In this document: one piece after another, positions 1 through 64,000 of the stretch
How the letters are laid out: every line of letters begins with the position of its first letter
How positions within the stretch are numbered: position 1 is the stretch's first letter
From: Rhizobium sp. FKL33
Lineage (GTDB): Bacteria; Pseudomonadota; Alphaproteobacteria; Rhizobiales; Rhizobiaceae
Length of the DNA stretch: 64,000 nucleotides
Direction: 5' to 3'
Assembly (NCBI RefSeq): GCF_005222915.1
Contig: NZ_STFX01000008.1
Location: 1-64,000, forward strand
The notes under the pieces: generated by a model
The model's database searches: none
Told to the model about the DNA's origin: nothing
Seen by the model: only the letters and a program-made list of their open reading frames with translations
Position numbers and translations under genes: made by a program

Positions 1-163
1 GAACGCCGCGAAACGTCTGAAACCGAGTAGAATCAATGTCATGCGCCTTGTCCAGAAATTTAAACCGGACAGCAGTGGCACAGGGCCGAGCATGACGGCG
101 GAGAGGGTTCGGCCCGTTGTTTGAAGGCCTCCTGCTCAGAAACTCACGCGCAAGTGACGGCTC
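1..163. other. left window edge, no gene seen
   Basis: This stretch lies downstream of the leftward recN stop. I see no convincing start codon with a ribosome binding site and no strong terminator. A weak GGGCCGA / TCGGCCC inverted pair near 85-118 has a long loop and no T-tract. In many rhizobia ligA follows recN, but nothing here shows it. Confidence 0.4.
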
Positions 164-1837
164 TCACCCCTCGCCCGCGAGCAATTTCGCCGCCGCCGCG
201 CGCGCCTCTTCGGTGATCGAGGCGCCGGCCAGCATGCGGGCGATTTCCTCGCGGCGTTCGTCCTCGGCCATGGTGGAGACGCGGGTGGCGATGCGGCCGT
301 CGCCGCCTTCCACCGGGCCCTTGGCGATCAGGAGATGCGTGTTGGCGCGGGCGGCGACCTGGGGCGCATGGGTGACCGAGAGAACCTGCACGCGCGACGA
401 CAGGCGCTTGAGCCGCTGGCCGATGGCGTCTGCGACGGCGCCGCCCACGCCGGTGTCGATTTCGTCGAACACCAAAGTCGGGGCCGAGCCGCGATCGGCG
501 AGCGCCACCTTGAGCGCCAAGAGGAAGCGCGAGAGTTCGCCGCCCGAAGCCACTTTCATGATCGGGCCGGGCCGCGTGCCGGGATTGGTCTGCACGTGGA
601 ACTCGACAAGGTCGATGCCCGAGGCGGTCGCCTCATTCTCATCGGCGGTGACTTCCACCATGAAGCGGGCGCGTTCGAGCTTCAGCGCCGGCAGTTCGGC
701 CATCACGGCTTCGGCGAGCGAGGCGCCGGCATGCCGCCGCTTGTCGGACAGCGCGCGAGCCGCGGTCAGGAACACGACGGCGTTTTCCTTCTCGCGTTCT
801 TCCAGCCGCTTCAGCCTTTCCTCGCCCTGGTCGAGATCGGTGAGATCGGCCGCCATCTTGGCGGCCAGCGCCGGCAGGCCGGTGACCGGCACGGAATATT
901 TGCGAGAGGCGGCGCGCAGCGCAAACAGGCGCTCTTCGACGCGCTCCAGCTCCTTGGGGTCGAATTCGGTGCGGCGCAGCGCCGACTCCACGAGATTCTG
1001 CGCATCCGAGAGCCGGTCGAGCGCCTCGTCCAGCGCCTGCACGGTCTCTTCCAGAAGGCCCGGCGCTTCCTGCGACTTGCGCTCCAGCCGCCGCACCAGC
1101 GAGGCGATATGCGGCACCGGCGAAGCCGAGCCGTTGAGAAAATCGGAAGCCTCGGAAATGTCGGAGGCGACGCGCTCGACCTTCATCATCCGGGCGCGCC
1201 TTTCGGCCAGTTCTTCCTCTTCGCCATCAACCGGGGAAAGCTTTTCGAGTTCCTCCACCGACGCCCTGATATAATCGGCCTCGCGGGCGGCGGCCTCCAC
1301 CTTGGCGCGATGGCTCTTGAGCTCGCGGCTCGAATCCTTCCAGGTCTTGTAAAGCGCGCCGACCGCCTCGCATTCCTCGGTGAGGCCGGCGAAGGCGTCG
1401 AGCAGCAGACGATGCGCTTCGGTGTCGACCAGCGCGCGATCATCATGCTGGCCATGGATTTCGACGAGTTTGGCGCCGGCCTCGCGCATCAACTGCACCG
1501 AGACAGGCTGGTCGTTGACGAAAGCCCGCGTGCGGCCGTCGGCGGACTGGACGCGGCGGAAGATCACATCGCCGTCGTCATCGATGCTGTTGTCCTTGAG
1601 GAAGGTCCGCAGCGGATGCGCGCCCGGGAGATCGAAGACGGCGGTCACCTGCCCTTTGTCTTCGCCATGGCGAACAAGGCCGCCATCGCCGCGTCCGCCG
1701 AGGGCGAGCGACAGGGAGTCGAGCAGGATCGACTTTCCAGCGCCGGTCTCGCCCGTCAGCACCGAAAGTCCGGGCTGGAAGGCGAGATCGAGCCGATCGA
1801 TCAAGACGATGTCACGGATCGACAGCTGGACGAGCAT
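164..1837 (-). CDS. recN: DNA repair protein RecN
   Basis: RecN is an SMC-like ATPase that acts in the cytoplasm in recombinational repair of double-strand breaks. The 557-residue product has the usual family length. The Walker A motif GETGAGKS lies at residues 29-36. A long coiled-coil middle follows, then the ABC signature ASGGELSRF near residue 430 and Walker B LVFDEIDTGVGG about 20 residues later. The ATG at 1837 starts a normal N-terminus (MLVQLSIRDIVLID), only 18 bp after the bamD stop, so the two are probably cotranscribed. The lpxC-bamD-recN order is usual next to ftsZ in Rhizobiales. Confidence 0.97.
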   Translation of the reverse strand: MLVQLSIRDIVLIDRLDLAFQPGLSVLTGETGAGKSILLDSLSLALGGRGDGGLVRHGEDKGQVTAVFDLPGAHPLRTFLKDNSIDDDGDVIFRRVQSADGRTRAFVNDQPVSVQLMREAGAKLVEIHGQHDDRALVDTEAHRLLLDAFAGLTEECEAVGALYKTWKDSSRELKSHRAKVEAAAREADYIRASVEELEKLSPVDGEEEELAERRARMMKVERVASDISEASDFLNGSASPVPHIASLVRRLERKSQEAPGLLEETVQALDEALDRLSDAQNLVESALRRTEFDPKELERVEERLFALRAASRKYSVPVTGLPALAAKMAADLTDLDQGEERLKRLEEREKENAVVFLTAARALSDKRRHAGASLAEAVMAELPALKLERARFMVEVTADENEATASGIDLVEFHVQTNPGTRPGPIMKVASGGELSRFLLALKVALADRGSAPTLVFDEIDTGVGGAVADAIGQRLKRLSSRVQVLSVTHAPQVAARANTHLLIAKGPVEGGDGRIATRVSTMAEDERREEIARMLAGASITEEARAAAAKLLAGEG

Positions 1838-1855
1838 GGATCAGACCATTTGGTT

Positions 1856-2707
1856 TCAGGTCGATTCGCCGAGAAGCAGCTTCTTGCCGGCGCGCGAGAT
1901 CCACGAGCCGGTGTTTTCGCGCGGCTCGAGCCCCTGCGCCTTCAGAAGCGCGAAGCTGTCCTTGTACCAGTCGCTGTCCGGATAATTGTGGCCAAGCACG
2001 GCTGCGGCAGTCTGGGCTTCATCGGTCAGGCCGAGCGCGTAGTAGCACTCCACGAGGCGCGCCAGCGCTTCCTCGACCTGGTTGGTGTTGGAGAAGCTTT
2101 CGACCACATTGCGATAGCGCGACACGGCGGCGAGATATTCCTTCCGCTCCTGATAGTAGCGGCCGATCTGCATTTCCTTGCCGGCCAGGTTGTCGCGGGC
2201 CATGCGGATTTTCACCTGGGCGTCGTCGACATATTCCGAGGTCGGATAGTTATTGACGACCTTGAGCATCGCTTCGATGGTCTTGGCGGCGGCGCGCTGG
2301 TCCTGCGTCACCACCGGGATCTGCTTGGCGTAGGCGAGACCGACCATGTACTGCACGTAGGCGGCGTCCTTGGTCTGGGCATAGAGGTTCATGTAGCGCT
2401 CGCCAGACTGGATGGCGGCTTCGTTATCGCCTTGGCGATATTTCACGAAGGTGGACATCACCAGCGCCTTGCGCGCCCATTCCGAGAACGGATGCTGCTT
2501 GTCGATGGCGTCGAACTTGCGCTGCGCTTCGGTGAGCTTGCCGGCGTTGATATTGGCGAGGCCCTGATTGTAGAGCACGTCGGGGGGATCAGTCTGAACG
2601 CCCAGTTTGGTGATGTCGAGATCGGGATCGCTGGTGCAAGCCGACATCAACATGCCGGAGGCGCTGATCGCCAAGGTCACAAGCACAGCGCGCGTGGATA
2701 GTTTCAT
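1856..2707 (-). CDS. bamD: Outer membrane assembly lipoprotein BamD (ComL)
   Basis: BamD is the essential lipoprotein of the BAM complex that folds beta-barrel proteins into the outer membrane. The N-terminus [18 protein letters not shown] leads to a lipobox LMSAC, so Cys is the lipidated residue 24. TPR helices fill the rest (283 aa, normal length). The open frame extends further upstream. However, AGGAAG sits 7 nt before the ATG at 2707 (a second ATG directly precedes it), and the lipoprotein signal only makes sense from there. The gene follows lpxC and precedes recN on the same strand. Confidence 0.95.
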
Positions 2708-2896
2708 CATCTCACTTCCTGCAAATCCCCAGCGGGCCCGGCTAATCGAAAAGCCCATGCGCCTCGCCTCTCCGTTCGTGGCGTTACTAGCCATAAAATA
2801 ACAGCTATCGCAACGCCATGTTTACCCCATCGGGCAAATTTGTGGCGAAAACGGGTCGGTGCGCCGGGTGATCCGGCGCGCCCGCAAGATAGAGCC

Positions 2897-3862
2897 TCAG
2901 GCGGTCCAGTGAGCGTATTCCTGCCTGCTAACGGCGATCATCTCCGGCGCCGCAACGCGGGCGCGCTGGCCGGCGGATTCGACGATGTCATAGGCCGAGG
3001 CGTCCGACAGCAGCGCCTTCAGCGCCAAGGCGTTGACCTTGTGGCCGCCGCGATGGGAGCGATAGAGGCCGAGGAACGGCGCGCCGGCAAGCGCCAGGTC
3101 GCCCACGGCGTCCAACGTCTTGTGACGAACGAATTCGTCAGGATAACGCAGGCCTTCGACATTGATGACGCGATGATCGTCGCCGATCACCACGGAATTT
3201 TCGAGCGAGGAGCCGAGCGCGAGGCCGGCGGCCCAGAGCCGCTCCACATCGCGCATGAAGCCGAAGGTGCGGGCGCGCGACAATTCGCTCTTGAAGTTCG
3301 CAGCCGTCAGGTCGCCCTTCCAGCTCTGCCGGCCGATGGTCGGGCTGGGGAAATCGATTTCGACTTCGAAGCGGGTGCCGTCATAGGGGTGGAATTCGGC
3401 CCAGGACGAGCCGACATCGATTCGCACCTGCTTGAGCACGCGGATGTAACGGCGCTTCTTAGTCAGCGTCTTGATGCCCGCCTGTTCGATCGCGTCGATG
3501 AACATGGCCGAACTGCCGTCCATGACCGGCGCTTCCCCGGCGTCGATCTCAATGATGGCGTTGTCGATGCCGAGCGCATAAAGCGCGGCCATGACATGTT
3601 CGACGGTCGCGACAGAGCGCGCCGGATGCGTGCCGAGCACCGTGCACAGATCGGTGTTGCCGACGGTCGCCGACACGGCCTTGAGTTCGGTCACCTCGCC
3701 ATTCGGCCCAGTGCGCTGGAAGATGATGCCGGTTCCCGCGTCGGCGGGATTAAAGGTGGCGGTCACATCAGCGCCCGAATGAACGCCTATGCCGCGAATG
3801 GTGAAGGGATTTGCGAACGTCGTTTCAAATCCAGCCAGTCCTGATGCCATTTGGCCCCACAT
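2897..3862 (-). CDS. lpxC: UDP-3-O-acyl-N-acetylglucosamine deacetylase LpxC
   Basis: LpxC is the zinc deacetylase for the committed step of lipid A synthesis. Conserved blocks are visible: TVEHVMAALYALG with the first zinc His, HKTLDAVGDLALAG with the second His and Asp ligands, and HRGGHKVN near the C-terminus with the catalytic His. The frame is open to 3997. The family normally begins just before GFETTFANPFTIRGIGVHSG, and AGAAGG lies about 10 nt before the ATG at 3862 (321 aa); an ATG at 3850 is an alternative. The gene stands alone between terminator-bearing spacers downstream of ftsZ. Confidence 0.95.
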   Translation of the reverse strand: MWGQMASGLAGFETTFANPFTIRGIGVHSGADVTATFNPADAGTGIIFQRTGPNGEVTELKAVSATVGNTDLCTVLGTHPARSVATVEHVMAALYALGIDNAIIEIDAGEAPVMDGSSAMFIDAIEQAGIKTLTKKRRYIRVLKQVRIDVGSSWAEFHPYDGTRFEVEIDFPSPTIGRQSWKGDLTAANFKSELSRARTFGFMRDVERLWAAGLALGSSLENSVVIGDDHRVINVEGLRYPDEFVRHKTLDAVGDLALAGAPFLGLYRSHRGGHKVNALALKALLSDASAYDIVESAGQRARVAAPEMIAVSRQEYAHWTA

Positions 3863-4271
3863 TTCCGAATGGGCCTTCTGCCCATCCATCCGGCAACCCG
3901 GATTTAACCATGCATTCCGCGCGCTTTCGCTCGCAACTCGATCGGATCGCTCCCTCCAAGCAGATCCATCGTGAAAATAGCGACCGGTCGGCGGCAATCC
4001 AAATCAATGTTTCTTTCCGTCTGTAACGGAGCGCAAGTCCTTGGCGTCGCAGGGCAATGTCCCTGGAAGCCGAGACACTGGAAGTCACGGCGCTCCACAG
4101 TCCCGATCGCGTGGGAAAGCACATGTGGACAGAAATATGGAAACCACTGCGGCGATCATGATGGCGGGATGGCAGAGCCAGAAAATGCGGTCTGCGCCGC
4201 TTTGAAACAGGGTCGAAACCCGAATCGAAAAGGGCCCGGCGTGAACCGGGCCCTCTGAATCGGTGGAGGTC
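3863..4271. other. lpxC-ftsZ intergenic spacer
   Basis: This spacer of about 400 bp holds the ftsZ terminator at its right end and presumably the lpxC promoter. Short open frames on both strands lack ribosome binding sites and protein-like composition. I see no RNA gene. Confidence 0.5.
4231..4254 (-). terminator. Rho-independent terminator after ftsZ
   Basis: Perfect 9-bp arms AGGGCCCGG and CCGGGCCCT enclose a 6-nt loop, 17 bp past the ftsZ stop. Read leftward, the stem is followed by TTTC. It closes the dcw transcript before lpxC. Confidence 0.85.
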
Positions 4272-6149
4272 TCAGTTCGACTGGCGGCGCAGGAAGGCCG
4301 GGATATCCAGCTCTTCTTCCTGGCTGCGCGGCTGCGACGGCGCGGCGCGGCCGAGATCGTCGAGATTGCCGCGGCGCGGCGCATAGAGGCTGGCTTCCGG
4401 AGACAGCGGACGACGCTGCTGGGACGCGGCCGAAGGCGCGCCGGAGGTCATGTCGGAGGGAGCGGCAGGCTCGTCTTCCTTGCGGCTCAGCGACGAGGTC
4501 AGCCGCTTGAGCAGGCCCATCGGACCACGCTCTTCGGCATGCGCCTGGGCTGCGGGCGACGAGCGATGCTCCATCTCGGCCTTCACCACCGGCGGAAAGT
4601 CCTCGACCTTCGGCATGCGATGGGTTTCGGCTTCGGACCGCACCTGGGCCATCAGCGAGGGTTCGGCGCGCATCTGCGGGGCCGGAGCGGGCTGCGGCTG
4701 AGGCGCCGGAGCGACCGGCGCGCGCATCTGCATCGGCTGCGGCTGGGTTTCCAGGACCGGCGCCATCGGCTGCGAAGCCTGCTGGACCGGACGCTGCTGA
4801 ACCTGCATCGGCTCGGGAGCCGGCGCCGAGAACAGGCGGCTCGCAGGACGGAAGCTGTCCTGGGCAGGTTGGGCCGGCTGGTCGAGTTCGCGCATCAGCG
4901 GCTGCGAGACGGCGATCTCGAGTTCGCGCTCCATGTCGATTTCGGCGGCGCGGATGGTTTCCGCCACCGGATCATGGCGCGGCGCGACCGGCTGCGGAGC
5001 CTGCATCACAGGCATGACCGGCTGCGGCTGCGGAGCCGCGATCGGCTGAGACAACACGGGCTGCTGCATCACCGGCTGGGGAGCCGGCTGCGAAATCGGC
5101 GCGACAGGAGCGGAAGCCTGCGGGCGGATCACCGGCCTTGCCGCCGGCTTTACTTCAAAAGGGCGCGACTCTCCCGCGTTCTGAGCGCGATCGATGCCGG
5201 TGGCCACGACGGAGACGCGGATGATGCCTTCCAGGGCTTCATCGAACGTCGCGCCGAGGATGATGTTGGCGTCGGGATCGACCTCTTCGCGGATGCGGGT
5301 TGCAGCTTCGTCCACTTCGAACAGCGTCATGTCGCGACCGCCGGTGATGGAGATCAGCAGGCCCTGGGCGCCCTTCATTGAGGTTTCGTCGAGCAGCGGG
5401 TTGGCGATCGCGGCTTCGGCGGCGGCCAATGCGCGGCCTTCGCCGGAGGATTCGCCGGTGCCCATCATCGCACGGCCCATTTCGCGCATGATCGAGCGAA
5501 CGTCGGCGAAGTCGAGATTGATCAGGCCTTCCTTGACCATCAGGTCGGTGATGCAGGCGACGCCCGAATAGAGCACCTGGTCGGCCATCGCAAACGCGTC
5601 GGCGAAGGTGGTCTTGTCGTTGGCGATGCGGAACAGGTTCTGGTTCGGGATCACGATCAGCGTGTCGACCGACTTCTGCAGTTCGGTGATGGCCTGATCG
5701 GCGATGCGCATGCGGCGCTGGCCTTCGAAGTGGAACGGCTTGGTGACCACGCCCACGGTCAGGATGCCCTTGGAGCGGGCGGCCTGCGCGACGACCGGGG
5801 CTGCGCCCGAACCGGTGCCGCCGCCCATGCCGGCGGTGACGAAGCACATATGCGTGCCGGAGAGATGATCGATGATCTCGTCGAGGCACTCTTCGGCGGC
5901 CGCGCGGCCGACGTCAGGCTGGGAACCGGCGCCGAGACCTTCGGTGACCTGAACGCCCATCTGGATGATGCGTTCGGCGCGGGTCATGGCCAGCGCCTGC
6001 GCGTCCGTATTGGCGACGACGAAGTCGACGCCCTGCAGGCCGGCGCTGATCATGTTGTTCACGGCGTTGCCGCCGCCGCCGCCGACACCGAAAACGGTGA
6101 TGCGCGGCTTCAGCTCGGTGATGTCCGGCTTCTGCAATTTGATGGTCAT
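4272..6149 (-). CDS. ftsZ: Cell division protein FtsZ (long-linker form)
   Basis: FtsZ is the tubulin-like GTPase that forms the cytokinetic ring. The GTPase domain fills residues 1 to about 320, with the tubulin signature GGGTGSG in [14 protein letters not shown]. It is followed by a roughly 280-residue linker rich in Pro, Gln, Ala and Met. The conserved C-terminal peptide [10 protein letters not shown], which binds FtsA, ends the protein. At 625 aa it is much longer than the roughly 380-residue FtsZ of E. coli, but long linkers are usual in Rhizobiales. GGAAGG lies 9 nt before the ATG. ftsA is upstream with a 137-bp gap, which may carry an extra promoter. Confidence 0.98.
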
Positions 6150-6286
6150 GTTCTCAGTCCTTCCTGTATTCCGACCGTACCGCCGTTCCGGTCTTTATTC
6201 CTGACATGCCGTTCCGGACCGGCTCGGCCGGCGGACTGGCGTTGGGATCTTCCGCGCCGCGAGTGGTATCCCCCTCGCGGCGAAAC

Positions 6287-7618
6287 TCAAAAACTGCTCT
6301 TCAGCCAATGCCCCATGCGCGCGATGCGGCCATTGCCGCCCGCCAAGGAAGACAGAAGCCCATGCTCCGCAGCGTGAATCTCGATATCCGCGAATTGCGG
6401 ATAAATCAGGAGACCCACGGCGGTGGAGAATGCCGGTCCCTTCGCCGCCGGCGGCAGACCCTTGACGCCCATCGGCCGGCCGATCCGGACATTGCGGGCG
6501 AAGATCTGTCGCGCGAGCTCCGGCAGGCCGGTGAGTTGGCTTGCGCCGCCGGTGAGCACCAGGCGCTTGCCGACGATCGGCGAGAAACCGGAGCTGCGAA
6601 TGCGGTCGCGAATCATTTCGAGCGTTTCCTCGACGCGGGCGCGGACGATCTTGGAGATCAACGCCTTCGGCACCTGGCTCGGCTGCTCGTGATCTTCCTC
6701 GCTGATCGGCGGAACCGAGACGAGTTCGCGGTCGTCGGTGGAGTTCGACAGCGCCGACCCATGCATGACCTTGATGCGCTCGGCCTCTTCGATGCGGGTC
6801 GAGAGCCCGCGGGCGAGATCGGTGGTGACGTGATGGCCGCCGAGACCGATGGCGTCGGCATGCACCAGCTTGCCCTCGGCGAAGACGGAAATCGTGGTCG
6901 CGCCGCCGCCCATGTCGATGGCTGCGCAGCCGAGCTCCAGTTCGTCCTCGACGAGCGCCGCCAGGCCCGACGCATAGGGCGTCGCCACCACGCCCTCGAC
7001 GGTCAGATGGGCGCGGTTGACGCAGAGCTCGATATTCTTGATCGCGGTGCGCTCGGCGGTCAGCACATGCATATCGACGCCCAGCGTGTCGCCGAACATC
7101 GAGACCGGATCGGCGATGCCGCGCTCGCCGTCGAGCGAGAAGCCGGTGGGCAGCGAATGCAGAACGGCCCGGTCGTGGCGCTGCGACTGATGACAGGCGG
7201 CGACCAGCACGCGGCGCACGTCTTCCTGATCGACTTCCTGGCCGCCGAGATCGATGGCGGCGGTGTAGATGTCGCTCTGCAGCCGGCCGGCGGAGACGTT
7301 GACGATCAGGCTGTCGACGGTCAGCTTTGCCTGGCGCTCGGCGGCGTCGACCGCGTTGCGGATCACGCCTTCCAGCGCGTCGAGATCGGAGATGACGCCC
7401 GACTTGATGCCGCGCGACCGCTGATGGCCGATGCCGATGATCTCGATCTTGTGGGTGCGTCCGGGAAGAACCTCGGAGGCTTCGCGCGGCGTCAGCCGCG
7501 CGATCATGCAGACGACCTTGGTCGAGCCGATGTCGAGCACGCTGACCGTATGGGCGCGTTTGGAATTCAGGGGCTTCAGGCGCGGCGTCGTGGAGCCAGC
7601 CGAACGGAAGATGCTCAT
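6287..7618 (-). CDS. ftsA: Cell division protein FtsA
   Basis: FtsA is the actin-like ATPase that tethers FtsZ filaments to the inner membrane. The 443-residue protein has the phosphate-1 block SVLDIGSTKVVCMIA, the phosphate-2 block AIDMGGGATTISVF and a C-terminal amphipathic tail (RIARMGHWLKSSF) fitting the membrane-targeting helix. The first 25 residues before the actin fold are an extension common in alphaproteobacteria. GGAGGAG precedes the ATG, and the start overlaps the ftsQ stop by 4 bp (ATGA), so the two are probably translationally coupled. Confidence 0.97.
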   Translation of the reverse strand: MSIFRSAGSTTPRLKPLNSKRAHTVSVLDIGSTKVVCMIARLTPREASEVLPGRTHKIEIIGIGHQRSRGIKSGVISDLDALEGVIRNAVDAAERQAKLTVDSLIVNVSAGRLQSDIYTAAIDLGGQEVDQEDVRRVLVAACHQSQRHDRAVLHSLPTGFSLDGERGIADPVSMFGDTLGVDMHVLTAERTAIKNIELCVNRAHLTVEGVVATPYASGLAALVEDELELGCAAIDMGGGATTISVFAEGKLVHADAIGLGGHHVTTDLARGLSTRIEEAERIKVMHGSALSNSTDDRELVSVPPISEEDHEQPSQVPKALISKIVRARVEETLEMIRDRIRSSGFSPIVGKRLVLTGGASQLTGLPELARQIFARNVRIGRPMGVKGLPPAAKGPAFSTAVGLLIYPQFADIEIHAAEHGLLSSLAGGNGRIARMGHWLKSSF

Positions 7619-8556
7619 ATCTGCTCCTCCGCCTTCTTGAGCGCCTTGGCGCGCAGCGCCACAGCCTTGGCCCGGCGCTCGGTCGCGCCCTCGCTCAGCT
7701 GGATGGTGGTGCGATCGGCCAACCGGAAATCGACCGCGACGATGTCGCGCTCAACGAGCTGGTGATCGCGGTTCAGTTCGGCAAGCTCCGCCATGGCGCG
7801 ATCCATGTCGCGCTCCGGCAGCTTGATCAGCACGCCATTGTCGAGCTGCACGTCCCAGCGGCGGCCGGCGACGCGGATATAAGCCTTTGCGCGCGCCTTG
7901 ATGTCGGGCCATTTGTCGAAATCGGCCATGATCTCGGCGGCGCCGGTTTCGGCGTCGCGGCCGACGAAGAGCGGCAGATGGGCGAATTTGTTGTCGCGCA
8001 GCGGCGCGATCACGCTGCCGTTCTTCTCGATCAGCGACAGGTCCTGGCCGTGCTGCCAGATGCCGAAGGCGTCGCGTTCGACGAGCTTCACCGCCACCGT
8101 GTCGGGATAGATCTTGCGGACTTCGGCGTCGCGCACCCAGGGCAGGCTTTTCAGCGCCTCACGCGTGCGCTGCGCGTCGAGCGACATCAGCGACGTGGCG
8201 CCGTCGAGACCGAGCTTCTCAAGAATGTCGATTTCCGAGGTGTGGAAATTGCCGGACACCTTGACGTTGTTGATCGCGAAACCGGCGACAGAGCTCACGG
8301 CCTGGGCGACATCCGGCGTCTCGCCGCTGAGCGTAAAGGCGTAGGTCGCCGTCAGGCCATAGAAGGCGACCAGCGAGACGCTGCCGAGATGACGCGGAAT
8401 ATTGACGCGGCCCGCAGCCAGGCTGCCCATGAAGCGCACCACGCGGCGCAGCGGCCGCGGCAGGATCATCTTCTCGCCGCCCTCGCCCGAGCCGTCGGCC
8501 CAGAGCTTGTCGTCGGCATAGTTTTTTCGAGAGCCGAGGAGTTTCAACGCTGGCAC
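7615..8556 (-). CDS. ftsQ: Cell division protein FtsQ
   Basis: FtsQ is a bitopic membrane protein linking early and late divisome proteins. After about 40 cytoplasmic residues comes one membrane segment ([17 protein letters not shown]), then the POTRA domain beginning [16 protein letters not shown] and the beta domain. I prefer a GTG start at 8556 (313 aa), because GGAGG lies 8 nt before it. An ATG at 8577 would add seven residues and has no clear ribosome binding site. Either start lies inside the 3' end of ddl, as in other rhizobial clusters. Confidence 0.93.
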
Positions 8557-9470
8557 GATGCGTCCTCCACCATCCATCGCAGGAATTCGCCAAAGGAGTG
8601 GCCGGCATGAGCGGCCATTTCGGGCACCAGCGACGTGGGAGTCATGCCTGGCTGGGTGTTGATTTCCAGCCAGATCAGTTCTCCGTCCTCTGAGAAACGA
8701 TCGTCGTAGCGGAAGTCGGAACGAGACACTCCGCGGCAGCCCATCGCCTTGTGCGCCTTGAGGGCCAGCATTTGAACAGTTTGGTAAATTTTCGGTGAAA
8801 TTTGCGCCGGAATCACGTGGACAGAGCCGCCGGCGGCGTATTTCGCATCATAATCATAAAAGGCGTGGCCCTGCGGCGCGATTTCGGTGACTCCGAGAGC
8901 GACATCGCCCATCACCCCGCAGGTCAGTTCGCGGCCGGCGACATAGCGCTCGACCATGACCGTATCGCCATAGCGCCAATCCGACGAGGTGATGACCTGC
9001 GGCGGATGGCTCTGATCTTCCTTGACGATGACCACGCCGAAGCTCGACCCCTCGCGCACCGGCTTGACCACATAGGGCGGCCGCATCGGATGGACGGCGG
9101 TGAAGTCGAAGCGGTTCATCACCTTCGATTCGGCGACGGGAATGCCATTGGCCTTGGCGATCTTCTTCGCCTGACCCTTGTCCATGGCGAGCGCCGAGGC
9201 GAGGACGCCGGAATGGGTGTAGGCAATTTCGAGATATTCGAGGATGCCCTGGATCGAGCCATCCTCGCCATAAGGACCATGCAGCGCATTGAAAGCCACG
9301 TCGGGCTTGAGCTCGACCAGCACCGAGGCGACGTCGCGGCCGACATCGACGCGGCTGACGCGGTAACCCTCCGCCTCCAGAGCGTCGGCGCAGGCGGATC
9401 CGGACGACAGGCTAACCGGTCGCTCGGAGGAAAATCCGCCCATCAACACCGCCACATGCTTTTCGCTCAT
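8544..9470 (-). CDS. ddl: D-alanine--D-alanine ligase
   Basis: This ATP-grasp ligase makes the D-Ala-D-Ala dipeptide for MurF. The 308-residue product starts [21 protein letters not shown], the usual Ddl glycine-rich N-terminus. LHGPYGEDG in the first third and the ATP-grasp end [11 protein letters not shown] are also present, the latter with the metal-binding Glu and Asn. The ATG at 9470 has GGGGA 7 nt upstream; the frame extends 7 codons further without an ATG. It is the first gene of ddl-ftsQ-ftsA-ftsZ and sits behind a CtrA-type box. Confidence 0.97.
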
Positions 9471-9584
9471 TCCCAATCCCCGAAAACTCAAACGCCGAAA
9501 CTAGAAATCCGCCCTTGCTTGAAGCTGACGCCAGCACGCCGCGCGCGGACAGGATTCGTTAGGATTGAGTAAAGACGATTAAGG

Positions 9585-9601
9585 TTAACGACCCGTTAAC
9601 C
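9585..9601 (-). promoter_or_regulatory. CtrA-type box upstream of ddl-ftsQAZ
   Basis: The sequence TTAA, seven bases (CGACCCG), TTAA, then CC matches the CtrA consensus TTAA-N7-TTAAC of alphaproteobacteria. It lies about 115 bp upstream of the ddl start. CtrA control of ftsQAZ is known in Caulobacter and several Rhizobiales; its use here is inferred. Confidence 0.6.
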
Positions 9602-9658
9602 AGTCTTAATGAGGAACAGCGAATTCGAAAAAATGCTGAGGATCGGCGGGGTTGTGGC

Positions 9659-9916
9659 TCAATGGCCACGGTCGTCGGATGCTCGGCCCGGCTCAGTATC
9701 AACGGAAGCCCGCCGCGCCTCGATCCGTACAGCAAGCGCTTCCATCAGAGACTGCGCGATAGCCTCGCGCAGACGAACGGTGCTGGAGGCCGTCCCCTTC
9801 TTGTCGAGCCATTGCGCGGCCCGTACAAGGCTGCCGCCCTCGCGCATGACGATGTCGTAAGCTCTCCGCAGCGCCCACGCCTCGCGCTGCTCCGTCATCG
9901 ACCAATCCGGGTCCAT
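9659..9916 (-). CDS. Small hypothetical protein
   Basis: This is an 85-residue cytoplasmic protein of unknown function. It looks alpha-helical (TEQREAWALRRAYDIV, RLREAIAQSLMEALAVRIEA), with no signal peptide and no membrane segment. GGCGGAG lies 2-8 nt before the ATG, supporting a real gene. I recognise no family. Nearby genes (yciI, tetR, ddl) give no functional clue. The CtrA-type box lies downstream of it, between this gene and ddl. Confidence 0.55.
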   Translation of the reverse strand: MDPDWSMTEQREAWALRRAYDIVMREGGSLVRAAQWLDKKGTASSTVRLREAIAQSLMEALAVRIEARRASVDTEPGRASDDRGH

Positions 9917-10032
9917 GCTCCGCCTGCCTGACCTGCGATTCGATAAGCTGATCGTAAGAAGCCGAACGTCTCCCCGCTACGGCGATACGGTGTCAGACGG
10001 ATCTTTTTTTTGCGGAATCCGAACAAAATGCG

Positions 10033-10323
10033 CTAAGCGGCGAGGAAAGCCAGTCTTTCGTCCAGCCGTTTCGGCGCAACTTCGTGAATGTCGGCGGCCA
10101 CAACACCTTCGGCCACGAAGGGATCTTCCGCCACAAAGGCCTCGATCGCAGCGCGATCGCCTCCCACCGCAATCACCGCGCCGCCGAGGCCGGGCTGCAG
10201 ACTGCCGGCCATCAGAAGCAAGCCTTGGTCGAAACCCCGCCGCAGCCAGTCATTATGACCGTCCATGAGGTCCTTTGCGCGGGCCCTGTTGTCGGTGAAC
10301 TTCAGCAAGATGATGAACATCAT
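10033..10323 (-). CDS. YciI family protein
   Basis: This 96-residue protein has the ferredoxin-like dimeric alpha/beta barrel of YciI proteins. MMFIILLKFTDNRA opens the first strand, the His of MDGHNDWL is the family's conserved His, and the mid-section LQPGLGGAVIAVGG and AEDPFVAEGV match the family pattern. YciI-like proteins are thought to be small hydrolases or ligand-binding enzymes; the substrate is unknown. It overlaps the tetR stop by 4 bp (ATGA), so it belongs to the tetR transcript. Confidence 0.85.
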   Translation of the reverse strand: MMFIILLKFTDNRARAKDLMDGHNDWLRRGFDQGLLLMAGSLQPGLGGAVIAVGGDRAAIEAFVAEDPFVAEGVVAADIHEVAPKRLDERLAFLAA

Positions 10324-10940
10324 AAACCCCTCTCCAGGTCTTTGATTGATTGGTCTTTTGTCAATGATGCCGCCGTGGCGGCGACGCCCGCAACCCAGCG
10401 CTTCATCGCCGCGATCTCACGGCTCAGAAAATCATCGTCGCGGAAGGCATTGTAGAGAGTGGCCGCGCCCTGGCTGCGGGCAAGCAACTCCATGGCGAGA
10501 CGATCCGCCTTCTCCTCGAGACCCATCTCGACGAATTGCCGGTTCAACCAGTTTCTGAACAGCGAGAACAACGCCACCGCCTCCTCCCGCGCCGGGTGGT
10601 CGAGCTTGGCGAGTTCGCTGGTCAAAGTGCCGATCGGGCAGCCATGCAAGCGGATCTTATCGCAGTTCATCGCGAGAATATCGATGAAGCGGCCGATACG
10701 CCCCGCAGGCGTCGTCTCCTCCCCCTCCCAGGCGTCCAGCATCGCCTGTCGGTCGACGGCGCGCTTTTGAATCACCTCGTTGAGAATCTCGTCTTTCACC
10801 TTGAAATGATGGTAAAAATTGCCGCGCGAGATGTTCACCTTCTCGGCGATGTCGGCAAATGAGGTCGGCTCATAGCCTCGCCGATAGAACAGCTCGTCGG
10901 CCGCCTTGACGATATCGCTCCGGGTCTGTCGTCCCGCCAT
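10320..10940 (-). CDS. TetR/AcrR family transcriptional regulator
   Basis: This 206-residue regulator has the N-terminal helix-turn-helix TSFADIAEKVNISRGNFYHHFKVKDEIL (residues about 27-54), typical of TetR repressors. The C-terminal ligand domain contains NCDKIRLHGCPIGTL, as in TetR_C_11-type members that respond to small hydrophobic or electrophilic ligands. I chose the ATG at 10940 because the HTH starts there in normal register (MAGRQTRSDIVKAADELF). It is transcribed away from adhP, and repeated half-sites lie directly upstream, so autorepression and control of yciI, possibly also adhP, are likely. Confidence 0.9.
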   Translation of the reverse strand: MAGRQTRSDIVKAADELFYRRGYEPTSFADIAEKVNISRGNFYHHFKVKDEILNEVIQKRAVDRQAMLDAWEGEETTPAGRIGRFIDILAMNCDKIRLHGCPIGTLTSELAKLDHPAREEAVALFSLFRNWLNRQFVEMGLEEKADRLAMELLARSQGAATLYNAFRDDDFLSREIAAMKRWVAGVAATAASLTKDQSIKDLERGL

Positions 10941-10970
10941 GATTGCCTCCTGCCGACGCCAATAGGACAA

Positions 10971-11005
10971 TTGCCCTAAAGGAAATTAGGGCAAACGCCC
11001 TAATT
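10971..11005. promoter_or_regulatory. Tandem inverted repeats, probable TetR operator
   Basis: Three copies of one half-site lie here. AATTAGGGC (10984-10992) and GCCCTAATT (10997-11005) form a perfect 9-4-9 palindrome. TTGCCCTAA (10971-10979) pairs with TTAGGGCAA (10986-10994) in a 9-6-9 palindrome. The block starts 31 bp upstream of the tetR start, in the divergent region with adhP. Confidence 0.75.
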
Positions 11006-11058
11006 CGTCAATCACCCGACGCATTCGCTTCGTGAATTTTTGACGACAGGCGCATCGT

Positions 11059-11099
11059 TTGACACTGATCAAGGTCCGCCCGCGCCGCCCGGCTAGATT
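11059..11099 (+). promoter_or_regulatory. FNR/FixK-type promoter of adhP
   Basis: TTGAC-ACTG-ATCAA (11059-11072) matches the FNR/FixK consensus TTGAT-N4-ATCAA with one mismatch. A possible -10 TAGATT lies at 11094-11099. With a start near 11106-11107, the box centres at about -41, the class II activator position. Low-oxygen activation of adhP is inferred. Confidence 0.6.
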
Positions 11100-11182
11100 G
11101 GCTTCGCAACCAGAGATCACTTCACCTTGAGGCTTGACCGCTTGCGGCGAGCCAACGGGATCCCTTTGACCAGGAGCCGGAC

Positions 11183-12208
11183 ATGTCCAATCTGATGCGA
11201 GCCGCCGTCGTGCGGGAGTTCAAGAAACCGCTGGTGATCGAAGAACTGCCGATCCCCGACCCTGACGACGACCAGATCCTGGTGCGTTTCCAGGCGACCG
11301 GCGTCTGCCACACCGACCTGCACGCCGCCCATGGCGACTGGCCGGTCAAGCCCTCGCCGCCCTTCATTCCAGGCCATGAAGGCGTCGGCTTTGTCGCCAA
11401 GGCGGGCAAGAATGTGAAGCGCGTCAAGGAAGGCGACCGCGTCGGCGTGCCCTGGCTGCACACGGCCTGCGGCTACTGCCCACATTGCCGCACCGGCTGG
11501 GAAACGCTGTGCGGCAGCCAGCAGAACACCGGCTATTCCGTCAACGGCTCCTTCGCCGAATATGGCCTCGCCGATCCCGATTTTGTCGGCCGCCTGCCCG
11601 ACGCGCTGGATTTCGGCCCCGCCGCCCCCGTGCTCTGCGCCGGCGTCACCGTCTATAAGGGCCTCAAGGAAACCGAAGCGCGGCCCGGCGAATGGGTGGT
11701 GATTTCGGGCGTCGGCGGCCTCGGCCATATGGCGGTGCAATACGCCAAGGCCATGGGCCTGCATGTCGTCGCCGTCGATGTGCATGAAGACAAGCTCACG
11801 CTCGCCCGCGATCTCGGCGCCGACCTCCTGGTTGACGCAAGACAGGAAGACGCCGTCGAGCAGGTGCAGAAGACGATCGGCGGCGCGCATGGCGCGCTGG
11901 TGACCGCTGTATCGCCCCAAGCCATGGAGCAGGCCTTCCACATGCTGCGTTCGCGCGGCACCATGTCGCTCGTCGGTCTGCCGCCGTCGAAGATCGCCCT
12001 TCCCGTGTTCGACACCGTGCTCAAACGCATCACCGTGCGCGGCTCGATCGTCGGCACCCGGCAGGATCTCGAAGAGTCCCTGCAATTCGCCGGCGAAGGC
12101 AAGGTAAAATCGCATTTTTCATGGGACAAGCTGGAAAACATCAATACAATTTTCGACCGGATGATCGAAGGTAAGATCGACGGACGTATCGTGCTCGATC
12201 TGAGCTGA
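11183..12208 (+). CDS. adhP: Zinc-dependent alcohol dehydrogenase, AdhP type
   Basis: This 341-residue MDR enzyme interconverts primary alcohols such as ethanol with aldehydes using NAD. Catalytic zinc ligands are Cys in GVCHTDLH, His in GHEGVG and a later Cys in APVLCAGVT. The structural zinc loop CGYCPHCRTGWETLC has four Cys. The Rossmann motif is SGVGGLGHMAVQ, followed by the NAD-selecting Asp in VVAVDVHEDK. AGGAG lies 6 nt before the ATG. The gene diverges from tetR-yciI and follows an FNR/FixK-type box, which suits an enzyme of oxygen-limited metabolism. Confidence 0.93.
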   Translation: MSNLMRAAVVREFKKPLVIEELPIPDPDDDQILVRFQATGVCHTDLHAAHGDWPVKPSPPFIPGHEGVGFVAKAGKNVKRVKEGDRVGVPWLHTACGYCPHCRTGWETLCGSQQNTGYSVNGSFAEYGLADPDFVGRLPDALDFGPAAPVLCAGVTVYKGLKETEARPGEWVVISGVGGLGHMAVQYAKAMGLHVVAVDVHEDKLTLARDLGADLLVDARQEDAVEQVQKTIGGAHGALVTAVSPQAMEQAFHMLRSRGTMSLVGLPPSKIALPVFDTVLKRITVRGSIVGTRQDLEESLQFAGEGKVKSHFSWDKLENINTIFDRMIEGKIDGRIVLDLS

Positions 12209-12370
12209 TCGAGGACAGCCACGCTGTGCGCACGAAGATTTTCGGGCGCACAGCGGACATGACAGTCCATAAAATATACTCTGCAGGTTTCCAAAATATA
12301 GCATCCGCCAAGCTTCTATTCATCTTTTCGATCCATGGTGGACCGAAAAGGGCTTTGTGACGGCGAGACG

Positions 12371-13543
12371 ATGTCGGGGATACAATTGCAGACTGGCGAC
12401 GGAGCGGGGACCGAGCGCCGAAGCGGCGACGCCAGCCCCGGAGAGCGGCTCGACGCCGCCCCTGACGACCAGGTCGTTGCGCGGTTGCTCGACATCGCCG
12501 AGAAAGCTCTCAAGACCAGACTTGATCCGCAACAAGATCTCCTGGACGTTGGTCTTGGCGTCAATCGAGCCCTCCGCATCATCCGCGAATTCTGGCGCGC
12601 CACCGGGATCGAGCTGGACGTCAACATCTTCTATCGCTGCCGCAACGTCGCAGAGATCGCCGACGCCATACGCACGGAGCGCGCCTATTCGGATGAAAAA
12701 CGCGTGCTTCTGCGTGAAGGAGACCATGAACGCCCGCTCTTTTGCTATGCGGGCGGGGCAAATTGCTTTCTCGAAATGCGAGAACTGATCAGCGCCCTCC
12801 CCTTTAACGGCGCCATCCACGGTCTTGCGGTCAAGGCGCATCCGTTTCAACCGCATGCTTTGCCGACGGTCGAAAGCGAAGTCCAGGACGCGCTCTGCGC
12901 CATTCGCCGCGTGCAGAAGCGGGGGCCCTATCGATTGATGGGATATTCCTTCGGCGGCGTCATCGCGCTCGAACTTGCCCGCGCGCTGGAGGCTGAGGGC
13001 GAGAAGATCGAGTTTCTTGCTATGTTGGACAGCCCCCTCAGCGATCATTGCATTTCAACTGCGCAATGGCTGAGGCTGATGGCCCGGGTGGTCTGCCGGC
13101 AAGCGCTGGCTTTTCTCGCCTTGCGCCGGAGGCTCGATCGCTACGCCGTCAACGGCAAGCCGGGCTGCGGCGCCGGATATCCGAAGCGGAAGGGACATCG
13201 GCTGCTCCTGCGCTTTCTCTCGCCAGAAAAAGCCGATTACCCCTTGTTCAATCCGCAATGGGTGCATGGCTTTCCGCCGGCTTACACGGGGATGGGAGAG
13301 CAGATCATGCGGATGAAGGGGCTCTATCAGCCGCGCCGATACGAGGGGAAGACCCATTTCGTCACCTCGTCCGCCGGCTCGCCGATCGATTGTCCATCCC
13401 GGGACGTCTGGGCTCCGCATCTCGCCAATGTGGAATGGATCGAGACAAACGGCACGCATCTCAGCATGCTGGTCGGCCGAAATGCAAAGGCGCTCGCCGC
13501 GACAATCGGCGAACGCCTTCAGAATTCGAGCAAATCAGGCTGA
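12371..13543 (+). CDS. Degenerate carrier domain fused to a type I thioesterase
   Basis: The protein (390 aa from this ATG; an ATG at 12335 would add 12) has two parts. Residues about 33-103 fold like a peptidyl/acyl carrier (RLDPQQDLLDVG, then a helix, then NVAEIADAI). The phosphopantetheine attachment site, normally LGGDSL, reads VGLGVN, so the modified Ser is missing. From about 120 on it is an alpha/beta-hydrolase thioesterase of the NRPS/PKS type, with the nucleophile motif GYSFGG (191-196), a likely acid LDSPLSD and a late catalytic His in NGTHLSML. No NRPS, PKS or transferase gene is nearby. The substrate is unknown. The stop lies 4 bp from the convergent DUF4189 gene. Confidence 0.75.
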   Translation: MSGIQLQTGDGAGTERRSGDASPGERLDAAPDDQVVARLLDIAEKALKTRLDPQQDLLDVGLGVNRALRIIREFWRATGIELDVNIFYRCRNVAEIADAIRTERAYSDEKRVLLREGDHERPLFCYAGGANCFLEMRELISALPFNGAIHGLAVKAHPFQPHALPTVESEVQDALCAIRRVQKRGPYRLMGYSFGGVIALELARALEAEGEKIEFLAMLDSPLSDHCISTAQWLRLMARVVCRQALAFLALRRRLDRYAVNGKPGCGAGYPKRKGHRLLLRFLSPEKADYPLFNPQWVHGFPPAYTGMGEQIMRMKGLYQPRRYEGKTHFVTSSAGSPIDCPSRDVWAPHLANVEWIETNGTHLSMLVGRNAKALAATIGERLQNSSKSG

Positions 13544-13547
13544 TCGA

Positions 13548-13784
13548 TCAGGTATCTTCATTGCATTCCGTGATTTCGCACACGGACTCGGTCGTTGTTT
13601 TATTGGCGCATTCGTTGAGCGCGCGCTCGGTCGCGTCGGCCTCGTTGTCGTAATTGTAGCTATAGCCATAGGACCCCTCTTCGGAGACGGCGATGCAGCC
13701 CCAGGCGCGAGCGGCGCTGGTCGTCGACAGGGTCGCAGCCGCCAAAGCCAATGCAATCAAACCGATCTTGTGAAGTTTCGCCAC
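13548..13784 (-). CDS. Small secreted DUF4189-like protein
   Basis: This 78-residue protein begins with GTG behind a strong AGGAGG. It has a Sec signal peptide (LIALALAAATLSTTSAARA) likely cut before WGCIAVSEEG. The mature part, about 50 residues, carries three Cys and the pattern WGxIAVS then NYDNEADATERALNEC of DUF4189, a family of small exported proteins without a known reaction. The Cys residues may form disulfides in the periplasm. It is convergent with the carrier-thioesterase gene and runs in the same direction as the glutaredoxin-MauE gene. Confidence 0.75.
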   Translation of the reverse strand: MAKLHKIGLIALALAAATLSTTSAARAWGCIAVSEEGSYGYSYNYDNEADATERALNECANKTTTESVCEITECNEDT

Positions 13785-13937
13785 GTGATTTCCTCCTGCG
13801 CATATCTGGTTCTGGGGAATTTCGTCTCACAAAACGCCGTCATGCGCCAGCGACAAGGCGCCGGGGACAGTCAGACCGCCCCCACTCATTTTGGGTGAAT
13901 TGCTCGCCGGGCTTGTCCGAGGATACTTTGCATCAGC

Positions 13938-14693
13938 TTACATAGGGCCATGACCGCCCAGCAGGCCGTAAAGCATCCACAACGCCATGGCGACCATCAT
14001 CACATTTTCCGTCAAGGATACGAAGCCGAGCGGCACGTTGAAAGAACCGCCGACGCAGGCGCATTTCAATTGGCGCTTGTCGACATACACCGCCTTGAAG
14101 ACGGAGACCGCGCCGATCGTTCCAATGAACAGGGCCACCGGAATGGACAACCAAGACAATGCGCCGGCCACCATCAAAACGCCCGCAAGCGCTTCCGCGA
14201 AAGGATAGATATAGCCATAGCCCACCCAGCGCCGCGCCAGCAGATCGTAGTTCAAGAACATCGTTGAGAAAGTCTCGATGTTTTGCAGTTTGAGGATCGC
14301 CAGGATACACATGCTGAACGCGATGAACCATTCGAAGGCCCGCATCGTCAGCGCATCGCCAAAGGCGGCATAGCTCGTCGCCACAGCCATGAGGGCCGCC
14401 ACGGAGAAGAGCGCAATCACCGGGCGATAAGTGGGTTTGGAGGGATCGGCGACGGCAAGTCCGAAATGACGGCGGAGATCATCATGGCCGCCAATACTCA
14501 CCCCGTCGATAAAGGTCTGCGGCGTCGTCTTGACCTGATGGTCAGTCTTGAAGCGATCGGTTTGCTCCCGGCTGGTCAGCCAGCGATCCTCGACCCTGTA
14601 ACCCCGCCGCTCGAGCAGATCCTTGGATTTGAGCCCATAGGGGCAGATATGCTTGTCCATCACCATGCGATAGAGCGTCGCTTCCTTGGTCAT
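13938..14693 (-). CDS. Glutaredoxin-MauE/DoxX fusion membrane protein
   Basis: Residues 1 to about 75 form a glutaredoxin domain with a monothiol-type active site CPYG (HICPYGLKSKDLL) and the cis-proline block TTPQTFIDG. After it come four or five membrane segments of the MauE/DoxX type with the signature KCACVGG and PLGFVSLTEN. MauE-like proteins handle disulfide or thiol chemistry in the membrane. The start at 14693 has AGAGGA 7 nt upstream. The gene is read from the mer-type promoter shared with the divergent MerR-like gene, so it is probably induced by a thiol-reactive metal or oxidant; mercury is the obvious candidate but is unproven. Confidence 0.85.
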   Translation of the reverse strand: MTKEATLYRMVMDKHICPYGLKSKDLLERRGYRVEDRWLTSREQTDRFKTDHQVKTTPQTFIDGVSIGGHDDLRRHFGLAVADPSKPTYRPVIALFSVAALMAVATSYAAFGDALTMRAFEWFIAFSMCILAILKLQNIETFSTMFLNYDLLARRWVGYGYIYPFAEALAGVLMVAGALSWLSIPVALFIGTIGAVSVFKAVYVDKRQLKCACVGGSFNVPLGFVSLTENVMMVAMALWMLYGLLGGHGPM

Positions 14694-14727
14694 GATTTTT
14701 CCTCTTGTTTTCGGAACCACGCCACCG

Positions 14728-14758
14728 ATATAGCCTCCGTACCATGATACGGAGTCAA
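14728..14758 (-). promoter_or_regulatory. MerR-type operator-promoter
   Basis: Perfect arms CTCCGTA (14735-14741) and TACGGAG (14748-14754) flank a 6-bp centre. Reading leftward, the -35 is TTGACT (14758-14753) and the -10 is CTATAT or TATATC, giving a 19- or 20-bp spacer. Both the over-long spacer and the dyad sequence match the classical mer operator, where MerR untwists the promoter. Confidence 0.85.
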
Positions 14759-14761
14759 GGG

Positions 14762-15166
14762 ATGCCATTGACGATTGCGAAACTCGCCGAAGCAGGCGGC
14801 GTCGGGGTTGAAACTATCCGCTTTTACCAACGCCGCGGCTTGATCGACGTTCCACCGCGCCCCGAAGGCTCGGGCCTCTCCGGCGGGGTGCGTCGCTACG
14901 GGGATGGAGATGTGCGGCGGCTGCGCTTCATCCGCTCAGCGCAGAAGGCCGGGTTCACCCTAGAGGAAATCGCCGAACTGCTCAGGCTCGACGCTGAAAA
15001 CGACCGTCGGCGGGCGCGGCAACTCGCCGACGCGAGAATTCTCGCGCTGGATCAGAAGATCGCCGAACTGCAAGCCGCAAAGACAGCACTCGGTCGTCTG
15101 GCGCAGGCCTGCGCCCATGGGCCGGACGGCCCATGTCCGATCCTCGACGCATTCACGACCGAATGA
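14762..15166 (+). CDS. MerR family regulator with two metal-site cysteines
   Basis: This 134-residue MerR-type activator has a winged HTH (LTIAKLAEAGGVGVETIRFYQRRGLI) that is nearly identical in pattern to mercuric MerR. A dimerisation helix and the C-terminal block ACAHGPDGPCPIL follow. Two Cys match MerR Cys117 and Cys126. The third ligand, Cys82 of Tn501 MerR, is absent: the segment reads LDAENDRRRARQL. Its ligand may therefore differ from Hg(II). AAGGG precedes the ATG at 14762; the open frame reaches 14705, but that would place the start inside the operator. It diverges from the glutaredoxin-MauE gene. Confidence 0.88.
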   Translation: MPLTIAKLAEAGGVGVETIRFYQRRGLIDVPPRPEGSGLSGGVRRYGDGDVRRLRFIRSAQKAGFTLEEIAELLRLDAENDRRRARQLADARILALDQKIAELQAAKTALGRLAQACAHGPDGPCPILDAFTTE

Positions 15167-15172
15167 CCGACA

Positions 15173-15973
15173 TCATGGGCGGCACGCATCGCCGAGACCC
15201 GGCCCGAGAATCAGATTCCGTCCGCGCTGTTTTGCAGCATAGAGCGCCATGTCGGCCTGCTTGAAGGCCGCCTCGAACTCCACCCCCAAGGCGGCATGCG
15301 CCATACCGCCCGAGAGAGTGACGAAAAAACTTTGTTCGCCGGTCGAGAACTCGCAACGGATTGTCTCGGCACGAACCCGCTCGGCGCGATGATAATCCTC
15401 CTCCAGCCGCGACGCCTGGCTGAGCACGCCGAATTCCTCGCCGCCCAACCGGCATACGACGTCTGTAGCCCGATGGAACACCCGGCAAATGACCCCAGCC
15501 ACCGTTTCGATCACCTCGTCGCCGGCCGCATGGCCGTGCCGGTCGTTGACCTGCTTGAAAAAGTCGATGTCGAAGACGATGAGGATCGAATCTTCCTTCC
15601 GCTTGGCGAAAGCGTCGAGAAAGGCGCGCCGATTGAGAAGCTTCGACAAAGGGTCGATCCGGCTCATCTCGTCCAGCGCTTTGTTGGTGACCCTCAGCCC
15701 GTGGATGCGGAGCCCGGCGCGATAATAGACGATGAACGCGCCGAACAGCGCCAGAAGCGGCGTCATCCACGATATGCAAAATAGAAAATGGGCCGGGTCA
15801 GGCGGCAGAAGATCGAACCGATAGACGATCAGACAGATGGAAACCTGCGCCAGCGTCAAGCTCAAGGAGAAACACAACGCCCCCCGAAAAGCGTTGCAGG
15901 CGACCCTGGAACGCGTCAGGGTGTCAGCGCCCGTAGCGGTCATGACCTTTAGCTTCGTCAAAAATCCGAACAT
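15173..15973 (-). CDS. Membrane-anchored diguanylate cyclase (GGDEF)
   Basis: The protein makes cyclic di-GMP from two GTP. Two N-terminal membrane segments (ALCFSLSLTLAQVSICLIVYRF and the stretch around ISWMTPLLALFGAFIVYY) lead into a GGDEF domain at residues about 95-260. The active site is GGEEF, an accepted active variant. RATD lies five residues before it, so the inhibitory I-site is intact. No sensory domain other than the membrane pair is visible. Its stop lies 7 bp from the convergent MerR-like stop. The ATG at 15973 has a weak ribosome binding site; an ATG at 15943 with AAAGG is an alternative. Confidence 0.9.
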   Translation of the reverse strand: MFGFLTKLKVMTATGADTLTRSRVACNAFRGALCFSLSLTLAQVSICLIVYRFDLLPPDPAHFLFCISWMTPLLALFGAFIVYYRAGLRIHGLRVTNKALDEMSRIDPLSKLLNRRAFLDAFAKRKEDSILIVFDIDFFKQVNDRHGHAAGDEVIETVAGVICRVFHRATDVVCRLGGEEFGVLSQASRLEEDYHRAERVRAETIRCEFSTGEQSFFVTLSGGMAHAALGVEFEAAFKQADMALYAAKQRGRNLILGPGLGDACRP

Positions 15974-16277
15974 GAAAACCTATAATTGTATAAACTACAA
16001 AAAACCAAATAATCGCCCCGACCGTCTTCGACTCAGGGTAGACGCTACGATACGTAGATAAATTCGATTTGTGGACATTCTTTCTGTTCAGCGTCTCAAA
16101 ATGTCGCTAGTAAAAATACCACAACACGCTCAGGTTTACGTCTTTTCGCAAAGACTGTCGGAGTCTATCCGCCTGTACAATCATAACATATCATCCGATG
16201 GCGGGGATCAATCATCTGCGCAGCAAAAAGGGCCGCGAACGGCCCTTTGACATGATCGACAATGACGGCGCAGCACA
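15974..16277. other. AT-rich spacer between murB and the GGDEF gene
   Basis: This spacer of about 300 bp is visibly AT-richer than its neighbours. It holds the murB terminator at its right end and presumably the GGDEF promoter. A short palindrome CTACG-ATA-CGTAG lies near 16041-16053. I see no gene. Confidence 0.45.
16227..16248 (-). terminator. Rho-independent terminator after murB
   Basis: Arms AAAGGGCCG and CGGCCCTTT with a 4-nt loop are followed, reading leftward, by TTTGCTG. It ends the mraZ-to-murB transcript. Confidence 0.88.
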
Positions 16278-17240
16278 TCAGGGCGCGAAAGCCGCCACTT
16301 CATAACCCTGCATGAAATCGCCGATGCGCTTGATTTCCCATTCCAACAGCACGCCGGAATTTTCGAAGACACGCTGGCGAACGATTTCGCCGAGCTTTTC
16401 GAGATCATGCGCCGTCGCCTGGCCGATATTGATCATGAAATTGCAGTGCAGCGGCGACATCTGCGCGCCGCCGATCTGCAATCCCCGGCAGCCTGCTTCA
16501 TCGATCAGCTTCCAGGCCGAATGGCCCTCGGGATTCTTGAAGGTCGAGCCGCCGGTCTTTTCCTGCACCGGCTGCACGGTCTCGCGATGATGGCGAACGG
16601 CGTCCATGTCGGCGCGGATCTTGGCCTTGTCCTCGGCGTAACCTTGGAAAACGCCATGGGTGAAGATCAGCCCTTCCGGCGGGGCGGAATGGCGATAGCT
16701 GTAATGCATGTCGGCGTTGGAGAGCGTCACGCGTTCGCCCTTGCGGGTCACCGCCTCGATCTCGACCACGCGCTCGCGGGTTTCCGAGCCATTGGCGCCC
16801 GCGTTCATGCGCAACGCGCCGCCGATCGAACCGGGAATGCCGTAATAGAAGGCGAAACCGCCGATGCCGTGATCGAGCGCCATGGCGGCGATGTTCTTGT
16901 CCGGGCAGATCGCGCCGGCGCGGATGCGGTTTTCGCCGGCCAGTTCGACATCGCCGAAGCCCTTGGCCGACAGACGCAGCACAACGCCCTTGATCCCGCC
17001 GTCTCGGACGAGAAGGTTGGAGCCGACGCCCACGACCGTCAGCGGCACCTCTTCCGGCAGCGCCTTCAGAAAGGTGACGAGATCGTCCACGTCATGCGGC
17101 TGGAACATCAGTTCCGCCAGACCGCCGGCGCGAAACCACGTCACCCGGTCCATCGGCGCGTCCGGGGTCAGCCTGCCCCTGACATCCTGCATCGCGCTGC
17201 CGAGTTCGGCCAGCAGCTTCTTGCCATCTACCTGCTTCAT
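16278..17240 (-). CDS. murB: UDP-N-acetylenolpyruvoylglucosamine reductase MurB
   Basis: MurB uses FAD and NADPH to reduce the enolpyruvyl ether to UDP-MurNAc. The 320-residue product has the FAD-binding block [15 protein letters not shown], then [18 protein letters not shown] and the C-terminal [13 protein letters not shown]. The catalytic Ser lies in [25 protein letters not shown] precedes the ATG at 17240, which overlaps the murC stop by 4 bp. It is the last gene of the mraZ-led operon; ddl, which usually follows, lies 7 kb further on. Confidence 0.97.
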
Positions 17241-18652
17241 GCCTTCTTTCCTGACAGGGACGCGAGTTCCTTGGGGAGAGCCGCGGCCCAATTTGTGATG
17301 TTGCCGGCTCCGAGCAGGACGACGAAATCGCCCGGCTCCGCCAGCGCGGCCACGAAGGGCGCGAGCGCATCCGGAGAAGACAGGAAGCGCGCGTCGCGGT
17401 GGCCGCCGGATTTGATGCGAGACACCAGCTCTTCAGCCGTGACTCCATCGATCGGATCTTCGCCCGCCGAATAAATCGGCGCAATGAAAATCGTGTCGGC
17501 ATCGTTGAAACAGGCGGCAAAATCCTCGAAAAGGCTGTGGACCCGGCTGTAGCGATGCGGCTGATGGATGGCGATGATGCGTCCCTTGCAGGTGTCGCGA
17601 GCGGCTTTCAGCACCGCCTTGATCTCGACAGGGTGATGACCATAGTCGTCGAACACCTGGATTCCGTTCCATTCGCCGGTATGGGTGAAGCGGCGCTTGA
17701 CGCCGCCGAAGCCCGCGAGACCCTTGGCGATGGCCTCTTCGCTGATCCCCAGCCGATGCGCGACCGCAATGGCCGCCGTGGCGTTGGAGACATTGTGCCG
17801 GCCCGGCATCGGCAGCCTCAGGCCGTTCATCTCGATGACCTTTCCCGTGCGGCGACGGCGGATGACCACGTCGAAGATCGAGATCGCGCCTTCGTAACGC
17901 AGATTGAGGAAGCGCACGTCGGCCTGCGGATTCTCGCCATAGGTGATGACCTTGCGGTCTTCGATCTTGGAGACCATGGTCTGCACTTCGGGATGGTCGA
18001 GGCACATGACGCCGAAGCCGTAGAACGGCACATTCTCCACGAACTGGCGGAAGGCGGCGCGGGCGTTGTCGAAGGTGCCGTAATGGTCGAGATGCTCAGG
18101 GTCGATATTGGTGACCACCGCGACGTCGGCAGGCAGCTTGAGGAAGGTGCCGTCGGATTCGTCGGCCTCCACCACCATCCACTCGCCCTCGCCCATGCGG
18201 GCGTTGGTGCCGTAAGCGTTGATGATGCCGCCGTTGATCACGGTCGGGTCGAGCCCGCCGGCTTCGAGCAGCGTGCCGACCATCGAGGTGGTCGTGGTCT
18301 TGCCATGCGTGCCGCCGATGGCGATGGCGTTGCGGAAGCGCATGAGCTCGGCGAGCATTTCGGCGCGACGCACGACCGGCAGCAGCTTCTCGCGCGCGGC
18401 GATCAGTTCCGGATTGTTCTTCTTGATCGCGGTCGACACGACCACGACTTCGGCCTCGCCGAGATTGTCGGCCTTGTGGCCCACGAAGACGTCGATGCCC
18501 TTGGCGCGCAGGCGCTGGACATTGGCGCTGTCGGCCTGGTCCGATCCCTGCACCTTATGACCGAGATTGTGCAGCACTTCGGCGATGCCGCTCATGCCGA
18601 TGCCGCCGATGCCGATGAAGTGGACGAGCCCGATGCTCTTGGGCATTTTCAT
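17237..18652 (-). CDS. murC: UDP-N-acetylmuramate--L-alanine ligase MurC
   Basis: MurC adds L-Ala to UDP-MurNAc with ATP. The 471-residue product starts [22 protein letters not shown], a Rossmann-like UDP-binding turn. The P-loop [12 protein letters not shown] is followed by the Mur ligase blocks [11 protein letters not shown] and [12 protein letters not shown]. The frame is open far upstream into murG on the same strand, but the real start at 18652 overlaps the murG stop by 4 bp (ATGA) and gives the standard length. Confidence 0.97.
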
Positions 18653-19773
18653 GCGTGAACCCCTTTGAATTCTGCAACCGTTTCGCCGCGGGCGATCGCT
18701 TCGACCAGATCGGCGAGCGTGTCGGCGGCTTGCGGCCTGCCCGTCTGGCGGGCGGCGCTCGCCATGGCGGCGAGCCGGTCCGGCTCGGCCATGGCGGCAG
18801 TGATGATAGTGGCGATGCGCTCCGGCGTCAGCTCGGCTTGCGCGATGACCTCGGCGCCGCCTTTGGCCTTCAGCGCCGCCGCATTGGCGGCCTGGTCGTG
18901 ATCGAGCGCATAGGGATAAGGCACGAGCACGGAGGGACGGCCGATGACCGCGAGTTCGGAGACGGTGGAGGCTCCGGACCTGCAGAAGACAAGATGCGCC
19001 TTGGCGAGTTTCTCCGGCATGTCGCCGAAGAAGGGCGCGACCTCGGCCGAAAGATTGAGCTTGGCGTAGGCGGCGGCGACCGTATCCTTGTCTTCGGGGC
19101 GTGCCTGCTGGACGATCCGAAGCCGCGCGCGCTGCGCCTGATCGATCAGGCAGATCGCCGCCGGGATGGCTTTTGAGAAGAACTGCGCGCCCTGGCTGCC
19201 GCCGAACACTAGGAGTTCGAACGGATCCTCGCCGTAAGAGGGCTGGTAGGGGTGGCCGGCGGCTGAGATGACGCCAGGACGAACCGGATTGCCCGTCACC
19301 AGCGTTTTCACGGCGAAGGCGCCGTTGTTCTCCGGCAGGAAGCCGCCGGCGATGGCGTCGACGCGCGGCGCGAGCTTCTTGTTGGCCCGGCCCATCACGG
19401 CGTTCTGCTCGTGGATGAGCGTCGGTATGCCGAGGCTCGAGGCCGCCATCAAAGGCGGCGCGGTGGGATAGCCGCCGAAACCGACGACGGCCAATGGTTT
19501 GATGCGCTGAAATAGCGCCTTCGCCTTGCGCATGCCGGTCCACAGCGTCCAGCCGGTCTTCAGGATCGCATAAGGCGTCTTGGAGGCGAAGGTGGCCGAG
19601 GGCACGACATGGATCTCGTCGGCTGGAAATTTGCCGGCGAAGCGCTCGGCGCGGCTGTCGGTGACCAGATGCACGGAATAGCCGCGCGCCCGGAGCGCAT
19701 GGCCCAAAGCTTCGGCCGGAAACAAATGGCCGCCGGTTCCCCCGGCAGCCAGAGCGATAATGCCCTTGCTCAT
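18649..19773 (-). CDS. murG: Lipid II synthase MurG
   Basis: MurG transfers GlcNAc from UDP-GlcNAc to lipid I at the inner face of the membrane. The 374-residue protein has the first G-loop [18 protein letters not shown], the block [16 protein letters not shown], and the UDP-GlcNAc site [14 protein letters not shown] with [24 protein letters not shown] near the C-terminus. It starts 4 bp after the ftsW stop and overlaps murC. Confidence 0.97.
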
Positions 19774-19777
19774 CTTT

Positions 19778-20932
19778 TTACTCCGCAGGCGCCAAAGTCG
19801 GTGCGCGGAACAGGCTGCGCTCCTGCGCGCGCTTTTCCGGCCGCTGACGCGTGAGTGCGAGAACGAAACCGGCGGTCACGCATATGGCAATCTGCGACGA
19901 ACCGCCATAGGAAATCAGCGGCAACGTCATGCCTTTGGCGGGCAGAAGCTGGAGATTGACGCCGATATTGATGATCGACTGGAAGCCGATCTGCAGCACG
20001 AGGCCGGCCACGGCGAAACGGGTGAAATCGTTGCGGTCGCCGCGCGCATGCGCGAGGCCGCGCATGACCACGAAGCCATAGAGCGCGACGAGCGCCATGC
20101 AGAAGACGACGCCGAATTCCTCCGCCGCCACCGAGAAGACGAAGTCGGTATGGCTGTCGGGCAGGATGCGCTTGACCACGCCCTCGCCCGGCCCCATGCC
20201 GAACCAGCCGCCGCGCACGATGGCGTCATGGGCGGTGTCGACCTGGAAGGTGTTGCCCTCTCCGGTGAGGAACTGGTTGATGCGCTGGGCGGCGTGCGGC
20301 AGCACGGTATAGGCGACGAACAGGCCGCCCGCTCCGCCGATCGCCATCAGGATGATCCAGAACCAAGGCATGCCGGCCATGAAAAACATCGAGCCCCAGA
20401 CCGCCGAGGTCAGGATCGTCTGACCGAGATCCGGCTCCGCCACCAGCAGCGCCGCCACGATCACGAACAACATCATCGCGAACAGATTGCCGGGAATGTC
20501 CGGCTGCTTCTGGTTTTCAGAAAACAACCAGGCGCAGACCACGACAAAGGCGGGCTTCATGAATTCCGAAGGCTGTATCGACAGGAAAGAGAGGGTGATC
20601 CAGCGTCTGGAACCCTTCACCTCCATGCCGATAAACAACACCAGCACCATCATCACCAGCGCCGTCAGCAGCATGATCATGGCGACGCGGCGCACCTGGC
20701 GAGGCGTTAGGAAAGATAGTCCGAACATGACAGCCAGCGACGGCAGCATGAACAGGCCGTGACGTTCGACGAAATGGAACTGGTCGAGCCCGATGCGCTC
20801 GGCGACCGCCGGAGACGCGGCGAAGGACAGCATGAAACCGATACCGAGCAGCAGCACGAACACTGCGAGGAACAGGCGGTCGATCGTCCAGAACCATTCG
20901 GCCAAAGGCCCGCGTTCAGCTCTGCTCACCAT
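19778..20932 (-). CDS. ftsW: Peptidoglycan polymerase FtsW (SEDS family)
   Basis: FtsW is the septal SEDS glycosyltransferase that works with FtsI. The 384-residue product from the ATG at 20932 has about ten membrane segments and the conserved AEPDLGQT block, with the catalytic-type Asp, and the late block [20 protein letters not shown] lies 8 nt before this ATG; the open frame extends 25 codons further, but without a good ribosome binding site. A CtrA-type box lies 57-71 bp upstream, so ftsW-murG-murC-murB may have its own promoter. Confidence 0.95.
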
Positions 20933-20988
20933 CAAATCACCTCTTCGCGCCGCAACGGATTTTTCCCGCGAGAATGCAGGCAAATTTC

Positions 20989-21003
20989 TTAATTTGTCAT
21001 TAA
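20989..21003 (-). promoter_or_regulatory. CtrA-type box upstream of ftsW
   Basis: TTAA, seven bases (TTTGTCA), TTAA, followed by CC, sits in the 136-bp murD-ftsW gap, one of the few real gaps in the operon. It fits the CtrA consensus as well as the ddl box does. Binding is inferred. Confidence 0.55.
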
Positions 21004-21068
21004 CCACGCCTGGTGGATCACCAAGGGATCGGAGCTTACGCCCCGAACCCTGTGACAGGCTGAAGGCT

Positions 21069-22469
<1,401 letters not shown>

Positions 22470-22476
22470 GACGTCC

Positions 22477-23577
22477 TCAGCGGATTTTCAGCGTGGACAG
22501 GCCGATCAGCGCCAGGATCACCGAGATGATCCAGAAGCGGATCACCACCTGGCTTTCCGTCCAGCCCTTTTTCTCGAAATGGTGATGGATCGGCGCCATC
22601 AGGAAGACGCGCTTGCCGGTGAGCTTGAAGCTGCCCACCTGAATGATCACCGACAGCGTTTCCATCACGAAGACACCGCCGATGATCGCCATGACGATCT
22701 CATGCTTGGTGGCCACAGCGATCGAGCCGATCAGGCCGCCCAGCGACAGCGAGCCGGTGTCGCCCATGAAGATGGCGGCCGGCGGCGCGTTGAACCAGAG
22801 GAAGCCGAGGCCAGCGCCGATGACGGTGGCGACGACGACGGTCAATTCGCCGGTGCCCGGCACGAAATTGACCTGCAGGTAATTGGCGAACACCGCATTG
22901 CCGACGAGATAGGCGATGGCGCCGAAGGAGGCGGAGGCGATCATCACAGGCACGATAGCGAGACCGTCGAGGCCGTCGGTGAAATTCACCGCATTGCCGG
23001 CCGCCACGATCACGAAGGCGCCGAAGACGATGAAAAACCAGCCGAGATCGAGCAGCAGGTCCTTGAAGAAGGGAAAGGCGATGGACGAACCGATGTCGAT
23101 GCCGTTCGGACCCACCGATTTGGCGGCCAGCATCATGAAGAACACGGCGATCGCCGCGATCACGAATTCGGTGAGCAGGCGCATGCGGCCCGAAAAGCCG
23201 GCGGTCGATTGCTTGGTGACCTTGAGATAGTCGTCATAGAAGCCGATGAGCCCGAAGCCGAGCATCACCAGAAGGCAGCTGACCACATAGACATTGCCGA
23301 GATCGGCCCAGAGCAGCGACGAGGCGACGACGGAGGCGAGGATCATCAGCCCGCCCATGGTCGGCGTGCCGGCCTTCTTGAAATGGGTCTGCGGCCCGTC
23401 GGCGCGGATCGGCTGACCTTTGCCCTGGCGGACGCGCAAGGAGTCGATGATCTTCGGTCCGAAAAAGAACACGATCAGCGCCGAGGTGAACAGCGCGGCT
23501 CCCGCCCTGAAGGTGATGTACCGAAACAGGTTGAACACCTGCAGGTGATCCGAGAGCTCCACCAGCCACAACAGCAT
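22477..23577 (-). CDS. mraY: Phospho-N-acetylmuramoyl-pentapeptide transferase MraY
   Basis: MraY joins phospho-MurNAc-pentapeptide to undecaprenyl phosphate, giving lipid I. The 366-residue protein has ten membrane segments and the family blocks [19 protein letters not shown] with the Asp pair, [14 protein letters not shown] and [23 protein letters not shown] lies before the ATG at 23577. The frame is open further upstream, into the murF end, but without a supporting start. Confidence 0.97.
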
Positions 23578-23597
23578 CCGCGCTTTTCCTTCCGTCC

Positions 23598-25019
23598 TTA
23601 AGCCGACGTCGACGCCGGATATTGTTCCATGAGCGCAGCGACGATCCGCCCGCATCCCGAGCCGTTCGACGATTTGATCATCACCACGTCGCCCGGCCTG
23701 ACATTGTCGACCACATAGGCCTTCATTTCATCCACGGTCGGCCAATAAAGCACCGAGCGGCTGTCGCCAAGGGCGTCGCGCAAATAGGCCATGTCGGGAC
23801 CGGCGAGCCATACCGCATCGATCGGCTCCGCGCCAATGGGCTGGGCGAGATCGGCATGCACCTGCGGGGAGTAATCCCCCATTTCCAGCATGTCGCCGAG
23901 CACGGCGATGCGGCGTCCGCCCGCATCGGGCTTTGCCGCGCCCAAAAGCGCGATCGCCGCCCGCATCGAGGCGGGATTGGCGTTGTAGCTCTCGTCGATC
24001 AGCGTGAAGGCGCCGCCCGGCGTCGTGAGGCGGCTGCGCGCCCCGCGGCCCTTGCCCGCGCCGACGCCGGCGAAGGCCGATACGACCGTGTCGAGATCAG
24101 CGCCTGCGAGGTAGGAGGCCGCGAGCACGGCGAGCGCGTTTTCGGCGATATGGCGGCCCGGCGCCTGGATCGCCACCTCGATGGTGCGGCCGGCGACGAT
24201 GGCCCAGAACACGCCGTGCTGATCTTCCTGCTGGTAATCGATCAGCCGGAAATCCGCCTTGGCATGGGCGCCGAAGGAATAGGTGTGGGCGACGTGGGCC
24301 TCGGCCGCCAACTGGTCGAGAAGCTCGAATTGCTCGATGTCGCGGTTGATCAGCGCGGCGCCATTCTCGGCAACCCCTTCGAAGATCTCCGCCTTGGCGC
24401 GGGCGATTTCGTCGAGGCCAGAAAAATTGCCGAGATGGGCGGCGGCGATCGTGGTGATGATCGCCACATGCGGACGCACCATCTTCACCAGCGGACGGAT
24501 TTCGTTCGGATGGTTCATGCCGATTTCGAAGACGCCGTAATCAGCGTCCGCCGGCATACGGGCGAGCGTCAGCGGCACGCCCCAGTGATTGTTGAAGGAG
24601 GCCGGCGAGTAATGCACCTTGCCCGCCGCGCCCAGCACCTGGCGCAACATGTCCTTGGTCGTGGTCTTGCCGACCGAACCGGTGACGGCGATGATGCGGG
24701 CGTTGGAGCGATCGCGCGCGGCGCGGCCGAGCTTCTCCATGGCTTCGAGCACATCGGGCACCACCAGCATCGGCGCATTGACGGCGCCGAGCGCCGGCAG
24801 CTTGCCTTCGCTGACCACCAGCAGCGCCGCGCCATGGGCGGCGGCGATATTGGCGTAGTCATGTCCGTCGACGCGGTCGCCCTTGATGGCGAAAAACGCC
24901 TCGCCCGGCTGGATCGCCCTGGAGTCGATCGAAATGCCGGTGATGCCGGCGGGCAAAGTCCCCCGCGGGCGGCCATGGGTGGCGGCGATCAGGTCTTCAC
25001 TGGTCCAGAGATAGGCCAT
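23598..25019 (-). CDS. murF: UDP-MurNAc-tripeptide--D-Ala-D-Ala ligase MurF
   Basis: MurF adds the Ddl product D-Ala-D-Ala to complete the pentapeptide. The 473-residue protein has the P-loop [14 protein letters not shown], the block [10 protein letters not shown], the metal-binding GMNHPNEI, and the C-terminal domain with [17 protein letters not shown] and [17 protein letters not shown] precedes the ATG, 3 bp after the murE stop. The last residues reach into the region before mraY without overlap. Confidence 0.97.
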
Positions 25020-25022
25020 GGA

Positions 25023-26468
25023 TCATCCTTTGAGCGCGTTGCGGATTTCCTCGTGATCGGAAAAGGGCAGCACGACATCGCCGATCTTCTGCCCCTCCTC
25101 ATGCCCCTTGCCGGCGACGATCAGCGTGTCGCCCGCCGCAAGCAACGAAACGGCGTGGCGGATCGCTTCATGCCGGTCGCCGATCTCGATCGCGCCTGGG
25201 GCGGCGGCCGTGATCTCAGAACGGATCGTGGCCGGGTCTTCGCTGCGCGGATTGTCGTCGGTGACGATCACCACATCCGAAAGCCGTGTGGCCACCTCGC
25301 CCATGATCGGGCGCTTGCCCTTGTCGCGATCGCCGCCGCAGCCGACCACGGTGACGATCCGGCCGGTGGTGAAGGGGCGCACCGAGGTCAGCACATTGGT
25401 CAGCGCGTCGGGCTTGTGGGCGTAATCGACATAGCAGAGCGCGCCTTCAGAGGTCTTGCCGACCAGCTCCAGCCGTCCCGGCGCGCCCTTGAGGTGATCG
25501 AGCGCGTCGAAAGCTTTTTCCTGGTCCGCGCCGGTCGACAGCGCCAGCCCGAGCGACACCAGCGCATTGGCGATCTGGAAATCGCCGGCCAGCGGCAGAT
25601 GGATTTCATAGATGGCGTCGCCGAAATGGATCTCCGCCACCTGCTTGTCGCGATAATGCTCGACCCGCTTCAGCACGAGATAATCCCCGAAGCGGCCGAC
25701 CTTGCGCACATCGAGCCCGGCCTTGCGCGCCGCCGACGCCGCCTTGTCCGACCATTCGTCATCGGCGAAGATCACCGCCGGCGCGCCCTTGGGCATCAGC
25801 GTGTCGAACAGCCGCATCTTGCAGGCGAAATACTCTTCCATCGTCGGATGGTAATCGAGATGGTCGCGACCGAGATTGGTGAAGGCGGCGGCGGAGAGCT
25901 TGACGCCGTCGAGACGGCGCTGGTCGAGGCCATGGCTGGAGGCCTCCATCGCGGCATGCGTCACGCCTTCGGCTTTCAGTTCCGCCAGCAGTTTCTGCAG
26001 CGTCACCGGATCGGGCGTGGTGAGAGAGCCCTCGTCGATGCGGCCGGGCGCGATCACGCCGGTGGTGCCGATCTGCGCGGCCGCCAAGCCGGCATGCGCC
26101 CAGATCTGCCGTGTGAAAGAGGCGACCGAGGTCTTGCCGGCGGTGCCGGTGACGGCGACCATGGTCTCCGGCTGGCCGGGATGCAGCGCTGCGGCGGCCA
26201 GCGCCAGCGCGCGGCGCGGATCGTCCGCCGCGATCACCGGCAGGCTGGACGAGGCCGAAGCCCCGGTTTGAACGAGAATGGCGGCGGCGCCCTTCGCTTC
26301 GGCGTCGCCGATGAACTTGCCGCCGTCGGTCTTGACTCCTGAAAGCGCCACGAACAGGTCGCCCGGCTTCACCTGTCGGCTGTCGGAGGTCACGCCGGTG
26401 ATGTCGATTTGATCAGCCGCGCCGTCGATGCGCGCGCCTGCCTCTTGAAGCACATCGCCGAGTTTCAT
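25023..26468 (-). CDS. murE: UDP-MurNAc-tripeptide synthetase MurE (meso-DAP adding)
   Basis: MurE adds the third stem residue. The 481-residue protein has the P-loop [13 protein letters not shown] and the block [17 protein letters not shown] with the metal site. Near residue 400 it has [10 protein letters not shown], whose DNPR motif specifies meso-diaminopimelate, as expected for a Gram-negative. GAGGGGG precedes the ATG. The gap to the ftsI stop is 54 bp. Confidence 0.97.
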
Positions 26469-26522
26469 GTCGCCCCCTCAGTCTTGTCTCTCGAAACGAA
26501 TCCGTGGGATCGTTTATGCCGC

Positions 26523-28277
26523 TCAATAAGACACAAGCAAGGCATTTCCATCAGGGCCGAACTTCGCCTTCACCCCGAGAAGCGCCCCCGCCCGGCGGAT
26601 GATGTTGCCCGCGATCACGCCGGCATTGCAGCCCGCGGTGACGCCGCAGCCCTTATAGGCTTTCTTCGGCTCGTCGACGATCGACAGCACCACATATTTC
26701 GGATTTTCGACCGGGAAAGCGGAGAGGAACGCGTTGAAGCGCACATTGCCCGCATAGCGGCCGTTGACGACTTTCTCCGCGGTGCCGGTCTTGCCGCCGA
26801 CATTAAAGCCGGCGATGTTGGCGCGGCTGCCCGAACCGTCGAGCACATTGGCGCGGAACAGGTAGCGCATGTTTTCCACCGTGCGCTCGTTGACCACGGC
26901 CTTGGCGATTTCGTTGGCCTGTTCCTGGTTTCGGATCAGGAAGGTCGGCGGCAGGAGCTTGCCGCCATTCATCAGCGCGGCGCCGGCCACCGCCGTCTGC
27001 AGCGGCGTGGTCGACACGCCATGGCCGAAGGCCACGGTCATCGAGGTGATCTTCTTCCAGGTCTTGGGCTGGGACGGCGCCGCCACTTCCGGCAGTTCCG
27101 TCTCCATGCGGGTGAGCAGGCCGAGCCGGGTGAGAAATTCTCGGTGCCCCTCTACGCCCACGGCGTCAGCCATGCGCGCCGAACCGATATTGGAGGAGTG
27201 GATGAACACATCGCGGACCGAGAGAATGCGGCGCGTGGCGTGGAAGTCGTGAATGGTGAAGCCGCCGATATAGAGCGGCTTGCGCGCGTCGAACGTGTCG
27301 TTCATCGACACTTTGCCGGAGTCGAGCGCCATGGCCGTGGTGAAGGCCTTGAAGGTCGAGCCCATTTCGAAGACGCCGCCAGACATGCGGTTCATGCCGC
27401 TCTTGGTCTTGAGGTCGATAGTCTCGCCGGGATTGTTGGGGTCGAAATCGGGCGCGGACGCCATGCCCAGCACTTCGCCGGTGTTGACGTCGAGCACCAC
27501 GGCGCCGGCGGCGATCGCATCGAAATCCGTCAGGCCGCGCTTGATCTCGTCATGGATGATGTTCTGCACCCTGAGATCGATGGACAAGCGGACAGGCTCG
27601 AGCTCGGATGTGCTGGTCATGCCGATGGCGGCGAGATCGGCGAGACCCTGATTGTCGAGATATTTCTCCATGCCCGCCACGCCGCGGTTGTCGATATTGA
27701 CGTAACCGACGACATGAGCTGCGGCGTCGCCGGCCGGGTAGAACCGGCGCTTGGCCGGACGGAAACCGACGCCGGGAATGCCGAGCGACAGGATTTCGCT
27801 CTGCTGCTTGGGCGTCAGCTGCCGCTGCAGCCACTGGAAGCGCGAATTGGAGGTGAGCTTCTTGTAGATCGCCTTGCGATCGAGATTGGGCAGCACGGTG
27901 GAAAGGAGCTCCACCGCCTCGTCGGGGTCGACGATCTTGTGCGGCTCGGCGAACAGCGACACGGTGCGCACGTCGGTCGCGAGAATTTCGCCGTTGCGGT
28001 CGAGAATGTCGGGGCGCGAGGCGACCTGATTTTCCGCCGGCCGGATCGACGACACCGTTTCCGGCGGGGTCATGCCGTAATAGACCAGCCGGCCGCCGAT
28101 CACGGCGTAAACCAGCGTGAAGGCGCCGATCATGATGGCGATGCGGCTTCGGGCCTGCTGGCCCGATGTCTTGCGCACGCCCTGGAAGGTCAGGCCTTTT
28201 TCGGACTCGTGACCACGCGGCCCGGCGCTGAAATGCGCCTTGCTCTTCAATACCATGATGCGGGAAAGGAAGGACAT
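26523..28277 (-). CDS. ftsI: Septal transpeptidase FtsI (PBP3)
   Basis: FtsI cross-links septal peptidoglycan and partners FtsW. The 584-residue bitopic protein has one N-terminal membrane segment (IMIGAFTLVYAVIGGRLVYYG), the dimerisation domain, and the penicillin-binding domain with SxxK in GSTFKAF, SxN in HSSNIGSARM and KTG in GGKTGTAEK. Its ATG overlaps the ftsL stop (TAATG). C-terminal residues after KTG are shorter than in E. coli because no processed tail is present. Confidence 0.97.
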   Translation of the reverse strand: MSFLSRIMVLKSKAHFSAGPRGHESEKGLTFQGVRKTSGQQARSRIAIMIGAFTLVYAVIGGRLVYYGMTPPETVSSIRPAENQVASRPDILDRNGEILATDVRTVSLFAEPHKIVDPDEAVELLSTVLPNLDRKAIYKKLTSNSRFQWLQRQLTPKQQSEILSLGIPGVGFRPAKRRFYPAGDAAAHVVGYVNIDNRGVAGMEKYLDNQGLADLAAIGMTSTSELEPVRLSIDLRVQNIIHDEIKRGLTDFDAIAAGAVVLDVNTGEVLGMASAPDFDPNNPGETIDLKTKSGMNRMSGGVFEMGSTFKAFTTAMALDSGKVSMNDTFDARKPLYIGGFTIHDFHATRRILSVRDVFIHSSNIGSARMADAVGVEGHREFLTRLGLLTRMETELPEVAAPSQPKTWKKITSMTVAFGHGVSTTPLQTAVAGAALMNGGKLLPPTFLIRNQEQANEIAKAVVNERTVENMRYLFRANVLDGSGSRANIAGFNVGGKTGTAEKVVNGRYAGNVRFNAFLSAFPVENPKYVVLSIVDEPKKAYKGCGVTAGCNAGVIAGNIIRRAGALLGVKAKFGPDGNALLVSY

Positions 28278-28684
28278 TAGCGCGCCACCGATCCTGTCTT
28301 GATGTCATCCGTCTTGGGTTTCTTGCCCGCTGCCGTCTTGTCGTCGGCCTTCTTCTTGCCGTCCTTGGCGTCGGCCTCTTCGACCGGCGGCAGATCGGCC
28401 TTCAGCATCGGCAATTCCGCCGGCTGCACCATCTGCGTCGTGTCGGTCGGCTGCAGCTTGAGCTCTTCCTGATAGAGCGCGATCAGCCGTTCGAGCCGGG
28501 CGGGCTGGGTCAGGAGCGCCCAGTCGGCGCGCAACAGGTCGATCGTGTCCTTCTCCAGCCGGATATTGGCTTCGAGCTTGCGCACTTCGCCGAGCTTCTC
28601 TTCGGCGCGATGCTTGATCGTATAGGTGATGGTCGCCACCGCCGTCATGATCACGATCAGCAGAATGTCCAGCGTGCGCAGCAT
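28277..28684 (-). CDS. ftsL: Cell division protein FtsL
   Basis: This small bitopic divisome protein is recognised mainly by position between rsmH and ftsI. One membrane segment (LDILLIVIMTAVATITYTI) is followed by a heptad coiled coil (EEKLGEVRKLEANIRLEKDT) and the LTQPARLERL block that FtsL proteins share. The C-terminal 50 residues are a charged Lys/Asp-rich tail (DAKDGKKKADDKTAAGKK), found in rhizobial FtsL-like proteins. The length is 135 aa. It overlaps ftsI and starts 1 bp after the rsmH stop. Confidence 0.9.
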   Translation of the reverse strand: MLRTLDILLIVIMTAVATITYTIKHRAEEKLGEVRKLEANIRLEKDTIDLLRADWALLTQPARLERLIALYQEELKLQPTDTTQMVQPAELPMLKADLPPVEEADAKDGKKKADDKTAAGKKPKTDDIKTGSVAR

Positions 28685-28685
28685 G

Positions 28686-29708
28686 TCAGCCTCTCAGTCG
28701 TTCGATGTCGGCGAGTTGCGGCAGGTCGAAGATCGAGGCGTCGGCCTTGCCGGCCTTCGCCTCAGTGCGGACGCCGCAGCGCAGCTTGGCGGAACGGGCG
28801 CGCGGATTGACTTCCGCCTCGGCCTCTGTCGCCTGCACCGCCTGTTTCGGCTCGGGCTTGAAGATGACGGGCGCGGCGGCGATTTCCGGCAGATGCCGCG
28901 ATCCGGACGCCTTGCCGGCGCGATCGCCGAAGAAGCGCTTGACGATGCGATCCTCCAGCGAATGGAAGGTGACGACGACGAGCCGGCCGCCGGGCTTGAG
29001 CGCGCGTTCGGCGGCGAACAGCGCCGATGCCAGTTCGCCGAGCTCGTTGTTGACGAAGACGCGCAGCGCCTGGAAGACGCGGGTGGCCGGATGGATCTTG
29101 TCGGTCATCTTGCGCGGGGTGACGATCTCGATGAGGCCCGCCAGATCGCGCGTGGTCTCGAACGGCTTTTCCAGCCGCTTCTTGTCGATGGCGTGGGCGA
29201 TGCGGCCCGCCTGACGTTCTTCGCCGAGGAAGGAGAAGATGCGGATGAGGTCGTTGACCTTGGCGCGGTTGACGACATCGGCGGCGCTGACGCCCGCGCC
29301 CGACATGCGCATGTCGAGCGGTCCGTTCTTCTGGAAGGAGAAGCCGCGATCGGCCTCGTCGATCTGCATCGAGGAGACGCCGATATCGAGCACCACGCCG
29401 TCGAGCCCGCCTTCGGGAGCGAAGTCGTCGAGCTTGCCGAAATTGGTGTGATGCAGGCTGAAGCGGTCGGGAAACTCGGTGAGAAGCCCCTGCCCCCCGG
29501 CGATCGCCGTGGGGTCGCGATCGAGCGCGATCACCGTCGCGCCCGTCGCCAGAATGGCCCGGCTGTAACCGCCGGCCCCGAATGTGCCGTCGAGAATGAT
29601 GCGGTCTTGCTCCGCCCCGAGATGCGCGAGCACCTCGGACAACATGACCGGGATATGACGCATCGGTCCGCCAATGGCATCGTCCGCTCCGTTGCCATGA
29701 TCCGTCAT
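28686..29708 (-). CDS. rsmH: 16S rRNA (cytosine1402-N4)-methyltransferase RsmH (MraW)
   Basis: RsmH N4-methylates C1402 in the ribosomal P site. The 340-residue protein starts near [12 protein letters not shown], with the SAM motif [57 protein letters not shown] and [16 protein letters not shown] complete the family pattern. I used the ATG at 29708 with AGGA just upstream. An ATG at 29729 that overlaps the mraZ stop (TGATG) would add seven residues and is a fair alternative. The frame is open much further, through mraZ, without meaning. Confidence 0.96.
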
Positions 29709-29728
29709 CGTCCTGTCACCCCGCACCA

Positions 29729-30166
29729 TCAGGAGCCGCGGCTTTCGCCCCGCAACTCCAGTCTCGCCGCATTCTGCGCGGCCAGAAACTGATCCGGCCG
29801 CCACAGCTGAAAGAAATCCGCCCGACCGACGAAGGTCGCCTCGTTTTCGATCCCCGTATAGGTCCGGATGAAATCCGTGACCATCAGGCGACCCTCCGTA
29901 TCGAGCTTCATGTGAACGCCGCCGCCATGAATGAGCAGCGACATCCGGTTTGCTTCCGGCGCAAACGGGTCCATGTCCTGCAGCCGCCTTTCCAGGCGCG
30001 CGAGCAGGTCGGGTCCCCCGACATTGATCGCCGGATAGTGGAAATCCTGAAAGCCGTAGAGCTCCTCGATCCCCTGCGCGGCAAGCACGGCGCGAAAAGA
30101 GGATGGCACGGAGACCCGCCCCTTGGCGTCGACCTTGTTCGTCGCATTGGAAAGGAACCGGCTCAT
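29729..30166 (-). CDS. mraZ: Transcriptional regulator MraZ
   Basis: MraZ is the first gene of the dcw operon and, in E. coli, represses it. The 145-residue protein has two AbrB-like SpoVT folds. The first has [16 protein letters not shown], with the signature DxKGRxxxPxxFR. The second has [19 protein letters not shown], a slightly degenerate copy in which the usual Pro is Thr. It probably forms the ring oligomer of the family. The TGGG boxes at 30343-30376 are its likely target. Confidence 0.96.
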
Positions 30167-30342
30167 GACGCAATACTTCCGCTTCCAGGAAACGAGCCTC
30201 GCTGGGCGAAACCGTCATCCACTTGATTTTGAACGCGAAAGAGAGGTCCTGTCTCGCCTTTGCGCCCAGGCCGGAAGGATGATCCCACCGGTCTGCACCA
30301 GTCTTGAAGCGGGCTGTCTGTCGCCCTTTTTCAGTGCGCTTT

Positions 30343-30397
30343 TGGGATAGCATGGGACCATATGGGCGTCAATGGGAAGGGTCGCCCGCGAACGGGA
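30343..30397 (-). promoter_or_regulatory. mraZ promoter overlapped by MraZ boxes
   Basis: TGGG starts at 30343, 30353, 30363 and 30373, an exact 10-bp period with 5-nt spacers; CGGGA at 30393 stays in phase. On the leftward strand a promoter lies across them: -35 TTGACG (30372-30367), 17-bp spacer, -10 TATCCC (30349-30344). This matches the TGGGN-N5 repeats bound by MraZ in other bacteria. The rest of 30167-30511 shows no gene; the leader before mraZ would be about 170 nt. Confidence 0.8.
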
Positions 30398-30511
30398 GGC
30401 CGGTCTCCCATTCATAAGCTGTTAAGTTTAACGAAAGGTTGAGAAATGCCGCCGCGAAAGGTCCGCGAGGGACCTCACGCTACGTGAGAAATTATTTTTG
30501 AAGAGAGAAAA

Positions 30512-30917
30512 AATCGCCAGTCGGCCTATAAGCCGGGTTCTGTAAGGCTCCGGATCGCTCCGGAACGTGGCAGCCATTCATCTGGGACGCCGCTTGCGCG
30601 ACGCCTCTCGCAACCCACCCGGACGACTGACCCGGAAACAGGCCTGCCGCATGAAGCGGACGCGTCGTCCCTATTCGGTCTTGCTCCCGGCGGGGCTTGC
30701 CATGCCGTCTCCGTTGCCGGATCCGCGGTGGGCTCTTACCCCACCTTTTCACCCTGACCCGGCATGCCGGGCGGTCTGTTTTCTGTGGCGCTATCCCTGG
30801 GGTCGCCCCCGCCGGACGTTATCCGGCGCCGTGTTTCCGTGGAGCCCGGACTTTCCTCACCCCGCGGCCTTTCGACCACATGCGGAGCGCGGCTGCCCGG
30901 CCGACTGGCGAGGCGGT
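30512..30917 (-). ncRNA. rnpB: RNase P RNA (class A)
   Basis: RNase P RNA is the catalytic RNA that trims tRNA 5' ends. Reading leftward, the 5' part has the universal block GAGGAAAGTCCGGGCTCC (near 30861-30844). The 3' part has ACAGAACCCGGCTTATAGGC (near 30544-30525). The ends pair in a 13-bp P1 helix: TCGCCAGTCGGCC at 30911-30899 with its complement at 30526-30514. A T-rich run (TTTTTTCTCTC) follows the helix and probably terminates it. The length, near 405 nt, is normal. Exact ends are inferred from P1. rnpB upstream of mraZ is common in Rhizobiales. Confidence 0.95.
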
Positions 30918-31305
30918 CCATAAAGCAAGGATGCGGTTATGGGAAGGTTTTATTTCGAGAGCGTTCATGTCGACCAACCTCGATGGTGGAGACCGGAAGC
31001 AATCAGGCCTCTTGGCGACGGCGCGGTTCGGAAACGAGATTTCGACCGCGATTTCCAAGACTGTCAGCTACAGTGCCAGGCGCCCGGACCAGAGCCGACT
31101 GGAAACTCCTGCAGACTTTCATCGATAGACCGGGAAAGAATGCCGGGCCGACACCCAAAAACTGAGAGAAGAGGCGCAGACAAACAGACAGAAACAGGCT
31201 TCAATGCAACCTGAAATCCACGCCGCCTGAATCCGCTTCAAAGCATGGCGCCGTCAGGTGAATACCGCCTTTGTACGGGCGGAACATATGCTTGAAGAGG
31301 TATCG
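30918..31305. other. spacer between rnpB and the AT-rich island
   Basis: The rnpB promoter must lie at the left end. I see no gene with a credible start on either strand, and no repeat. Base composition shifts from GC-rich to AT-rich near 31290. Confidence 0.4.
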
Positions 31306-31781
31306 ATGCGTACAGAAATTGAGCAAAAGCGATTTGAATTGGTTTTGGATATCTCCGAACGGAGGGGGGTTGAAGGCGTTAAAATATTACAATTCGTCAT
31401 AGAGGAGTGTTTGAGATTTTATCAAAAAAATACGGGATCGATTTTTACGAAGAAATATTGCAATTGATTGAACTCAAGGGAGCGATGGAGAGCAAGATTC
31501 GACACCTCCCAAGACCCGTAAAAAGCTTATACTATCAATTACACGCAAATAAATTTCAAATAACAGAAACTTACGACTTCGATGAAGAAATGCAGGAAAG
31601 TATTACATTTCAAATAGGCGAAATATTTTTATGTGACGGCGTTTCGGCATCAGACGTTTTACATATCTTTGAAACTGGTCTAAAGAGAAGCAACACAGAG
31701 AAATTACCAGAATTTTACAAGATTAACGAATACGCCATCAAAGAAAAAATTTACGTTGCCAACGACACAACAGATCTCTGA
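31306..31781 (+). pseudogene. AT-rich foreign gene split by a -1 frameshift
   Basis: An ATG at 31306 with GAAGAGG upstream opens a 53-codon frame, and a second frame (-1) runs to 31781. They overlap at a run of seven A (31424-31430). Shifting back one base there joins CLRFYQ to KKYGIDFYEEI and gives a coherent protein of about 158 residues, charged and helical, with many Glu, Lys and Ile. The AT-rich codon use is unlike anything else in the window, so the gene was probably acquired. I recognise no family. The break may be a dead gene, programmed slippage on A-AAA-AAT, or a sequencing error. Confidence 0.5.
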
Positions 31782-32064
31782 TAGATCTGGTTAAGCGTGA
31801 TCTACACTCGCCACGCTGGGCGCGCCGCTCCGCCTTCAGCTCATTGAAGAATTGGATCGGATCAACTTCTTGCGGCTCGCCGCTGGCTTTGCCCTCCGCA
31901 AATTCGCGTTTGAGAAATTCCAGTTCGAGCGCCCGCGCCTTCTTATGTTCGTCGAGCAGGCGGAGGCTATCGCGCATGACATCACTGGCGCTCTCATAAC
32001 GCCCGCTTTCGACGAGTTCGCGCACGAAGCCTTCGAAGTGATCTCCGATATTGTAAGCCGATAT
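31738..32064 (-). pseudogene. ParD-like antitoxin remnant without its toxin
   Basis: The frame encodes DHFEGFVRELVESGRYES followed by ASDVMRDSLRLLDEHK, a clear ParD-type ribbon-helix-helix antitoxin. In the family the protein begins about 13 residues before this GTG (32025), and those residues are present here (SAYNIGDHFEGF). The codon where ATG belongs is ATA (32064-32062), with GAGAGG about 10 nt upstream. At the 3' end the frame runs on past GEPQEVDPIQFFNELKAERR into unrelated residues at the edge of the AT-rich island. No ParE toxin follows. It is probably a decayed parDE module. Confidence 0.6.
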
Positions 32065-32140
32065 TATAGCTGCACCTCTCGATCAGCAGACTCTACCAGT
32101 TTTTGCTACAAGAGCCAAACGGAACCGCCCGGCGACATCC

Positions 32141-33346
32141 TCACACAAACCTCGGCCTGAAATCCGCAGTCGGATAGGCCGGATCGACGATCTCGCCATG
32201 CACGAGGAGTTCCGCCCCCAACCGGCCGATTTCGTCCGAGCTTTTCGCCGCGGCGCCGCAGCCGCCGGCCATGACGAAGATCGACGGCGCAGAGGTCGGG
32301 CCGATGGCTGGATATTTGGTCGGGACGCCCTGATCATGCGGATAGGAGGTCACGCAGGTCACCGGCCGGGCCTCCTTGATGTCGAGCGAGGGAACGAGGC
32401 GCTTCATCATGCCGACGAGATGATCGAAATTGCGGGGGCTGCCGCCGCTCTTGAACCAGTCGCGCACGGCGTCGGTGTTTTCGAGCAGGATATCGGTCAT
32501 ATCGCCGCCGATCTTCAGATAATGCTTGCCGTCCGGATAGAGGATCGGCGGCAGCATATAGACGCCCAACTCCTCCGGCTCGTCTTCGAAGATCAGCGAC
32601 GGCATGGAGGCGAGCCGCGCGGCTTCAGCCTCGGAGACTTCGAACAGGCTGATCGTGCGGCCATAGACCTGCATGTCGAGAACGTCGGGCAAAAGTCCCG
32701 GCTGATTGGTGAAACCGCCGGCGGCGACCAGCACGCGAGCCGCGCTGACCGTCTCGCCGTCCTCGAGCGTGATCTCGGCGTAACCATGCTTCTGGGCGAT
32801 CGACAACGCATGCTTGCGGATCACGCTCGCTCCGGCCTTCTCCGCCGCGATCGTCTGCGCCGCCACCAGCCTGCGCGGGCTGACATAGCCGGCATTCACC
32901 GGCTCGAACACGGCGTCGGAGCCGTCGGGAAAGCTGAAATAGGAAAATGTCGCCTTAAGCCCCTCGTCGTCCAGAAGGACGGGCTCGACGCCCACCCGCG
33001 CGGCGGCGGCGCGGATATTGGCCATATAGGTCTGGCTGCGGCCTGTCTTGAGGCCGGAGATCAGGCAGCCCTTTTCGCCGTAGAAGGTCACGCCGCTTTT
33101 CGCCTCGATCTCCCGGTAGCGCGCAATCGAGCGGTTGGCGAGCCGCGCCCAGACTTCGTTGGGATCGATGGTGCGGGTGATGCGGCCTTCGTCGTAATGG
33201 CTGGCGAACACGCCCTGATGGCTCGCCCAATCGTGAGGCTCATCCGGGCCGATCAGCACGACGCCCGGAACCTGTTCGGCGAGATGGCGGGCGGCGGCGG
33301 AGCCGGTCAGGCCGCGTCCGACCACGGCGTATTGGAACTGGGGCAC
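32141..33346 (-). CDS. FAD-dependent amino acid/amine oxidoreductase (DAO family)
   Basis: This is a flavoprotein of the D-amino-acid oxidase / sarcosine oxidase superfamily, 401 aa. The N-terminal Rossmann motif VVGRGLTGSAAARHLAE binds FAD, with an unusual Arg in the GxGxxG turn. The block SHQGVFASHYDEGRITRTIDP resembles MSOX/SolA-type enzymes, where a His or Cys holds FAD. The C-terminal VMAGGCGAAAKSSDEIGRLGAELL closes the fold. I prefer a GTG start at 33346, with GGAGA 7 nt upstream, over an ATG 13 codons earlier. The substrate is unknown. It is downstream of the chaperone group and may share its transcript (42-bp gap). Confidence 0.85.
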   Translation of the reverse strand: MPQFQYAVVGRGLTGSAAARHLAEQVPGVVLIGPDEPHDWASHQGVFASHYDEGRITRTIDPNEVWARLANRSIARYREIEAKSGVTFYGEKGCLISGLKTGRSQTYMANIRAAAARVGVEPVLLDDEGLKATFSYFSFPDGSDAVFEPVNAGYVSPRRLVAAQTIAAEKAGASVIRKHALSIAQKHGYAEITLEDGETVSAARVLVAAGGFTNQPGLLPDVLDMQVYGRTISLFEVSEAEAARLASMPSLIFEDEPEELGVYMLPPILYPDGKHYLKIGGDMTDILLENTDAVRDWFKSGGSPRNFDHLVGMMKRLVPSLDIKEARPVTCVTSYPHDQGVPTKYPAIGPTSAPSIFVMAGGCGAAAKSSDEIGRLGAELLVHGEIVDPAYPTADFRPRFV

Positions 33347-33388
33347 GGGAAATCTCCGGACTCGAAAATGGCGAATGGCGTTCAAGTT

Positions 33389-34696
33389 TTATTGCAGAAC
33401 AAGGCGCAGGAAAACAGCGGCGAGCAGAATGAAAATGCCGAGCGCCATCTTCGTCCGATCCGGTTTGCCGAAAGCAGCCGCCGCCTCCGCCAAGCGTTCA
33501 TAGGGGGCAGCATTCGCCTTGAGCGGCGCGAGATGTTCGCTGAGCGCCGCGAGCCGGAGCTTGCGCCAGTTGAAGGCGGTGGAGAGCGCAACGACGATAT
33601 AAATGGTGACTAAGAGGCCGTAAAAACCGTTGACCATCGGCAAGCCCTCGCGGGTTGACGGCGAACGCAGAATGGCGTTGGCAATGGCCAAGATTGCCGC
33701 GAACCACGCCAGTTTCCCAAGCCGGTAATAGAAGGCGAAGGGCGCCGGAAACAACAATCCGACCACGGAGAACGCCCAGGGGTAGCTGCGCTCGCGAATC
33801 GCGCGCTCGAAATAGGCGATCATCTTCGGCTCGCGCGCAAAAGCGAGCGCCACGAGGCCAGGATCGAGATCGTCGACGCCGTCCAGCGTTTGCGGCTGGG
33901 CGGGCGCATCGGCCGCACCGCGCCGCTCGGCGGCGTCCGACAGCGCGTCGATCAGCGAATCGGCGTCCTCGGGACGCATATGGCGGAGGATGCGGCGATC
34001 GTTGGACAGGAGGTCGAAGCGCCGGTCGAGTTCCCGCAGCACCCCGGGCTGGTCATGCGGCTTGAGATCGCCCGATTGGATCTGGTCGAGGAGGTCGCGC
34101 AGCGCCACGCCGAGCGCCTCGTCGAACTGGCTGAGCGGAAGGTTTTCGAGCGCGTCGAAGACGTTGCCCCAGAGATCCAGCGGTCGCCGCCAGGGTTGGG
34201 TCTTGCGGGTCTCCTCCAGCAATTCCCAGAGTTCGAGCTCCTCCTCGTCATCGTCATGCGCCTCCGCCGGCGACTCGCCTGCTGTCGCCTCGGTATCAGG
34301 CGCGGGATAGGACAGTTCGACGACGACCCGTTTGGCGTCGGACGGATCAGATGGCGTGAGAGCGGGCGCATCTTTCGCCTCGACCGTCACCGCCTCCGCC
34401 AGATCACGACCGGACAGATCCGCCGCCGGGCCATCCGCCTCGACTGAAGGGACAACTGGAGCGACCGCCGCATCTTCCGGCGAGGCGTTTTCGGCAGCGC
34501 CCTCGCCTTCCTCGTCGCTCGTTACCCAATGGCTTTCCTCCAGCGCCGCGTCGCGGGCTTCCACCAGCGCCTGGAAGCCGGCAGGATCCTCATCCGGACG
34601 CGTCACCTTGAGCCTGCGCGCATAGGCCTTGCGGATCTCCTTCTGGTCGGAGGTCGGATCGATATCGAGAATGGTCCAGGGATAGCGACGGGTCAT
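33389..34696 (-). CDS. Membrane-anchored J-like protein, distal copy
   Basis: The N-terminus (YPWTILDIDPTSDQKEIRKA, residues 5-24) is a J-domain. Helix II to III reads TRPDEDPAGFQAL, so the HPD tripeptide is RPD. Residues about 60-200 are acidic and low-complexity (Ala, Asp, Glu, Pro). The C-terminal third has three or four membrane segments, with AFYYRLGKLAWFAAI like the DUF2628 family. It is 435 aa. The ATG at 34696 overlaps the upstream J-like gene by 4 bp. Together with HscC it forms a dedicated Hsp70/J system at the inner membrane; clients are unknown. E. coli HscC also works with two J-proteins (DjlB, DjlC). Confidence 0.85.
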   Translation of the reverse strand: MTRRYPWTILDIDPTSDQKEIRKAYARRLKVTRPDEDPAGFQALVEARDAALEESHWVTSDEEGEGAAENASPEDAAVAPVVPSVEADGPAADLSGRDLAEAVTVEAKDAPALTPSDPSDAKRVVVELSYPAPDTEATAGESPAEAHDDDEEELELWELLEETRKTQPWRRPLDLWGNVFDALENLPLSQFDEALGVALRDLLDQIQSGDLKPHDQPGVLRELDRRFDLLSNDRRILRHMRPEDADSLIDALSDAAERRGAADAPAQPQTLDGVDDLDPGLVALAFAREPKMIAYFERAIRERSYPWAFSVVGLLFPAPFAFYYRLGKLAWFAAILAIANAILRSPSTREGLPMVNGFYGLLVTIYIVVALSTAFNWRKLRLAALSEHLAPLKANAAPYERLAEAAAAFGKPDRTKMALGIFILLAAVFLRLVLQ

Positions 34697-35886
34697 GGCT
34701 GGGGTCCATAAACGGCGGCGCGGATGCCCGCGGCGAGCACAAACAGGAATATTGCACCCAGCCAAGCATTGTGCGGAGACGCGACGCCAAGCTCGGCCAG
34801 GCGCCGCAAGGCATAAGCCGGCGATCTTCTACGCCTTTTCAACACATCCACCCATAGCCGAAGTTGGAAAACACGCAATTGATCCGCCTTGATACCCACA
34901 CACAGGCATTGGACCACATACAGCAAGATGAGCCCGCTCTGTAATGCACCGCCAAGAGGGATCATCTCCTTTGGAGTAAGGCCCAGATAGAGAACCGGTG
35001 GAAGCCCAATCAGGGCCGCAAGCCAGTAAATCCGGTGATAAAGAGCGAAGAAATACGGAAAAAACAGTCCAAAAAGATCTACGTTGAGTGGGAAGCGGCC
35101 CGTGGTCTTCGCAATATCGCAGATCCGCAGCATGCGCTTGCTCGAGGCGAAAGTCGTCAGGATGAAAATGTCATCGACATAGAGCGGCGGCCTTTCTCGG
35201 GAAGCGGAACCGCCCGGTCCTTGTCCAATCGCAAACGCAAGGAGAGAGGCGAAATGCAGCGCTGCATCGGAACCAAAATAGTTAAGCAGGATCCGCTCGT
35301 CGCCGAAAATCTTGAAGCGACGATCAAGCTCGATCAGGACCTGTTCGAAAGGCCCGAGTATGTCGCGAGGCTCTTGGAGCGTAACGTCCTGGAACGCGCG
35401 AGGCTGACGATGCGCCAGCCCCTCTGCAATATGACGAATGACCGGACCCAAAAACTGACCCAACTCTTGTAGGGGCGCGTTCTCTACAACGTCAAAAGCG
35501 TCACAATAAGCCGCCACGACATCGCCATTCTTCTCAAAGGCAACATCTACCTGCTCTAGCGCCTTAAACAATTGCCGGATAGCAGTGGCGTCGGTCTCTT
35601 CTGTTAGTCGCGTGCCAGGTTCAGTCTGAAGCAACTGGATAACTGGGCGGAATTTTGTGTTGGCTTCGTTCTTGTATAACGTCGCCGACAGGATTGCGCC
35701 GACATGCGGAGCGGTGACCGCCAGCCGCAACGCCTCGTTCCGCGCGGTCAGAAGTCTCTGAAACGCTTCTGGATTCTCATCCGGCCGCGCCGATTTCAAG
35801 GCTATGGCGTAGGCCTTGCGGATGGCTGAAGCGTCGGCCGTCCGTTCGATCCCGAGCGCCGACCATGGATAGTCAGAGGTCTCCAT
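34693..35886 (-). CDS. Membrane-anchored J-like protein, proximal copy
   Basis: This 397-residue protein is a paralogue of the next gene. The J-like N-terminus is YPWSALGIERTADASAIRKA, and the HPD position reads RPD in SARPDENPEAFQRLL. A helical middle follows, then about four membrane segments, beginning FFPYFFALYHRIYWLAAL. It lacks the acidic low-complexity stretch of its partner. Codon use looks a little less GC-rich than in its neighbours. It starts 7 bp after the hscC stop and overlaps the second J-like gene by 4 bp, so the three genes are one operon. Confidence 0.85.
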   Translation of the reverse strand: METSDYPWSALGIERTADASAIRKAYAIALKSARPDENPEAFQRLLTARNEALRLAVTAPHVGAILSATLYKNEANTKFRPVIQLLQTEPGTRLTEETDATAIRQLFKALEQVDVAFEKNGDVVAAYCDAFDVVENAPLQELGQFLGPVIRHIAEGLAHRQPRAFQDVTLQEPRDILGPFEQVLIELDRRFKIFGDERILLNYFGSDAALHFASLLAFAIGQGPGGSASRERPPLYVDDIFILTTFASSKRMLRICDIAKTTGRFPLNVDLFGLFFPYFFALYHRIYWLAALIGLPPVLYLGLTPKEMIPLGGALQSGLILLYVVQCLCVGIKADQLRVFQLRLWVDVLKRRRRSPAYALRRLAELGVASPHNAWLGAIFLFVLAAGIRAAVYGPQP

Positions 35887-35893
35887 CCCCGTC

Positions 35894-37591
35894 TCAATCG
35901 CGGTTGAAGACGAATTTGTCGAACTGGTTCAGGAAGGCGCGAAACTCCTCGCGCACCGCCTCGATGTCGCGCAGCCGCTGGTCTTCGATTTCGGCGGTGA
36001 ACTGCATCAGCCCATCGGCGATGATCTGGCGATCCTGCTCGAGCGCTTCGGCATAGATGCGTTCGGCCCGCGCGATGAGTTCGCGATTTTCCTGCTGGTC
36101 GCGGGGCGCGAGCTTGATCTTCGAAAGCTGCTCGAAGCGTTTGGCCAATTCCTTCTCGTCGAGACCGGAATCGTTGGAGAACACCGTCTTGAACACGTCC
36201 TTGGTCGATTGCACCGTCGCCTCGACCTCGAGCGCACCATTGATGTCATAAGTGAAGCGCACATCGACGCTTTCATGGCCGGCGGGTTTGCGCGGGATCT
36301 TCACATTCAGCGTGCCGATATGGACATTGTGCTCGGGACGGATGTTTTCGCCCTGATAGATCCTGAGCGCAATTTCCGTCTGGTTGTCGGAGATGGTGGT
36401 GAAAGGCTCTACGCGGCTGATCGGCACGGTGGCGTTGCGCTCGATCAGCGGCGAAACCACCTCTTCCCGCCTGCCGTCAGGCCGCGTGCGCATCGAGGCG
36501 ACGCCGAGCGTGAAGGGGCAGACATCGGTCAACAACACATCGTCGACCGCCGCGTTCCGGCTTTTCAGCGCCGACTGGATCACCGCGCCCATCGCCACGA
36601 CCTCGTCGGGATTGATGGTGACGAAGGGCAGCTTGCCGAACAGGCGTGCGATCATCTGGCGGATCGCCGGCATGCGGGTCGCGCCGCCCACCAGCACGAT
36701 GGCGTCGAGCTCATCGGGCGAAATCGACGAATCGCGCAGCGCTCGTTCGAGCGGATGCCGGAGCCGCCGCATGAGGTCGGAGGCCTCCGCCTCGAATTCC
36801 TCGCGCGTGACGACGCCTTCGAGCACGGTCTTTTCGAGCGTGATGCGATAATCGAGGTTCGGTTTGGCGGAGAGATCGATCTTCAGCGTGTCGGCGGCGC
36901 GCAGGATTCGCGCCTGGTCGATCTTGCCGAGGCCGGCGCGGTCAATATTGCCCTTGCGCAGGAGGAGACCCGCCAGCGCTTCGGAGAAATCGTCGCCGCC
37001 GAGGAAATTGTCGCCGGCGGAGGCGCGGATTTCGAACACGCCGTCATATTTGTGCATGATCGACACGTCGAATGTGCCGCCGCCCAGATCAAACACCAGG
37101 AACTGGCCGTCGTCGCGGGTCTCGAGCCCATAGGCCAGCACCGCCGCCGTCGGCTCGTTGATCAGCCGCTCGACCTTGAGGCCGGCAAGCTTCGCCGCAT
37201 TGATGGTCGCCTTGCGCTGGCCGTCATTGAAATAGGCCGGGCAGGAAATCACCGCTTCGGTGATCTCCTCGTCATATTTGGATTTGTAGTCGTCGATCAG
37301 CGAGCGCAGGATGAAGGAAGACAGTTCCTCGGCGCGGAAACTTCTCTTGCCGAGCGACACGACCCGGTCGGTGCCCATCCAGCGCTTGAACGACATCACC
37401 GCGGCGTCGGGATTGGTCAGCGCCATTTCCCGGGCGGCTGCTCCCACCACGATCTCGCCATTCTGGTCGACATAGACGGCCGAGGGCGTGAGAAAACCGC
37501 CATTGGCGTTTTCGATCAATCTGGCTTTGCCGTCTTCGAACACGCCGATCAGGGAATTGGTGGTTCCGAGGTCGATTCCGACGATAGCCAT
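35894..37591 (-). CDS. hscC: HscC-type Hsp70 chaperone
   Basis: This 565-residue Hsp70 is shorter than DnaK (about 640) and fits the HscC subfamily. Nucleotide-binding motifs are MAIVGIDLGTTNSLIGVF, the phosphate block VFDLGGGTFDVSI and the adenosine block IVLVGGATRMPAIR. The linker is DVCPFTLGVAS where DnaK has DVTPLSLG. The lid domain is short and has no acidic EEVD-like tail. The ATG at 37591 begins the canonical N-terminus. It heads an operon with two J-like membrane proteins, which supports a specialised role rather than general folding. Confidence 0.92.
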   Translation of the reverse strand: MAIVGIDLGTTNSLIGVFEDGKARLIENANGGFLTPSAVYVDQNGEIVVGAAAREMALTNPDAAVMSFKRWMGTDRVVSLGKRSFRAEELSSFILRSLIDDYKSKYDEEITEAVISCPAYFNDGQRKATINAAKLAGLKVERLINEPTAAVLAYGLETRDDGQFLVFDLGGGTFDVSIMHKYDGVFEIRASAGDNFLGGDDFSEALAGLLLRKGNIDRAGLGKIDQARILRAADTLKIDLSAKPNLDYRITLEKTVLEGVVTREEFEAEASDLMRRLRHPLERALRDSSISPDELDAIVLVGGATRMPAIRQMIARLFGKLPFVTINPDEVVAMGAVIQSALKSRNAAVDDVLLTDVCPFTLGVASMRTRPDGRREEVVSPLIERNATVPISRVEPFTTISDNQTEIALRIYQGENIRPEHNVHIGTLNVKIPRKPAGHESVDVRFTYDINGALEVEATVQSTKDVFKTVFSNDSGLDEKELAKRFEQLSKIKLAPRDQQENRELIARAERIYAEALEQDRQIIADGLMQFTAEIEDQRLRDIEAVREEFRAFLNQFDKFVFNRD

Positions 37592-37663
37592 TTTGAACCC
37601 GCGCACTGTTTTACACAGAGTGTTTCTTAGTCAGTGTGAACTCTTCGGACAACAGAAAGTTGC

Positions 37664-38422
37664 TCAGTCCTGCGGCAGCGCCCGAAGCAGCCGATGCAAG
37701 GTGTCGATGGTGGAGGCGTCGGCGACGCCGTCGACGCGCTCGGGGCGGAAATGCCGCTGGAACGCCTCGACCACGCCTGCGGTCCGGTCGCAGAATTCAC
37801 CGCTGACGGGCGCGTTGTAACCATAGAGCGCCAGCATCGCCTGCAACGCCTCGACCGGCGGCCCCGCATCGCCCCGCTGGAAGAAGCGTCCGCCCGAAAT
37901 CACCGCCGGCTCGACATGATGGCCCACCCCGGCTTCGGCCAACGCCTGCCAGGGAAATTTCTCGCCGGGATCGACCTTGCGCACCGGCGCCACATCGGAA
38001 TGGCCGAGCACGCGCTCGGAGACGATGCCGTGACGGGCGACGATGTCGCGGCAGAGCGCGATCACCGATGCGATCTGCGCAGGCTGGAAGTCAGGCAGTC
38101 CGCCGGGATGGCCGGCATTGGCGATCTCGATGCCGATGGAGCGGGAGTTGATGTCCGTTTCCCCCTTCCAGAAGCTCGCGCCGGCATGCCACGCCCGCTT
38201 GTCCTCCGCCACCAGCTGGCTGACGCGGCCGTCCTCCCAGACGAAATAATGGCTCGACACTTCGCTTTCGGGCCGGCGCAGCCAGTCGAAGGCCGCATCC
38301 GCCGACGGCATGCCGGTGTAGTGCAGGATGATCATGTCGGGACGCTCGACACCCTTGCGATCGCCGAAATTGGGGGATGCGGCGACATCGGCGCGCGCGA
38401 AATCGGGGGAAAAATGGCTCAT
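37664..38422 (-). CDS. N-acetylmuramoyl-L-alanine amidase, AmpD/AmiD type
   Basis: This 252-residue zinc amidase cleaves the bond between MurNAc and L-Ala. The Amidase_2 domain (residues about 15-165) has zinc ligands His in MIILHYTGMPSA and His in VLGHSDVAP, with the Asp of RKVDPGEKFPW. A PG_binding_1 domain covers about 185-250. There is no evident signal peptide or lipobox, so a cytoplasmic AmpD-like recycling role is possible. However, the added binding domain is more like the exported AmiD. The stop is 72 bp before the hscC start, and the upstream DnaJ-type gene ends 21 bp before its start. Confidence 0.9.
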   Translation of the reverse strand: MSHFSPDFARADVAASPNFGDRKGVERPDMIILHYTGMPSADAAFDWLRRPESEVSSHYFVWEDGRVSQLVAEDKRAWHAGASFWKGETDINSRSIGIEIANAGHPGGLPDFQPAQIASVIALCRDIVARHGIVSERVLGHSDVAPVRKVDPGEKFPWQALAEAGVGHHVEPAVISGGRFFQRGDAGPPVEALQAMLALYGYNAPVSGEFCDRTAGVVEAFQRHFRPERVDGVADASTIDTLHRLLRALPQD

Positions 38423-38443
38423 CAACAGTCTCGAATGCTGGCG

Positions 38444-39154
38444 TCAGGCCGCGCGAAGTTCGCGTTCGATGGCGGCATAGGCCGCGTTATACGTCGCCAT
38501 GCGCTCATGCGCCACCGCCTGGAACGACGTGGGCAGGCCCCGGGCGATCATCACGTCGGGATGATGCTCGCGCACCAGCGCGCGATATTGCTGGCGGATG
38601 GTCGAGAAATCGTCCTTCCGCGACACGCCGAGCACGCTATAGGGATCAGCGCCCTCGACATAGACATGACGGGCGAGGATCTGCGCGAAGCGGTCTTCCG
38701 AGATCTGGAAGATCGCCGCGACATTTTCGAGATAGGCCATTTCGCGCTCGTGCACCGCGCCATCCGCCTTGGCGATATGGAACAGGCCGTCCATGACGTT
38801 TTCGAGCATCGCGCAATTGGGATGGTCGGAGCGGCAGAGGCCGGAGAGCTTTTCGGCATAGGCCTCGTAACCCGCGACATCCTGCTTGGCGAGATTATAG
38901 AGGCGGGCGACATTGCGCGCTTCCGCGTCCGGATATTCGAAGATCTGCTGAAAAGCCTCGATCTCGTTCGGCGTCACGATGCCGTCGGCCTTGGCCATCT
39001 TGGCCGAAAGCGCGATGACCGCGACGGAAAAGGCGACCTTGCGCCGCGTTTCCGGATCGCCTTCGAACACGGTCCGGATCGCCTCGATGAGGCTCGACAA
39101 GGCGTTGGTCGCGGTGTCGGCGACTGCGCTGAAGAGCTTTTCCCAAAAAGACAT
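38444..39154 (-). CDS. TerB-DnaJ protein (DjlA-like)
   Basis: This 236-residue protein has a TerB-like helical domain (residues about 30-150: RRKVAFSVAVIALSAKMAKADG and later FHIAKADGAVHEREMAYLE), then a C-terminal J-domain (about 165-236) with an intact HPD in VREHHPDVM. E. coli DjlA has the same order plus an N-terminal membrane helix, which is absent here. It can stimulate an Hsp70, either DnaK or the neighbouring HscC. It is cotranscribed with the amidase (21-bp gap), a pairing that recurs in Rhizobiales. Confidence 0.9.
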   Translation of the reverse strand: MSFWEKLFSAVADTATNALSSLIEAIRTVFEGDPETRRKVAFSVAVIALSAKMAKADGIVTPNEIEAFQQIFEYPDAEARNVARLYNLAKQDVAGYEAYAEKLSGLCRSDHPNCAMLENVMDGLFHIAKADGAVHEREMAYLENVAAIFQISEDRFAQILARHVYVEGADPYSVLGVSRKDDFSTIRQQYRALVREHHPDVMIARGLPTSFQAVAHERMATYNAAYAAIERELRAA

Positions 39155-39311
39155 GATCGCGTCCGGCTGGAGGAGAACGAGGATAGAAGAAAAGGGTGAC
39201 CAATTGTCGGCTTAAAAGCAAGCCATGGCGAGAATGAAATTTCCGTAATGCAAATTGATCGGAAACGATCTTTCCGGCGAATTTGCAGTCGCCGCAGCCA
39301 AATGTGGCGAA

Positions 39312-39346
39312 TACAAAAGCGGCTCCGCACGATGGCGGAACCGCTT
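39312..39346 (-). terminator. Terminator after the small basic protein gene
   Basis: Stem AAGCGG-C-TCCGC / GCGGA-A-CCGCTT with one mismatch and a 6-nt loop is followed, reading leftward, by TTGTATT. It lies 32 bp past the stop of the 80-residue gene. Confidence 0.75.
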
Positions 39347-39378
39347 CGAATGCGCAGTAACCTGGCATCGACCCGAGT

Positions 39379-39621
39379 TTACGGGCAGACGCGCGACTTG
39401 GTGATCACCGTCTTGTTGCTAGTCACCTTTTTCACCGTCTTGGTGTAGCACGGCTGGCGTACCACCACCTTCTTGACCACAGGCGGACGAACGATCACGC
39501 GCTGTGCGGGCGTGTTCGGAGCCACGCGGATGGTGAGGCTGTCAGCAAGCGCTGGGCCGGTGACAGCCGCTGCGAAGCCGAAGGCGGAAGCGGCGACAAT
39601 TGTTTTGAGCGAGGTCTTCAT
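39379..39621 (-). CDS. Small basic secreted protein
   Basis: This 80-residue protein starts MKTSLKTIVAASAFGFAAAV with a Sec signal peptide cut near ALA-DS. The mature part of about 54 residues is rich in Lys, Arg, Val and Thr (VVKKVVVRQPCYTKTVKKVT), with a CxxxxxK pattern and a final Cys, so one disulfide is possible. AGGAGA lies 6 nt before the ATG at 39621. I recognise no family; such Val/Lys-rich proteins are common and uncharacterised in rhizobia. It stands alone between a terminator and a divergent region with the phosphofructokinase gene. Confidence 0.75.
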   Translation of the reverse strand: MKTSLKTIVAASAFGFAAAVTGPALADSLTIRVAPNTPAQRVIVRPPVVKKVVVRQPCYTKTVKKVTSNKTVITKSRVCP

Positions 39622-39890
39622 CGATCTTCTCCTGGGTGAGCAAATCCTGTCATTGCCGTTAGAACGCGCGATGATGCAGGAGGTTCCTCCGCCGGGCCCG
39701 CTCGGCCCGAAGACAACCTTATCCACAAGCCCTGGGTTTTCCCGGGCGCATTGAATCGTTTCAATCGGCAGGCGCGCCTTCCGCACCGGATGCAAGGCCT
39801 GTTCTTCATCATCTCTTCACTTTACAGAAGGCTGGCGCTGGCCCATCGATGCCGGCTGAAAAGGCAAACGCCGCATGGGAGATTTCAATC

Positions 39891-41102
39891 ATGGCCAAAC
39901 AAAAAGCCGCAATGCTGACAGCCGGCGGGCTAGCGCCCTGCCTGTCTTCCGCCGTGGGCGGACTGATCGAACGCTATAGCGACATCGCTCCCGATGTGGA
40001 GCTGATCGCCTATCGCTCGGGCTATCAGGGCGTGCTCCTCGGCGACAGCATCCAGATCACCAAGGACATGCGCGAAAAGGCGCATCTTCTGCACTATCAC
40101 GGCGGTTCACCGATCGGAAACAGCCGCGTGAAGCTGACCAACGCCGCCGATTGCGTGAAGCGCGGCCTGGTCAAGGAAGGCGAAAACCCGCTGCGCGTGG
40201 CCGCCGAGCGGCTGACCCGCGACGGCGTGACCATTCTCCACACGATCGGCGGCGACGACACCAACACCACGGCCGCCGACCTCGCCGCCTATCTCGAGGC
40301 CAACGGCTACAAGCTGACCGTCGTCGGCCTGCCCAAGACCGTCGACAACGACGTCGTGCCGATCAAGCAATCGCTCGGCGCCTGGACGGCGGCCGAAGTC
40401 GGCGCGCATTTCTTCGACCATGTGTCGAACGAACAGAGCGCCGCGCCGAAATCGCTGGTCGTGCATGAGGTCATGGGCCGCCATTGCGGCTGGCTGACGG
40501 CCGCCACGGCCCGCGCCTATATCCAGGACACCAAGGGCCGCGACTATGTCGAAGGCCTGATGATGAACACCCAGCTCAAGAACATCGACGGCATGTATCT
40601 GCCGGAAGTCGCCTTCGATCTCGAAGAAGAAGGCGAGCGCCTCCGCCAGATCATGGAAAAGACCGGCTTCGTGACCATCTTCGTTTCAGAAGGCGCAGGC
40701 CTCGATACGATCGTGGCGGAGCGGGAAGCCTCCGGCGAGCATGTCAAGCGCGACGCCTTCGGTCATGTGAAGATCGACACGATCAATGTCGGCAACTGGT
40801 TCTCCAAACATATCGGCCACATGATCGGCGCCGAGCGCTCGATGGTGCAGAAGTCGGGCTATTACGCCCGTTCCGCCCCGGCCAACCGCGACGATCTCAG
40901 ACTGATCCAGAGCATGGTCGACCTTGCGGTGGAAAGCGCGCTCAACCGCGTCTCCGGCGTCACCGGCCACGACGAGGACCAGAACGGCAAACTGCGGACG
41001 ATCGAATTCTCGCGCATCAAGGGCGGCAAGCATTTCGACACCGACCAGCCCTGGTTCTCGGAGGTGATGGACTATATCGGCCAGCCCTGGCGAGCCGCCT
41101 GA
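39891..41102 (+). CDS. pfp: PPi-dependent 6-phosphofructokinase
   Basis: This 403-residue enzyme phosphorylates fructose 6-phosphate with pyrophosphate, reversibly. Residues 120-125 read GGDDTN, where ATP enzymes have GGDGS; the second Asp blocks ATP. Residues 148-154 read PKTVDND, where the Lys replaces Gly and binds PPi. Both changes mark PPi dependence. The sugar-phosphate block VVHEVMGRHCGWLTA is present. GGGAG lies 9 nt before the ATG at 39891. It is a monocistronic gene, with a hairpin GCGGGA/TCCCGC after the stop (41121-41138) but no clear T-tract. Confidence 0.93.
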   Translation: MAKQKAAMLTAGGLAPCLSSAVGGLIERYSDIAPDVELIAYRSGYQGVLLGDSIQITKDMREKAHLLHYHGGSPIGNSRVKLTNAADCVKRGLVKEGENPLRVAAERLTRDGVTILHTIGGDDTNTTAADLAAYLEANGYKLTVVGLPKTVDNDVVPIKQSLGAWTAAEVGAHFFDHVSNEQSAAPKSLVVHEVMGRHCGWLTAATARAYIQDTKGRDYVEGLMMNTQLKNIDGMYLPEVAFDLEEEGERLRQIMEKTGFVTIFVSEGAGLDTIVAEREASGEHVKRDAFGHVKIDTINVGNWFSKHIGHMIGAERSMVQKSGYYARSAPANRDDLRLIQSMVDLAVESALNRVSGVTGHDEDQNGKLRTIEFSRIKGGKHFDTDQPWFSEVMDYIGQPWRAA

Positions 41103-41598
41103 CATCCGTTTCCGCCGGCGCGGGAGGGTTTTCCCGCGTCGGTTTGTCAAATTTCTTAATTTAGTTTTTCTGACGGTTAACCGAAGATGGTTCAAAGGCG
41201 CTGATCCCTCAAATTGCGCGCCCGCATTGCAAGATGGAACTTTTTCGCCAAATGCGATCGCGACCCGGACCTTTTCCTCGCCCCTGCGCCCGTTCACAAG
41301 CTTGTGAAGATTCAATGGTTTTTGCTCGTAGTCGGCGACTGCTGCGTCTTGGTCCATCTGGCGCGGGCGTTCAAATTAGGGATTTGTTAACCACGATCAT
41401 TCATCATCCATTAACGATGGACCATCATCCGCTGATGAAATCACTGATTTCACTTCGAAGAACGAGATCCACCAGTACGGGAAAGGTTAAGCACAGCGTC
41501 TTGTCGGCTGTCTTTTAATCGAGTATCAGGACGTAACGATTTGTGAAGACTCTCCCCCTCCGAAGGGAGGGCGGACCTCAACAAAGCGGGCGGAGTTG
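41103..41598. other. Long intergenic region before the SLT lipoprotein gene
   Basis: There are nearly 500 bp without a supported gene. A perfect palindrome TGAAATC-ACT-GATTTCA lies at 41436-41452. It is preceded by repeated CATCATCC motifs (about 41402-41430). These suggest a regulated promoter for the 41599 gene. A 60-odd codon frame from 41313 lacks a ribosome binding site. Confidence 0.45.
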
Positions 41599-42642
41599 AT
41601 GAAAAAATACGTGACGCATGCCACACGGATCGCGCTGATTTCAGGCGCGGTGGGACTGACGGCGTCTTGCCAGTCCGCCAAGGTGAACTCGGCGAAACTG
41701 GATGTGAAGCCGGCGGCCCAGCAAGTGGCGATGACCACCCAACTCCAGACGGTGAACACGTCCAGCACGGCGATGCTGACCACGTCCCCGGCCCCGATCT
41801 CTCCGGTCGATCTCGCGTCAGACAAAACGGTGGCCATGGCTTACGCCATCCCCTCGCCCAAGCCGATCACCGACGCCGCTCAGGCTTTCAGCGCCGTCGA
41901 AGTCGCTTCCGTAGATCCCTCCGTGATGGCGCTGCCAACACCGACTTCCGTGCCGACTCCCGTCCTGCAACAACAGACTGCCGCCGCCGCTGCCACAGTT
42001 CAGCCCGGCATTCCCGGCGCTGTCGCAACGACAACCGCCGACGCCGCGCCCGGTCTGCAGGCTGCGCCGGGCGTTCAGCCGGCCGCCGCCCAGCCGCGCC
42101 AGTCCGCAGTGATGACCGACAGTTTTGGCCAGCCTGATGTCGCGGCAGTGTTCGCGCTGCGCATGGGCGGGCCGGCGGCGACGCCGAGCAAAACCAGCGT
42201 CGAACTCGCCAGCGCCGATCCCTCGGCCGCCACCGCATTTGCCGCGCAGCCGGCGGTTCAATCGCTGGAGCCGGTCGTCTCTTCCAGCAAGAACACCGAC
42301 CTCAATCAGCTCATCTCCAAATACGCCGCGCTTTACGAAGTGCCGGAGCATCTGGTGCACAAGGTCGTCCGCCGCGAAAGCAACTACAATCCCGGCGCAG
42401 TCCATCGCGGCAATTGGGGTCTGATGCAGATCCGCTACCGCACCGCCAAGGGCATGGGCTATGAAGGCTCGCCGAACGGCCTTCTGGATGCGGAAACCAA
42501 CCTGAAATACGCCGTGAAATATCTGCGCGGCGCCTGGCTCACCGCCGACAAGGACGTGGCCAAGGCGGACTGGCTCTATCGCACCGGTTATTATTACCAG
42601 GCCAAGAAGAAGCAGCTTCTGGAAGTCATTCACGCGGATTGA
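41599..42642 (+). CDS. Lytic transglycosylase lipoprotein (SLT domain)
   Basis: This 347-residue exported protein has a signal ending GLTASC, so it is probably a lipoprotein (Cys about 24). A 200-residue Ala/Pro/Thr/Val-rich spacer follows, then an SLT domain at about residues 235-345. The catalytic Glu lies in VVRRESNYNPGAVHRGNWGLMQI. The domain cleaves peptidoglycan glycan strands without water, leaving anhydro-MurNAc. The start ATG sits just after CGGAG; a TTG immediately before it is not needed. The wide low-complexity spacer probably lets the domain reach across the periplasm. Confidence 0.9.
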   Translation: MKKYVTHATRIALISGAVGLTASCQSAKVNSAKLDVKPAAQQVAMTTQLQTVNTSSTAMLTTSPAPISPVDLASDKTVAMAYAIPSPKPITDAAQAFSAVEVASVDPSVMALPTPTSVPTPVLQQQTAAAAATVQPGIPGAVATTTADAAPGLQAAPGVQPAAAQPRQSAVMTDSFGQPDVAAVFALRMGGPAATPSKTSVELASADPSAATAFAAQPAVQSLEPVVSSSKNTDLNQLISKYAALYEVPEHLVHKVVRRESNYNPGAVHRGNWGLMQIRYRTAKGMGYEGSPNGLLDAETNLKYAVKYLRGAWLTADKDVAKADWLYRTGYYYQAKKKQLLEVIHAD

Positions 42643-42758
42643 GGGCGTCCCGTGCGTTCGAGATTTGGACAGAACGAATTCGATTGAAAGCAGTCGGCTC
42701 GACCTGACAAGGCCGGATGTTTGGTCAATTTGATACCCGCTGACTTCGGAAGCGCGCA

Positions 42759-43643
42759 ATGAAGATTGTTCTCACCGGAAGTTCGGGTCGGGTCGGGCGA
42801 TCGATTTACAATGCCATCGCCAACCATCATGAAATAGTCGGCGTCGACCGAACGCCTTTCTCCACGACAAGCCTTCTCGCCGACATCAACGATTCGTCCC
42901 TGTTGCGAGCGGCGTTGCAAGGCGCTGACGCCGTCATTCACACTGCAGCGCTTCACGCGCCGCATGTGGGCGTGATCGCGGATGCCGAATTTCACCGCGT
43001 CAACGTCGAGGCGACACGCAACCTTGCTCGCCTCGCTGGCGAGGCCGGCGTCGGGCGGCTTGTGTTTACGAGCACCACCGCGCTTTACGGGCAGGCAGTC
43101 GAGGCAGGAAATTGCGCCTGGCTGGACGAGGATTCACAGCCCCGGCCGAGAACGATCTACCACAGGACCAAGCTCGACGCAGAGCAGGCGCTTGCGGACT
43201 TCGCAAGCCCCGCGTTCGAGGTGCGCGTGTTGCGCATGGCGAGAAGTTTCCCCGAACCCGCCGACCAGATGGCAATCTATCGCCTTCATCGAGGCGTTGA
43301 CATACGCGACGTCGCCGACGCCCATCTGCTGGCCCTCGACAATCGAGGCGATCCCTTTCAGGTGTTTGTCGTCTCCGCGGCTACGCCGTTTCTCATGGAG
43401 GATCGGAGCGCCCTCGCCTCTGACGCCCCCTCTGTGATCCGCCTGCGCGCGCCGGATGTTGCTGCGGCGTTTGAAAAGCGCGGATGGCGGCTGCCGAAAA
43501 CCATCGACCGCGTCTACTTTTCAGGCAAAGCCCGGCGGCTTCTCGGCTTCACGCCGAAATATGGTTTTGCTGAAGTCCTGGCGCAACTGGATAGCGGCAG
43601 CATGGAAACGCTTCCATGCCGACCAAGCTCGGACACGCTCTGA
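42759..43643 (+). CDS. NAD-dependent epimerase/dehydratase family protein
   Basis: This 294-residue extended SDR protein has the glycine-rich turn VLTGSSGRVGRSIY, the acidic ADINDSS, the NAD-stabilising VIHTAALHAP, and the active-site pattern STTALYG then YHRTKLDAEQAL with the YxxxK pair. GGAAG lies 6 nt before the ATG. The substrate is unknown; the C-terminal half is short for a sugar-nucleotide epimerase, so a small-molecule reductase is also possible. It is convergent with the downstream TetR gene (9-bp gap). Confidence 0.88.
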   Translation: MKIVLTGSSGRVGRSIYNAIANHHEIVGVDRTPFSTTSLLADINDSSLLRAALQGADAVIHTAALHAPHVGVIADAEFHRVNVEATRNLARLAGEAGVGRLVFTSTTALYGQAVEAGNCAWLDEDSQPRPRTIYHRTKLDAEQALADFASPAFEVRVLRMARSFPEPADQMAIYRLHRGVDIRDVADAHLLALDNRGDPFQVFVVSAATPFLMEDRSALASDAPSVIRLRAPDVAAAFEKRGWRLPKTIDRVYFSGKARRLLGFTPKYGFAEVLAQLDSGSMETLPCRPSSDTL

Positions 43644-43652
43644 GGTTACGTC

Positions 43653-44300
43653 TCATGCGGACGCCCCCTTGTAGTCCGTCAGCCTTAGGCGAGACAGAAA
43701 TGTTTCGACAAGCAGGATAAGCGCGGCTCGAATTGAGCCGTCGCTCAACTGTCCCCGCCGCGCAGCATTGTGAATGACACCGTCAACGGCGTCCGACAGC
43801 ACCATTGCGTCAGCCCGCGATTTTTCATCAAGCGCCCGCCCGGCAAAAATGCCGATCGCACGGGCATAAATGCCGATATACTCCGTTTCGAAGGCACTCG
43901 CGGGATCCAGATGGCCGCCGCTCGGGGTCTCATCAAGGAGTACCCGATGCAAACCGGGATGCCGACCATGGGCGGAAACAAGAGCGTCTACCAGAGCGGC
44001 GGCGAAATCCTCGAGACGCGGCGCATCCATCGGCAACCCGCGCAAGGCCATCAAACAGTCTTGCAGGTGCCGGTCCCGGATCGCATCGATCAGGGCCAGT
44101 TTGTCAGGAAAATACTGATAAAACGAGCCGATGCTGACGCCCGCCAGCTTTGCCACGACATTTGTGTTGAAACCAGCCCAACCGGACTCGCTCAAAATGC
44201 GAGCCCCGGCTTCAAGGATTGCGTCCACCATCAGCCTAGAGCGGGCTTGTCGAGGCTGCTTGCGCATCGACGTTGAGACGATTGCAATGCGAGTAGACAA
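43653..44300 (-). CDS. TetR family transcriptional regulator
   Basis: This 215-residue repressor has the HTH NTNVVAKLAGVSIGSFYQYFPDKLALIDAI (residues about 45-74). The ligand domain is unremarkable. I kept a TTG start at 44300, which has GGGAG about 8 nt upstream; an ATG 11 codons later lacks a ribosome binding site. It diverges from the DinB-type gene across a perfect inverted repeat, its likely operator. Confidence 0.88.
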   Translation of the reverse strand: MSTRIAIVSTSMRKQPRQARSRLMVDAILEAGARILSESGWAGFNTNVVAKLAGVSIGSFYQYFPDKLALIDAIRDRHLQDCLMALRGLPMDAPRLEDFAAALVDALVSAHGRHPGLHRVLLDETPSGGHLDPASAFETEYIGIYARAIGIFAGRALDEKSRADAMVLSDAVDGVIHNAARRGQLSDGSIRAALILLVETFLSRLRLTDYKGASA

Positions 44301-44318
44301 ATCGGCGCTCCCGGCAAG

Positions 44319-44341
44319 AATGTGAGCAATCTACTCACATT
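44319..44341. promoter_or_regulatory. Inverted repeat, probable operator of the TetR-DinB pair
   Basis: Arms AATGTGAG (44319-44326) and CTCACATT (44334-44341) with a 7-bp centre sit in the 61-bp divergent gap, so one bound dimer could control both genes. Confidence 0.7.
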
Positions 44342-44361
44342 TTTCTGAGAGGAAACAGATA

Positions 44362-44898
44362 ATGTCCAACCCGTTCCCGGCTATATTCGCATATCACGCC
44401 TGGGCCAATGGCGACCTCATTCACAAACTGGCTGAACTCGAAGAGAAAGCCCCAGCCGCCTATCTCGACGCACTGCGCCTGGCGAGCCACAGCCATGTCG
44501 TAGCCCGCATCTTCTCGGGTCATCTCGCTGGTGCACAGCATGGCTATGTAAACGATAATGTCGATCCGCTACCTTCGCTCGAAGCGCTAAGGGCGCAGAT
44601 GGCGGCGAATGATGCTTGGTACAACAACTATGTCGCGAATGTCTCCGAACAAGATCTAGCCGAACCAATCCGGTTCACGTTCACCGATGGCGATCGAGGA
44701 TGCATGACTCGTCAGGAGATGTTGACACATGTGGCGCTGCATGGCGGCTATCACCGAGGCGAGATTGGCCAGATACTGCGACGAGCGGACATCGTCCCCC
44801 CATGGGACACTCTTGCAGTCCACTTACACCGGGTTGATCCCGCACGCCGAAAATCGGCAACAGGAGAGGCTACCAGTCCACGCCGAGCGCTCGCCTGA
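44362..44898 (+). CDS. DinB family protein
   Basis: This 178-residue four-helix-bundle protein has the DinB metal-binding His pattern: FAYHAWANGDLIHKL near the start, SHVVARIFSGHLAGA, and THVALHGGYHRGEI near residue 130, giving a His triad. DinB proteins are metal enzymes that handle thiol cofactors such as bacillithiol or mycothiol; the substrate in Gram-negatives is unknown. AGAGGA lies before the ATG. Its last 29 bp overlap the end of the convergent hydrolase gene. Confidence 0.88.
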   Translation: MSNPFPAIFAYHAWANGDLIHKLAELEEKAPAAYLDALRLASHSHVVARIFSGHLAGAQHGYVNDNVDPLPSLEALRAQMAANDAWYNNYVANVSEQDLAEPIRFTFTDGDRGCMTRQEMLTHVALHGGYHRGEIGQILRRADIVPPWDTLAVHLHRVDPARRKSATGEATSPRRALA

Positions 44899-45385
44899 TC
44901 GCAGTCCACAATCTGCCTGCCGCGTCACCCTCGCGCTTCTGATAAAAACCGTGCTCGAGCCCCTCATACACGTGCGACGATGTCGGCATCGTCCTACGCC
45001 AGGTTTCGTCCGGAATTTGTGCGTCGCGCCCACCCCAGAATGTATGGACCGGCATCGATAGCCTGATTGTTTCGAGTCGGAGCCGCGTGGAGGAAACACA
45101 GACGAGCGCCCTCATCCGCATTCCACCGGCGGCGGCGCGCCACAGAGCCGTTCCGCCGGCGCTGAAACCAATGCCGACCGCTTCATCGCCGCCGAGCGCA
45201 GCGACATGCGCCACGGCCTTTTCCATGCCGCCATTGCTGAAGAGATGACGATGCAGCGCCTCGCCGCGCAGATGGGCCGCGTCTGCGGCTTCGCTCATCC
45301 TGACGAATGCGACATCGACATCGCCGCCGAGCCCGCCGCCTGGCTCGGGCTGGTCGTGAATGTCGGAAACGAGGATGATGCGCAT
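44870..45385 (-). CDS. Small alpha/beta hydrolase, dienelactone hydrolase-like
   Basis: This 171-residue single-domain hydrolase has the nucleophile elbow GFSAGG, the acid in WGGRDAQIPDE and the final His in EGLEHGFYQKR, a full catalytic triad. The start at 45385 has GAGGAGGG just upstream; the open frame continues 29 codons further without support. It is downstream of the beta-lactamase-fold gene on the same strand (34-bp gap) and probably cotranscribed. The substrate is unknown. Confidence 0.8.
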   Translation of the reverse strand: MRIILVSDIHDQPEPGGGLGGDVDVAFVRMSEAADAAHLRGEALHRHLFSNGGMEKAVAHVAALGGDEAVGIGFSAGGTALWRAAAGGMRMRALVCVSSTRLRLETIRLSMPVHTFWGGRDAQIPDETWRRTMPTSSHVYEGLEHGFYQKREGDAAGRLWTAIRRALGVDW

Positions 45386-45419
45386 GCCCTCCTCCCCTCG
45401 AACGCGATACTGCCCGAAC

Positions 45420-46823
45420 TCACGGCTGCGCCGGTTCCGGCTCGGGCTCCGGCAGCGGCTCCATCGTCGCATCCAGCAGCGCCTTCGTGAGTGGCGCCGG
45501 GTCGTAATTGAGTTTGGAGGGCGTCAGTCCCATGCGCACGACGACGAGACCGGCCGAGGGGACCATCGCGATCGACTGGCCGTCGTGCCCGAGCGCCCAG
45601 AACGCATCGGCGGGAAGGCCCGTCTGCTCCGCAGTCTGCTCGCCCGTGCCGCTCTTCCAGGTCAGCGCTTCGGTGTAGCGACCGCCCGAGAGGGCGCTGG
45701 CGCGACCGGCTCGCTCGATATAGTCGACCGGAAGGATCTGTTCGCCGTTCCAGTCGCCGCCATTGGCGAGCAGCAGGCCGAAGCGCGCCCAGTCGCGCGC
45801 CGTGGCGTAGAGCAACGAGCCGCCGGAGAATGTGCCCGTCTCATCGGTCTCGAAGATGGCCGAACGCATGCCGATGGGCGCAAACAGCGCCTGGCGGGGA
45901 TAGGCGAGCGCAGTCTCGCGATCGGCGAAGGTGTCCTGCACCGCCCGCGCCAGCAGCACCGCCGTACCGGTGGTGTATTCGAATTTCTCCCCCGGCTTGG
46001 CTTCGAGCGGCTTGTCGCGCACGAATTTCGCCTGGTCGGGCTCGAGAAACAGCATGCGGGTGACGTCGTCGACATCGCCATAGCTCTCGTTCAGCGAGAG
46101 GCCGCTGGTCATCGCCATCAGCTCGGCGACCGTGATCTTGGCGCGGTCGTCGGTCCAGTCGGGGAAAAGCTTGGCCTTGTCCCAGGACAGCGCGCCGTCC
46201 TGCATGCGGATTGCGGCGAGCGCGCCCGTGACCGTCTTGGTCATCGACCAGCCGAGCAGCGGCGTCTCCGCATTGAAGCCGGGCGCATAGGCCTCGGCCA
46301 CGATGCGCCCGTCCTTGACCACGACGAGCGCCCGCGCGCCCGGGCCGATCAACTTGGGATCGGCGAGCAGCGCTTCGGCGCGAGGATCGGCGCTGCGGCT
46401 GACGGTATCGCCGAGCGGCCATTCGAAATCGGACACGGGCGGAATGACCGGCGGCGTCTTGAAGGCGACGGCGCGGACGGCGTCGAGATCGCCGTTCGGC
46501 GCCGAAGCGCAGCCGAGGCCGGGGCGATAGACAGCCGATTCAGCGGCTAGGAAGCCAAACAGCTTGGCCGTCACGGCATCCTCGCCTTTGGCGATCGACA
46601 CATATTTCAAAAGCCAATGGCCCGGCGCCTGCAGTTCGTCTGCCAGCACCTCCTCGGCCTTGCGTCCGGACACAAAGACGCTGGAACAGATGATCTTGGC
46701 CGAATAGGCGTTGGCGACGCGAAACTCCTCGGGCGGATTGAGATAGAGCCAGCCGACGGCGCCGATCGCGATGACGACGACGATAGCAACCAGCCAGGCC
46801 AGGATCCGGGCGATGAGTTTCAT
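45420..46823 (-). CDS. Serine hydrolase of the beta-lactamase/EstB family
   Basis: This 467-residue membrane-anchored enzyme has one N-terminal segment (LIARILAWLVAIVVVIAIGAVGWLY). Its penicillin-binding-like fold has SxxK in GWSMTKTVTG and a Tyr motif ESYGD in place of YxN. GHDGQ fills the KTG-like position. Class C beta-lactamase relatives of this type are mostly esterases or D-aminopeptidases rather than antibiotic-resistance enzymes. A C-terminal proline/glutamate run (PEPEPEPAQP) ends the protein. It starts 21 nt after a long hairpin. Confidence 0.85.
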   Translation of the reverse strand: MKLIARILAWLVAIVVVIAIGAVGWLYLNPPEEFRVANAYSAKIICSSVFVSGRKAEEVLADELQAPGHWLLKYVSIAKGEDAVTAKLFGFLAAESAVYRPGLGCASAPNGDLDAVRAVAFKTPPVIPPVSDFEWPLGDTVSRSADPRAEALLADPKLIGPGARALVVVKDGRIVAEAYAPGFNAETPLLGWSMTKTVTGALAAIRMQDGALSWDKAKLFPDWTDDRAKITVAELMAMTSGLSLNESYGDVDDVTRMLFLEPDQAKFVRDKPLEAKPGEKFEYTTGTAVLLARAVQDTFADRETALAYPRQALFAPIGMRSAIFETDETGTFSGGSLLYATARDWARFGLLLANGGDWNGEQILPVDYIERAGRASALSGGRYTEALTWKSGTGEQTAEQTGLPADAFWALGHDGQSIAMVPSAGLVVVRMGLTPSKLNYDPAPLTKALLDATMEPLPEPEPEPAQP

Positions 46824-46844
46824 GAGCACACTCCAGAATAAAAT

Positions 46845-46975
46845 GAACTGCGTTGACTTCGGAGGAAAGCCATTGGGGGCTGTCGCTTTCCAAAGAAGTC
46901 AACGCAGTTCAGGTTTCCTGACTTGAGCAGGAAATCGGTCGTTGGGGAAGTGCGAAGGGGCGCGCCTTCCCCAAC
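46845..46975. repeat. Three consecutive stem-loops between two genes
   Basis: From right to left: GTTGGGGAAG / CTTCCCCAAC (46941-46950, 46966-46975), TTTCCTG / CAGGAAA (46914-46920, 46928-46934), and a 16-bp perfect stem GAACTGCGTTGACTTC / GAAGTCAACGCAGTTC (46845-46860, 46895-46910). The last is extended by 7 more matched pairs after three mismatches. Reading leftward, the long stem is followed by ATTTTATT, and the first stem lies just past the GGDEF-EAL stop. They look like terminators or a leader structure before the serine hydrolase gene. Confidence 0.7.
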
Positions 46976-46988
46976 TTCCGAGCGCGGT

Positions 46989-48575
46989 TCAGGCGCTCGC
47001 GAAGTGGGCGGGCCCTAGGGGCGATGGACCCGCAGCCACGAAGAGCGACTGAACCGTATCTGCAGGGATCGGGCGGGAGATCATGTAGCCCTGGAGCGAC
47101 GTCGCGCCCAGTCCCACCGCCAGATCCAGTTGTGTCTGTGTTTCGACGCCTTCGATCGTCGCGCCGATGTTGAAAACCTTTCCGAGCCGAACCATGATGT
47201 CGACGAGTTCGCGATCCTGTCCGCCTTCGCCCATGCCGCGGGCGAAGGAGCGATCGACCTTCAGCTGGTCGAGGGGAAACTGCCTCAGGTGATTGATCGA
47301 AGCGCTGCCGACGCCGAAATCGTCGAGCGCGATGCGCACACCCATGTCCTTGAGCGCCAGGAGCGCAGACCGGATACTGTCCTGATCGACCAGAAACGCC
47401 TCTTCCTGCACCTCCATCGTGAGCCGGCGCGGATCGACGCGGTGTTGATCCAGACATTGACGCACATGGCGGACGAGGCCCGGATCGCGGAATTCGTCGC
47501 CGCTGACATTCACGCAAACGCCGATTTCCTCGGGCCAGTCAGCCGCGTTGGCAATCGCCTTGGAAAACACCATCCGGCCGATGCGCATGATGTGGCCCGA
47601 GCGCCGGGCGACATCGAGAAAGGCGTCCGGGCGCAATACGCCGCGGCGGGGATGCCGCCAGCGCAGCAGGGCTTCGAAGGCGTTCACGCGCCTGTTTTCG
47701 GCATGCATGATCGGCTGATATTCGAGGAAGAACTCGTCGTTGCGAATGCCGGCGGCAATCTCTTCTTCGAGGCGGGCATGCTCGCTCATCGCCCGGCCGA
47801 GCGCCGGCGTGTGAAAGATATGGGCGGAGCCGGGCACATCCTTGGCGACATAAAGCGCGGCGTCGGCCCGGCGCAGCGGGTCGCCGATATGCTGATCGCC
47901 CTCTTCCACATAGCAGATGCCGATCGACACGCCACAGGCGACGCGGCCGCCGCCGAGGTCGTAGGGCTCGGCCGCCGTCATTTCGATCATCCGGCATAGC
48001 CGTTCGATGTCGCTGTCCCGGGGTTCGCCCGCTATGGTGACCACGAACTCATCGCCGCCGAGGCGGAAAAGACGCGCCAACGGGCCGAGCACGGCGGTGA
48101 GCCGGGACGAGAAGATGCGAAGCAGGTCGTCGCCGGCGTCGTGGCCGAGCATGTCGTTGACCTGCTTGAACCTGTCGAGATCCATCAACAGCAACGCCGG
48201 ACGGAAGCGGCCATGCCGCTTGGCCTCGATGAAGCGTTCGATTTCGAGTTCGAGGGCGCGCCGGTTCGCGACGCCGGTCAGCCGGTCGCGCAGCGAGAGT
48301 TCGAAGAGTTGCTTTGCCGCGCGCTCGCGCTGTTCGAGCCGACGCTCGAGCGCTTCCTTCAGCGAGCCGAGGCGATGAAACGCCAGCCCGCAGAGAATGG
48401 GGGCGGTCAACATCAGAGCCTGTGTCGGCGTCAGACCGACCGACGCGACAGCGGTTCCCCGCTCGCTCAACACGGCTTCCGCCGTCAATCCGATTATGGG
48501 CAGTAACGCCCCAATTGCCGAGCCAGCGAAAGCATATCGCTGAGACATCCTCGGCAGAAACGTTCGCAACATCAT
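46989..48575 (-). CDS. Membrane-bound GGDEF-EAL protein
   Basis: This 528-residue protein has a short membrane domain (SAIGALLPIIGLTAEAVL and ALMLTAPILCGLAF), then GGDEF (residues about 85-250) and EAL (about 265-515). The cyclase motif is intact (FRLGGDEFVVTI), but no RxxD inhibitory site precedes it. EAL residues for metal and catalysis are all seen: EALLRWRHP, NVSGDEFRD, MEVQEEAF, ALDDFGVGSASI, LKVDRSF, GVETQTQ and LQGYMISRP. It may therefore both make and degrade c-di-GMP. AGGAG precedes the ATG at 48575. Confidence 0.92.
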   Translation of the reverse strand: MMLRTFLPRMSQRYAFAGSAIGALLPIIGLTAEAVLSERGTAVASVGLTPTQALMLTAPILCGLAFHRLGSLKEALERRLEQRERAAKQLFELSLRDRLTGVANRRALELEIERFIEAKRHGRFRPALLLMDLDRFKQVNDMLGHDAGDDLLRIFSSRLTAVLGPLARLFRLGGDEFVVTIAGEPRDSDIERLCRMIEMTAAEPYDLGGGRVACGVSIGICYVEEGDQHIGDPLRRADAALYVAKDVPGSAHIFHTPALGRAMSEHARLEEEIAAGIRNDEFFLEYQPIMHAENRRVNAFEALLRWRHPRRGVLRPDAFLDVARRSGHIMRIGRMVFSKAIANAADWPEEIGVCVNVSGDEFRDPGLVRHVRQCLDQHRVDPRRLTMEVQEEAFLVDQDSIRSALLALKDMGVRIALDDFGVGSASINHLRQFPLDQLKVDRSFARGMGEGGQDRELVDIMVRLGKVFNIGATIEGVETQTQLDLAVGLGATSLQGYMISRPIPADTVQSLFVAAGPSPLGPAHFASA

Positions 48576-48680
48576 GTTCGCCGCTCCTGGTGATGAATCA
48601 GAAGTTAGCGGCCAAGTCTTAACTTGCGGTAAACGGAATCCGCATTTGCCGGCCCAAATCGGGCCAAGTTCCCACAATCT

Positions 48681-48698
48681 CCGTCATCAAACCGTCGC
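48681..48698 (+). promoter_or_regulatory. Possible Pho box upstream of btaA
   Basis: CCGTCAT-CAAA-CCGTCGC has the 7-4-7 layout of a PHO box (CTGTCAT repeats). It is 48 bp before the btaA start. The first repeat matches 6 of 7 and the second 4 of 7, so it is a weak candidate. A degenerate CtrA-like TTAA-N7-TAAA also lies at 48619-48633. Confidence 0.4.
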
Positions 48699-48745
48699 GC
48701 ATTTGCAATATTCGCTACGCATCCGTTGGATCGAGGGGATTGCAC

Positions 48746-49996
48746 ATGATCGACGCCATCATCCGCAAGCGACGCATCGGCCTGGACGAGCGATTGAAGG
48801 GAGCTCTTCTTCAGCATCGGGCCCTGAGCCTCGATGGCATTTCGGAGCGAATCTTCGGCCTGCTCTTTTCTGGCCTCGTCTATCCGCAGATCTGGGAGGA
48901 CCCGGACGTCGATCTCGCAGCCATGGAGCTTGAGCCGCATCACCGTCTGCTGACCATCGCCTCGGGCGGCTGCAACATGCTCACCTATCTCGCCAGGGGA
49001 CCGCAGAGCATCGACGTCGCCGATCTCAACGCCAGCCATATCGCGCTCAACCGCCTGAAGATCGCCGCCTTCCGGCATCTGCCCGGACATTCGGACGTGA
49101 TGCGCTTCTTCGGCGCCGCCAACGAGCGCGCCAACAGCGCCGCCTACGACCGCTTCATCGCCCCCCATCTCGACGCCAAGAGCCGCCGCTATTGGGAAGG
49201 CCGCCGCCTCAACGGCAAGCGCCGCATCGAAGTGTTCAACGGCAATTTCTACCGCACGGGACTGCTCGGCCGCTTCATCGGCGCAAGCCACATCGCCGCC
49301 CGTCTCTATGGCGTCGATCTCAACGAGTTGATGCAGGCCCGCACCCTGGAAGAACAGCGCGACGTGTTCGAACGCCGCATCGCCCCGGTTTTCGACCGCA
49401 AGGCGGTGCGCTGGATCACGGCGCGAAAGAGCTCGCTCTTCGGCCTCGGCATTCCGCCGCGCCAGTTCGACGAACTGGCGAGCCTGACCGAGGAGAAGAC
49501 GCTCGCAGGCGTGCTGCGCGAACGGGTGGAGAAACTGGCCTGCCACTTCCCGCTCAAAGACAATTACTTCGCCTGGCAGGCTTTCGCACGGCGCTACCCC
49601 TCCCCGGCCGAAGGCAAGCTGCCGCCCTATCTCGCGTTCGAGAACTATGCGGCGATCCGCGACAATCTCGACCGCGTCGCGCTGCATCACGACAATGTCG
49701 TGCATATCCTCGAAGGCAAAGCGGCTGAGAGCATGGACCGCTATGTGCTGCTCGACGCGCAGGACTGGATGACGGACGAACAGGTGAACGCGCTCTGGCG
49801 CGAGATCACCCGCACCGCCCGTCCCGGCGCGCGGGTGATCTTCCGCACCGCCGCCGAAAAGAGCATCGTCGCCGGACGCCTCGCCTCCGAGATTGACGCC
49901 GCCTGGCGCTATCTCGAAGACAAATCGCTGGCGCTCGGCCGCAAGGACCGCTCCGCCATCTATGGCGGCTTCCACATCTACGAGAAGACGCCATGA
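48746..49996 (+). CDS. btaA: BtaA, 3-amino-3-carboxypropyl transferase (betaine lipid)
   Basis: BtaA transfers the 3-amino-3-carboxypropyl group of SAM to diacylglycerol, giving diacylglyceryl-homoserine. The 416-residue protein is of the DUF3419 family: IFGLLFSGLVYPQIWEDP near the N-terminus, the SAM loop LTIASGGCNMLTYLARGP, and the C-terminal ARPGARVIFRTAAEKSIV. GAGGGG lies 7 nt before the ATG at 48746. It overlaps btaB by 4 bp, a two-gene operon as in Rhodobacter and Sinorhizobium. Confidence 0.95.
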   Translation: MIDAIIRKRRIGLDERLKGALLQHRALSLDGISERIFGLLFSGLVYPQIWEDPDVDLAAMELEPHHRLLTIASGGCNMLTYLARGPQSIDVADLNASHIALNRLKIAAFRHLPGHSDVMRFFGAANERANSAAYDRFIAPHLDAKSRRYWEGRRLNGKRRIEVFNGNFYRTGLLGRFIGASHIAARLYGVDLNELMQARTLEEQRDVFERRIAPVFDRKAVRWITARKSSLFGLGIPPRQFDELASLTEEKTLAGVLRERVEKLACHFPLKDNYFAWQAFARRYPSPAEGKLPPYLAFENYAAIRDNLDRVALHHDNVVHILEGKAAESMDRYVLLDAQDWMTDEQVNALWREITRTARPGARVIFRTAAEKSIVAGRLASEIDAAWRYLEDKSLALGRKDRSAIYGGFHIYEKTP

Positions 49997-50658
49997 CCGA
50001 CCAGACACTCGCCAATCGCAATCATTCCAGCCTGATGGACGACATCTACCGCCATCAGCGCCATATCTACGATCTGACCCGCAAATATTATCTGCTCGGC
50101 CGCGACGAGACGATCCGGGGATTGACGATGACAGCGCGGCAGAGCCTTCTGGAAGTCGGCTGCGGCACCGGCCGCAATCTGGCGCTGGCGGCAAAGCACT
50201 ATCCCGGCATCCGCCAATTCGGCCTCGACATATCGAGTGAAATGCTGGCGAGCGCCGAAAAGTCTCTGACGGTCGAGGGCATGCCGGCGCCCGTGCTTCG
50301 CCTCGCCGATGCGGCGCGCTTCTCACCTGCCGAATTCGGGGTGGCGGGTTTCGATCGTATTCTCGTCTCCTACGCGCTGTCGATGATCCCGGAATGGGAA
50401 CGCACGATCGAGCAATGCGTCCGGGCGTTGAAACCAGGCGGTTCGCTGCATATCGTGGATTTCGGTCAGCAGGAAGGCCTGCCTGCGCCATTCCGCGCGC
50501 TGCTCTTCGCTTGGCTCGGCCGCTTCCATGTCTCGCCGCGCGCAAATCTGCGGGCTGCGATGGAGCGACACGCCCTTTCCCAAGAATGCGATTTCGAGTT
50601 TTCATCGCTCAGGCGCGGCTATGCCTGGCGGGCGATCATCCGCCGCTCGCGCGGCTGA
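49993..50658 (+). CDS. btaB: BtaB, diacylglyceryl-homoserine N-methyltransferase
   Basis: BtaB adds three methyl groups from SAM to the homoserine lipid, completing DGTS, a phosphorus-free betaine lipid. The 221-residue class I methyltransferase has motif I LEVGCGTGRNLALAAK, the acidic FGLDISSEM, and a post-II block SYALSMIPEW. Its start overlaps the btaA stop (ATGA). The pair lets the cell spare phosphate in its membranes; phosphate control here is inferred, not seen directly. Confidence 0.94.
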   Translation: MTDQTLANRNHSSLMDDIYRHQRHIYDLTRKYYLLGRDETIRGLTMTARQSLLEVGCGTGRNLALAAKHYPGIRQFGLDISSEMLASAEKSLTVEGMPAPVLRLADAARFSPAEFGVAGFDRILVSYALSMIPEWERTIEQCVRALKPGGSLHIVDFGQQEGLPAPFRALLFAWLGRFHVSPRANLRAAMERHALSQECDFEFSSLRRGYAWRAIIRRSRG

Positions 50659-50828
50659 GCCGCGAATGCGCCTCACCGAAAGCGAGGCGCAAGCCGAAAG
50701 ATGCAATTTCCGCTTGGAAACTAACCGATTCTTTACGATGATGCCGCAGGATCGGCGCTTACGCCCTGAGCTGACGTGGGAAACGGGAAGCGGCAGGGGC
50801 TTGTGTATTGCGTCTTATCGGGGGAAAA

Positions 50829-51611
50829 ATGCGTCGCTTCGCGCTTTTCGTCATGCCCTTGCTGCTTGCGATGGCGTCATGCTCGTCTGTCGAGTACGAC
50901 CTTGTGGAAACGGCTTCCGTGCCGCCGCGCTTTCAGGACATGGACCCGCAGGACTTCGGGCCGAAGACTCCGCATCATCACCCGATCCATGGCATCGACG
51001 TGTCCAAATGGAACGGCGACATCGATTGGCGCCAGGTGCGGGGCTCCGGAGTCGCCTTCGCCTTCATCAAGGCGACGGAAGGCAAGGACAATCTCGACAA
51101 TCGCTTCCATGAAAACTGGCGCGCCGCCAAGGCCGCCGGCGTTCCGCCAGCGCCCTATCACTTCTACTATTTCTGCTCGACGGCCGACCAGCAGGCCGAC
51201 TGGTTCATCGCCAATGTGCCCAAGGCGGCCATGGTGCTGCCTCCGGTGCTCGACGTGGAATGGAACGGCGAATCCAAGAACTGCCGCTATCGCCCGTCGA
51301 AGCTCACGGCCGTGCAGGAATTGCAACGCTTCCTGAACCGGCTCGAAGCCCATTACGGCAAGCGCCCGATCATCTACACCACGGTCGACTTCCATCGCGA
51401 CATCCTAGTGGGCGAGTTCAAGAACTATCACTTCTGGCTGCGCGCCGTCGCCGATCACCCCAACAACATCTACACCGATCGTCGCTGGGCCTTCTGGCAA
51501 TACACCAGCACCGGCCGCATTCCCGGCATCAAGGGCGACACCGACATCAATGTCTTCGCGGGTTCCGCCAAGAACTGGCGCAACTGGCTGACCGCCGTCG
51601 CCGAAATGTAA
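50829..51611 (+). CDS. GH25 lysozyme-like lipoprotein
   Basis: This 260-residue exported muramidase has a lipobox (LLLAMASC). Its GH25 domain has HGIDVSKWNGDIDW at the start, the catalytic-type DxE in PPVLDVEWNGESKNC, and the late TDINVFAGS. GGGGGA precedes the ATG at 50829. GH25 enzymes cut between MurNAc and GlcNAc and are more often seen in phages and Gram-positives, but lipoprotein forms occur in rhizobia. It is followed 114 bp later by an MltB-type enzyme. Confidence 0.92.
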   Translation: MRRFALFVMPLLLAMASCSSVEYDLVETASVPPRFQDMDPQDFGPKTPHHHPIHGIDVSKWNGDIDWRQVRGSGVAFAFIKATEGKDNLDNRFHENWRAAKAAGVPPAPYHFYYFCSTADQQADWFIANVPKAAMVLPPVLDVEWNGESKNCRYRPSKLTAVQELQRFLNRLEAHYGKRPIIYTTVDFHRDILVGEFKNYHFWLRAVADHPNNIYTDRRWAFWQYTSTGRIPGIKGDTDINVFAGSAKNWRNWLTAVAEM

Positions 51612-51725
51612 TCGAAGCGCCCGGCCGGCGTTCTCCCACGTCGGCCGCTCCTGCCGGAATTGGCTTGCATCCGCCATAATTCTCTGAAAAACCTTTCGCG
51701 AATTTGCTCTTTCGGAAGGTTCATC

Positions 51726-52946
51726 ATGCAGCGATCGCTGACCGCTTCCCTTTTCTGCGCGCTGACCGCGCTCACGCCCCTCCCCTCTCTCGCCCAGACG
51801 GCAGAACCCGCTCAGCCGGCCGCGCCCGCAGTCGCCTGCGGCGGCGATCTCACCGCCTTTCTCGATGGGGTGAAGGCGGAAGCCGTGGCGCAGGGCATTC
51901 CGGCCGCAGCCGCCGACGAGGCGCTCGCCGGCGCCCGGATCGACAAGAAGGTTCTGTCGATGGACCGCGGCCAGGGCGTGTTCCGCCAGACCTTCCTCGA
52001 ATTCTCCAAGCGCGTCGTCAGTCAGGCCCGTCTCGACATCGGTCGCCGCAAGATGAAGGACCACGCCGCGACCTTCGCCAAGGCGGAAGCCGATTACGGC
52101 GTCCCCGCCCCGGTGATCACCGCCTTCTGGGCGCTGGAAACCGATTTCGGCGCCGTGCAGGGCGATTTCAACACCCGCAACGCACTGGTGTCGCTCGCCC
52201 ATGATTGTCGCCGGCCCGAGCTTTTCCGTCCGCAGCTGATCTCTCTCATCAAGATGGTCGCCGACGGCGATCTCGATCCCGAAACCAACACCGGCGCCTG
52301 GGCGGGCGAAATCGGCATGGTGCAGATGCTGCCCAAGGACATCATCGCCTATGGCACGGATGGCGACGGCGACGGGCATGTCAACCTCAAGAAGAGCGAC
52401 GACGACGTCATCCTCACCGCCGCCCGCTTCATCCAGAGCCTCGGCTTCCGCAAGGGCGAGCCCTGGATCCAAGAGGTCACGCTGCCGGACAATGTGCCGT
52501 TCGAGAAGAGCGGCCTGGGCGGCAACCTGAAGGCGCAGGACTGGTTCGCGCTCGGCGTGACGCCCCGCGACGGAAATACGAATTTCGGCCAGCTCGACGC
52601 AGCGCTGGTGCTGCCGCAGGGCCGCTTCGGACCCGCCTTCCTGACCTATCCGAATTTCGCCATCTATCTCGAATGGAACAAGTCCTTCATCTACACGACG
52701 TCGGCGGCCTATTTCGCCACGCGGCTCGCCGGCGCGCCGCCTTACGTGAAGGGCAATCCCGAACCGGGCCTCGACACCGACAGCATGAAGGCGTTGCAGA
52801 CCAAGCTACAGGCGCTCGGCCATGACGTCGGCAAGATCGACGGCATTCTCGGCGGCGGCACCCGCATCGCCATCCAGAAGGAACAGCAGCGGCTGGGCAT
52901 GCCGGCCGATGGCTGGGCGACCCCCGCTCTCCTGAACGCGCTCTGA
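51726..52946 (+). CDS. Lytic murein transglycosylase, MltB type
   Basis: This 406-residue secreted protein has a signal peptide (LTASLFCALTALTPLPSLAQ). The SLT_2 domain (residues about 40-330) has the catalytic Glu in FWALETDFGAVQGD. A PG_binding_1 domain follows (about 345-405: MKALQTKLQALGHDVGKIDG). GGAAGG lies 5 nt before the ATG at 51726. It lacks a lipobox, so it is soluble in the periplasm, unlike E. coli MltB. Confidence 0.94.
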   Translation: MQRSLTASLFCALTALTPLPSLAQTAEPAQPAAPAVACGGDLTAFLDGVKAEAVAQGIPAAAADEALAGARIDKKVLSMDRGQGVFRQTFLEFSKRVVSQARLDIGRRKMKDHAATFAKAEADYGVPAPVITAFWALETDFGAVQGDFNTRNALVSLAHDCRRPELFRPQLISLIKMVADGDLDPETNTGAWAGEIGMVQMLPKDIIAYGTDGDGDGHVNLKKSDDDVILTAARFIQSLGFRKGEPWIQEVTLPDNVPFEKSGLGGNLKAQDWFALGVTPRDGNTNFGQLDAALVLPQGRFGPAFLTYPNFAIYLEWNKSFIYTTSAAYFATRLAGAPPYVKGNPEPGLDTDSMKALQTKLQALGHDVGKIDGILGGGTRIAIQKEQQRLGMPADGWATPALLNAL

Positions 52947-53016
52947 TTTTTCGGGTGGCGGAAGCCGCTGCTCTCGCCTAGACCTCTCCTACGATACAAT
53001 TTCTGGAGAGGTCGCG

Positions 53017-53961
53017 ATGGCGAATACAGCCGCTGTACAAAAGTCCGCCATATCGCCCCTCGCCTGGGCGCTTCTGATCCTGTTGGGGCTGCTCTGGGGC
53101 GGCTCCTTCTTTTTTGCCCGCGTGGCCGTGCAGCATGTGCCGCCGCTGACGCTGGCGCTGTCCCGTTTCGTAATCGCGGCGCTCGCCCTGCATATTTATC
53201 TGCGCGGCCGCAACGGCTTCTACGCCACGCTGCGGAACCGCGCCGGATCGTTTCTGCTGCTGGGCCTGTTGAACAACGCCATTCCGCACAGTTTCATCTT
53301 CATCGGCCAGACCCATATCGGCGCAGGCCTCGCCTCGATTCTCAATGCGACCACACCGGTCTGGACCGTGTTGATCGCGCATATGACGACCCGGGACGAA
53401 AAAATGACGCCCCGGAAAGCTGCAGGCGTCATTCTCGGTCTGGTCGGCGCGGTGCTGCTGTTTTCCCCGCATCTGGGCGCAGGCGCGGATGCGCCGCTCT
53501 GGGCGCTGGCCCTGCCCTTGCTGGCCGCCGTCTCCTACGGCTTCGCCGCAATCTTCAGCAAACGGTTCCGCGGCGTCGATCCGACCGCGATCGCCGCCGG
53601 CCAGTTGACCGCCTCGACGCTGATCATGGCCCCGATAGCGCTCGGCGTCGACCAGCCCTGGACACTGCCCGTGCCGCCCGCGGGCGCGCTCGCCGCCATG
53701 CTGGCGCTGGCGCTGGTCTCAACCGCTTTCGCCTATATCCTGTTCTTCCGCATCATCGCGCTGGCGGGCGCCACCAATGCGTCGTTGGTCACGCTGCTCG
53801 TGCCCCCGAGCGCCATCCTGCTCGGGATGGTCTTTCTGGGCGAAAGGCTGGAATGGGTGGAATGGGCGGGCATGGCGGTGATCGCTCTCGGCCTCGTGGT
53901 GCTGGACGGAAGACTCGCCTCCTTTGTGCAGCGCCGCGCAGCTCGCGCCACAACCCCTTAA
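53017..53961 (+). CDS. EamA/DMT family transporter
   Basis: This 314-residue inner-membrane exporter has ten hydrophobic segments in two EamA repeats (LLWGGSFFFARVAVQHVPPL at the start of repeat one; AVSYGFAAIFSKRF opens repeat two). The pattern NATTPVWTVLIAH and the second PPSAILLGMVFLGERL are typical. The substrate is unknown; members export amino acids or nucleosides. GGAGAGG precedes the ATG. Confidence 0.92.
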   Translation: MANTAAVQKSAISPLAWALLILLGLLWGGSFFFARVAVQHVPPLTLALSRFVIAALALHIYLRGRNGFYATLRNRAGSFLLLGLLNNAIPHSFIFIGQTHIGAGLASILNATTPVWTVLIAHMTTRDEKMTPRKAAGVILGLVGAVLLFSPHLGAGADAPLWALALPLLAAVSYGFAAIFSKRFRGVDPTAIAAGQLTASTLIMAPIALGVDQPWTLPVPPAGALAAMLALALVSTAFAYILFFRIIALAGATNASLVTLLVPPSAILLGMVFLGERLEWVEWAGMAVIALGLVVLDGRLASFVQRRAARATTP

Positions 53962-54171
53962 AATTAATGGTAAAGATGGCGCTTATCTTCAGCTTTCAGT
54001 CATCTCTGTGAAAAAAATGTGAAATCGTGAAAATCTATGAATTTCATGGAGTTGGATCTGTGGATTATTGCCCGCGCGCCTTATTTCGCCGCACTGCGTC
54101 ATAATTTCCGCTTTCCAGAGCCGGAAAAACGCGCTTAACTGACCCCGTCAACACGAGCAGGAGGTTCGAGC

Positions 54172-54249
54172 ATGGGAATTACTCAATCCCTCAATATGGT
54201 GTTGGTCGGCGCGGCTTTCTTGTTCGTCGGCGTTATGCTGTTCATCTGA
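54172..54249 (+). CDS. 25-residue single-span membrane protein
   Basis: An ATG with GGAGG 8 nt upstream opens 25 codons and a TGA. The product has a short polar start (MGITQSLN) and one hydrophobic segment of about 17 residues (MVLVGAAFLFVGVMLFI). It has no cleavable signal and ends at the membrane. The 210 bp upstream is AT-rich, with repeated GTGAAA motifs near 54009-54036. A bidirectional terminator follows. I infer that it is translated; its function is unknown. Confidence 0.65.
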   Translation: MGITQSLNMVLVGAAFLFVGVMLFI

Positions 54250-54298
54250 CAAGACGCGCTTTAACGGGCCGAACGTAACGGCCCTGACGGTATTTGAA

Positions 54299-54326
54299 AG
54301 GCGCCGGATCTCACGAACCGGCGCCT
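54299..54326. terminator. Bidirectional terminator between the small ORF and metF
   Basis: Arms AGGCGCCGG and CCGGCGCCT, with a 10-nt loop, are followed by CTTTCATTT rightward and TTCAAATA leftward. It serves the converging small ORF and metF. Confidence 0.8.
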
Positions 54327-54347
54327 CTTTCATTTGGTGATGTCCGC

Positions 54348-55244
54348 TCAGGCGGCGATGGTGAGCGCAGGCGTTTCGAACCGCGCCGGCTCGAAGCCCG
54401 ACAGGCGCAGGACCTCGGACGTCAGCGCCGACCGGTTCATCGTGTAAAGATGAAACTGGTCGACCCCGCGACGGATGAGATCCAGAACCTGGTTCGCGGC
54501 GAGTTCTGCGGCGCGACGGAAACGCTCCTCGGGATGATCTTCGACCGGACCCAGCGTCTGAACGACGAAATCGGGGACGCTTGCGCCGCAGAGGGCGGCG
54601 AAACGCTGCACCTGCGCCAGGTTCTGGATCGGCAGGATGCCCGGCACGATCGGGATCGTGACGCCGGCGGCGCGAGCGGTTTCGACATAGCGCTCATAGA
54701 GATCGTTGTCGAAAAAGAACTGCGTCAGCGCGCGCGTCGCGCCGGCATCGGCCTTGCGCTTGAGATTGGAGATTTCCGCAGCCCAATCCCGGCTTTCCGG
54801 ATGGCGCTCGGGATAGGCGGAGACGGAGATGTCCAGCCCGCCGATCTCGGCCAGTCCGGCCACCAGATCCGACGCATAGGCGTAACCCTCGGGATGTGGA
54901 ACATAGGCGTTGCCCAGCCCGCCCTGCGGATCGCCGCGCAGCGCGACGATGCGGCGGACGCCGGCCTTCTTGAGATCGGCCACCACCTGGCGGACTTCCT
55001 CGCGGCTCGAACCGACGCAGGTCAGATGCGAGGCGGCGTCGAGCCCGTGCTCGGACAGAATGGTCGACACCGTGCCGAGCGTCGTGTCGCGGGTGGTGCC
55101 GCCGGCGCCATAGGTGACGGAGACGAATTCCGGCTGCCACTTCTTGAGATCGTCGACCGCATCCCACAAATGCGAAGCGGCGTCGGCGTTTTTCGGCGGG
55201 AAGAATTCAAAGGACAGGGCAATGTCGCGGCAATATTTGGTCAT
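54348..55244 (-). CDS. metF: Methylenetetrahydrofolate reductase MetF
   Basis: MetF reduces 5,10-methylene-THF to 5-methyl-THF for methionine synthesis, using FAD. The 298-residue TIM-barrel protein has SFEFFPPKNADA at the N-terminus, SVTYGAGGTTRDTTL, LRGDPQ, QFFFDNDLYERYV and PGILPIQN. The ATG at 55244 has GGAGA upstream and lies 1 bp after the ArsR-methyltransferase stop. The frame is open 25 codons further with no support. Confidence 0.96.
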   Translation of the reverse strand: MTKYCRDIALSFEFFPPKNADAASHLWDAVDDLKKWQPEFVSVTYGAGGTTRDTTLGTVSTILSEHGLDAASHLTCVGSSREEVRQVVADLKKAGVRRIVALRGDPQGGLGNAYVPHPEGYAYASDLVAGLAEIGGLDISVSAYPERHPESRDWAAEISNLKRKADAGATRALTQFFFDNDLYERYVETARAAGVTIPIVPGILPIQNLAQVQRFAALCGASVPDFVVQTLGPVEDHPEERFRRAAELAANQVLDLIRRGVDQFHLYTMNRSALTSEVLRLSGFEPARFETPALTIAA

Positions 55245-55245
55245 G

Positions 55246-56265
55246 TCAGGATCTCCTGCTCGTGGCCGAGAGCGCGGCAACGCTGTCGGCGGCGATTTCA
55301 ATGCGGCGGTCGCGGGCAAGCCATATGGTCACGGTCAATGCCTCGCCCGCCGTTTCCGGGGTCAGGTCCTTGACCTCGACAATGTCGAGACCAATCTCTT
55401 CGAGCCAATCGGACATCTGCTGATGCGAGAAACCGAGGCGGGCGTGGTGATGTTCGCTGCGGAGACTGTCGAGGCCGTGAGGGGCGAAGTCGACCACGAC
55501 GAGCCGCCCCCCCGGCCTGAGCATTCGTGCCGCCTCCGCCAGCGCCAGTTCGGGATTTTCGAGGAAGTGCAGCACCTGGTGGATCGAAACGAGGTCATAG
55601 CTCTCGCTTTCGAGCGGCAGGTTGAAAATGTCGCCGAGCCGGATCGTCGCCTTGGCGAGACCAGCCTTTTCGAGATTGGCGCGGGCCACCGCCAGCATTT
55701 CGCGGCTGGCGTCGACGCCGGTGCCGGTGCGGTAAAGGCCTTCGAACAGTTGCAACAGCCGGCCGGTGCCGGTGCCGAGATCGAGAAAGGCGTTGACCGG
55801 GCGCGCGCCGACCATCGACCGCAGCGCCGCTTCCACCTTCGCCTCGGCCACATGCAGCTTGCGGAGCTGATCCCAGCCCTCGGCGTTCTGGCTGAAATAT
55901 TCGCTGGCCTTCTCGGCGCGGCTGGCGCGGACCTGAGACAGGCGCGCCTGGTCGCGGGTGATGACGGCGTCGGCGCCGGAGGCGCTTTCGATGATCTTGC
56001 GGGTCAGCTGGGCGCTCTCGCCGTCGCGACGCAGCCGGAACCAGGCCCAGGCGCCTTCCTGATAGCGCTCGATCAGACCCGCTTCGGCAAGGAGTTTCAG
56101 GTGACGGGAAATGCGGGGCTGGGACTGGCCGAGAATTTCGGTAAGATCGCTGACGGTGAGATCGCCCGAGGACAAGAGCACGAGCAGACGCAGCCGCGTC
56201 GGTTCGGCCGAGGCCTTGAGAATTTCCACCAGACTGTTCAGCGAGAAACCGCTATTGTCGACCAT
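55246..56265 (-). CDS. ArsR-type regulator fused to a SAM methyltransferase domain
   Basis: This 339-residue protein has an ArsR winged HTH (residues about 8-85: TVSDLTEILGQSQPRISRHLKLL). A class I methyltransferase domain follows (about 145-290), with motif I FLDLGTGTGRLLQLF and the block DLVSIHQVLHFLENPE. No metal-binding Cys pair of the ArsR type is seen. The methyltransferase half probably senses SAM or SAH rather than acting catalytically, as in the SahR-type regulators of methionine metabolism. It abuts metF and probably controls it through the palindrome just upstream. Confidence 0.88.
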   Translation of the reverse strand: MVDNSGFSLNSLVEILKASAEPTRLRLLVLLSSGDLTVSDLTEILGQSQPRISRHLKLLAEAGLIERYQEGAWAWFRLRRDGESAQLTRKIIESASGADAVITRDQARLSQVRASRAEKASEYFSQNAEGWDQLRKLHVAEAKVEAALRSMVGARPVNAFLDLGTGTGRLLQLFEGLYRTGTGVDASREMLAVARANLEKAGLAKATIRLGDIFNLPLESESYDLVSIHQVLHFLENPELALAEAARMLRPGGRLVVVDFAPHGLDSLRSEHHHARLGFSHQQMSDWLEEIGLDIVEVKDLTPETAGEALTVTIWLARDRRIEIAADSVAALSATSRRS

Positions 56266-56285
56266 GCATCACCCAATCAAGACAT

Positions 56286-56305
56286 AAACATATCTTTATA
56301 TGTTT
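56286..56305. promoter_or_regulatory. Palindrome upstream of the ArsR-metF operon
   Basis: A perfect 8-4-8 inverted repeat, AAACATAT then CTTT then ATATGTTT, lies 21-40 bp before the ATG. It stands out as AT-rich in GC-rich DNA and is the likely autoregulatory site of the ArsR-type protein. Confidence 0.65.
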
Positions 56306-56411
56306 TTATCGGTGGCGCAAGCGGAAAATCAAACGACGCGCGGAGAAAACTTTCCGTATAACTTCCGCGACGGGAAACCGGCGACCTGACGCGCGTCAAG
56401 TTCGGGCGTCC

Positions 56412-56446
56412 ACGCAAAAAGAAACCCCCGGCGCGAGCCGGGGGTT
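56412..56446 (-). terminator. Rho-independent terminator after ettA
   Basis: Arms AACCCCCGGC (56423-56432) and GCCGGGGGTT (56437-56446), with a 4-nt loop, are followed leftward by TCTTTTTG. It is strong and sits 24 bp past the ettA stop. Confidence 0.92.
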
Positions 56447-56469
56447 CCGAAACGTCCAGAGAGAAGGTC

Positions 56470-58119
56470 TCAGCGCGTCAGGCGCTTATAGGTGACCCGG
56501 CTCGGATTGAGGGCGTCGGGACCAAGCCGGCGAACCTTGTCCTGCTCGTAATCCTCGAAATTGCCCTCGAACCATTCCACATGGCTGTCGCCTTCGAAGG
56601 CCAGGATATGCGTGGCCAGACGGTCGAGGAACATGCGATCGTGGCTGATGATCACGGCGCAACCGGCGAAGTTTTCGAGCGCGATTTCGAGCGCCGCGAG
56701 CGTTTCGGTGTCCAGGTCGTTGGTCGGTTCGTCGAGCAGCAGCACATTGCCGCCGGACTTCAGCATCTTGGCGAGGTGGACGCGATTGCGCTGACCGCCC
56801 GAGAGATTGCCGACCTTCTGCTGCTGATCGCCGCCGCGGAAATTGAAGGTCGAGCAATAGGCGCGCGAATTCATCTCATGCTTGCCGAGCTTGATCACTT
56901 CGGCGCCGCCGGAAATTTCTTCCCAGACCGTCTTGTTGGGGTCGAGCGCGTCGCGGCTCTGGTCGACATAACCGAGATGCACGGTCTCGCCGATGCGGAT
57001 CGAGCCGGCGTCAGGGGTTTCCTGGCCGGTGATCATGCGGAACAGCGTCGTCTTGCCGGCGCCGTTCGGGCCGATCACGCCGACAATGCCGCCCGGCGGC
57101 AATTTCAGCGACAGGCCTTCGATCAAAAGACGATCGCCATAGCCCTTGGAGACGCCATCCATTTCGATGACCACCTGGCCGAGGCGTTCGCCGACCGGAA
57201 TGATGATCTGCGCATCGCCGGGACGCTGGTTTTCAGCCGCGTCGACCAGTTCCTCATAGGAGCGGATACGCGCCTTGGATTTGGCCTGGCGGGCCTTGGG
57301 GCTGGATGCAATCCATTCCTGCTCGCGCGCGATCGCCTTCTGTCGGGTGGCTTCTTCGCGATTTTCCTGCTGCATGCGCTTGGCCTTGGCCTGCAGATAG
57401 GCCGAGTAATTGCCCTCATAGGGGATGGACCGGCCGCGGTCGAGTTCGAGAATCCAGCCCGTGACATTGTCGAGGAAGTAGCGGTCGTGGGTGATCATCA
57501 GCACGGCGCCGGGATATTGGCGCAGATGCTTTTCGAGCCAGGCGATCGTCTCGGCGTCCAGATGGTTGGTCGGTTCGTCGAGCAGAAGCAGGTCGGGCTG
57601 CGACAGCAGCAGCTTGCAGAGCGCGATACGACGGCGCTCGCCGCCCGAAAGGCTGGTGACGTCGGCGTCCGGAGGCGGGCAGCGCAGCGCGTCCATGGCC
57701 ATTTCGACCTGCTGCTCCAGATCCCAGAGGTTCTGGGCGTCGATGATGTCCTGGAGCGCGGCGCCTTCGTCGGCGGTCTCGTCGGAATAATTCATCATCA
57801 GTTCGTTGTAACGTTCGAGAATGGCCGTCTTCTTGGCCACGCCTTCCATCACGTTTTCGAGCGCGGTCTTGTTGGGGTCGAGTTGCGGTTCCTGCGGCAG
57901 ATAACCGATGGTCGCGCCGTCAGCGATCCAGGCTTCGCCGGTATATTCCTTGTCGAGGCCGGCCATGATCTTGAGGATCGTCGACTTGCCGGCGCCGTTG
58001 GGGCCGAGGATGCCGATCTTGGCGTCCGGGTAAAAGGAGAGATGAACATTCTCCAGCACCTTTTTGGCGCCGTAGGCTTTGGTGAGCCCCGACATATGAT
58101 AGATGAATTGACGCGCCAT
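56470..58119 (-). CDS. ettA: Energy-dependent translational throttle ABC-F protein EttA
   Basis: EttA is a soluble ABC-F ATPase that binds the ribosomal E site and gates the first elongation step by ATP/ADP ratio. The 549-residue protein has two ABC domains: Walker [10 protein letters not shown] and GPNGAGKTT, signatures [13 protein letters not shown] and [13 protein letters not shown], Walker [21 protein letters not shown] and [13 protein letters not shown]. The linker includes [24 protein letters not shown] precedes the ATG. It stands alone behind its own terminator. Confidence 0.97.
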
Positions 58120-58233
58120 GCGATAACCTCGACGAACGGATTTCGGGAATTGCGGGCTATGTAGGGCAAATCCCGTTCAGGGGCAATGTCGATTTGCCGT
58201 CGCCCCCAGGCCAGGGCGCGCCACCCGGTCCGT

Positions 58234-58989
58234 CTATTGCAGGCCCGCCGCGTCGACGACGCCCGAGGGGCAGCCGAACTTGGTGGCCTTGGCCCGCTTG
58301 ATGAGCGTGGCGAGACCAAGCCCCTTTTCTCCCTCCTTCTCGCCGCCGAGCCCGACCGAGAGACCGGAGATCAAGCGCCGGCCGCCGTCCTTGCGGCAGC
58401 GCATCTTCACCTTGTCGCCGCTTCCGGGACCAAACGCCTCGTCGAAGGCCGCCTTGATCGCAGCCTCGTCGAGCGTCTTGCCGATATTGGACGAGAACAG
58501 CGTCCCCACCGCCGACTGATTGACCTCGGCGGTCAGGCTCAAAGCCGTCCGGAAGTAATCCTCGGCGAGCCCGCCGGTGCAAAGCCCGTGCTTCACCCAT
58601 TCGTGCCGGTCGAGCCCAGAAGCGACGCCCGGCATGCTCTCGGCAAGGCTCTTGGCGAGGTCCGGCGACAGCGCCAGCGCCGGCATCTTGGTCCAGTCGC
58701 CGGCCTTGTCGGCCGCCTTCAACGTGTCCGGCGCGCCGCAATAGGTCTTGCGCAGCACCCAGAGACCATGCAGCGAAAATTGCCGCGCCGACGGCGCTTG
58801 AGAGGATGTCTCGGCGCATTCCGGTCGCTTACGCTGACCTTCGCAGAAGGCGGAATGCCAGGAGAGCCCCAGCGCCATCACCGTTTTCTCCGTGGTCTGC
58901 GTTTCCGCCGCAGCGAGCGGACCAACGGAAAACAGGAGTAAGATCATCAATATATTAACGATCCTTGAATTTATTTTGCGCTCGCACAT
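58234..58989 (-). CDS. Secreted RNase T2 family protein
   Basis: This 251-residue exported ribonuclease has a signal peptide (MILLLFSVGPLAAAE) and both T2 active-site blocks: FSLHGLWVLRK (CAS-1 His) and RHEWVKHGLCTGG (CAS-2 His, Glu, Lys). At least six Cys allow disulfides. RNase T2 enzymes cut RNA non-specifically through 2',3'-cyclic phosphates; in the periplasm this resembles E. coli RNase I. AGGAAA precedes the ATG. Confidence 0.9.
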   Translation of the reverse strand: MCERKINSRIVNILMILLLFSVGPLAAAETQTTEKTVMALGLSWHSAFCEGQRKRPECAETSSQAPSARQFSLHGLWVLRKTYCGAPDTLKAADKAGDWTKMPALALSPDLAKSLAESMPGVASGLDRHEWVKHGLCTGGLAEDYFRTALSLTAEVNQSAVGTLFSSNIGKTLDEAAIKAAFDEAFGPGSGDKVKMRCRKDGGRRLISGLSVGLGGEKEGEKGLGLATLIKRAKATKFGCPSGVVDAAGLQ

Positions 58990-59173
58990 GACAGTTTCCT
59001 AAAATCCGTATGAACACTTAGGGAACATAATGAATACATCGAGGGATTTTTCAATTCTGAACTTAATCAAAAACCATATGCAACCGTTAACGATTTGACT
59101 CGGATTGGATTTTTTTTTGCGTCAGGATAGACGGGAGCCTCAACAGGCGCTGCAATCGCCCGGGGAGCGAGAT

Positions 59174-60130
59174 ATGGCATTCGACAGGATAGAATCGATC
59201 GGCCGCGCCGGCGCCGAAATCGCGCTGCGCAGCGTCGGCGCAAGCGGCCCGGTTCGCGGCGTGGTGATGATCTGCCACGGCCTCGCCGAACATGCCGGAC
59301 GCTATGGACGCTTCGCCGCGTTCCTCGCCGCGCGCGGCTATCACGTCTACGCCCATGATCATCGCGGCCATGGCGCCACCACCGCCCCCGACGCCCCGCA
59401 AGGGCGGTTTGCGGCGCGCAACGGCAGCGCGATCGTGCTTGAGGATGTCGCCGCAGTCCGCGCTTTGGCAGCCGAGCGGCATCCCGATCTGCCGGTCGCG
59501 CTGTTTGGACACTCCATGGGCGGCATGATCGCCATCAACGCCGCGCAGCAGCGCCCGCAGGATTACGCGGCCTTGGCCGTGTTCAACAGCAAGCTCAATC
59601 CCGGCGCAGCCGGCGCGTTCGGCGTGCTGGCGATCAAGGCCGAACGCTTCTTCAAGGGCTCGGACGTGCCGAGCATGATCGGGCCGAAAGCCACGTTCGA
59701 CGTCTGGGCCAGGAACATTCCGCGGGCCCGCACCGATTTCGACTGGCTGAGCCACGACGCCGCTGAGGTCGACGCCTATGTCGCCGATCCTCTCTGCGGC
59801 TTCGCCGCTTCGGTGTCGATGTGGCTCGATCTGATGACGCTGTCGCGGCAGGGCGGCGAGCTCAGGCGGCTGGCGCGACTCCCCGCCGATCTACCGATCT
59901 ATCTGGTCGGCGGCGGCGAAGATCCCGCGACAAACAATGGAGCGGACATGCTCTGGCTGGAAAAGCGTCTGAAAAAATCAGGCGCCCGTCGCGTCACCAC
60001 GGCCATCTATCGCAACATGCGGCATGAAACGCTGAACGAAATCGGGCGCGAGGAAGCCATGCGGAATTTCGTCGCCTGGCTCGACGCCGCATTTTCCGCA
60101 AAACAGCCGGGAACCGATCGCGCTGCATAA
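59174..60130 (+). CDS. Alpha/beta hydrolase, lysophospholipase/monoglyceride lipase type
   Basis: This 318-residue hydrolase has the oxyanion block MICHGLAEHAGRYG, DHRGHGAT, the nucleophile elbow GHSMGG, an acid in VGGGEDPATN and the final His in RNMRHETLNEIG. The pattern is that of Hydrolase_4 lipases, which act on monoglycerides or lysophospholipids. GGGGAG precedes the ATG at 59174; the frame extends 23 codons upstream without support. No signal peptide is seen. Confidence 0.88.
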   Translation: MAFDRIESIGRAGAEIALRSVGASGPVRGVVMICHGLAEHAGRYGRFAAFLAARGYHVYAHDHRGHGATTAPDAPQGRFAARNGSAIVLEDVAAVRALAAERHPDLPVALFGHSMGGMIAINAAQQRPQDYAALAVFNSKLNPGAAGAFGVLAIKAERFFKGSDVPSMIGPKATFDVWARNIPRARTDFDWLSHDAAEVDAYVADPLCGFAASVSMWLDLMTLSRQGGELRRLARLPADLPIYLVGGGEDPATNNGADMLWLEKRLKKSGARRVTTAIYRNMRHETLNEIGREEAMRNFVAWLDAAFSAKQPGTDRAA

Positions 60131-60216
60131 TCTTTTCCTTGCCGCCGCAGCTTGCCTTCACGAGCCGGACCGTTATCAATGGCCGCGACAAAATGGCCGA
60201 TGGGGACCCTTTGCCG

Positions 60217-61005
60217 ATGTTCGAAAACCTCTTCACCTTCGAAAGCCTGATCACCTTCCTGATCCTGACCGCGCTCGAGACCGTGCTCGGCTTCGACAAT
60301 CTTCTCTACATCTCGATCGAGGCGAAGAAGGTCGACCCCGCCCGCGAGGCCTATGTCCGCCGCACCGGCATCATTCTGGCGATCGGCCTGCGCATCGCGC
60401 TGCTCTTCGTGGTGCTGAAACTGATCGATACGTTCCAGGCGCCGCTCTGGGAGGCGCATACCAGCTTCTTCAGCGCAGCGATCAGCGGCCATTCGTTGAT
60501 CGTGCTGTTCGGCGGCGTTTTCCTTATCTACACGGCGATCAAGGAGATCTACCACATGATCGGCGCGCCGCATGCGGAGGAGAACGCCACCCGCGCCGCC
60601 CGCCGCAGCGTCGCTTCCGCGCTCACCATGATCCTGATCATGAACATCGTCTTCTCCTTCGACACGGTGCTGTCGGCGGTGGCGCTGACGCATAATTTCA
60701 TCGTCATGGCCGCCGCCATCATCGTCTCGGGCGTTTTGATGGTGGTGATGGCCGATACGGTGTCGAACTTCCTCAAGAGAAACCGCATGTATGAGGTGCT
60801 CGGCCTCTTCGTGTTGCTGCTGGTCGGCTATATGCTGATGTCGGAAGGCGGCCACCTCGCCCATCTGTCCTTCTTCGGCTATCCGGTCGAGCCCATGGCG
60901 AAGTCGACATTCTACTTTGTGCTGGTGACTTTGATCATTGTCGAAATCATCCAGGGCCGCTATCAGAAGCGCATCCTGGCCGAGCAGGAGCGCAACAACC
61001 ATTGA
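60217..61005 (+). CDS. TerC family membrane protein
   Basis: This 262-residue protein has about seven membrane segments and the two TerC acidic motifs: ALETVLGFDNLLYISIEAKK and IVFSFDTVLSAVALTH, thought to bind a divalent metal in the membrane. TerC proteins are linked to tellurite resistance and to manganese export that protects exported proteins. The ATG at 60217 leads straight to FENLFTFESLITF; earlier starts add a non-membrane tail. A ribosome binding site is weak (GGGGA at 12 nt). Confidence 0.88.
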   Translation: MFENLFTFESLITFLILTALETVLGFDNLLYISIEAKKVDPAREAYVRRTGIILAIGLRIALLFVVLKLIDTFQAPLWEAHTSFFSAAISGHSLIVLFGGVFLIYTAIKEIYHMIGAPHAEENATRAARRSVASALTMILIMNIVFSFDTVLSAVALTHNFIVMAAAIIVSGVLMVVMADTVSNFLKRNRMYEVLGLFVLLLVGYMLMSEGGHLAHLSFFGYPVEPMAKSTFYFVLVTLIIVEIIQGRYQKRILAEQERNNH

Positions 61006-61058
61006 CGGCGTCGCGCGCGCCTTCTCGGCTCCCTTGAAGCTGACGAAGAGTGTGCGCG

Positions 61059-62720
61059 ATGACCAAGAAGACCGGCGGCCAACTGATCGTGGAGGCGCTT
61101 GTCGCCAATAGCGTGAAGCGTATCGCCTGCGTGCCGGGCGAGAGCTATCTTGCGGTGCTGGACGCGCTGCATGACGCCGAGATCGACGTGATGGTGTGCC
61201 GCCAGGAAGGCGGCGCGGCGATGATGGCCGATTGCTGGGGGCGCCTCACCGGCGCGCCCGGCATCTGCATGGTCACCCGCGGCCCCGGCGCCACCAACGC
61301 CACCGCCGGCCTGCATGTGGCCCGGCAGGATTCCGTGCCGATGATCCTGTTTATCGGCCAGGTCCAGCGCGACGCCCGCGAACGCGAAGCCTTCCAGGAA
61401 GTCGAATATCGTCGCGCCCTGACCGAATTCGCCAAATGGGTGGGCGAGATCGACGACGCCCGCCGCATTCCGGAATTCGTCACCCGCGCTTTTGCGGTGG
61501 CGACCTCGGGCCGCCCCGGTCCCGTCGTTCTGTCGCTGCCGGAAGATATGCTGACCGATCTGGTCGAGGCGGCGGACGCCCGCCCCTATCAGCCGGTCGC
61601 CACCCATCCCGCGCCCAGCCAGATCACTGACCTCAAGGCGCGGCTGGAAAAAGCCGAGCGGCCGCTGGTCATTCTCGGCGGCACCCGCTGGAACGAGACC
61701 TCCGTCGCCGCCTTCCAGTCCTTCGCCGAAGCCTGGGATCTGCCGGTCACCGTCTCTTTCCGCCGCCAGATGCTGTTCAATCATGCGCATCCGAATTACG
61801 CCGGCGATGTCGGCATCGGCGTCAACCCCAAGCTCGGCGACGCGGTCAAGAACGCCGATCTGCTGATCATGCTCGGCGGCCGTTTCTCGGAAATGCCGTC
61901 CTCGGGCTATACGCTGATCGACATTCCATATCCGCGCCAGACTCTCGTCCACATCCATCCCGATTCGTCCGAGCTCGGCCGCGTCTATCGTCCGGATCTC
62001 GCCATCAACGCCGATCCCACCAGCTTCGTCGAAGCGCTCGCGGGCGTTGCCCCGACTGCGCCTGTCGGCTGGTCCGAACGCACCAAGGCCATGCGCGCCG
62101 ACTACCTCGCCTGGTCGACGCCGCCGATGGAAGGCCCCGGCGAGGTCGCCATGGGGCCGATCATGTCCTGGCTCGAGGACAATCTGCCGAAAACGGCCAT
62201 CATGACCAACGGCGCCGGCAACTACGCCACCTGGCTGCACCGCTTCCACCGCTTCCAGGCCTTTGCGACGCAGGCGGCGCCGGCCTCGGGCTCGATGGGC
62301 TATGGGCTGCCCGCCGCCGTGGCCGCCAAGGCCGCCTTCCCCGAGCGCGAAGTCGTCTGCTTCGCCGGCGACGGCTGCTTCATGATGCATGGCCAGGAAT
62401 TCGCCACCGCCGTGCGCTACAATCTCCCCATCATCGTGGTGCTGGTGAACAACGGCATCTATGGCACGATCCGCATGCATCAGGAGCGGGAATATCCCGG
62501 CCGCGTCTCGGCCACCGGCCTCACCAATCCGGATTTCGCCGACTATGCCCGCGCCTTCGGCGGGCATGGCGAGAAGGTCACGAAGACGTCGGACTTCGCC
62601 GCCGCCTATCTCAGGGCGCGCGAGAGCGGCAAGCCGGCGATCATCGAAGTGATTCTCGATCCGGAAGCCATCACGCCGACGCGCACGCTAACCCAGATCC
62701 GCGAAGCCGCCAGAGGCTGA
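61059..62720 (+). CDS. Thiamine diphosphate-dependent enzyme, acetolactate synthase-like
   Basis: This 553-residue ThDP enzyme has the catalytic Glu in CRQEGGAAMMADCWGR, the block RGPGATNATAGLHVARQD, and the ThDP-Mg motif GDGCFMMHGQEFATAVRYNL then NNGIYGTIRMHQ. The architecture is that of IlvB, but no regulatory subunit gene (ilvH) follows and the substrate pocket cannot be read, so I do not call it AHAS. Benzoylformate decarboxylase, oxalyl-CoA or sulfo-type decarboxylases are alternatives. The ATG at 61059 follows a GTG-containing leader. Confidence 0.88.
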   Translation: MTKKTGGQLIVEALVANSVKRIACVPGESYLAVLDALHDAEIDVMVCRQEGGAAMMADCWGRLTGAPGICMVTRGPGATNATAGLHVARQDSVPMILFIGQVQRDAREREAFQEVEYRRALTEFAKWVGEIDDARRIPEFVTRAFAVATSGRPGPVVLSLPEDMLTDLVEAADARPYQPVATHPAPSQITDLKARLEKAERPLVILGGTRWNETSVAAFQSFAEAWDLPVTVSFRRQMLFNHAHPNYAGDVGIGVNPKLGDAVKNADLLIMLGGRFSEMPSSGYTLIDIPYPRQTLVHIHPDSSELGRVYRPDLAINADPTSFVEALAGVAPTAPVGWSERTKAMRADYLAWSTPPMEGPGEVAMGPIMSWLEDNLPKTAIMTNGAGNYATWLHRFHRFQAFATQAAPASGSMGYGLPAAVAAKAAFPEREVVCFAGDGCFMMHGQEFATAVRYNLPIIVVLVNNGIYGTIRMHQEREYPGRVSATGLTNPDFADYARAFGGHGEKVTKTSDFAAAYLRARESGKPAIIEVILDPEAITPTRTLTQIREAARG

Positions 62721-62736
62721 TCAACCCAGACAATAC

Positions 62737-62767
62737 TGTGCGCCGCGCTTTCGCCGCGCGGCGCGCA
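62737..62767. terminator. GC-rich hairpin between convergent genes
   Basis: Arms TGTGCGCCGCGC and GCGCGGCGCGCA pair in at least 10 of 12 positions around a 7-nt loop. It sits between the ThDP enzyme stop and the pentapeptide-gene stop. No T-tract follows, so it may act as a bidirectional stop only. Confidence 0.6.
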
Positions 62768-62770
62768 GTC

Positions 62771-63475
62771 TCAATCGTCGCCGAACTTGCAGGGCCAACC
62801 CTTCGAGGGTTTCAGCCCCTGCGGCAGCTTGGTGTCCTTGTCGCCGCAGGCCATGTCGATCTGCCACTGGTTGAGGCCGGTGGCGGTGGAGAGATCGACG
62901 CCTTCGATGCGGGTAAGGAAGAAGAAGGCGCGGTCGAAATCCGCCCCTTTGGCAAACTTGGCGCCGCGAAAATCGGCGCGGGCGAGATTGGCGAGCGCGA
63001 AGCGGCTGCCGCTGACATCGGCCTTGTCGAATTGCGACCGGCCCATATCCGCCTTGGTGAAATCCACATCGGTCAGCACCGCAGCATGGAAGTTCGACCG
63101 CTGCAATTCGCCGCTGCGAAAAATCGCGCCCGGCGCGTTGATCTCGCTGAAATCGGTGCGATAGGCCTCGACGCGCGAAAAGCGCGTCCCCGACGCTTGG
63201 GAGCCCGCGAGATTGGCGCGCACCAGTGTGGCTTTTTCGAAAATCGCCGAGACGAGATCGGAGCCGCCGAGATCGGTGCCGGAGAAATCGACATTGGTGA
63301 GATTGGCGCCGCGCAGCTCGCCGCCCGGCAGCATCAGGTTGCGTTTATTGCAATCGCGCCAGTCGATGCCGGCGCGCGGGGAATCATGGCAATCGTCGGC
63401 GGCCATGGTCGCGCCGCTCATGCAGGACGTTGCGATGGCGATCACGCTGGTGACGACAAGATGTTTGATGCGCAT
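62771..63475 (-). CDS. Secreted pentapeptide-repeat protein
   Basis: This 234-residue exported protein has a signal peptide (MRIKHLVVTSVIAIATSCMSGATMA, given in short) and about 20 pentapeptide repeats of the A(D/N)Lxx type (ELRGANLTNVDF, LVRANLAGSQ, LARADFRGAKF), forming a right-handed quadrilateral helix. Four Cys near the ends could form disulfides. The function is unknown; secreted members are often linked to envelope stress or binding. It is convergent with the ThDP enzyme gene. Confidence 0.85.
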   Translation of the reverse strand: MRIKHLVVTSVIAIATSCMSGATMAADDCHDSPRAGIDWRDCNKRNLMLPGGELRGANLTNVDFSGTDLGGSDLVSAIFEKATLVRANLAGSQASGTRFSRVEAYRTDFSEINAPGAIFRSGELQRSNFHAAVLTDVDFTKADMGRSQFDKADVSGSRFALANLARADFRGAKFAKGADFDRAFFFLTRIEGVDLSTATGLNQWQIDMACGDKDTKLPQGLKPSKGWPCKFGDD

Positions 63476-63596
63476 GATCGGCTCCGACGGTTGACGGGGT
63501 CGCGCCTTCTTACAAGACGAAGCACGCGGCGCTCATTCTAGGGGTCTGCGCCGAGAAGGGAAAGGGTCTCGGATCACGCCGACACTCAAACGACGA

Positions 63597-63616
63597 AGGC
63601 CGGCTTGCGCCGGCCT
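63597..63616 (-). terminator. Terminator after the chemotaxis receptor gene
   Basis: Arms AGGCCGGC and GCCGGCCT enclose a 4-nt loop and are followed leftward by TCGTCGTTTG. The T-tract is weak. Confidence 0.65.
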
Positions 63617-63643
63617 CCGGATGGGTGTTCGGGAGGCCTCTCC

Positions 63644-64000
63644 TCAGGCCGCGTAGCGACGCTGCCCGCCCGACTTTTCTTCCAGTTGGAAGCGGCTGAT
63701 GAGTTGCACCAGACGGTCGGCTTCGCTTGCCAGCTTCATCGTGGCGGCGGAGGTTTCCTCCACCATCGCGGCGTTCTGCTGGGTCACGTTGTCGATCTGG
63801 TTCACGGCCTGATTGATCTCGTGCAGGCTGGTCGCCTGTTCGCTGGCCGAATGCGCGATCGAGTGGATGTGGCTGTTGATCGAATAGACGCGCTGCTCGA
63901 TTTCGGACAGGGCCGAACCGGTGGCCTGAACCAGCTGCACGCCGGTCTGCACTTCGCCGCCGGACTTTGTGATCAGCGCCTTGATGTCCTTTGCGGCGTT
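63644..64000 (-). CDS. Methyl-accepting chemotaxis protein, 3' end
   Basis: Only the last 118 codons are in the window; the gene continues beyond the right edge. The signalling tip and methylation helix pattern is clear: IKALITKSGGEVQTGVQLVQ, ALSEIEQRVYSINSHIHSIA, and EINQAVNQIDNVTQQNAAMV then EETSAATMKLA. It ends in a short variable tail (LEEKSGGQRRYAA) with no CheR-docking pentapeptide. It belongs to the large MCP family; the ligand cannot be inferred from this part. Confidence 0.9.
   Translation of the reverse strand, partial: NAAKDIKALITKSGGEVQTGVQLVQATGSALSEIEQRVYSINSHIHSIAHSASEQATSLHEINQAVNQIDNVTQQNAAMVEETSAATMKLASEADRLVQLISRFQLEEKSGGQRRYAA

Follow-up and report, generated by a model that had tools for sequence, protein, structure and literature searches.

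We conclude that a two-cysteine regulator of the MerR lineage in Rhizobium sp. FKL33 probably senses excess Cu(I) (possibly Ag(I) or Au(I)) and switches on grx-mauE, the gene of a glutaredoxin fused to a MauE membrane domain. The two genes are divergent in the 64,000-nucleotide stretch of DNA analyzed here (the window), with grx-mauE on the minus strand, merR on the plus strand and an operator between them (Table 1). Judged by its predicted metal site and its gene company, the regulator would be CueR-like, whereas its DNA-binding domain and operator appear nearest to those of MerR.

Table 1. Features of the merR/grx-mauE region (window coordinates).
Feature	Position	Strand	Remarks
grx-mauE, 251 aa	13938..14693	-	N-terminal glutaredoxin (CPYG, C17) and MauE membrane domain (C211-A-C213)
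-10 TATATC of the grx-mauE promoter	14727..14732	-	spacer 20 bp; 19 if the -10 is CTATAT
mer-type operator dyad CTCCGTAY-CATG-RTACGGAG	14735..14754	.	8-4-8
GGAG in the right operator arm	14751..14754	+	Shine-Dalgarno-like for merR; 7 nt 5' of ATG 14762
-35 TTGACT of the grx-mauE promoter	14753..14758	-	overlaps the dyad
MerR-family regulator, 134 aa, two Cys, R82	14762..15166	+	PF13411, PF09278
Codons D81-R82	15002..15007	+	Tn21 MerR has H81-C82
Codon C117	15110..15112	+	first remaining metal-ligand cysteine (predicted)
Codon C125	15134..15136	+	second remaining metal-ligand cysteine (predicted), then Pro-Ile

The original prediction described a near-canonical mer operator with a TTGACT -35 element and a 19-20-bp spacer, and all of these were recovered. 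The dyad (14735-14754), whose minus-strand reading is CTCCGTATCATGGTACGGAG, carries an exact core. This core matches the proteobacterial MerR signal of Permina et al. 2006, TCCGTAC-(4)-GTACGGA, for which they give a spacer of 19 bp, and differs from their ACCTTCC type for CueR/HmrR (PMC1526738). TTGACT reads from 14758 to 14753, with a spacer of 20 (or 19) bp. The promoter (14727-14758) points at grx-mauE, and this orientation, together with the conservation described below, suggests that the gene is controlled by the regulator. In the other direction, GGAG within the operator may serve merR as a ribosome-binding site. Between 13500 and 15250, scanning for sigma-70 promoters gave none spaced at 16-18 bp and hence none to assign to merR, and an Rfam scan of 8000-22000 returned nothing at the gathering threshold.

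A chance dyad was rejected on three counts. With up to two mismatches, the core TCCGTAY-N4-RTACGGA has a single site in the window, at zero mismatches, against 0.23 expected from shuffling; the 5.3-Mb genome of the strain holds two sites at up to one mismatch and the exact core nowhere but at 14735-14754; and only 10 of 980 shuffled intergenic stretches contained the operator at up to four mismatches. An operator shared with a mercury operon of the same genome was likewise rejected, as no MerA scored over the cut-off there.

Named genomes were searched with Grx-MauE, and the best 80 loci listed were taken as the locus set. A related MerR (hereafter the clade) was adjacent and divergent in 49 of these best 80 loci, amounting to 48 distinct proteins. 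The original prediction that the DNA code is kept is borne out by these 49 MerR-bearing loci, every one of which combines the divergent layout with the operator at 0-4 mismatches (none in 7, one in 26, two in 10, three in 5 and four in 1; that is, 33/49 with zero or one). By eye, TTGA is present in all 49 promoters, nearer to the dyad by one base in two of them (L097 and L122). A scripted search recovered both hexamers in 46/49, with a spacer of 20 bp in 38, 22 bp in 6 and 19 bp in 2. The spacer is thus 19-20 bp in the window and mostly 20 bp in the clade, versus 19 bp in Tn21 and in the test for a mercury MerR operator.

The regulator has the features of the metal-sensing MerR superfamily: PF13411 and PF09278 score over their cut-offs, and a helix-turn-helix, a dimer helix and two metal cysteines are present, at least two of three metal cysteines being the criterion for the metal-sensing branch (PMC1526738). 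Its best NCBIfam match is TIGR02051 (MerR; 109.5 bits, under the cut-off of 150.85), and TIGR02044 (CueR) scores 81.5 bits, under the cut-off of 147.4. TIGR02051 calls for three mercury ligands, Cys82, Cys117 and Cys126, and the regulator has R82 and two cysteines. The two-Cys loop with a non-Cys third position that marks CueR is present, with Arg, not Ser, at that position.

In MerR of Tn501, Hg is bound trigonally by Cys82', Cys117 and Cys126, charge balance has been proposed for His81' and His118, and Ser86' forms bonds with both Cys82' and Cys117; the C82Y change reportedly impairs dimerization and Hg binding, and H118A reportedly abolishes activation by Hg (PMC5027573). Arg/Asp-rich sequence had been predicted in the place of Cys82, leaving two ligand cysteines, and this is what we found: Arg82 of D81-R82 aligns with Cys82 of Tn21 MerR, and C117 and C125 are the sole cysteines of the protein. 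Alignment with characterized MerRs, proposed earlier as a check, also refined the claim, since the two cysteines are spaced by 8 as in CueR (112/120), versus 9 in Tn501 MerR (117/126). The stretch around Arg82 is two residues shorter than the CueR stretch around Ser77.

These features extend to the clade set of 50 proteins, formed by the window MerR and the 49 proteins from the best 80 loci. Position 82 is R in 48, H in 2 and Cys in none; C117, C125 and the C-P-I of the metal loop are present in 50/50, with a cysteine spacing of 8 in 48/50; residue 81 is Asp in 49 and Asn in the remaining one, no protein has His at position 118, and 41/50 have R at position 86. The differences at residues 81, 82 and 118, together with the CueR spacing, indicate that the part of the mercury site around Cys82 is absent and that the C-x7-C-P-I loop is CueR-like. 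Among MerR-family sensors, the residue that the other protomer supplies reportedly serves mainly to set the selectivity between +1 and +2 ions; it is Ser77' in CueR and Cys in CadR and ZntR (PMC9909328). By this rule, a non-Cys residue at position 82 would point to a monovalent ion; yet Arg is not Ser, and the sensors described in the relevant passages of PMC9909328 include none with Arg at the selectivity position. A monomer model of the regulator (pLDDT 88) favors none of three known structures, its Z scores being tied between CadR (6jni, 13.1), MerR (5crl, 12.8) and CueR (1q05, 12.1).

The original prediction also held that the DNA code had been kept and the sensor changed. Identity to Tn21 MerR is 45/71 in the DNA-binding part versus 16/58 in the sensor part, in line with this; the corresponding figures for E. 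coli CueR are 27/69 and 14/58. In an unrooted tree of 74 proteins and 138 columns, many of whose forks are unresolved (a long row, L211_0, and a duplicate, L217_1, were left out), all 29 rows of the clade group together with support 100/98. This group joins the Tn21-type mercury MerRs at 94/90, slightly under the 95/80 mark, and CueR is separate. Querying 299 genomes of the phylum with Tn21 MerR gave 15 matches at 1e-30. Fourteen have a match to merT, merP, merC or merA in the stretch that was fetched; all 14 show, by eye, a Cys in the Cys82 stretch, and 13 of them (all except L223) have the palindrome. The fifteenth is a member of the clade, with R82, and adjoins grx-mauE. The palindrome is therefore common to the mercury regulators and the clade, and the metal site is different. 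MerRs adjoining merA/merT in relatives of the order (L211-L216) branch separately from Tn21 MerR; among them the mer-type pattern matches only in L215, with four mismatches.

Likeness to Tn21/Tn501 MerR thus lies in the operator palindrome, the divergent layout, the DNA-binding domain and the nearest tree group, and the difference in the absence of Cys82 (R/H in the clade), H81 and H118 and in the output. The putative output of the clade is a glutaredoxin-MauE protein, as the original prediction stated, and a search for merT/P/C/A/E within 8 kb found none in the 49 MerR-bearing loci or in the 31 others of the best 80, nor were mer genes seen in the stretch around the window pair. These data bear on whether the regulator still senses mercury, binding Hg(II) more weakly by two Cys or with help from R/H, and with thiol protection as an auxiliary output. 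Such a sensor would agree with the nearest tree group and with a palindrome identical in type. However, C82, H81 and H118 are missing in all 50 proteins and S86 is mostly replaced by R, changes at two of these positions in Tn501 MerR are reported to damage Hg binding or activation (PMC5027573), and MerA is over the cut-off in 0/8 genomes with a clade MerR versus 8/61 overall. Together with the lack of mer genes in the 49 loci, this makes a mercury sensor very unlikely.

With CueR/HmrR the clade shares the C-x7-C-P-I loop and the company of copper genes, and it differs by its operator and its separate tree branch. Copper markers (DUF305, DUF411, multicopper oxidase, copB, azurin and copper-binding genes, within a radius of 8 kb) were found in 17/49 MerR-bearing and 16/31 other loci of the best 80, compared with 0/38 random regions (Fisher tests, treating the loci as independent of kinship, 1.5e-5 and 1.6e-7). 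The 38 control regions of 16.7 kb came from 18 related genomes, different from those of the loci, after 2 of 40 had been dropped for overlap with others; the merA query matched one of the 38, and a CueR query matched one. The 17 copper-marked loci span eight labels of genus rank or higher. The remaining 32/49 have no copper marker in the stretch, 13 of the 49 stretches being shorter than 16 kb, and in the window itself no copper gene lies beside the pair.

DUF305 may be taken as a fair copper marker by analogy with CopM of Synechocystis, which binds Cu(I) and in whose paper the term occurs ten times (PMC4335983). The count covered 36 whole genomes: 35 belong to long MerR-bearing loci (there are 36 such loci, and L086 was left out), and one belongs to L134, a locus without MerR. 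The 72 matches in about 168 Mb lead to an expectation of about 0.26 in 36 stretches of 16.7 kb, versus 5 seen in the 36 long MerR-bearing loci of the best 80. In two genus-mates of the window strain (G005 and G008, 84% and 83% complete), a clade MerR and its operator face a DUF305 gene, and Grx-MauE was not found. In G004, an HMA copper chaperone lies close to the operator; it was considered as a target and not counted, as it has, by eye, a CueR-type box of its own. Among 13 plasmid regions, 12 of them annotated, copper genes lie near grx-mauE in 7 and in 5 there are none.

Two plasmid regions also hold RND and P-type ATPase metal-efflux genes of unstated specificity. These would suit a sensor of divalent metals (Zn, Cd or Pb) with Asp81 as third ligand, a residue found in 49 of the 50 proteins of the clade set; the 20-bp spacer, reported for ZntR by Permina et al. 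(PMC1526738), would suit it as well. The copper genes nearby, from a systematic count that covered copper and mer markers, and CueR at the same place in other genomes argue against a divalent sensor, which we regard as hardly probable. The sequence evidence favors copper or another monovalent coinage metal as the signal.

Loci of the best 80 without a clade MerR show that CueR can occupy the place next to grx-mauE. In 7 of these 31, all from Methylobacterium, grx-mauE is divergent from a CueR-like regulator that takes the position of the clade MerR and has a CueR-type box, TTGACCTTNCYA...TGGGAAGGT; the six regulators scanned all pass the TIGR02044 cut-off, and the seventh (L090) has the same sequence as one of these six. 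A similar box lies, by eye, directly upstream in L112 and L128. The CueR-like match in L135 is far from grx-mauE and was not counted as an exchange. Within the family of the window strain, CueR is divergent from grx-mauE in G018 (163.9 bits, cut-off 147.4). Seven relatives have Grx-MauE without a clade MerR, and a CueR-type box is found upstream in G018, G028, G030 (by eye) and G041 (by pattern), with none seen in G053, G021 and G043. On a Paracoccus plasmid a CueR box is followed by cueR and DUF411 and then by grx-mauE, and on a Sulfitobacter plasmid cueR and DUF305 precede grx-mauE. Regulator and operator thus appear to have been exchanged together, with the output kept.

The genome of the window strain also has a regular CueR (185.5 bits), and a second copper sensor therefore needs a reason. 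We tentatively propose, as a possibility on the unlikely side, that the D81-R82 branch is such a second sensor beside CueR, in which Arg82 (with R84/R86) would replace the selectivity residue, either recognizing a Cu(I)-glutathione adduct or offsetting thiolate charge, and couple the copper load directly to the membrane glutaredoxin.

The MauE domain of the output protein scores 44.1 (cut-off 27), PF00462 Glutaredoxin scores 20.3, slightly under 22.9, and TIGR02181/02190 match the glutaredoxin half. In a Foldseek search, its model matched glutaredoxins, none at an E of 0.001 or better, and the MauE half of the model (moderate confidence) showed no clear fold. Among the best 80 homologues, C17 and C213 are present in 80/80 and C211 in 79/80, a conservation that suggests that the thiols of both halves are probably working. 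A glutaredoxin domain with CPYG followed by MauE is also the composition of S. meliloti SmGrx3 (SMa0280), a protein with low deglutathionylation activity, a mutant without phenotype and a function described as unknown, whose gene is recorded as inducible by heat shock (PMC6315971); the SmGrx3 passages of that paper mention neither a regulator nor a link to copper. An S. meliloti plasmid carries a Grx-MauE 69% identical to that of the window, a clade MerR at 60% and an operator with three mismatches; this Grx-MauE may be SMa0280 itself.

The missing phenotype and the heat-shock induction count against copper. With the low deglutathionylation activity, the glutaredoxin nature of the output and the absence of the third Cys ligand in the clade, heat-shock induction would fit a thiol or redox sensor, in which a C117-C125 disulfide or glutathionylation turns on the glutaredoxin and the proximity of copper genes reflects thiol stress. 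Against this, the C-P-I of the metal loop is retained in all 50 proteins, grx-mauE elsewhere has the metal sensor CueR in the corresponding position, and in two genomes the operator faces DUF305 and no obvious thiol-repair gene. We consider a thiol sensor improbable.

Downstream of grx-mauE by about 150 bp lies the gene of a small protein (DUF4189; 13548-13784, minus strand) that contains several cysteines, which is possibly co-transcribed with it. In G002 (L049, near 5515), a similar sequence end lies where the DUF4189 gene stands in the window. Next to it, one plus-strand protein (12335-13543) combines a PP-binding carrier domain with a thioesterase domain.

Under the preferred reading, in which copper or a similar monovalent ion is the signal, a MerR dimer would sit on the mer-type operator within the over-long 20-bp spacer, and the apo form would keep the grx-mauE promoter silent. 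A monovalent ion bound between C117 and C125 would then twist the DNA and allow RNA polymerase to read grx-mauE, DNA distortion being the mechanism given for the MerR family (PMC1526738, PMC9909328). The product, which has one active-site cysteine (CPYG) and, in its MauE domain, the conserved C-A-C, is presumably membrane-anchored and may act under copper stress in thiol protection or repair, or in the handling of Cu-glutathione.

Across 61 genomes (the window strain and 60 relatives), MerR at 60% identity or more is found in 8, and Grx-MauE matches over most of its length in 13, one of them with an internal stop; the glutaredoxin part alone is matched in three further genomes. The two are adjacent in 5 of the 8 MerR-bearing genomes (G000, G002, G007, G011 and G040). 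In G004 (L050, L051), a MerR with operator lies about 86 kb from grx-mauE, where a search found no mer-type operator. Hosts of the module include Rhizobiaceae, Methylobacterium, Sphingomonadales, Caulobacter and Lysobacteraceae, and the pair is also borne by plasmids, for example one of Legionella lytica.

Several loci depart from this layout. Operator and clade MerR are retained in L237 (G360, 1888-3372), where the visible grx-mauE is a C-terminal remnant, followed by a Met/His-rich, copper-protein-like secreted ORF. A plasmid of Sphingomonas sp. FARSPH (L069, 6192-10040) has two grx-mauE stretches, each with a mer-type operator, and one MerR. grx-mauE is fragmented or has an internal stop in L061 (G043) and in L047 and L048 (G040). 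In Luteimonas deserti (L134, upstream of 8001), a mer-type promoter, degenerate by eye, precedes grx-mauE with no clade MerR adjacent. Within the openly licensed PMC full text, to which the literature search extended (subscription literature being outside its scope), we found no paper linking MerR, Grx-MauE and copper.

The module resembles a metal sensor re-targeted in nature, in which the DNA address is the same and the metal site and the output are different. The clade offers a natural set of sequences for the question of how the other-protomer residue sets +1/+2 selectivity, and it warns that a mer-type operator with a MerR-like regulator need not mean mercury. For the SmGrx3-type proteins, whose function has been described as unknown, copper tolerance would be a testable role.
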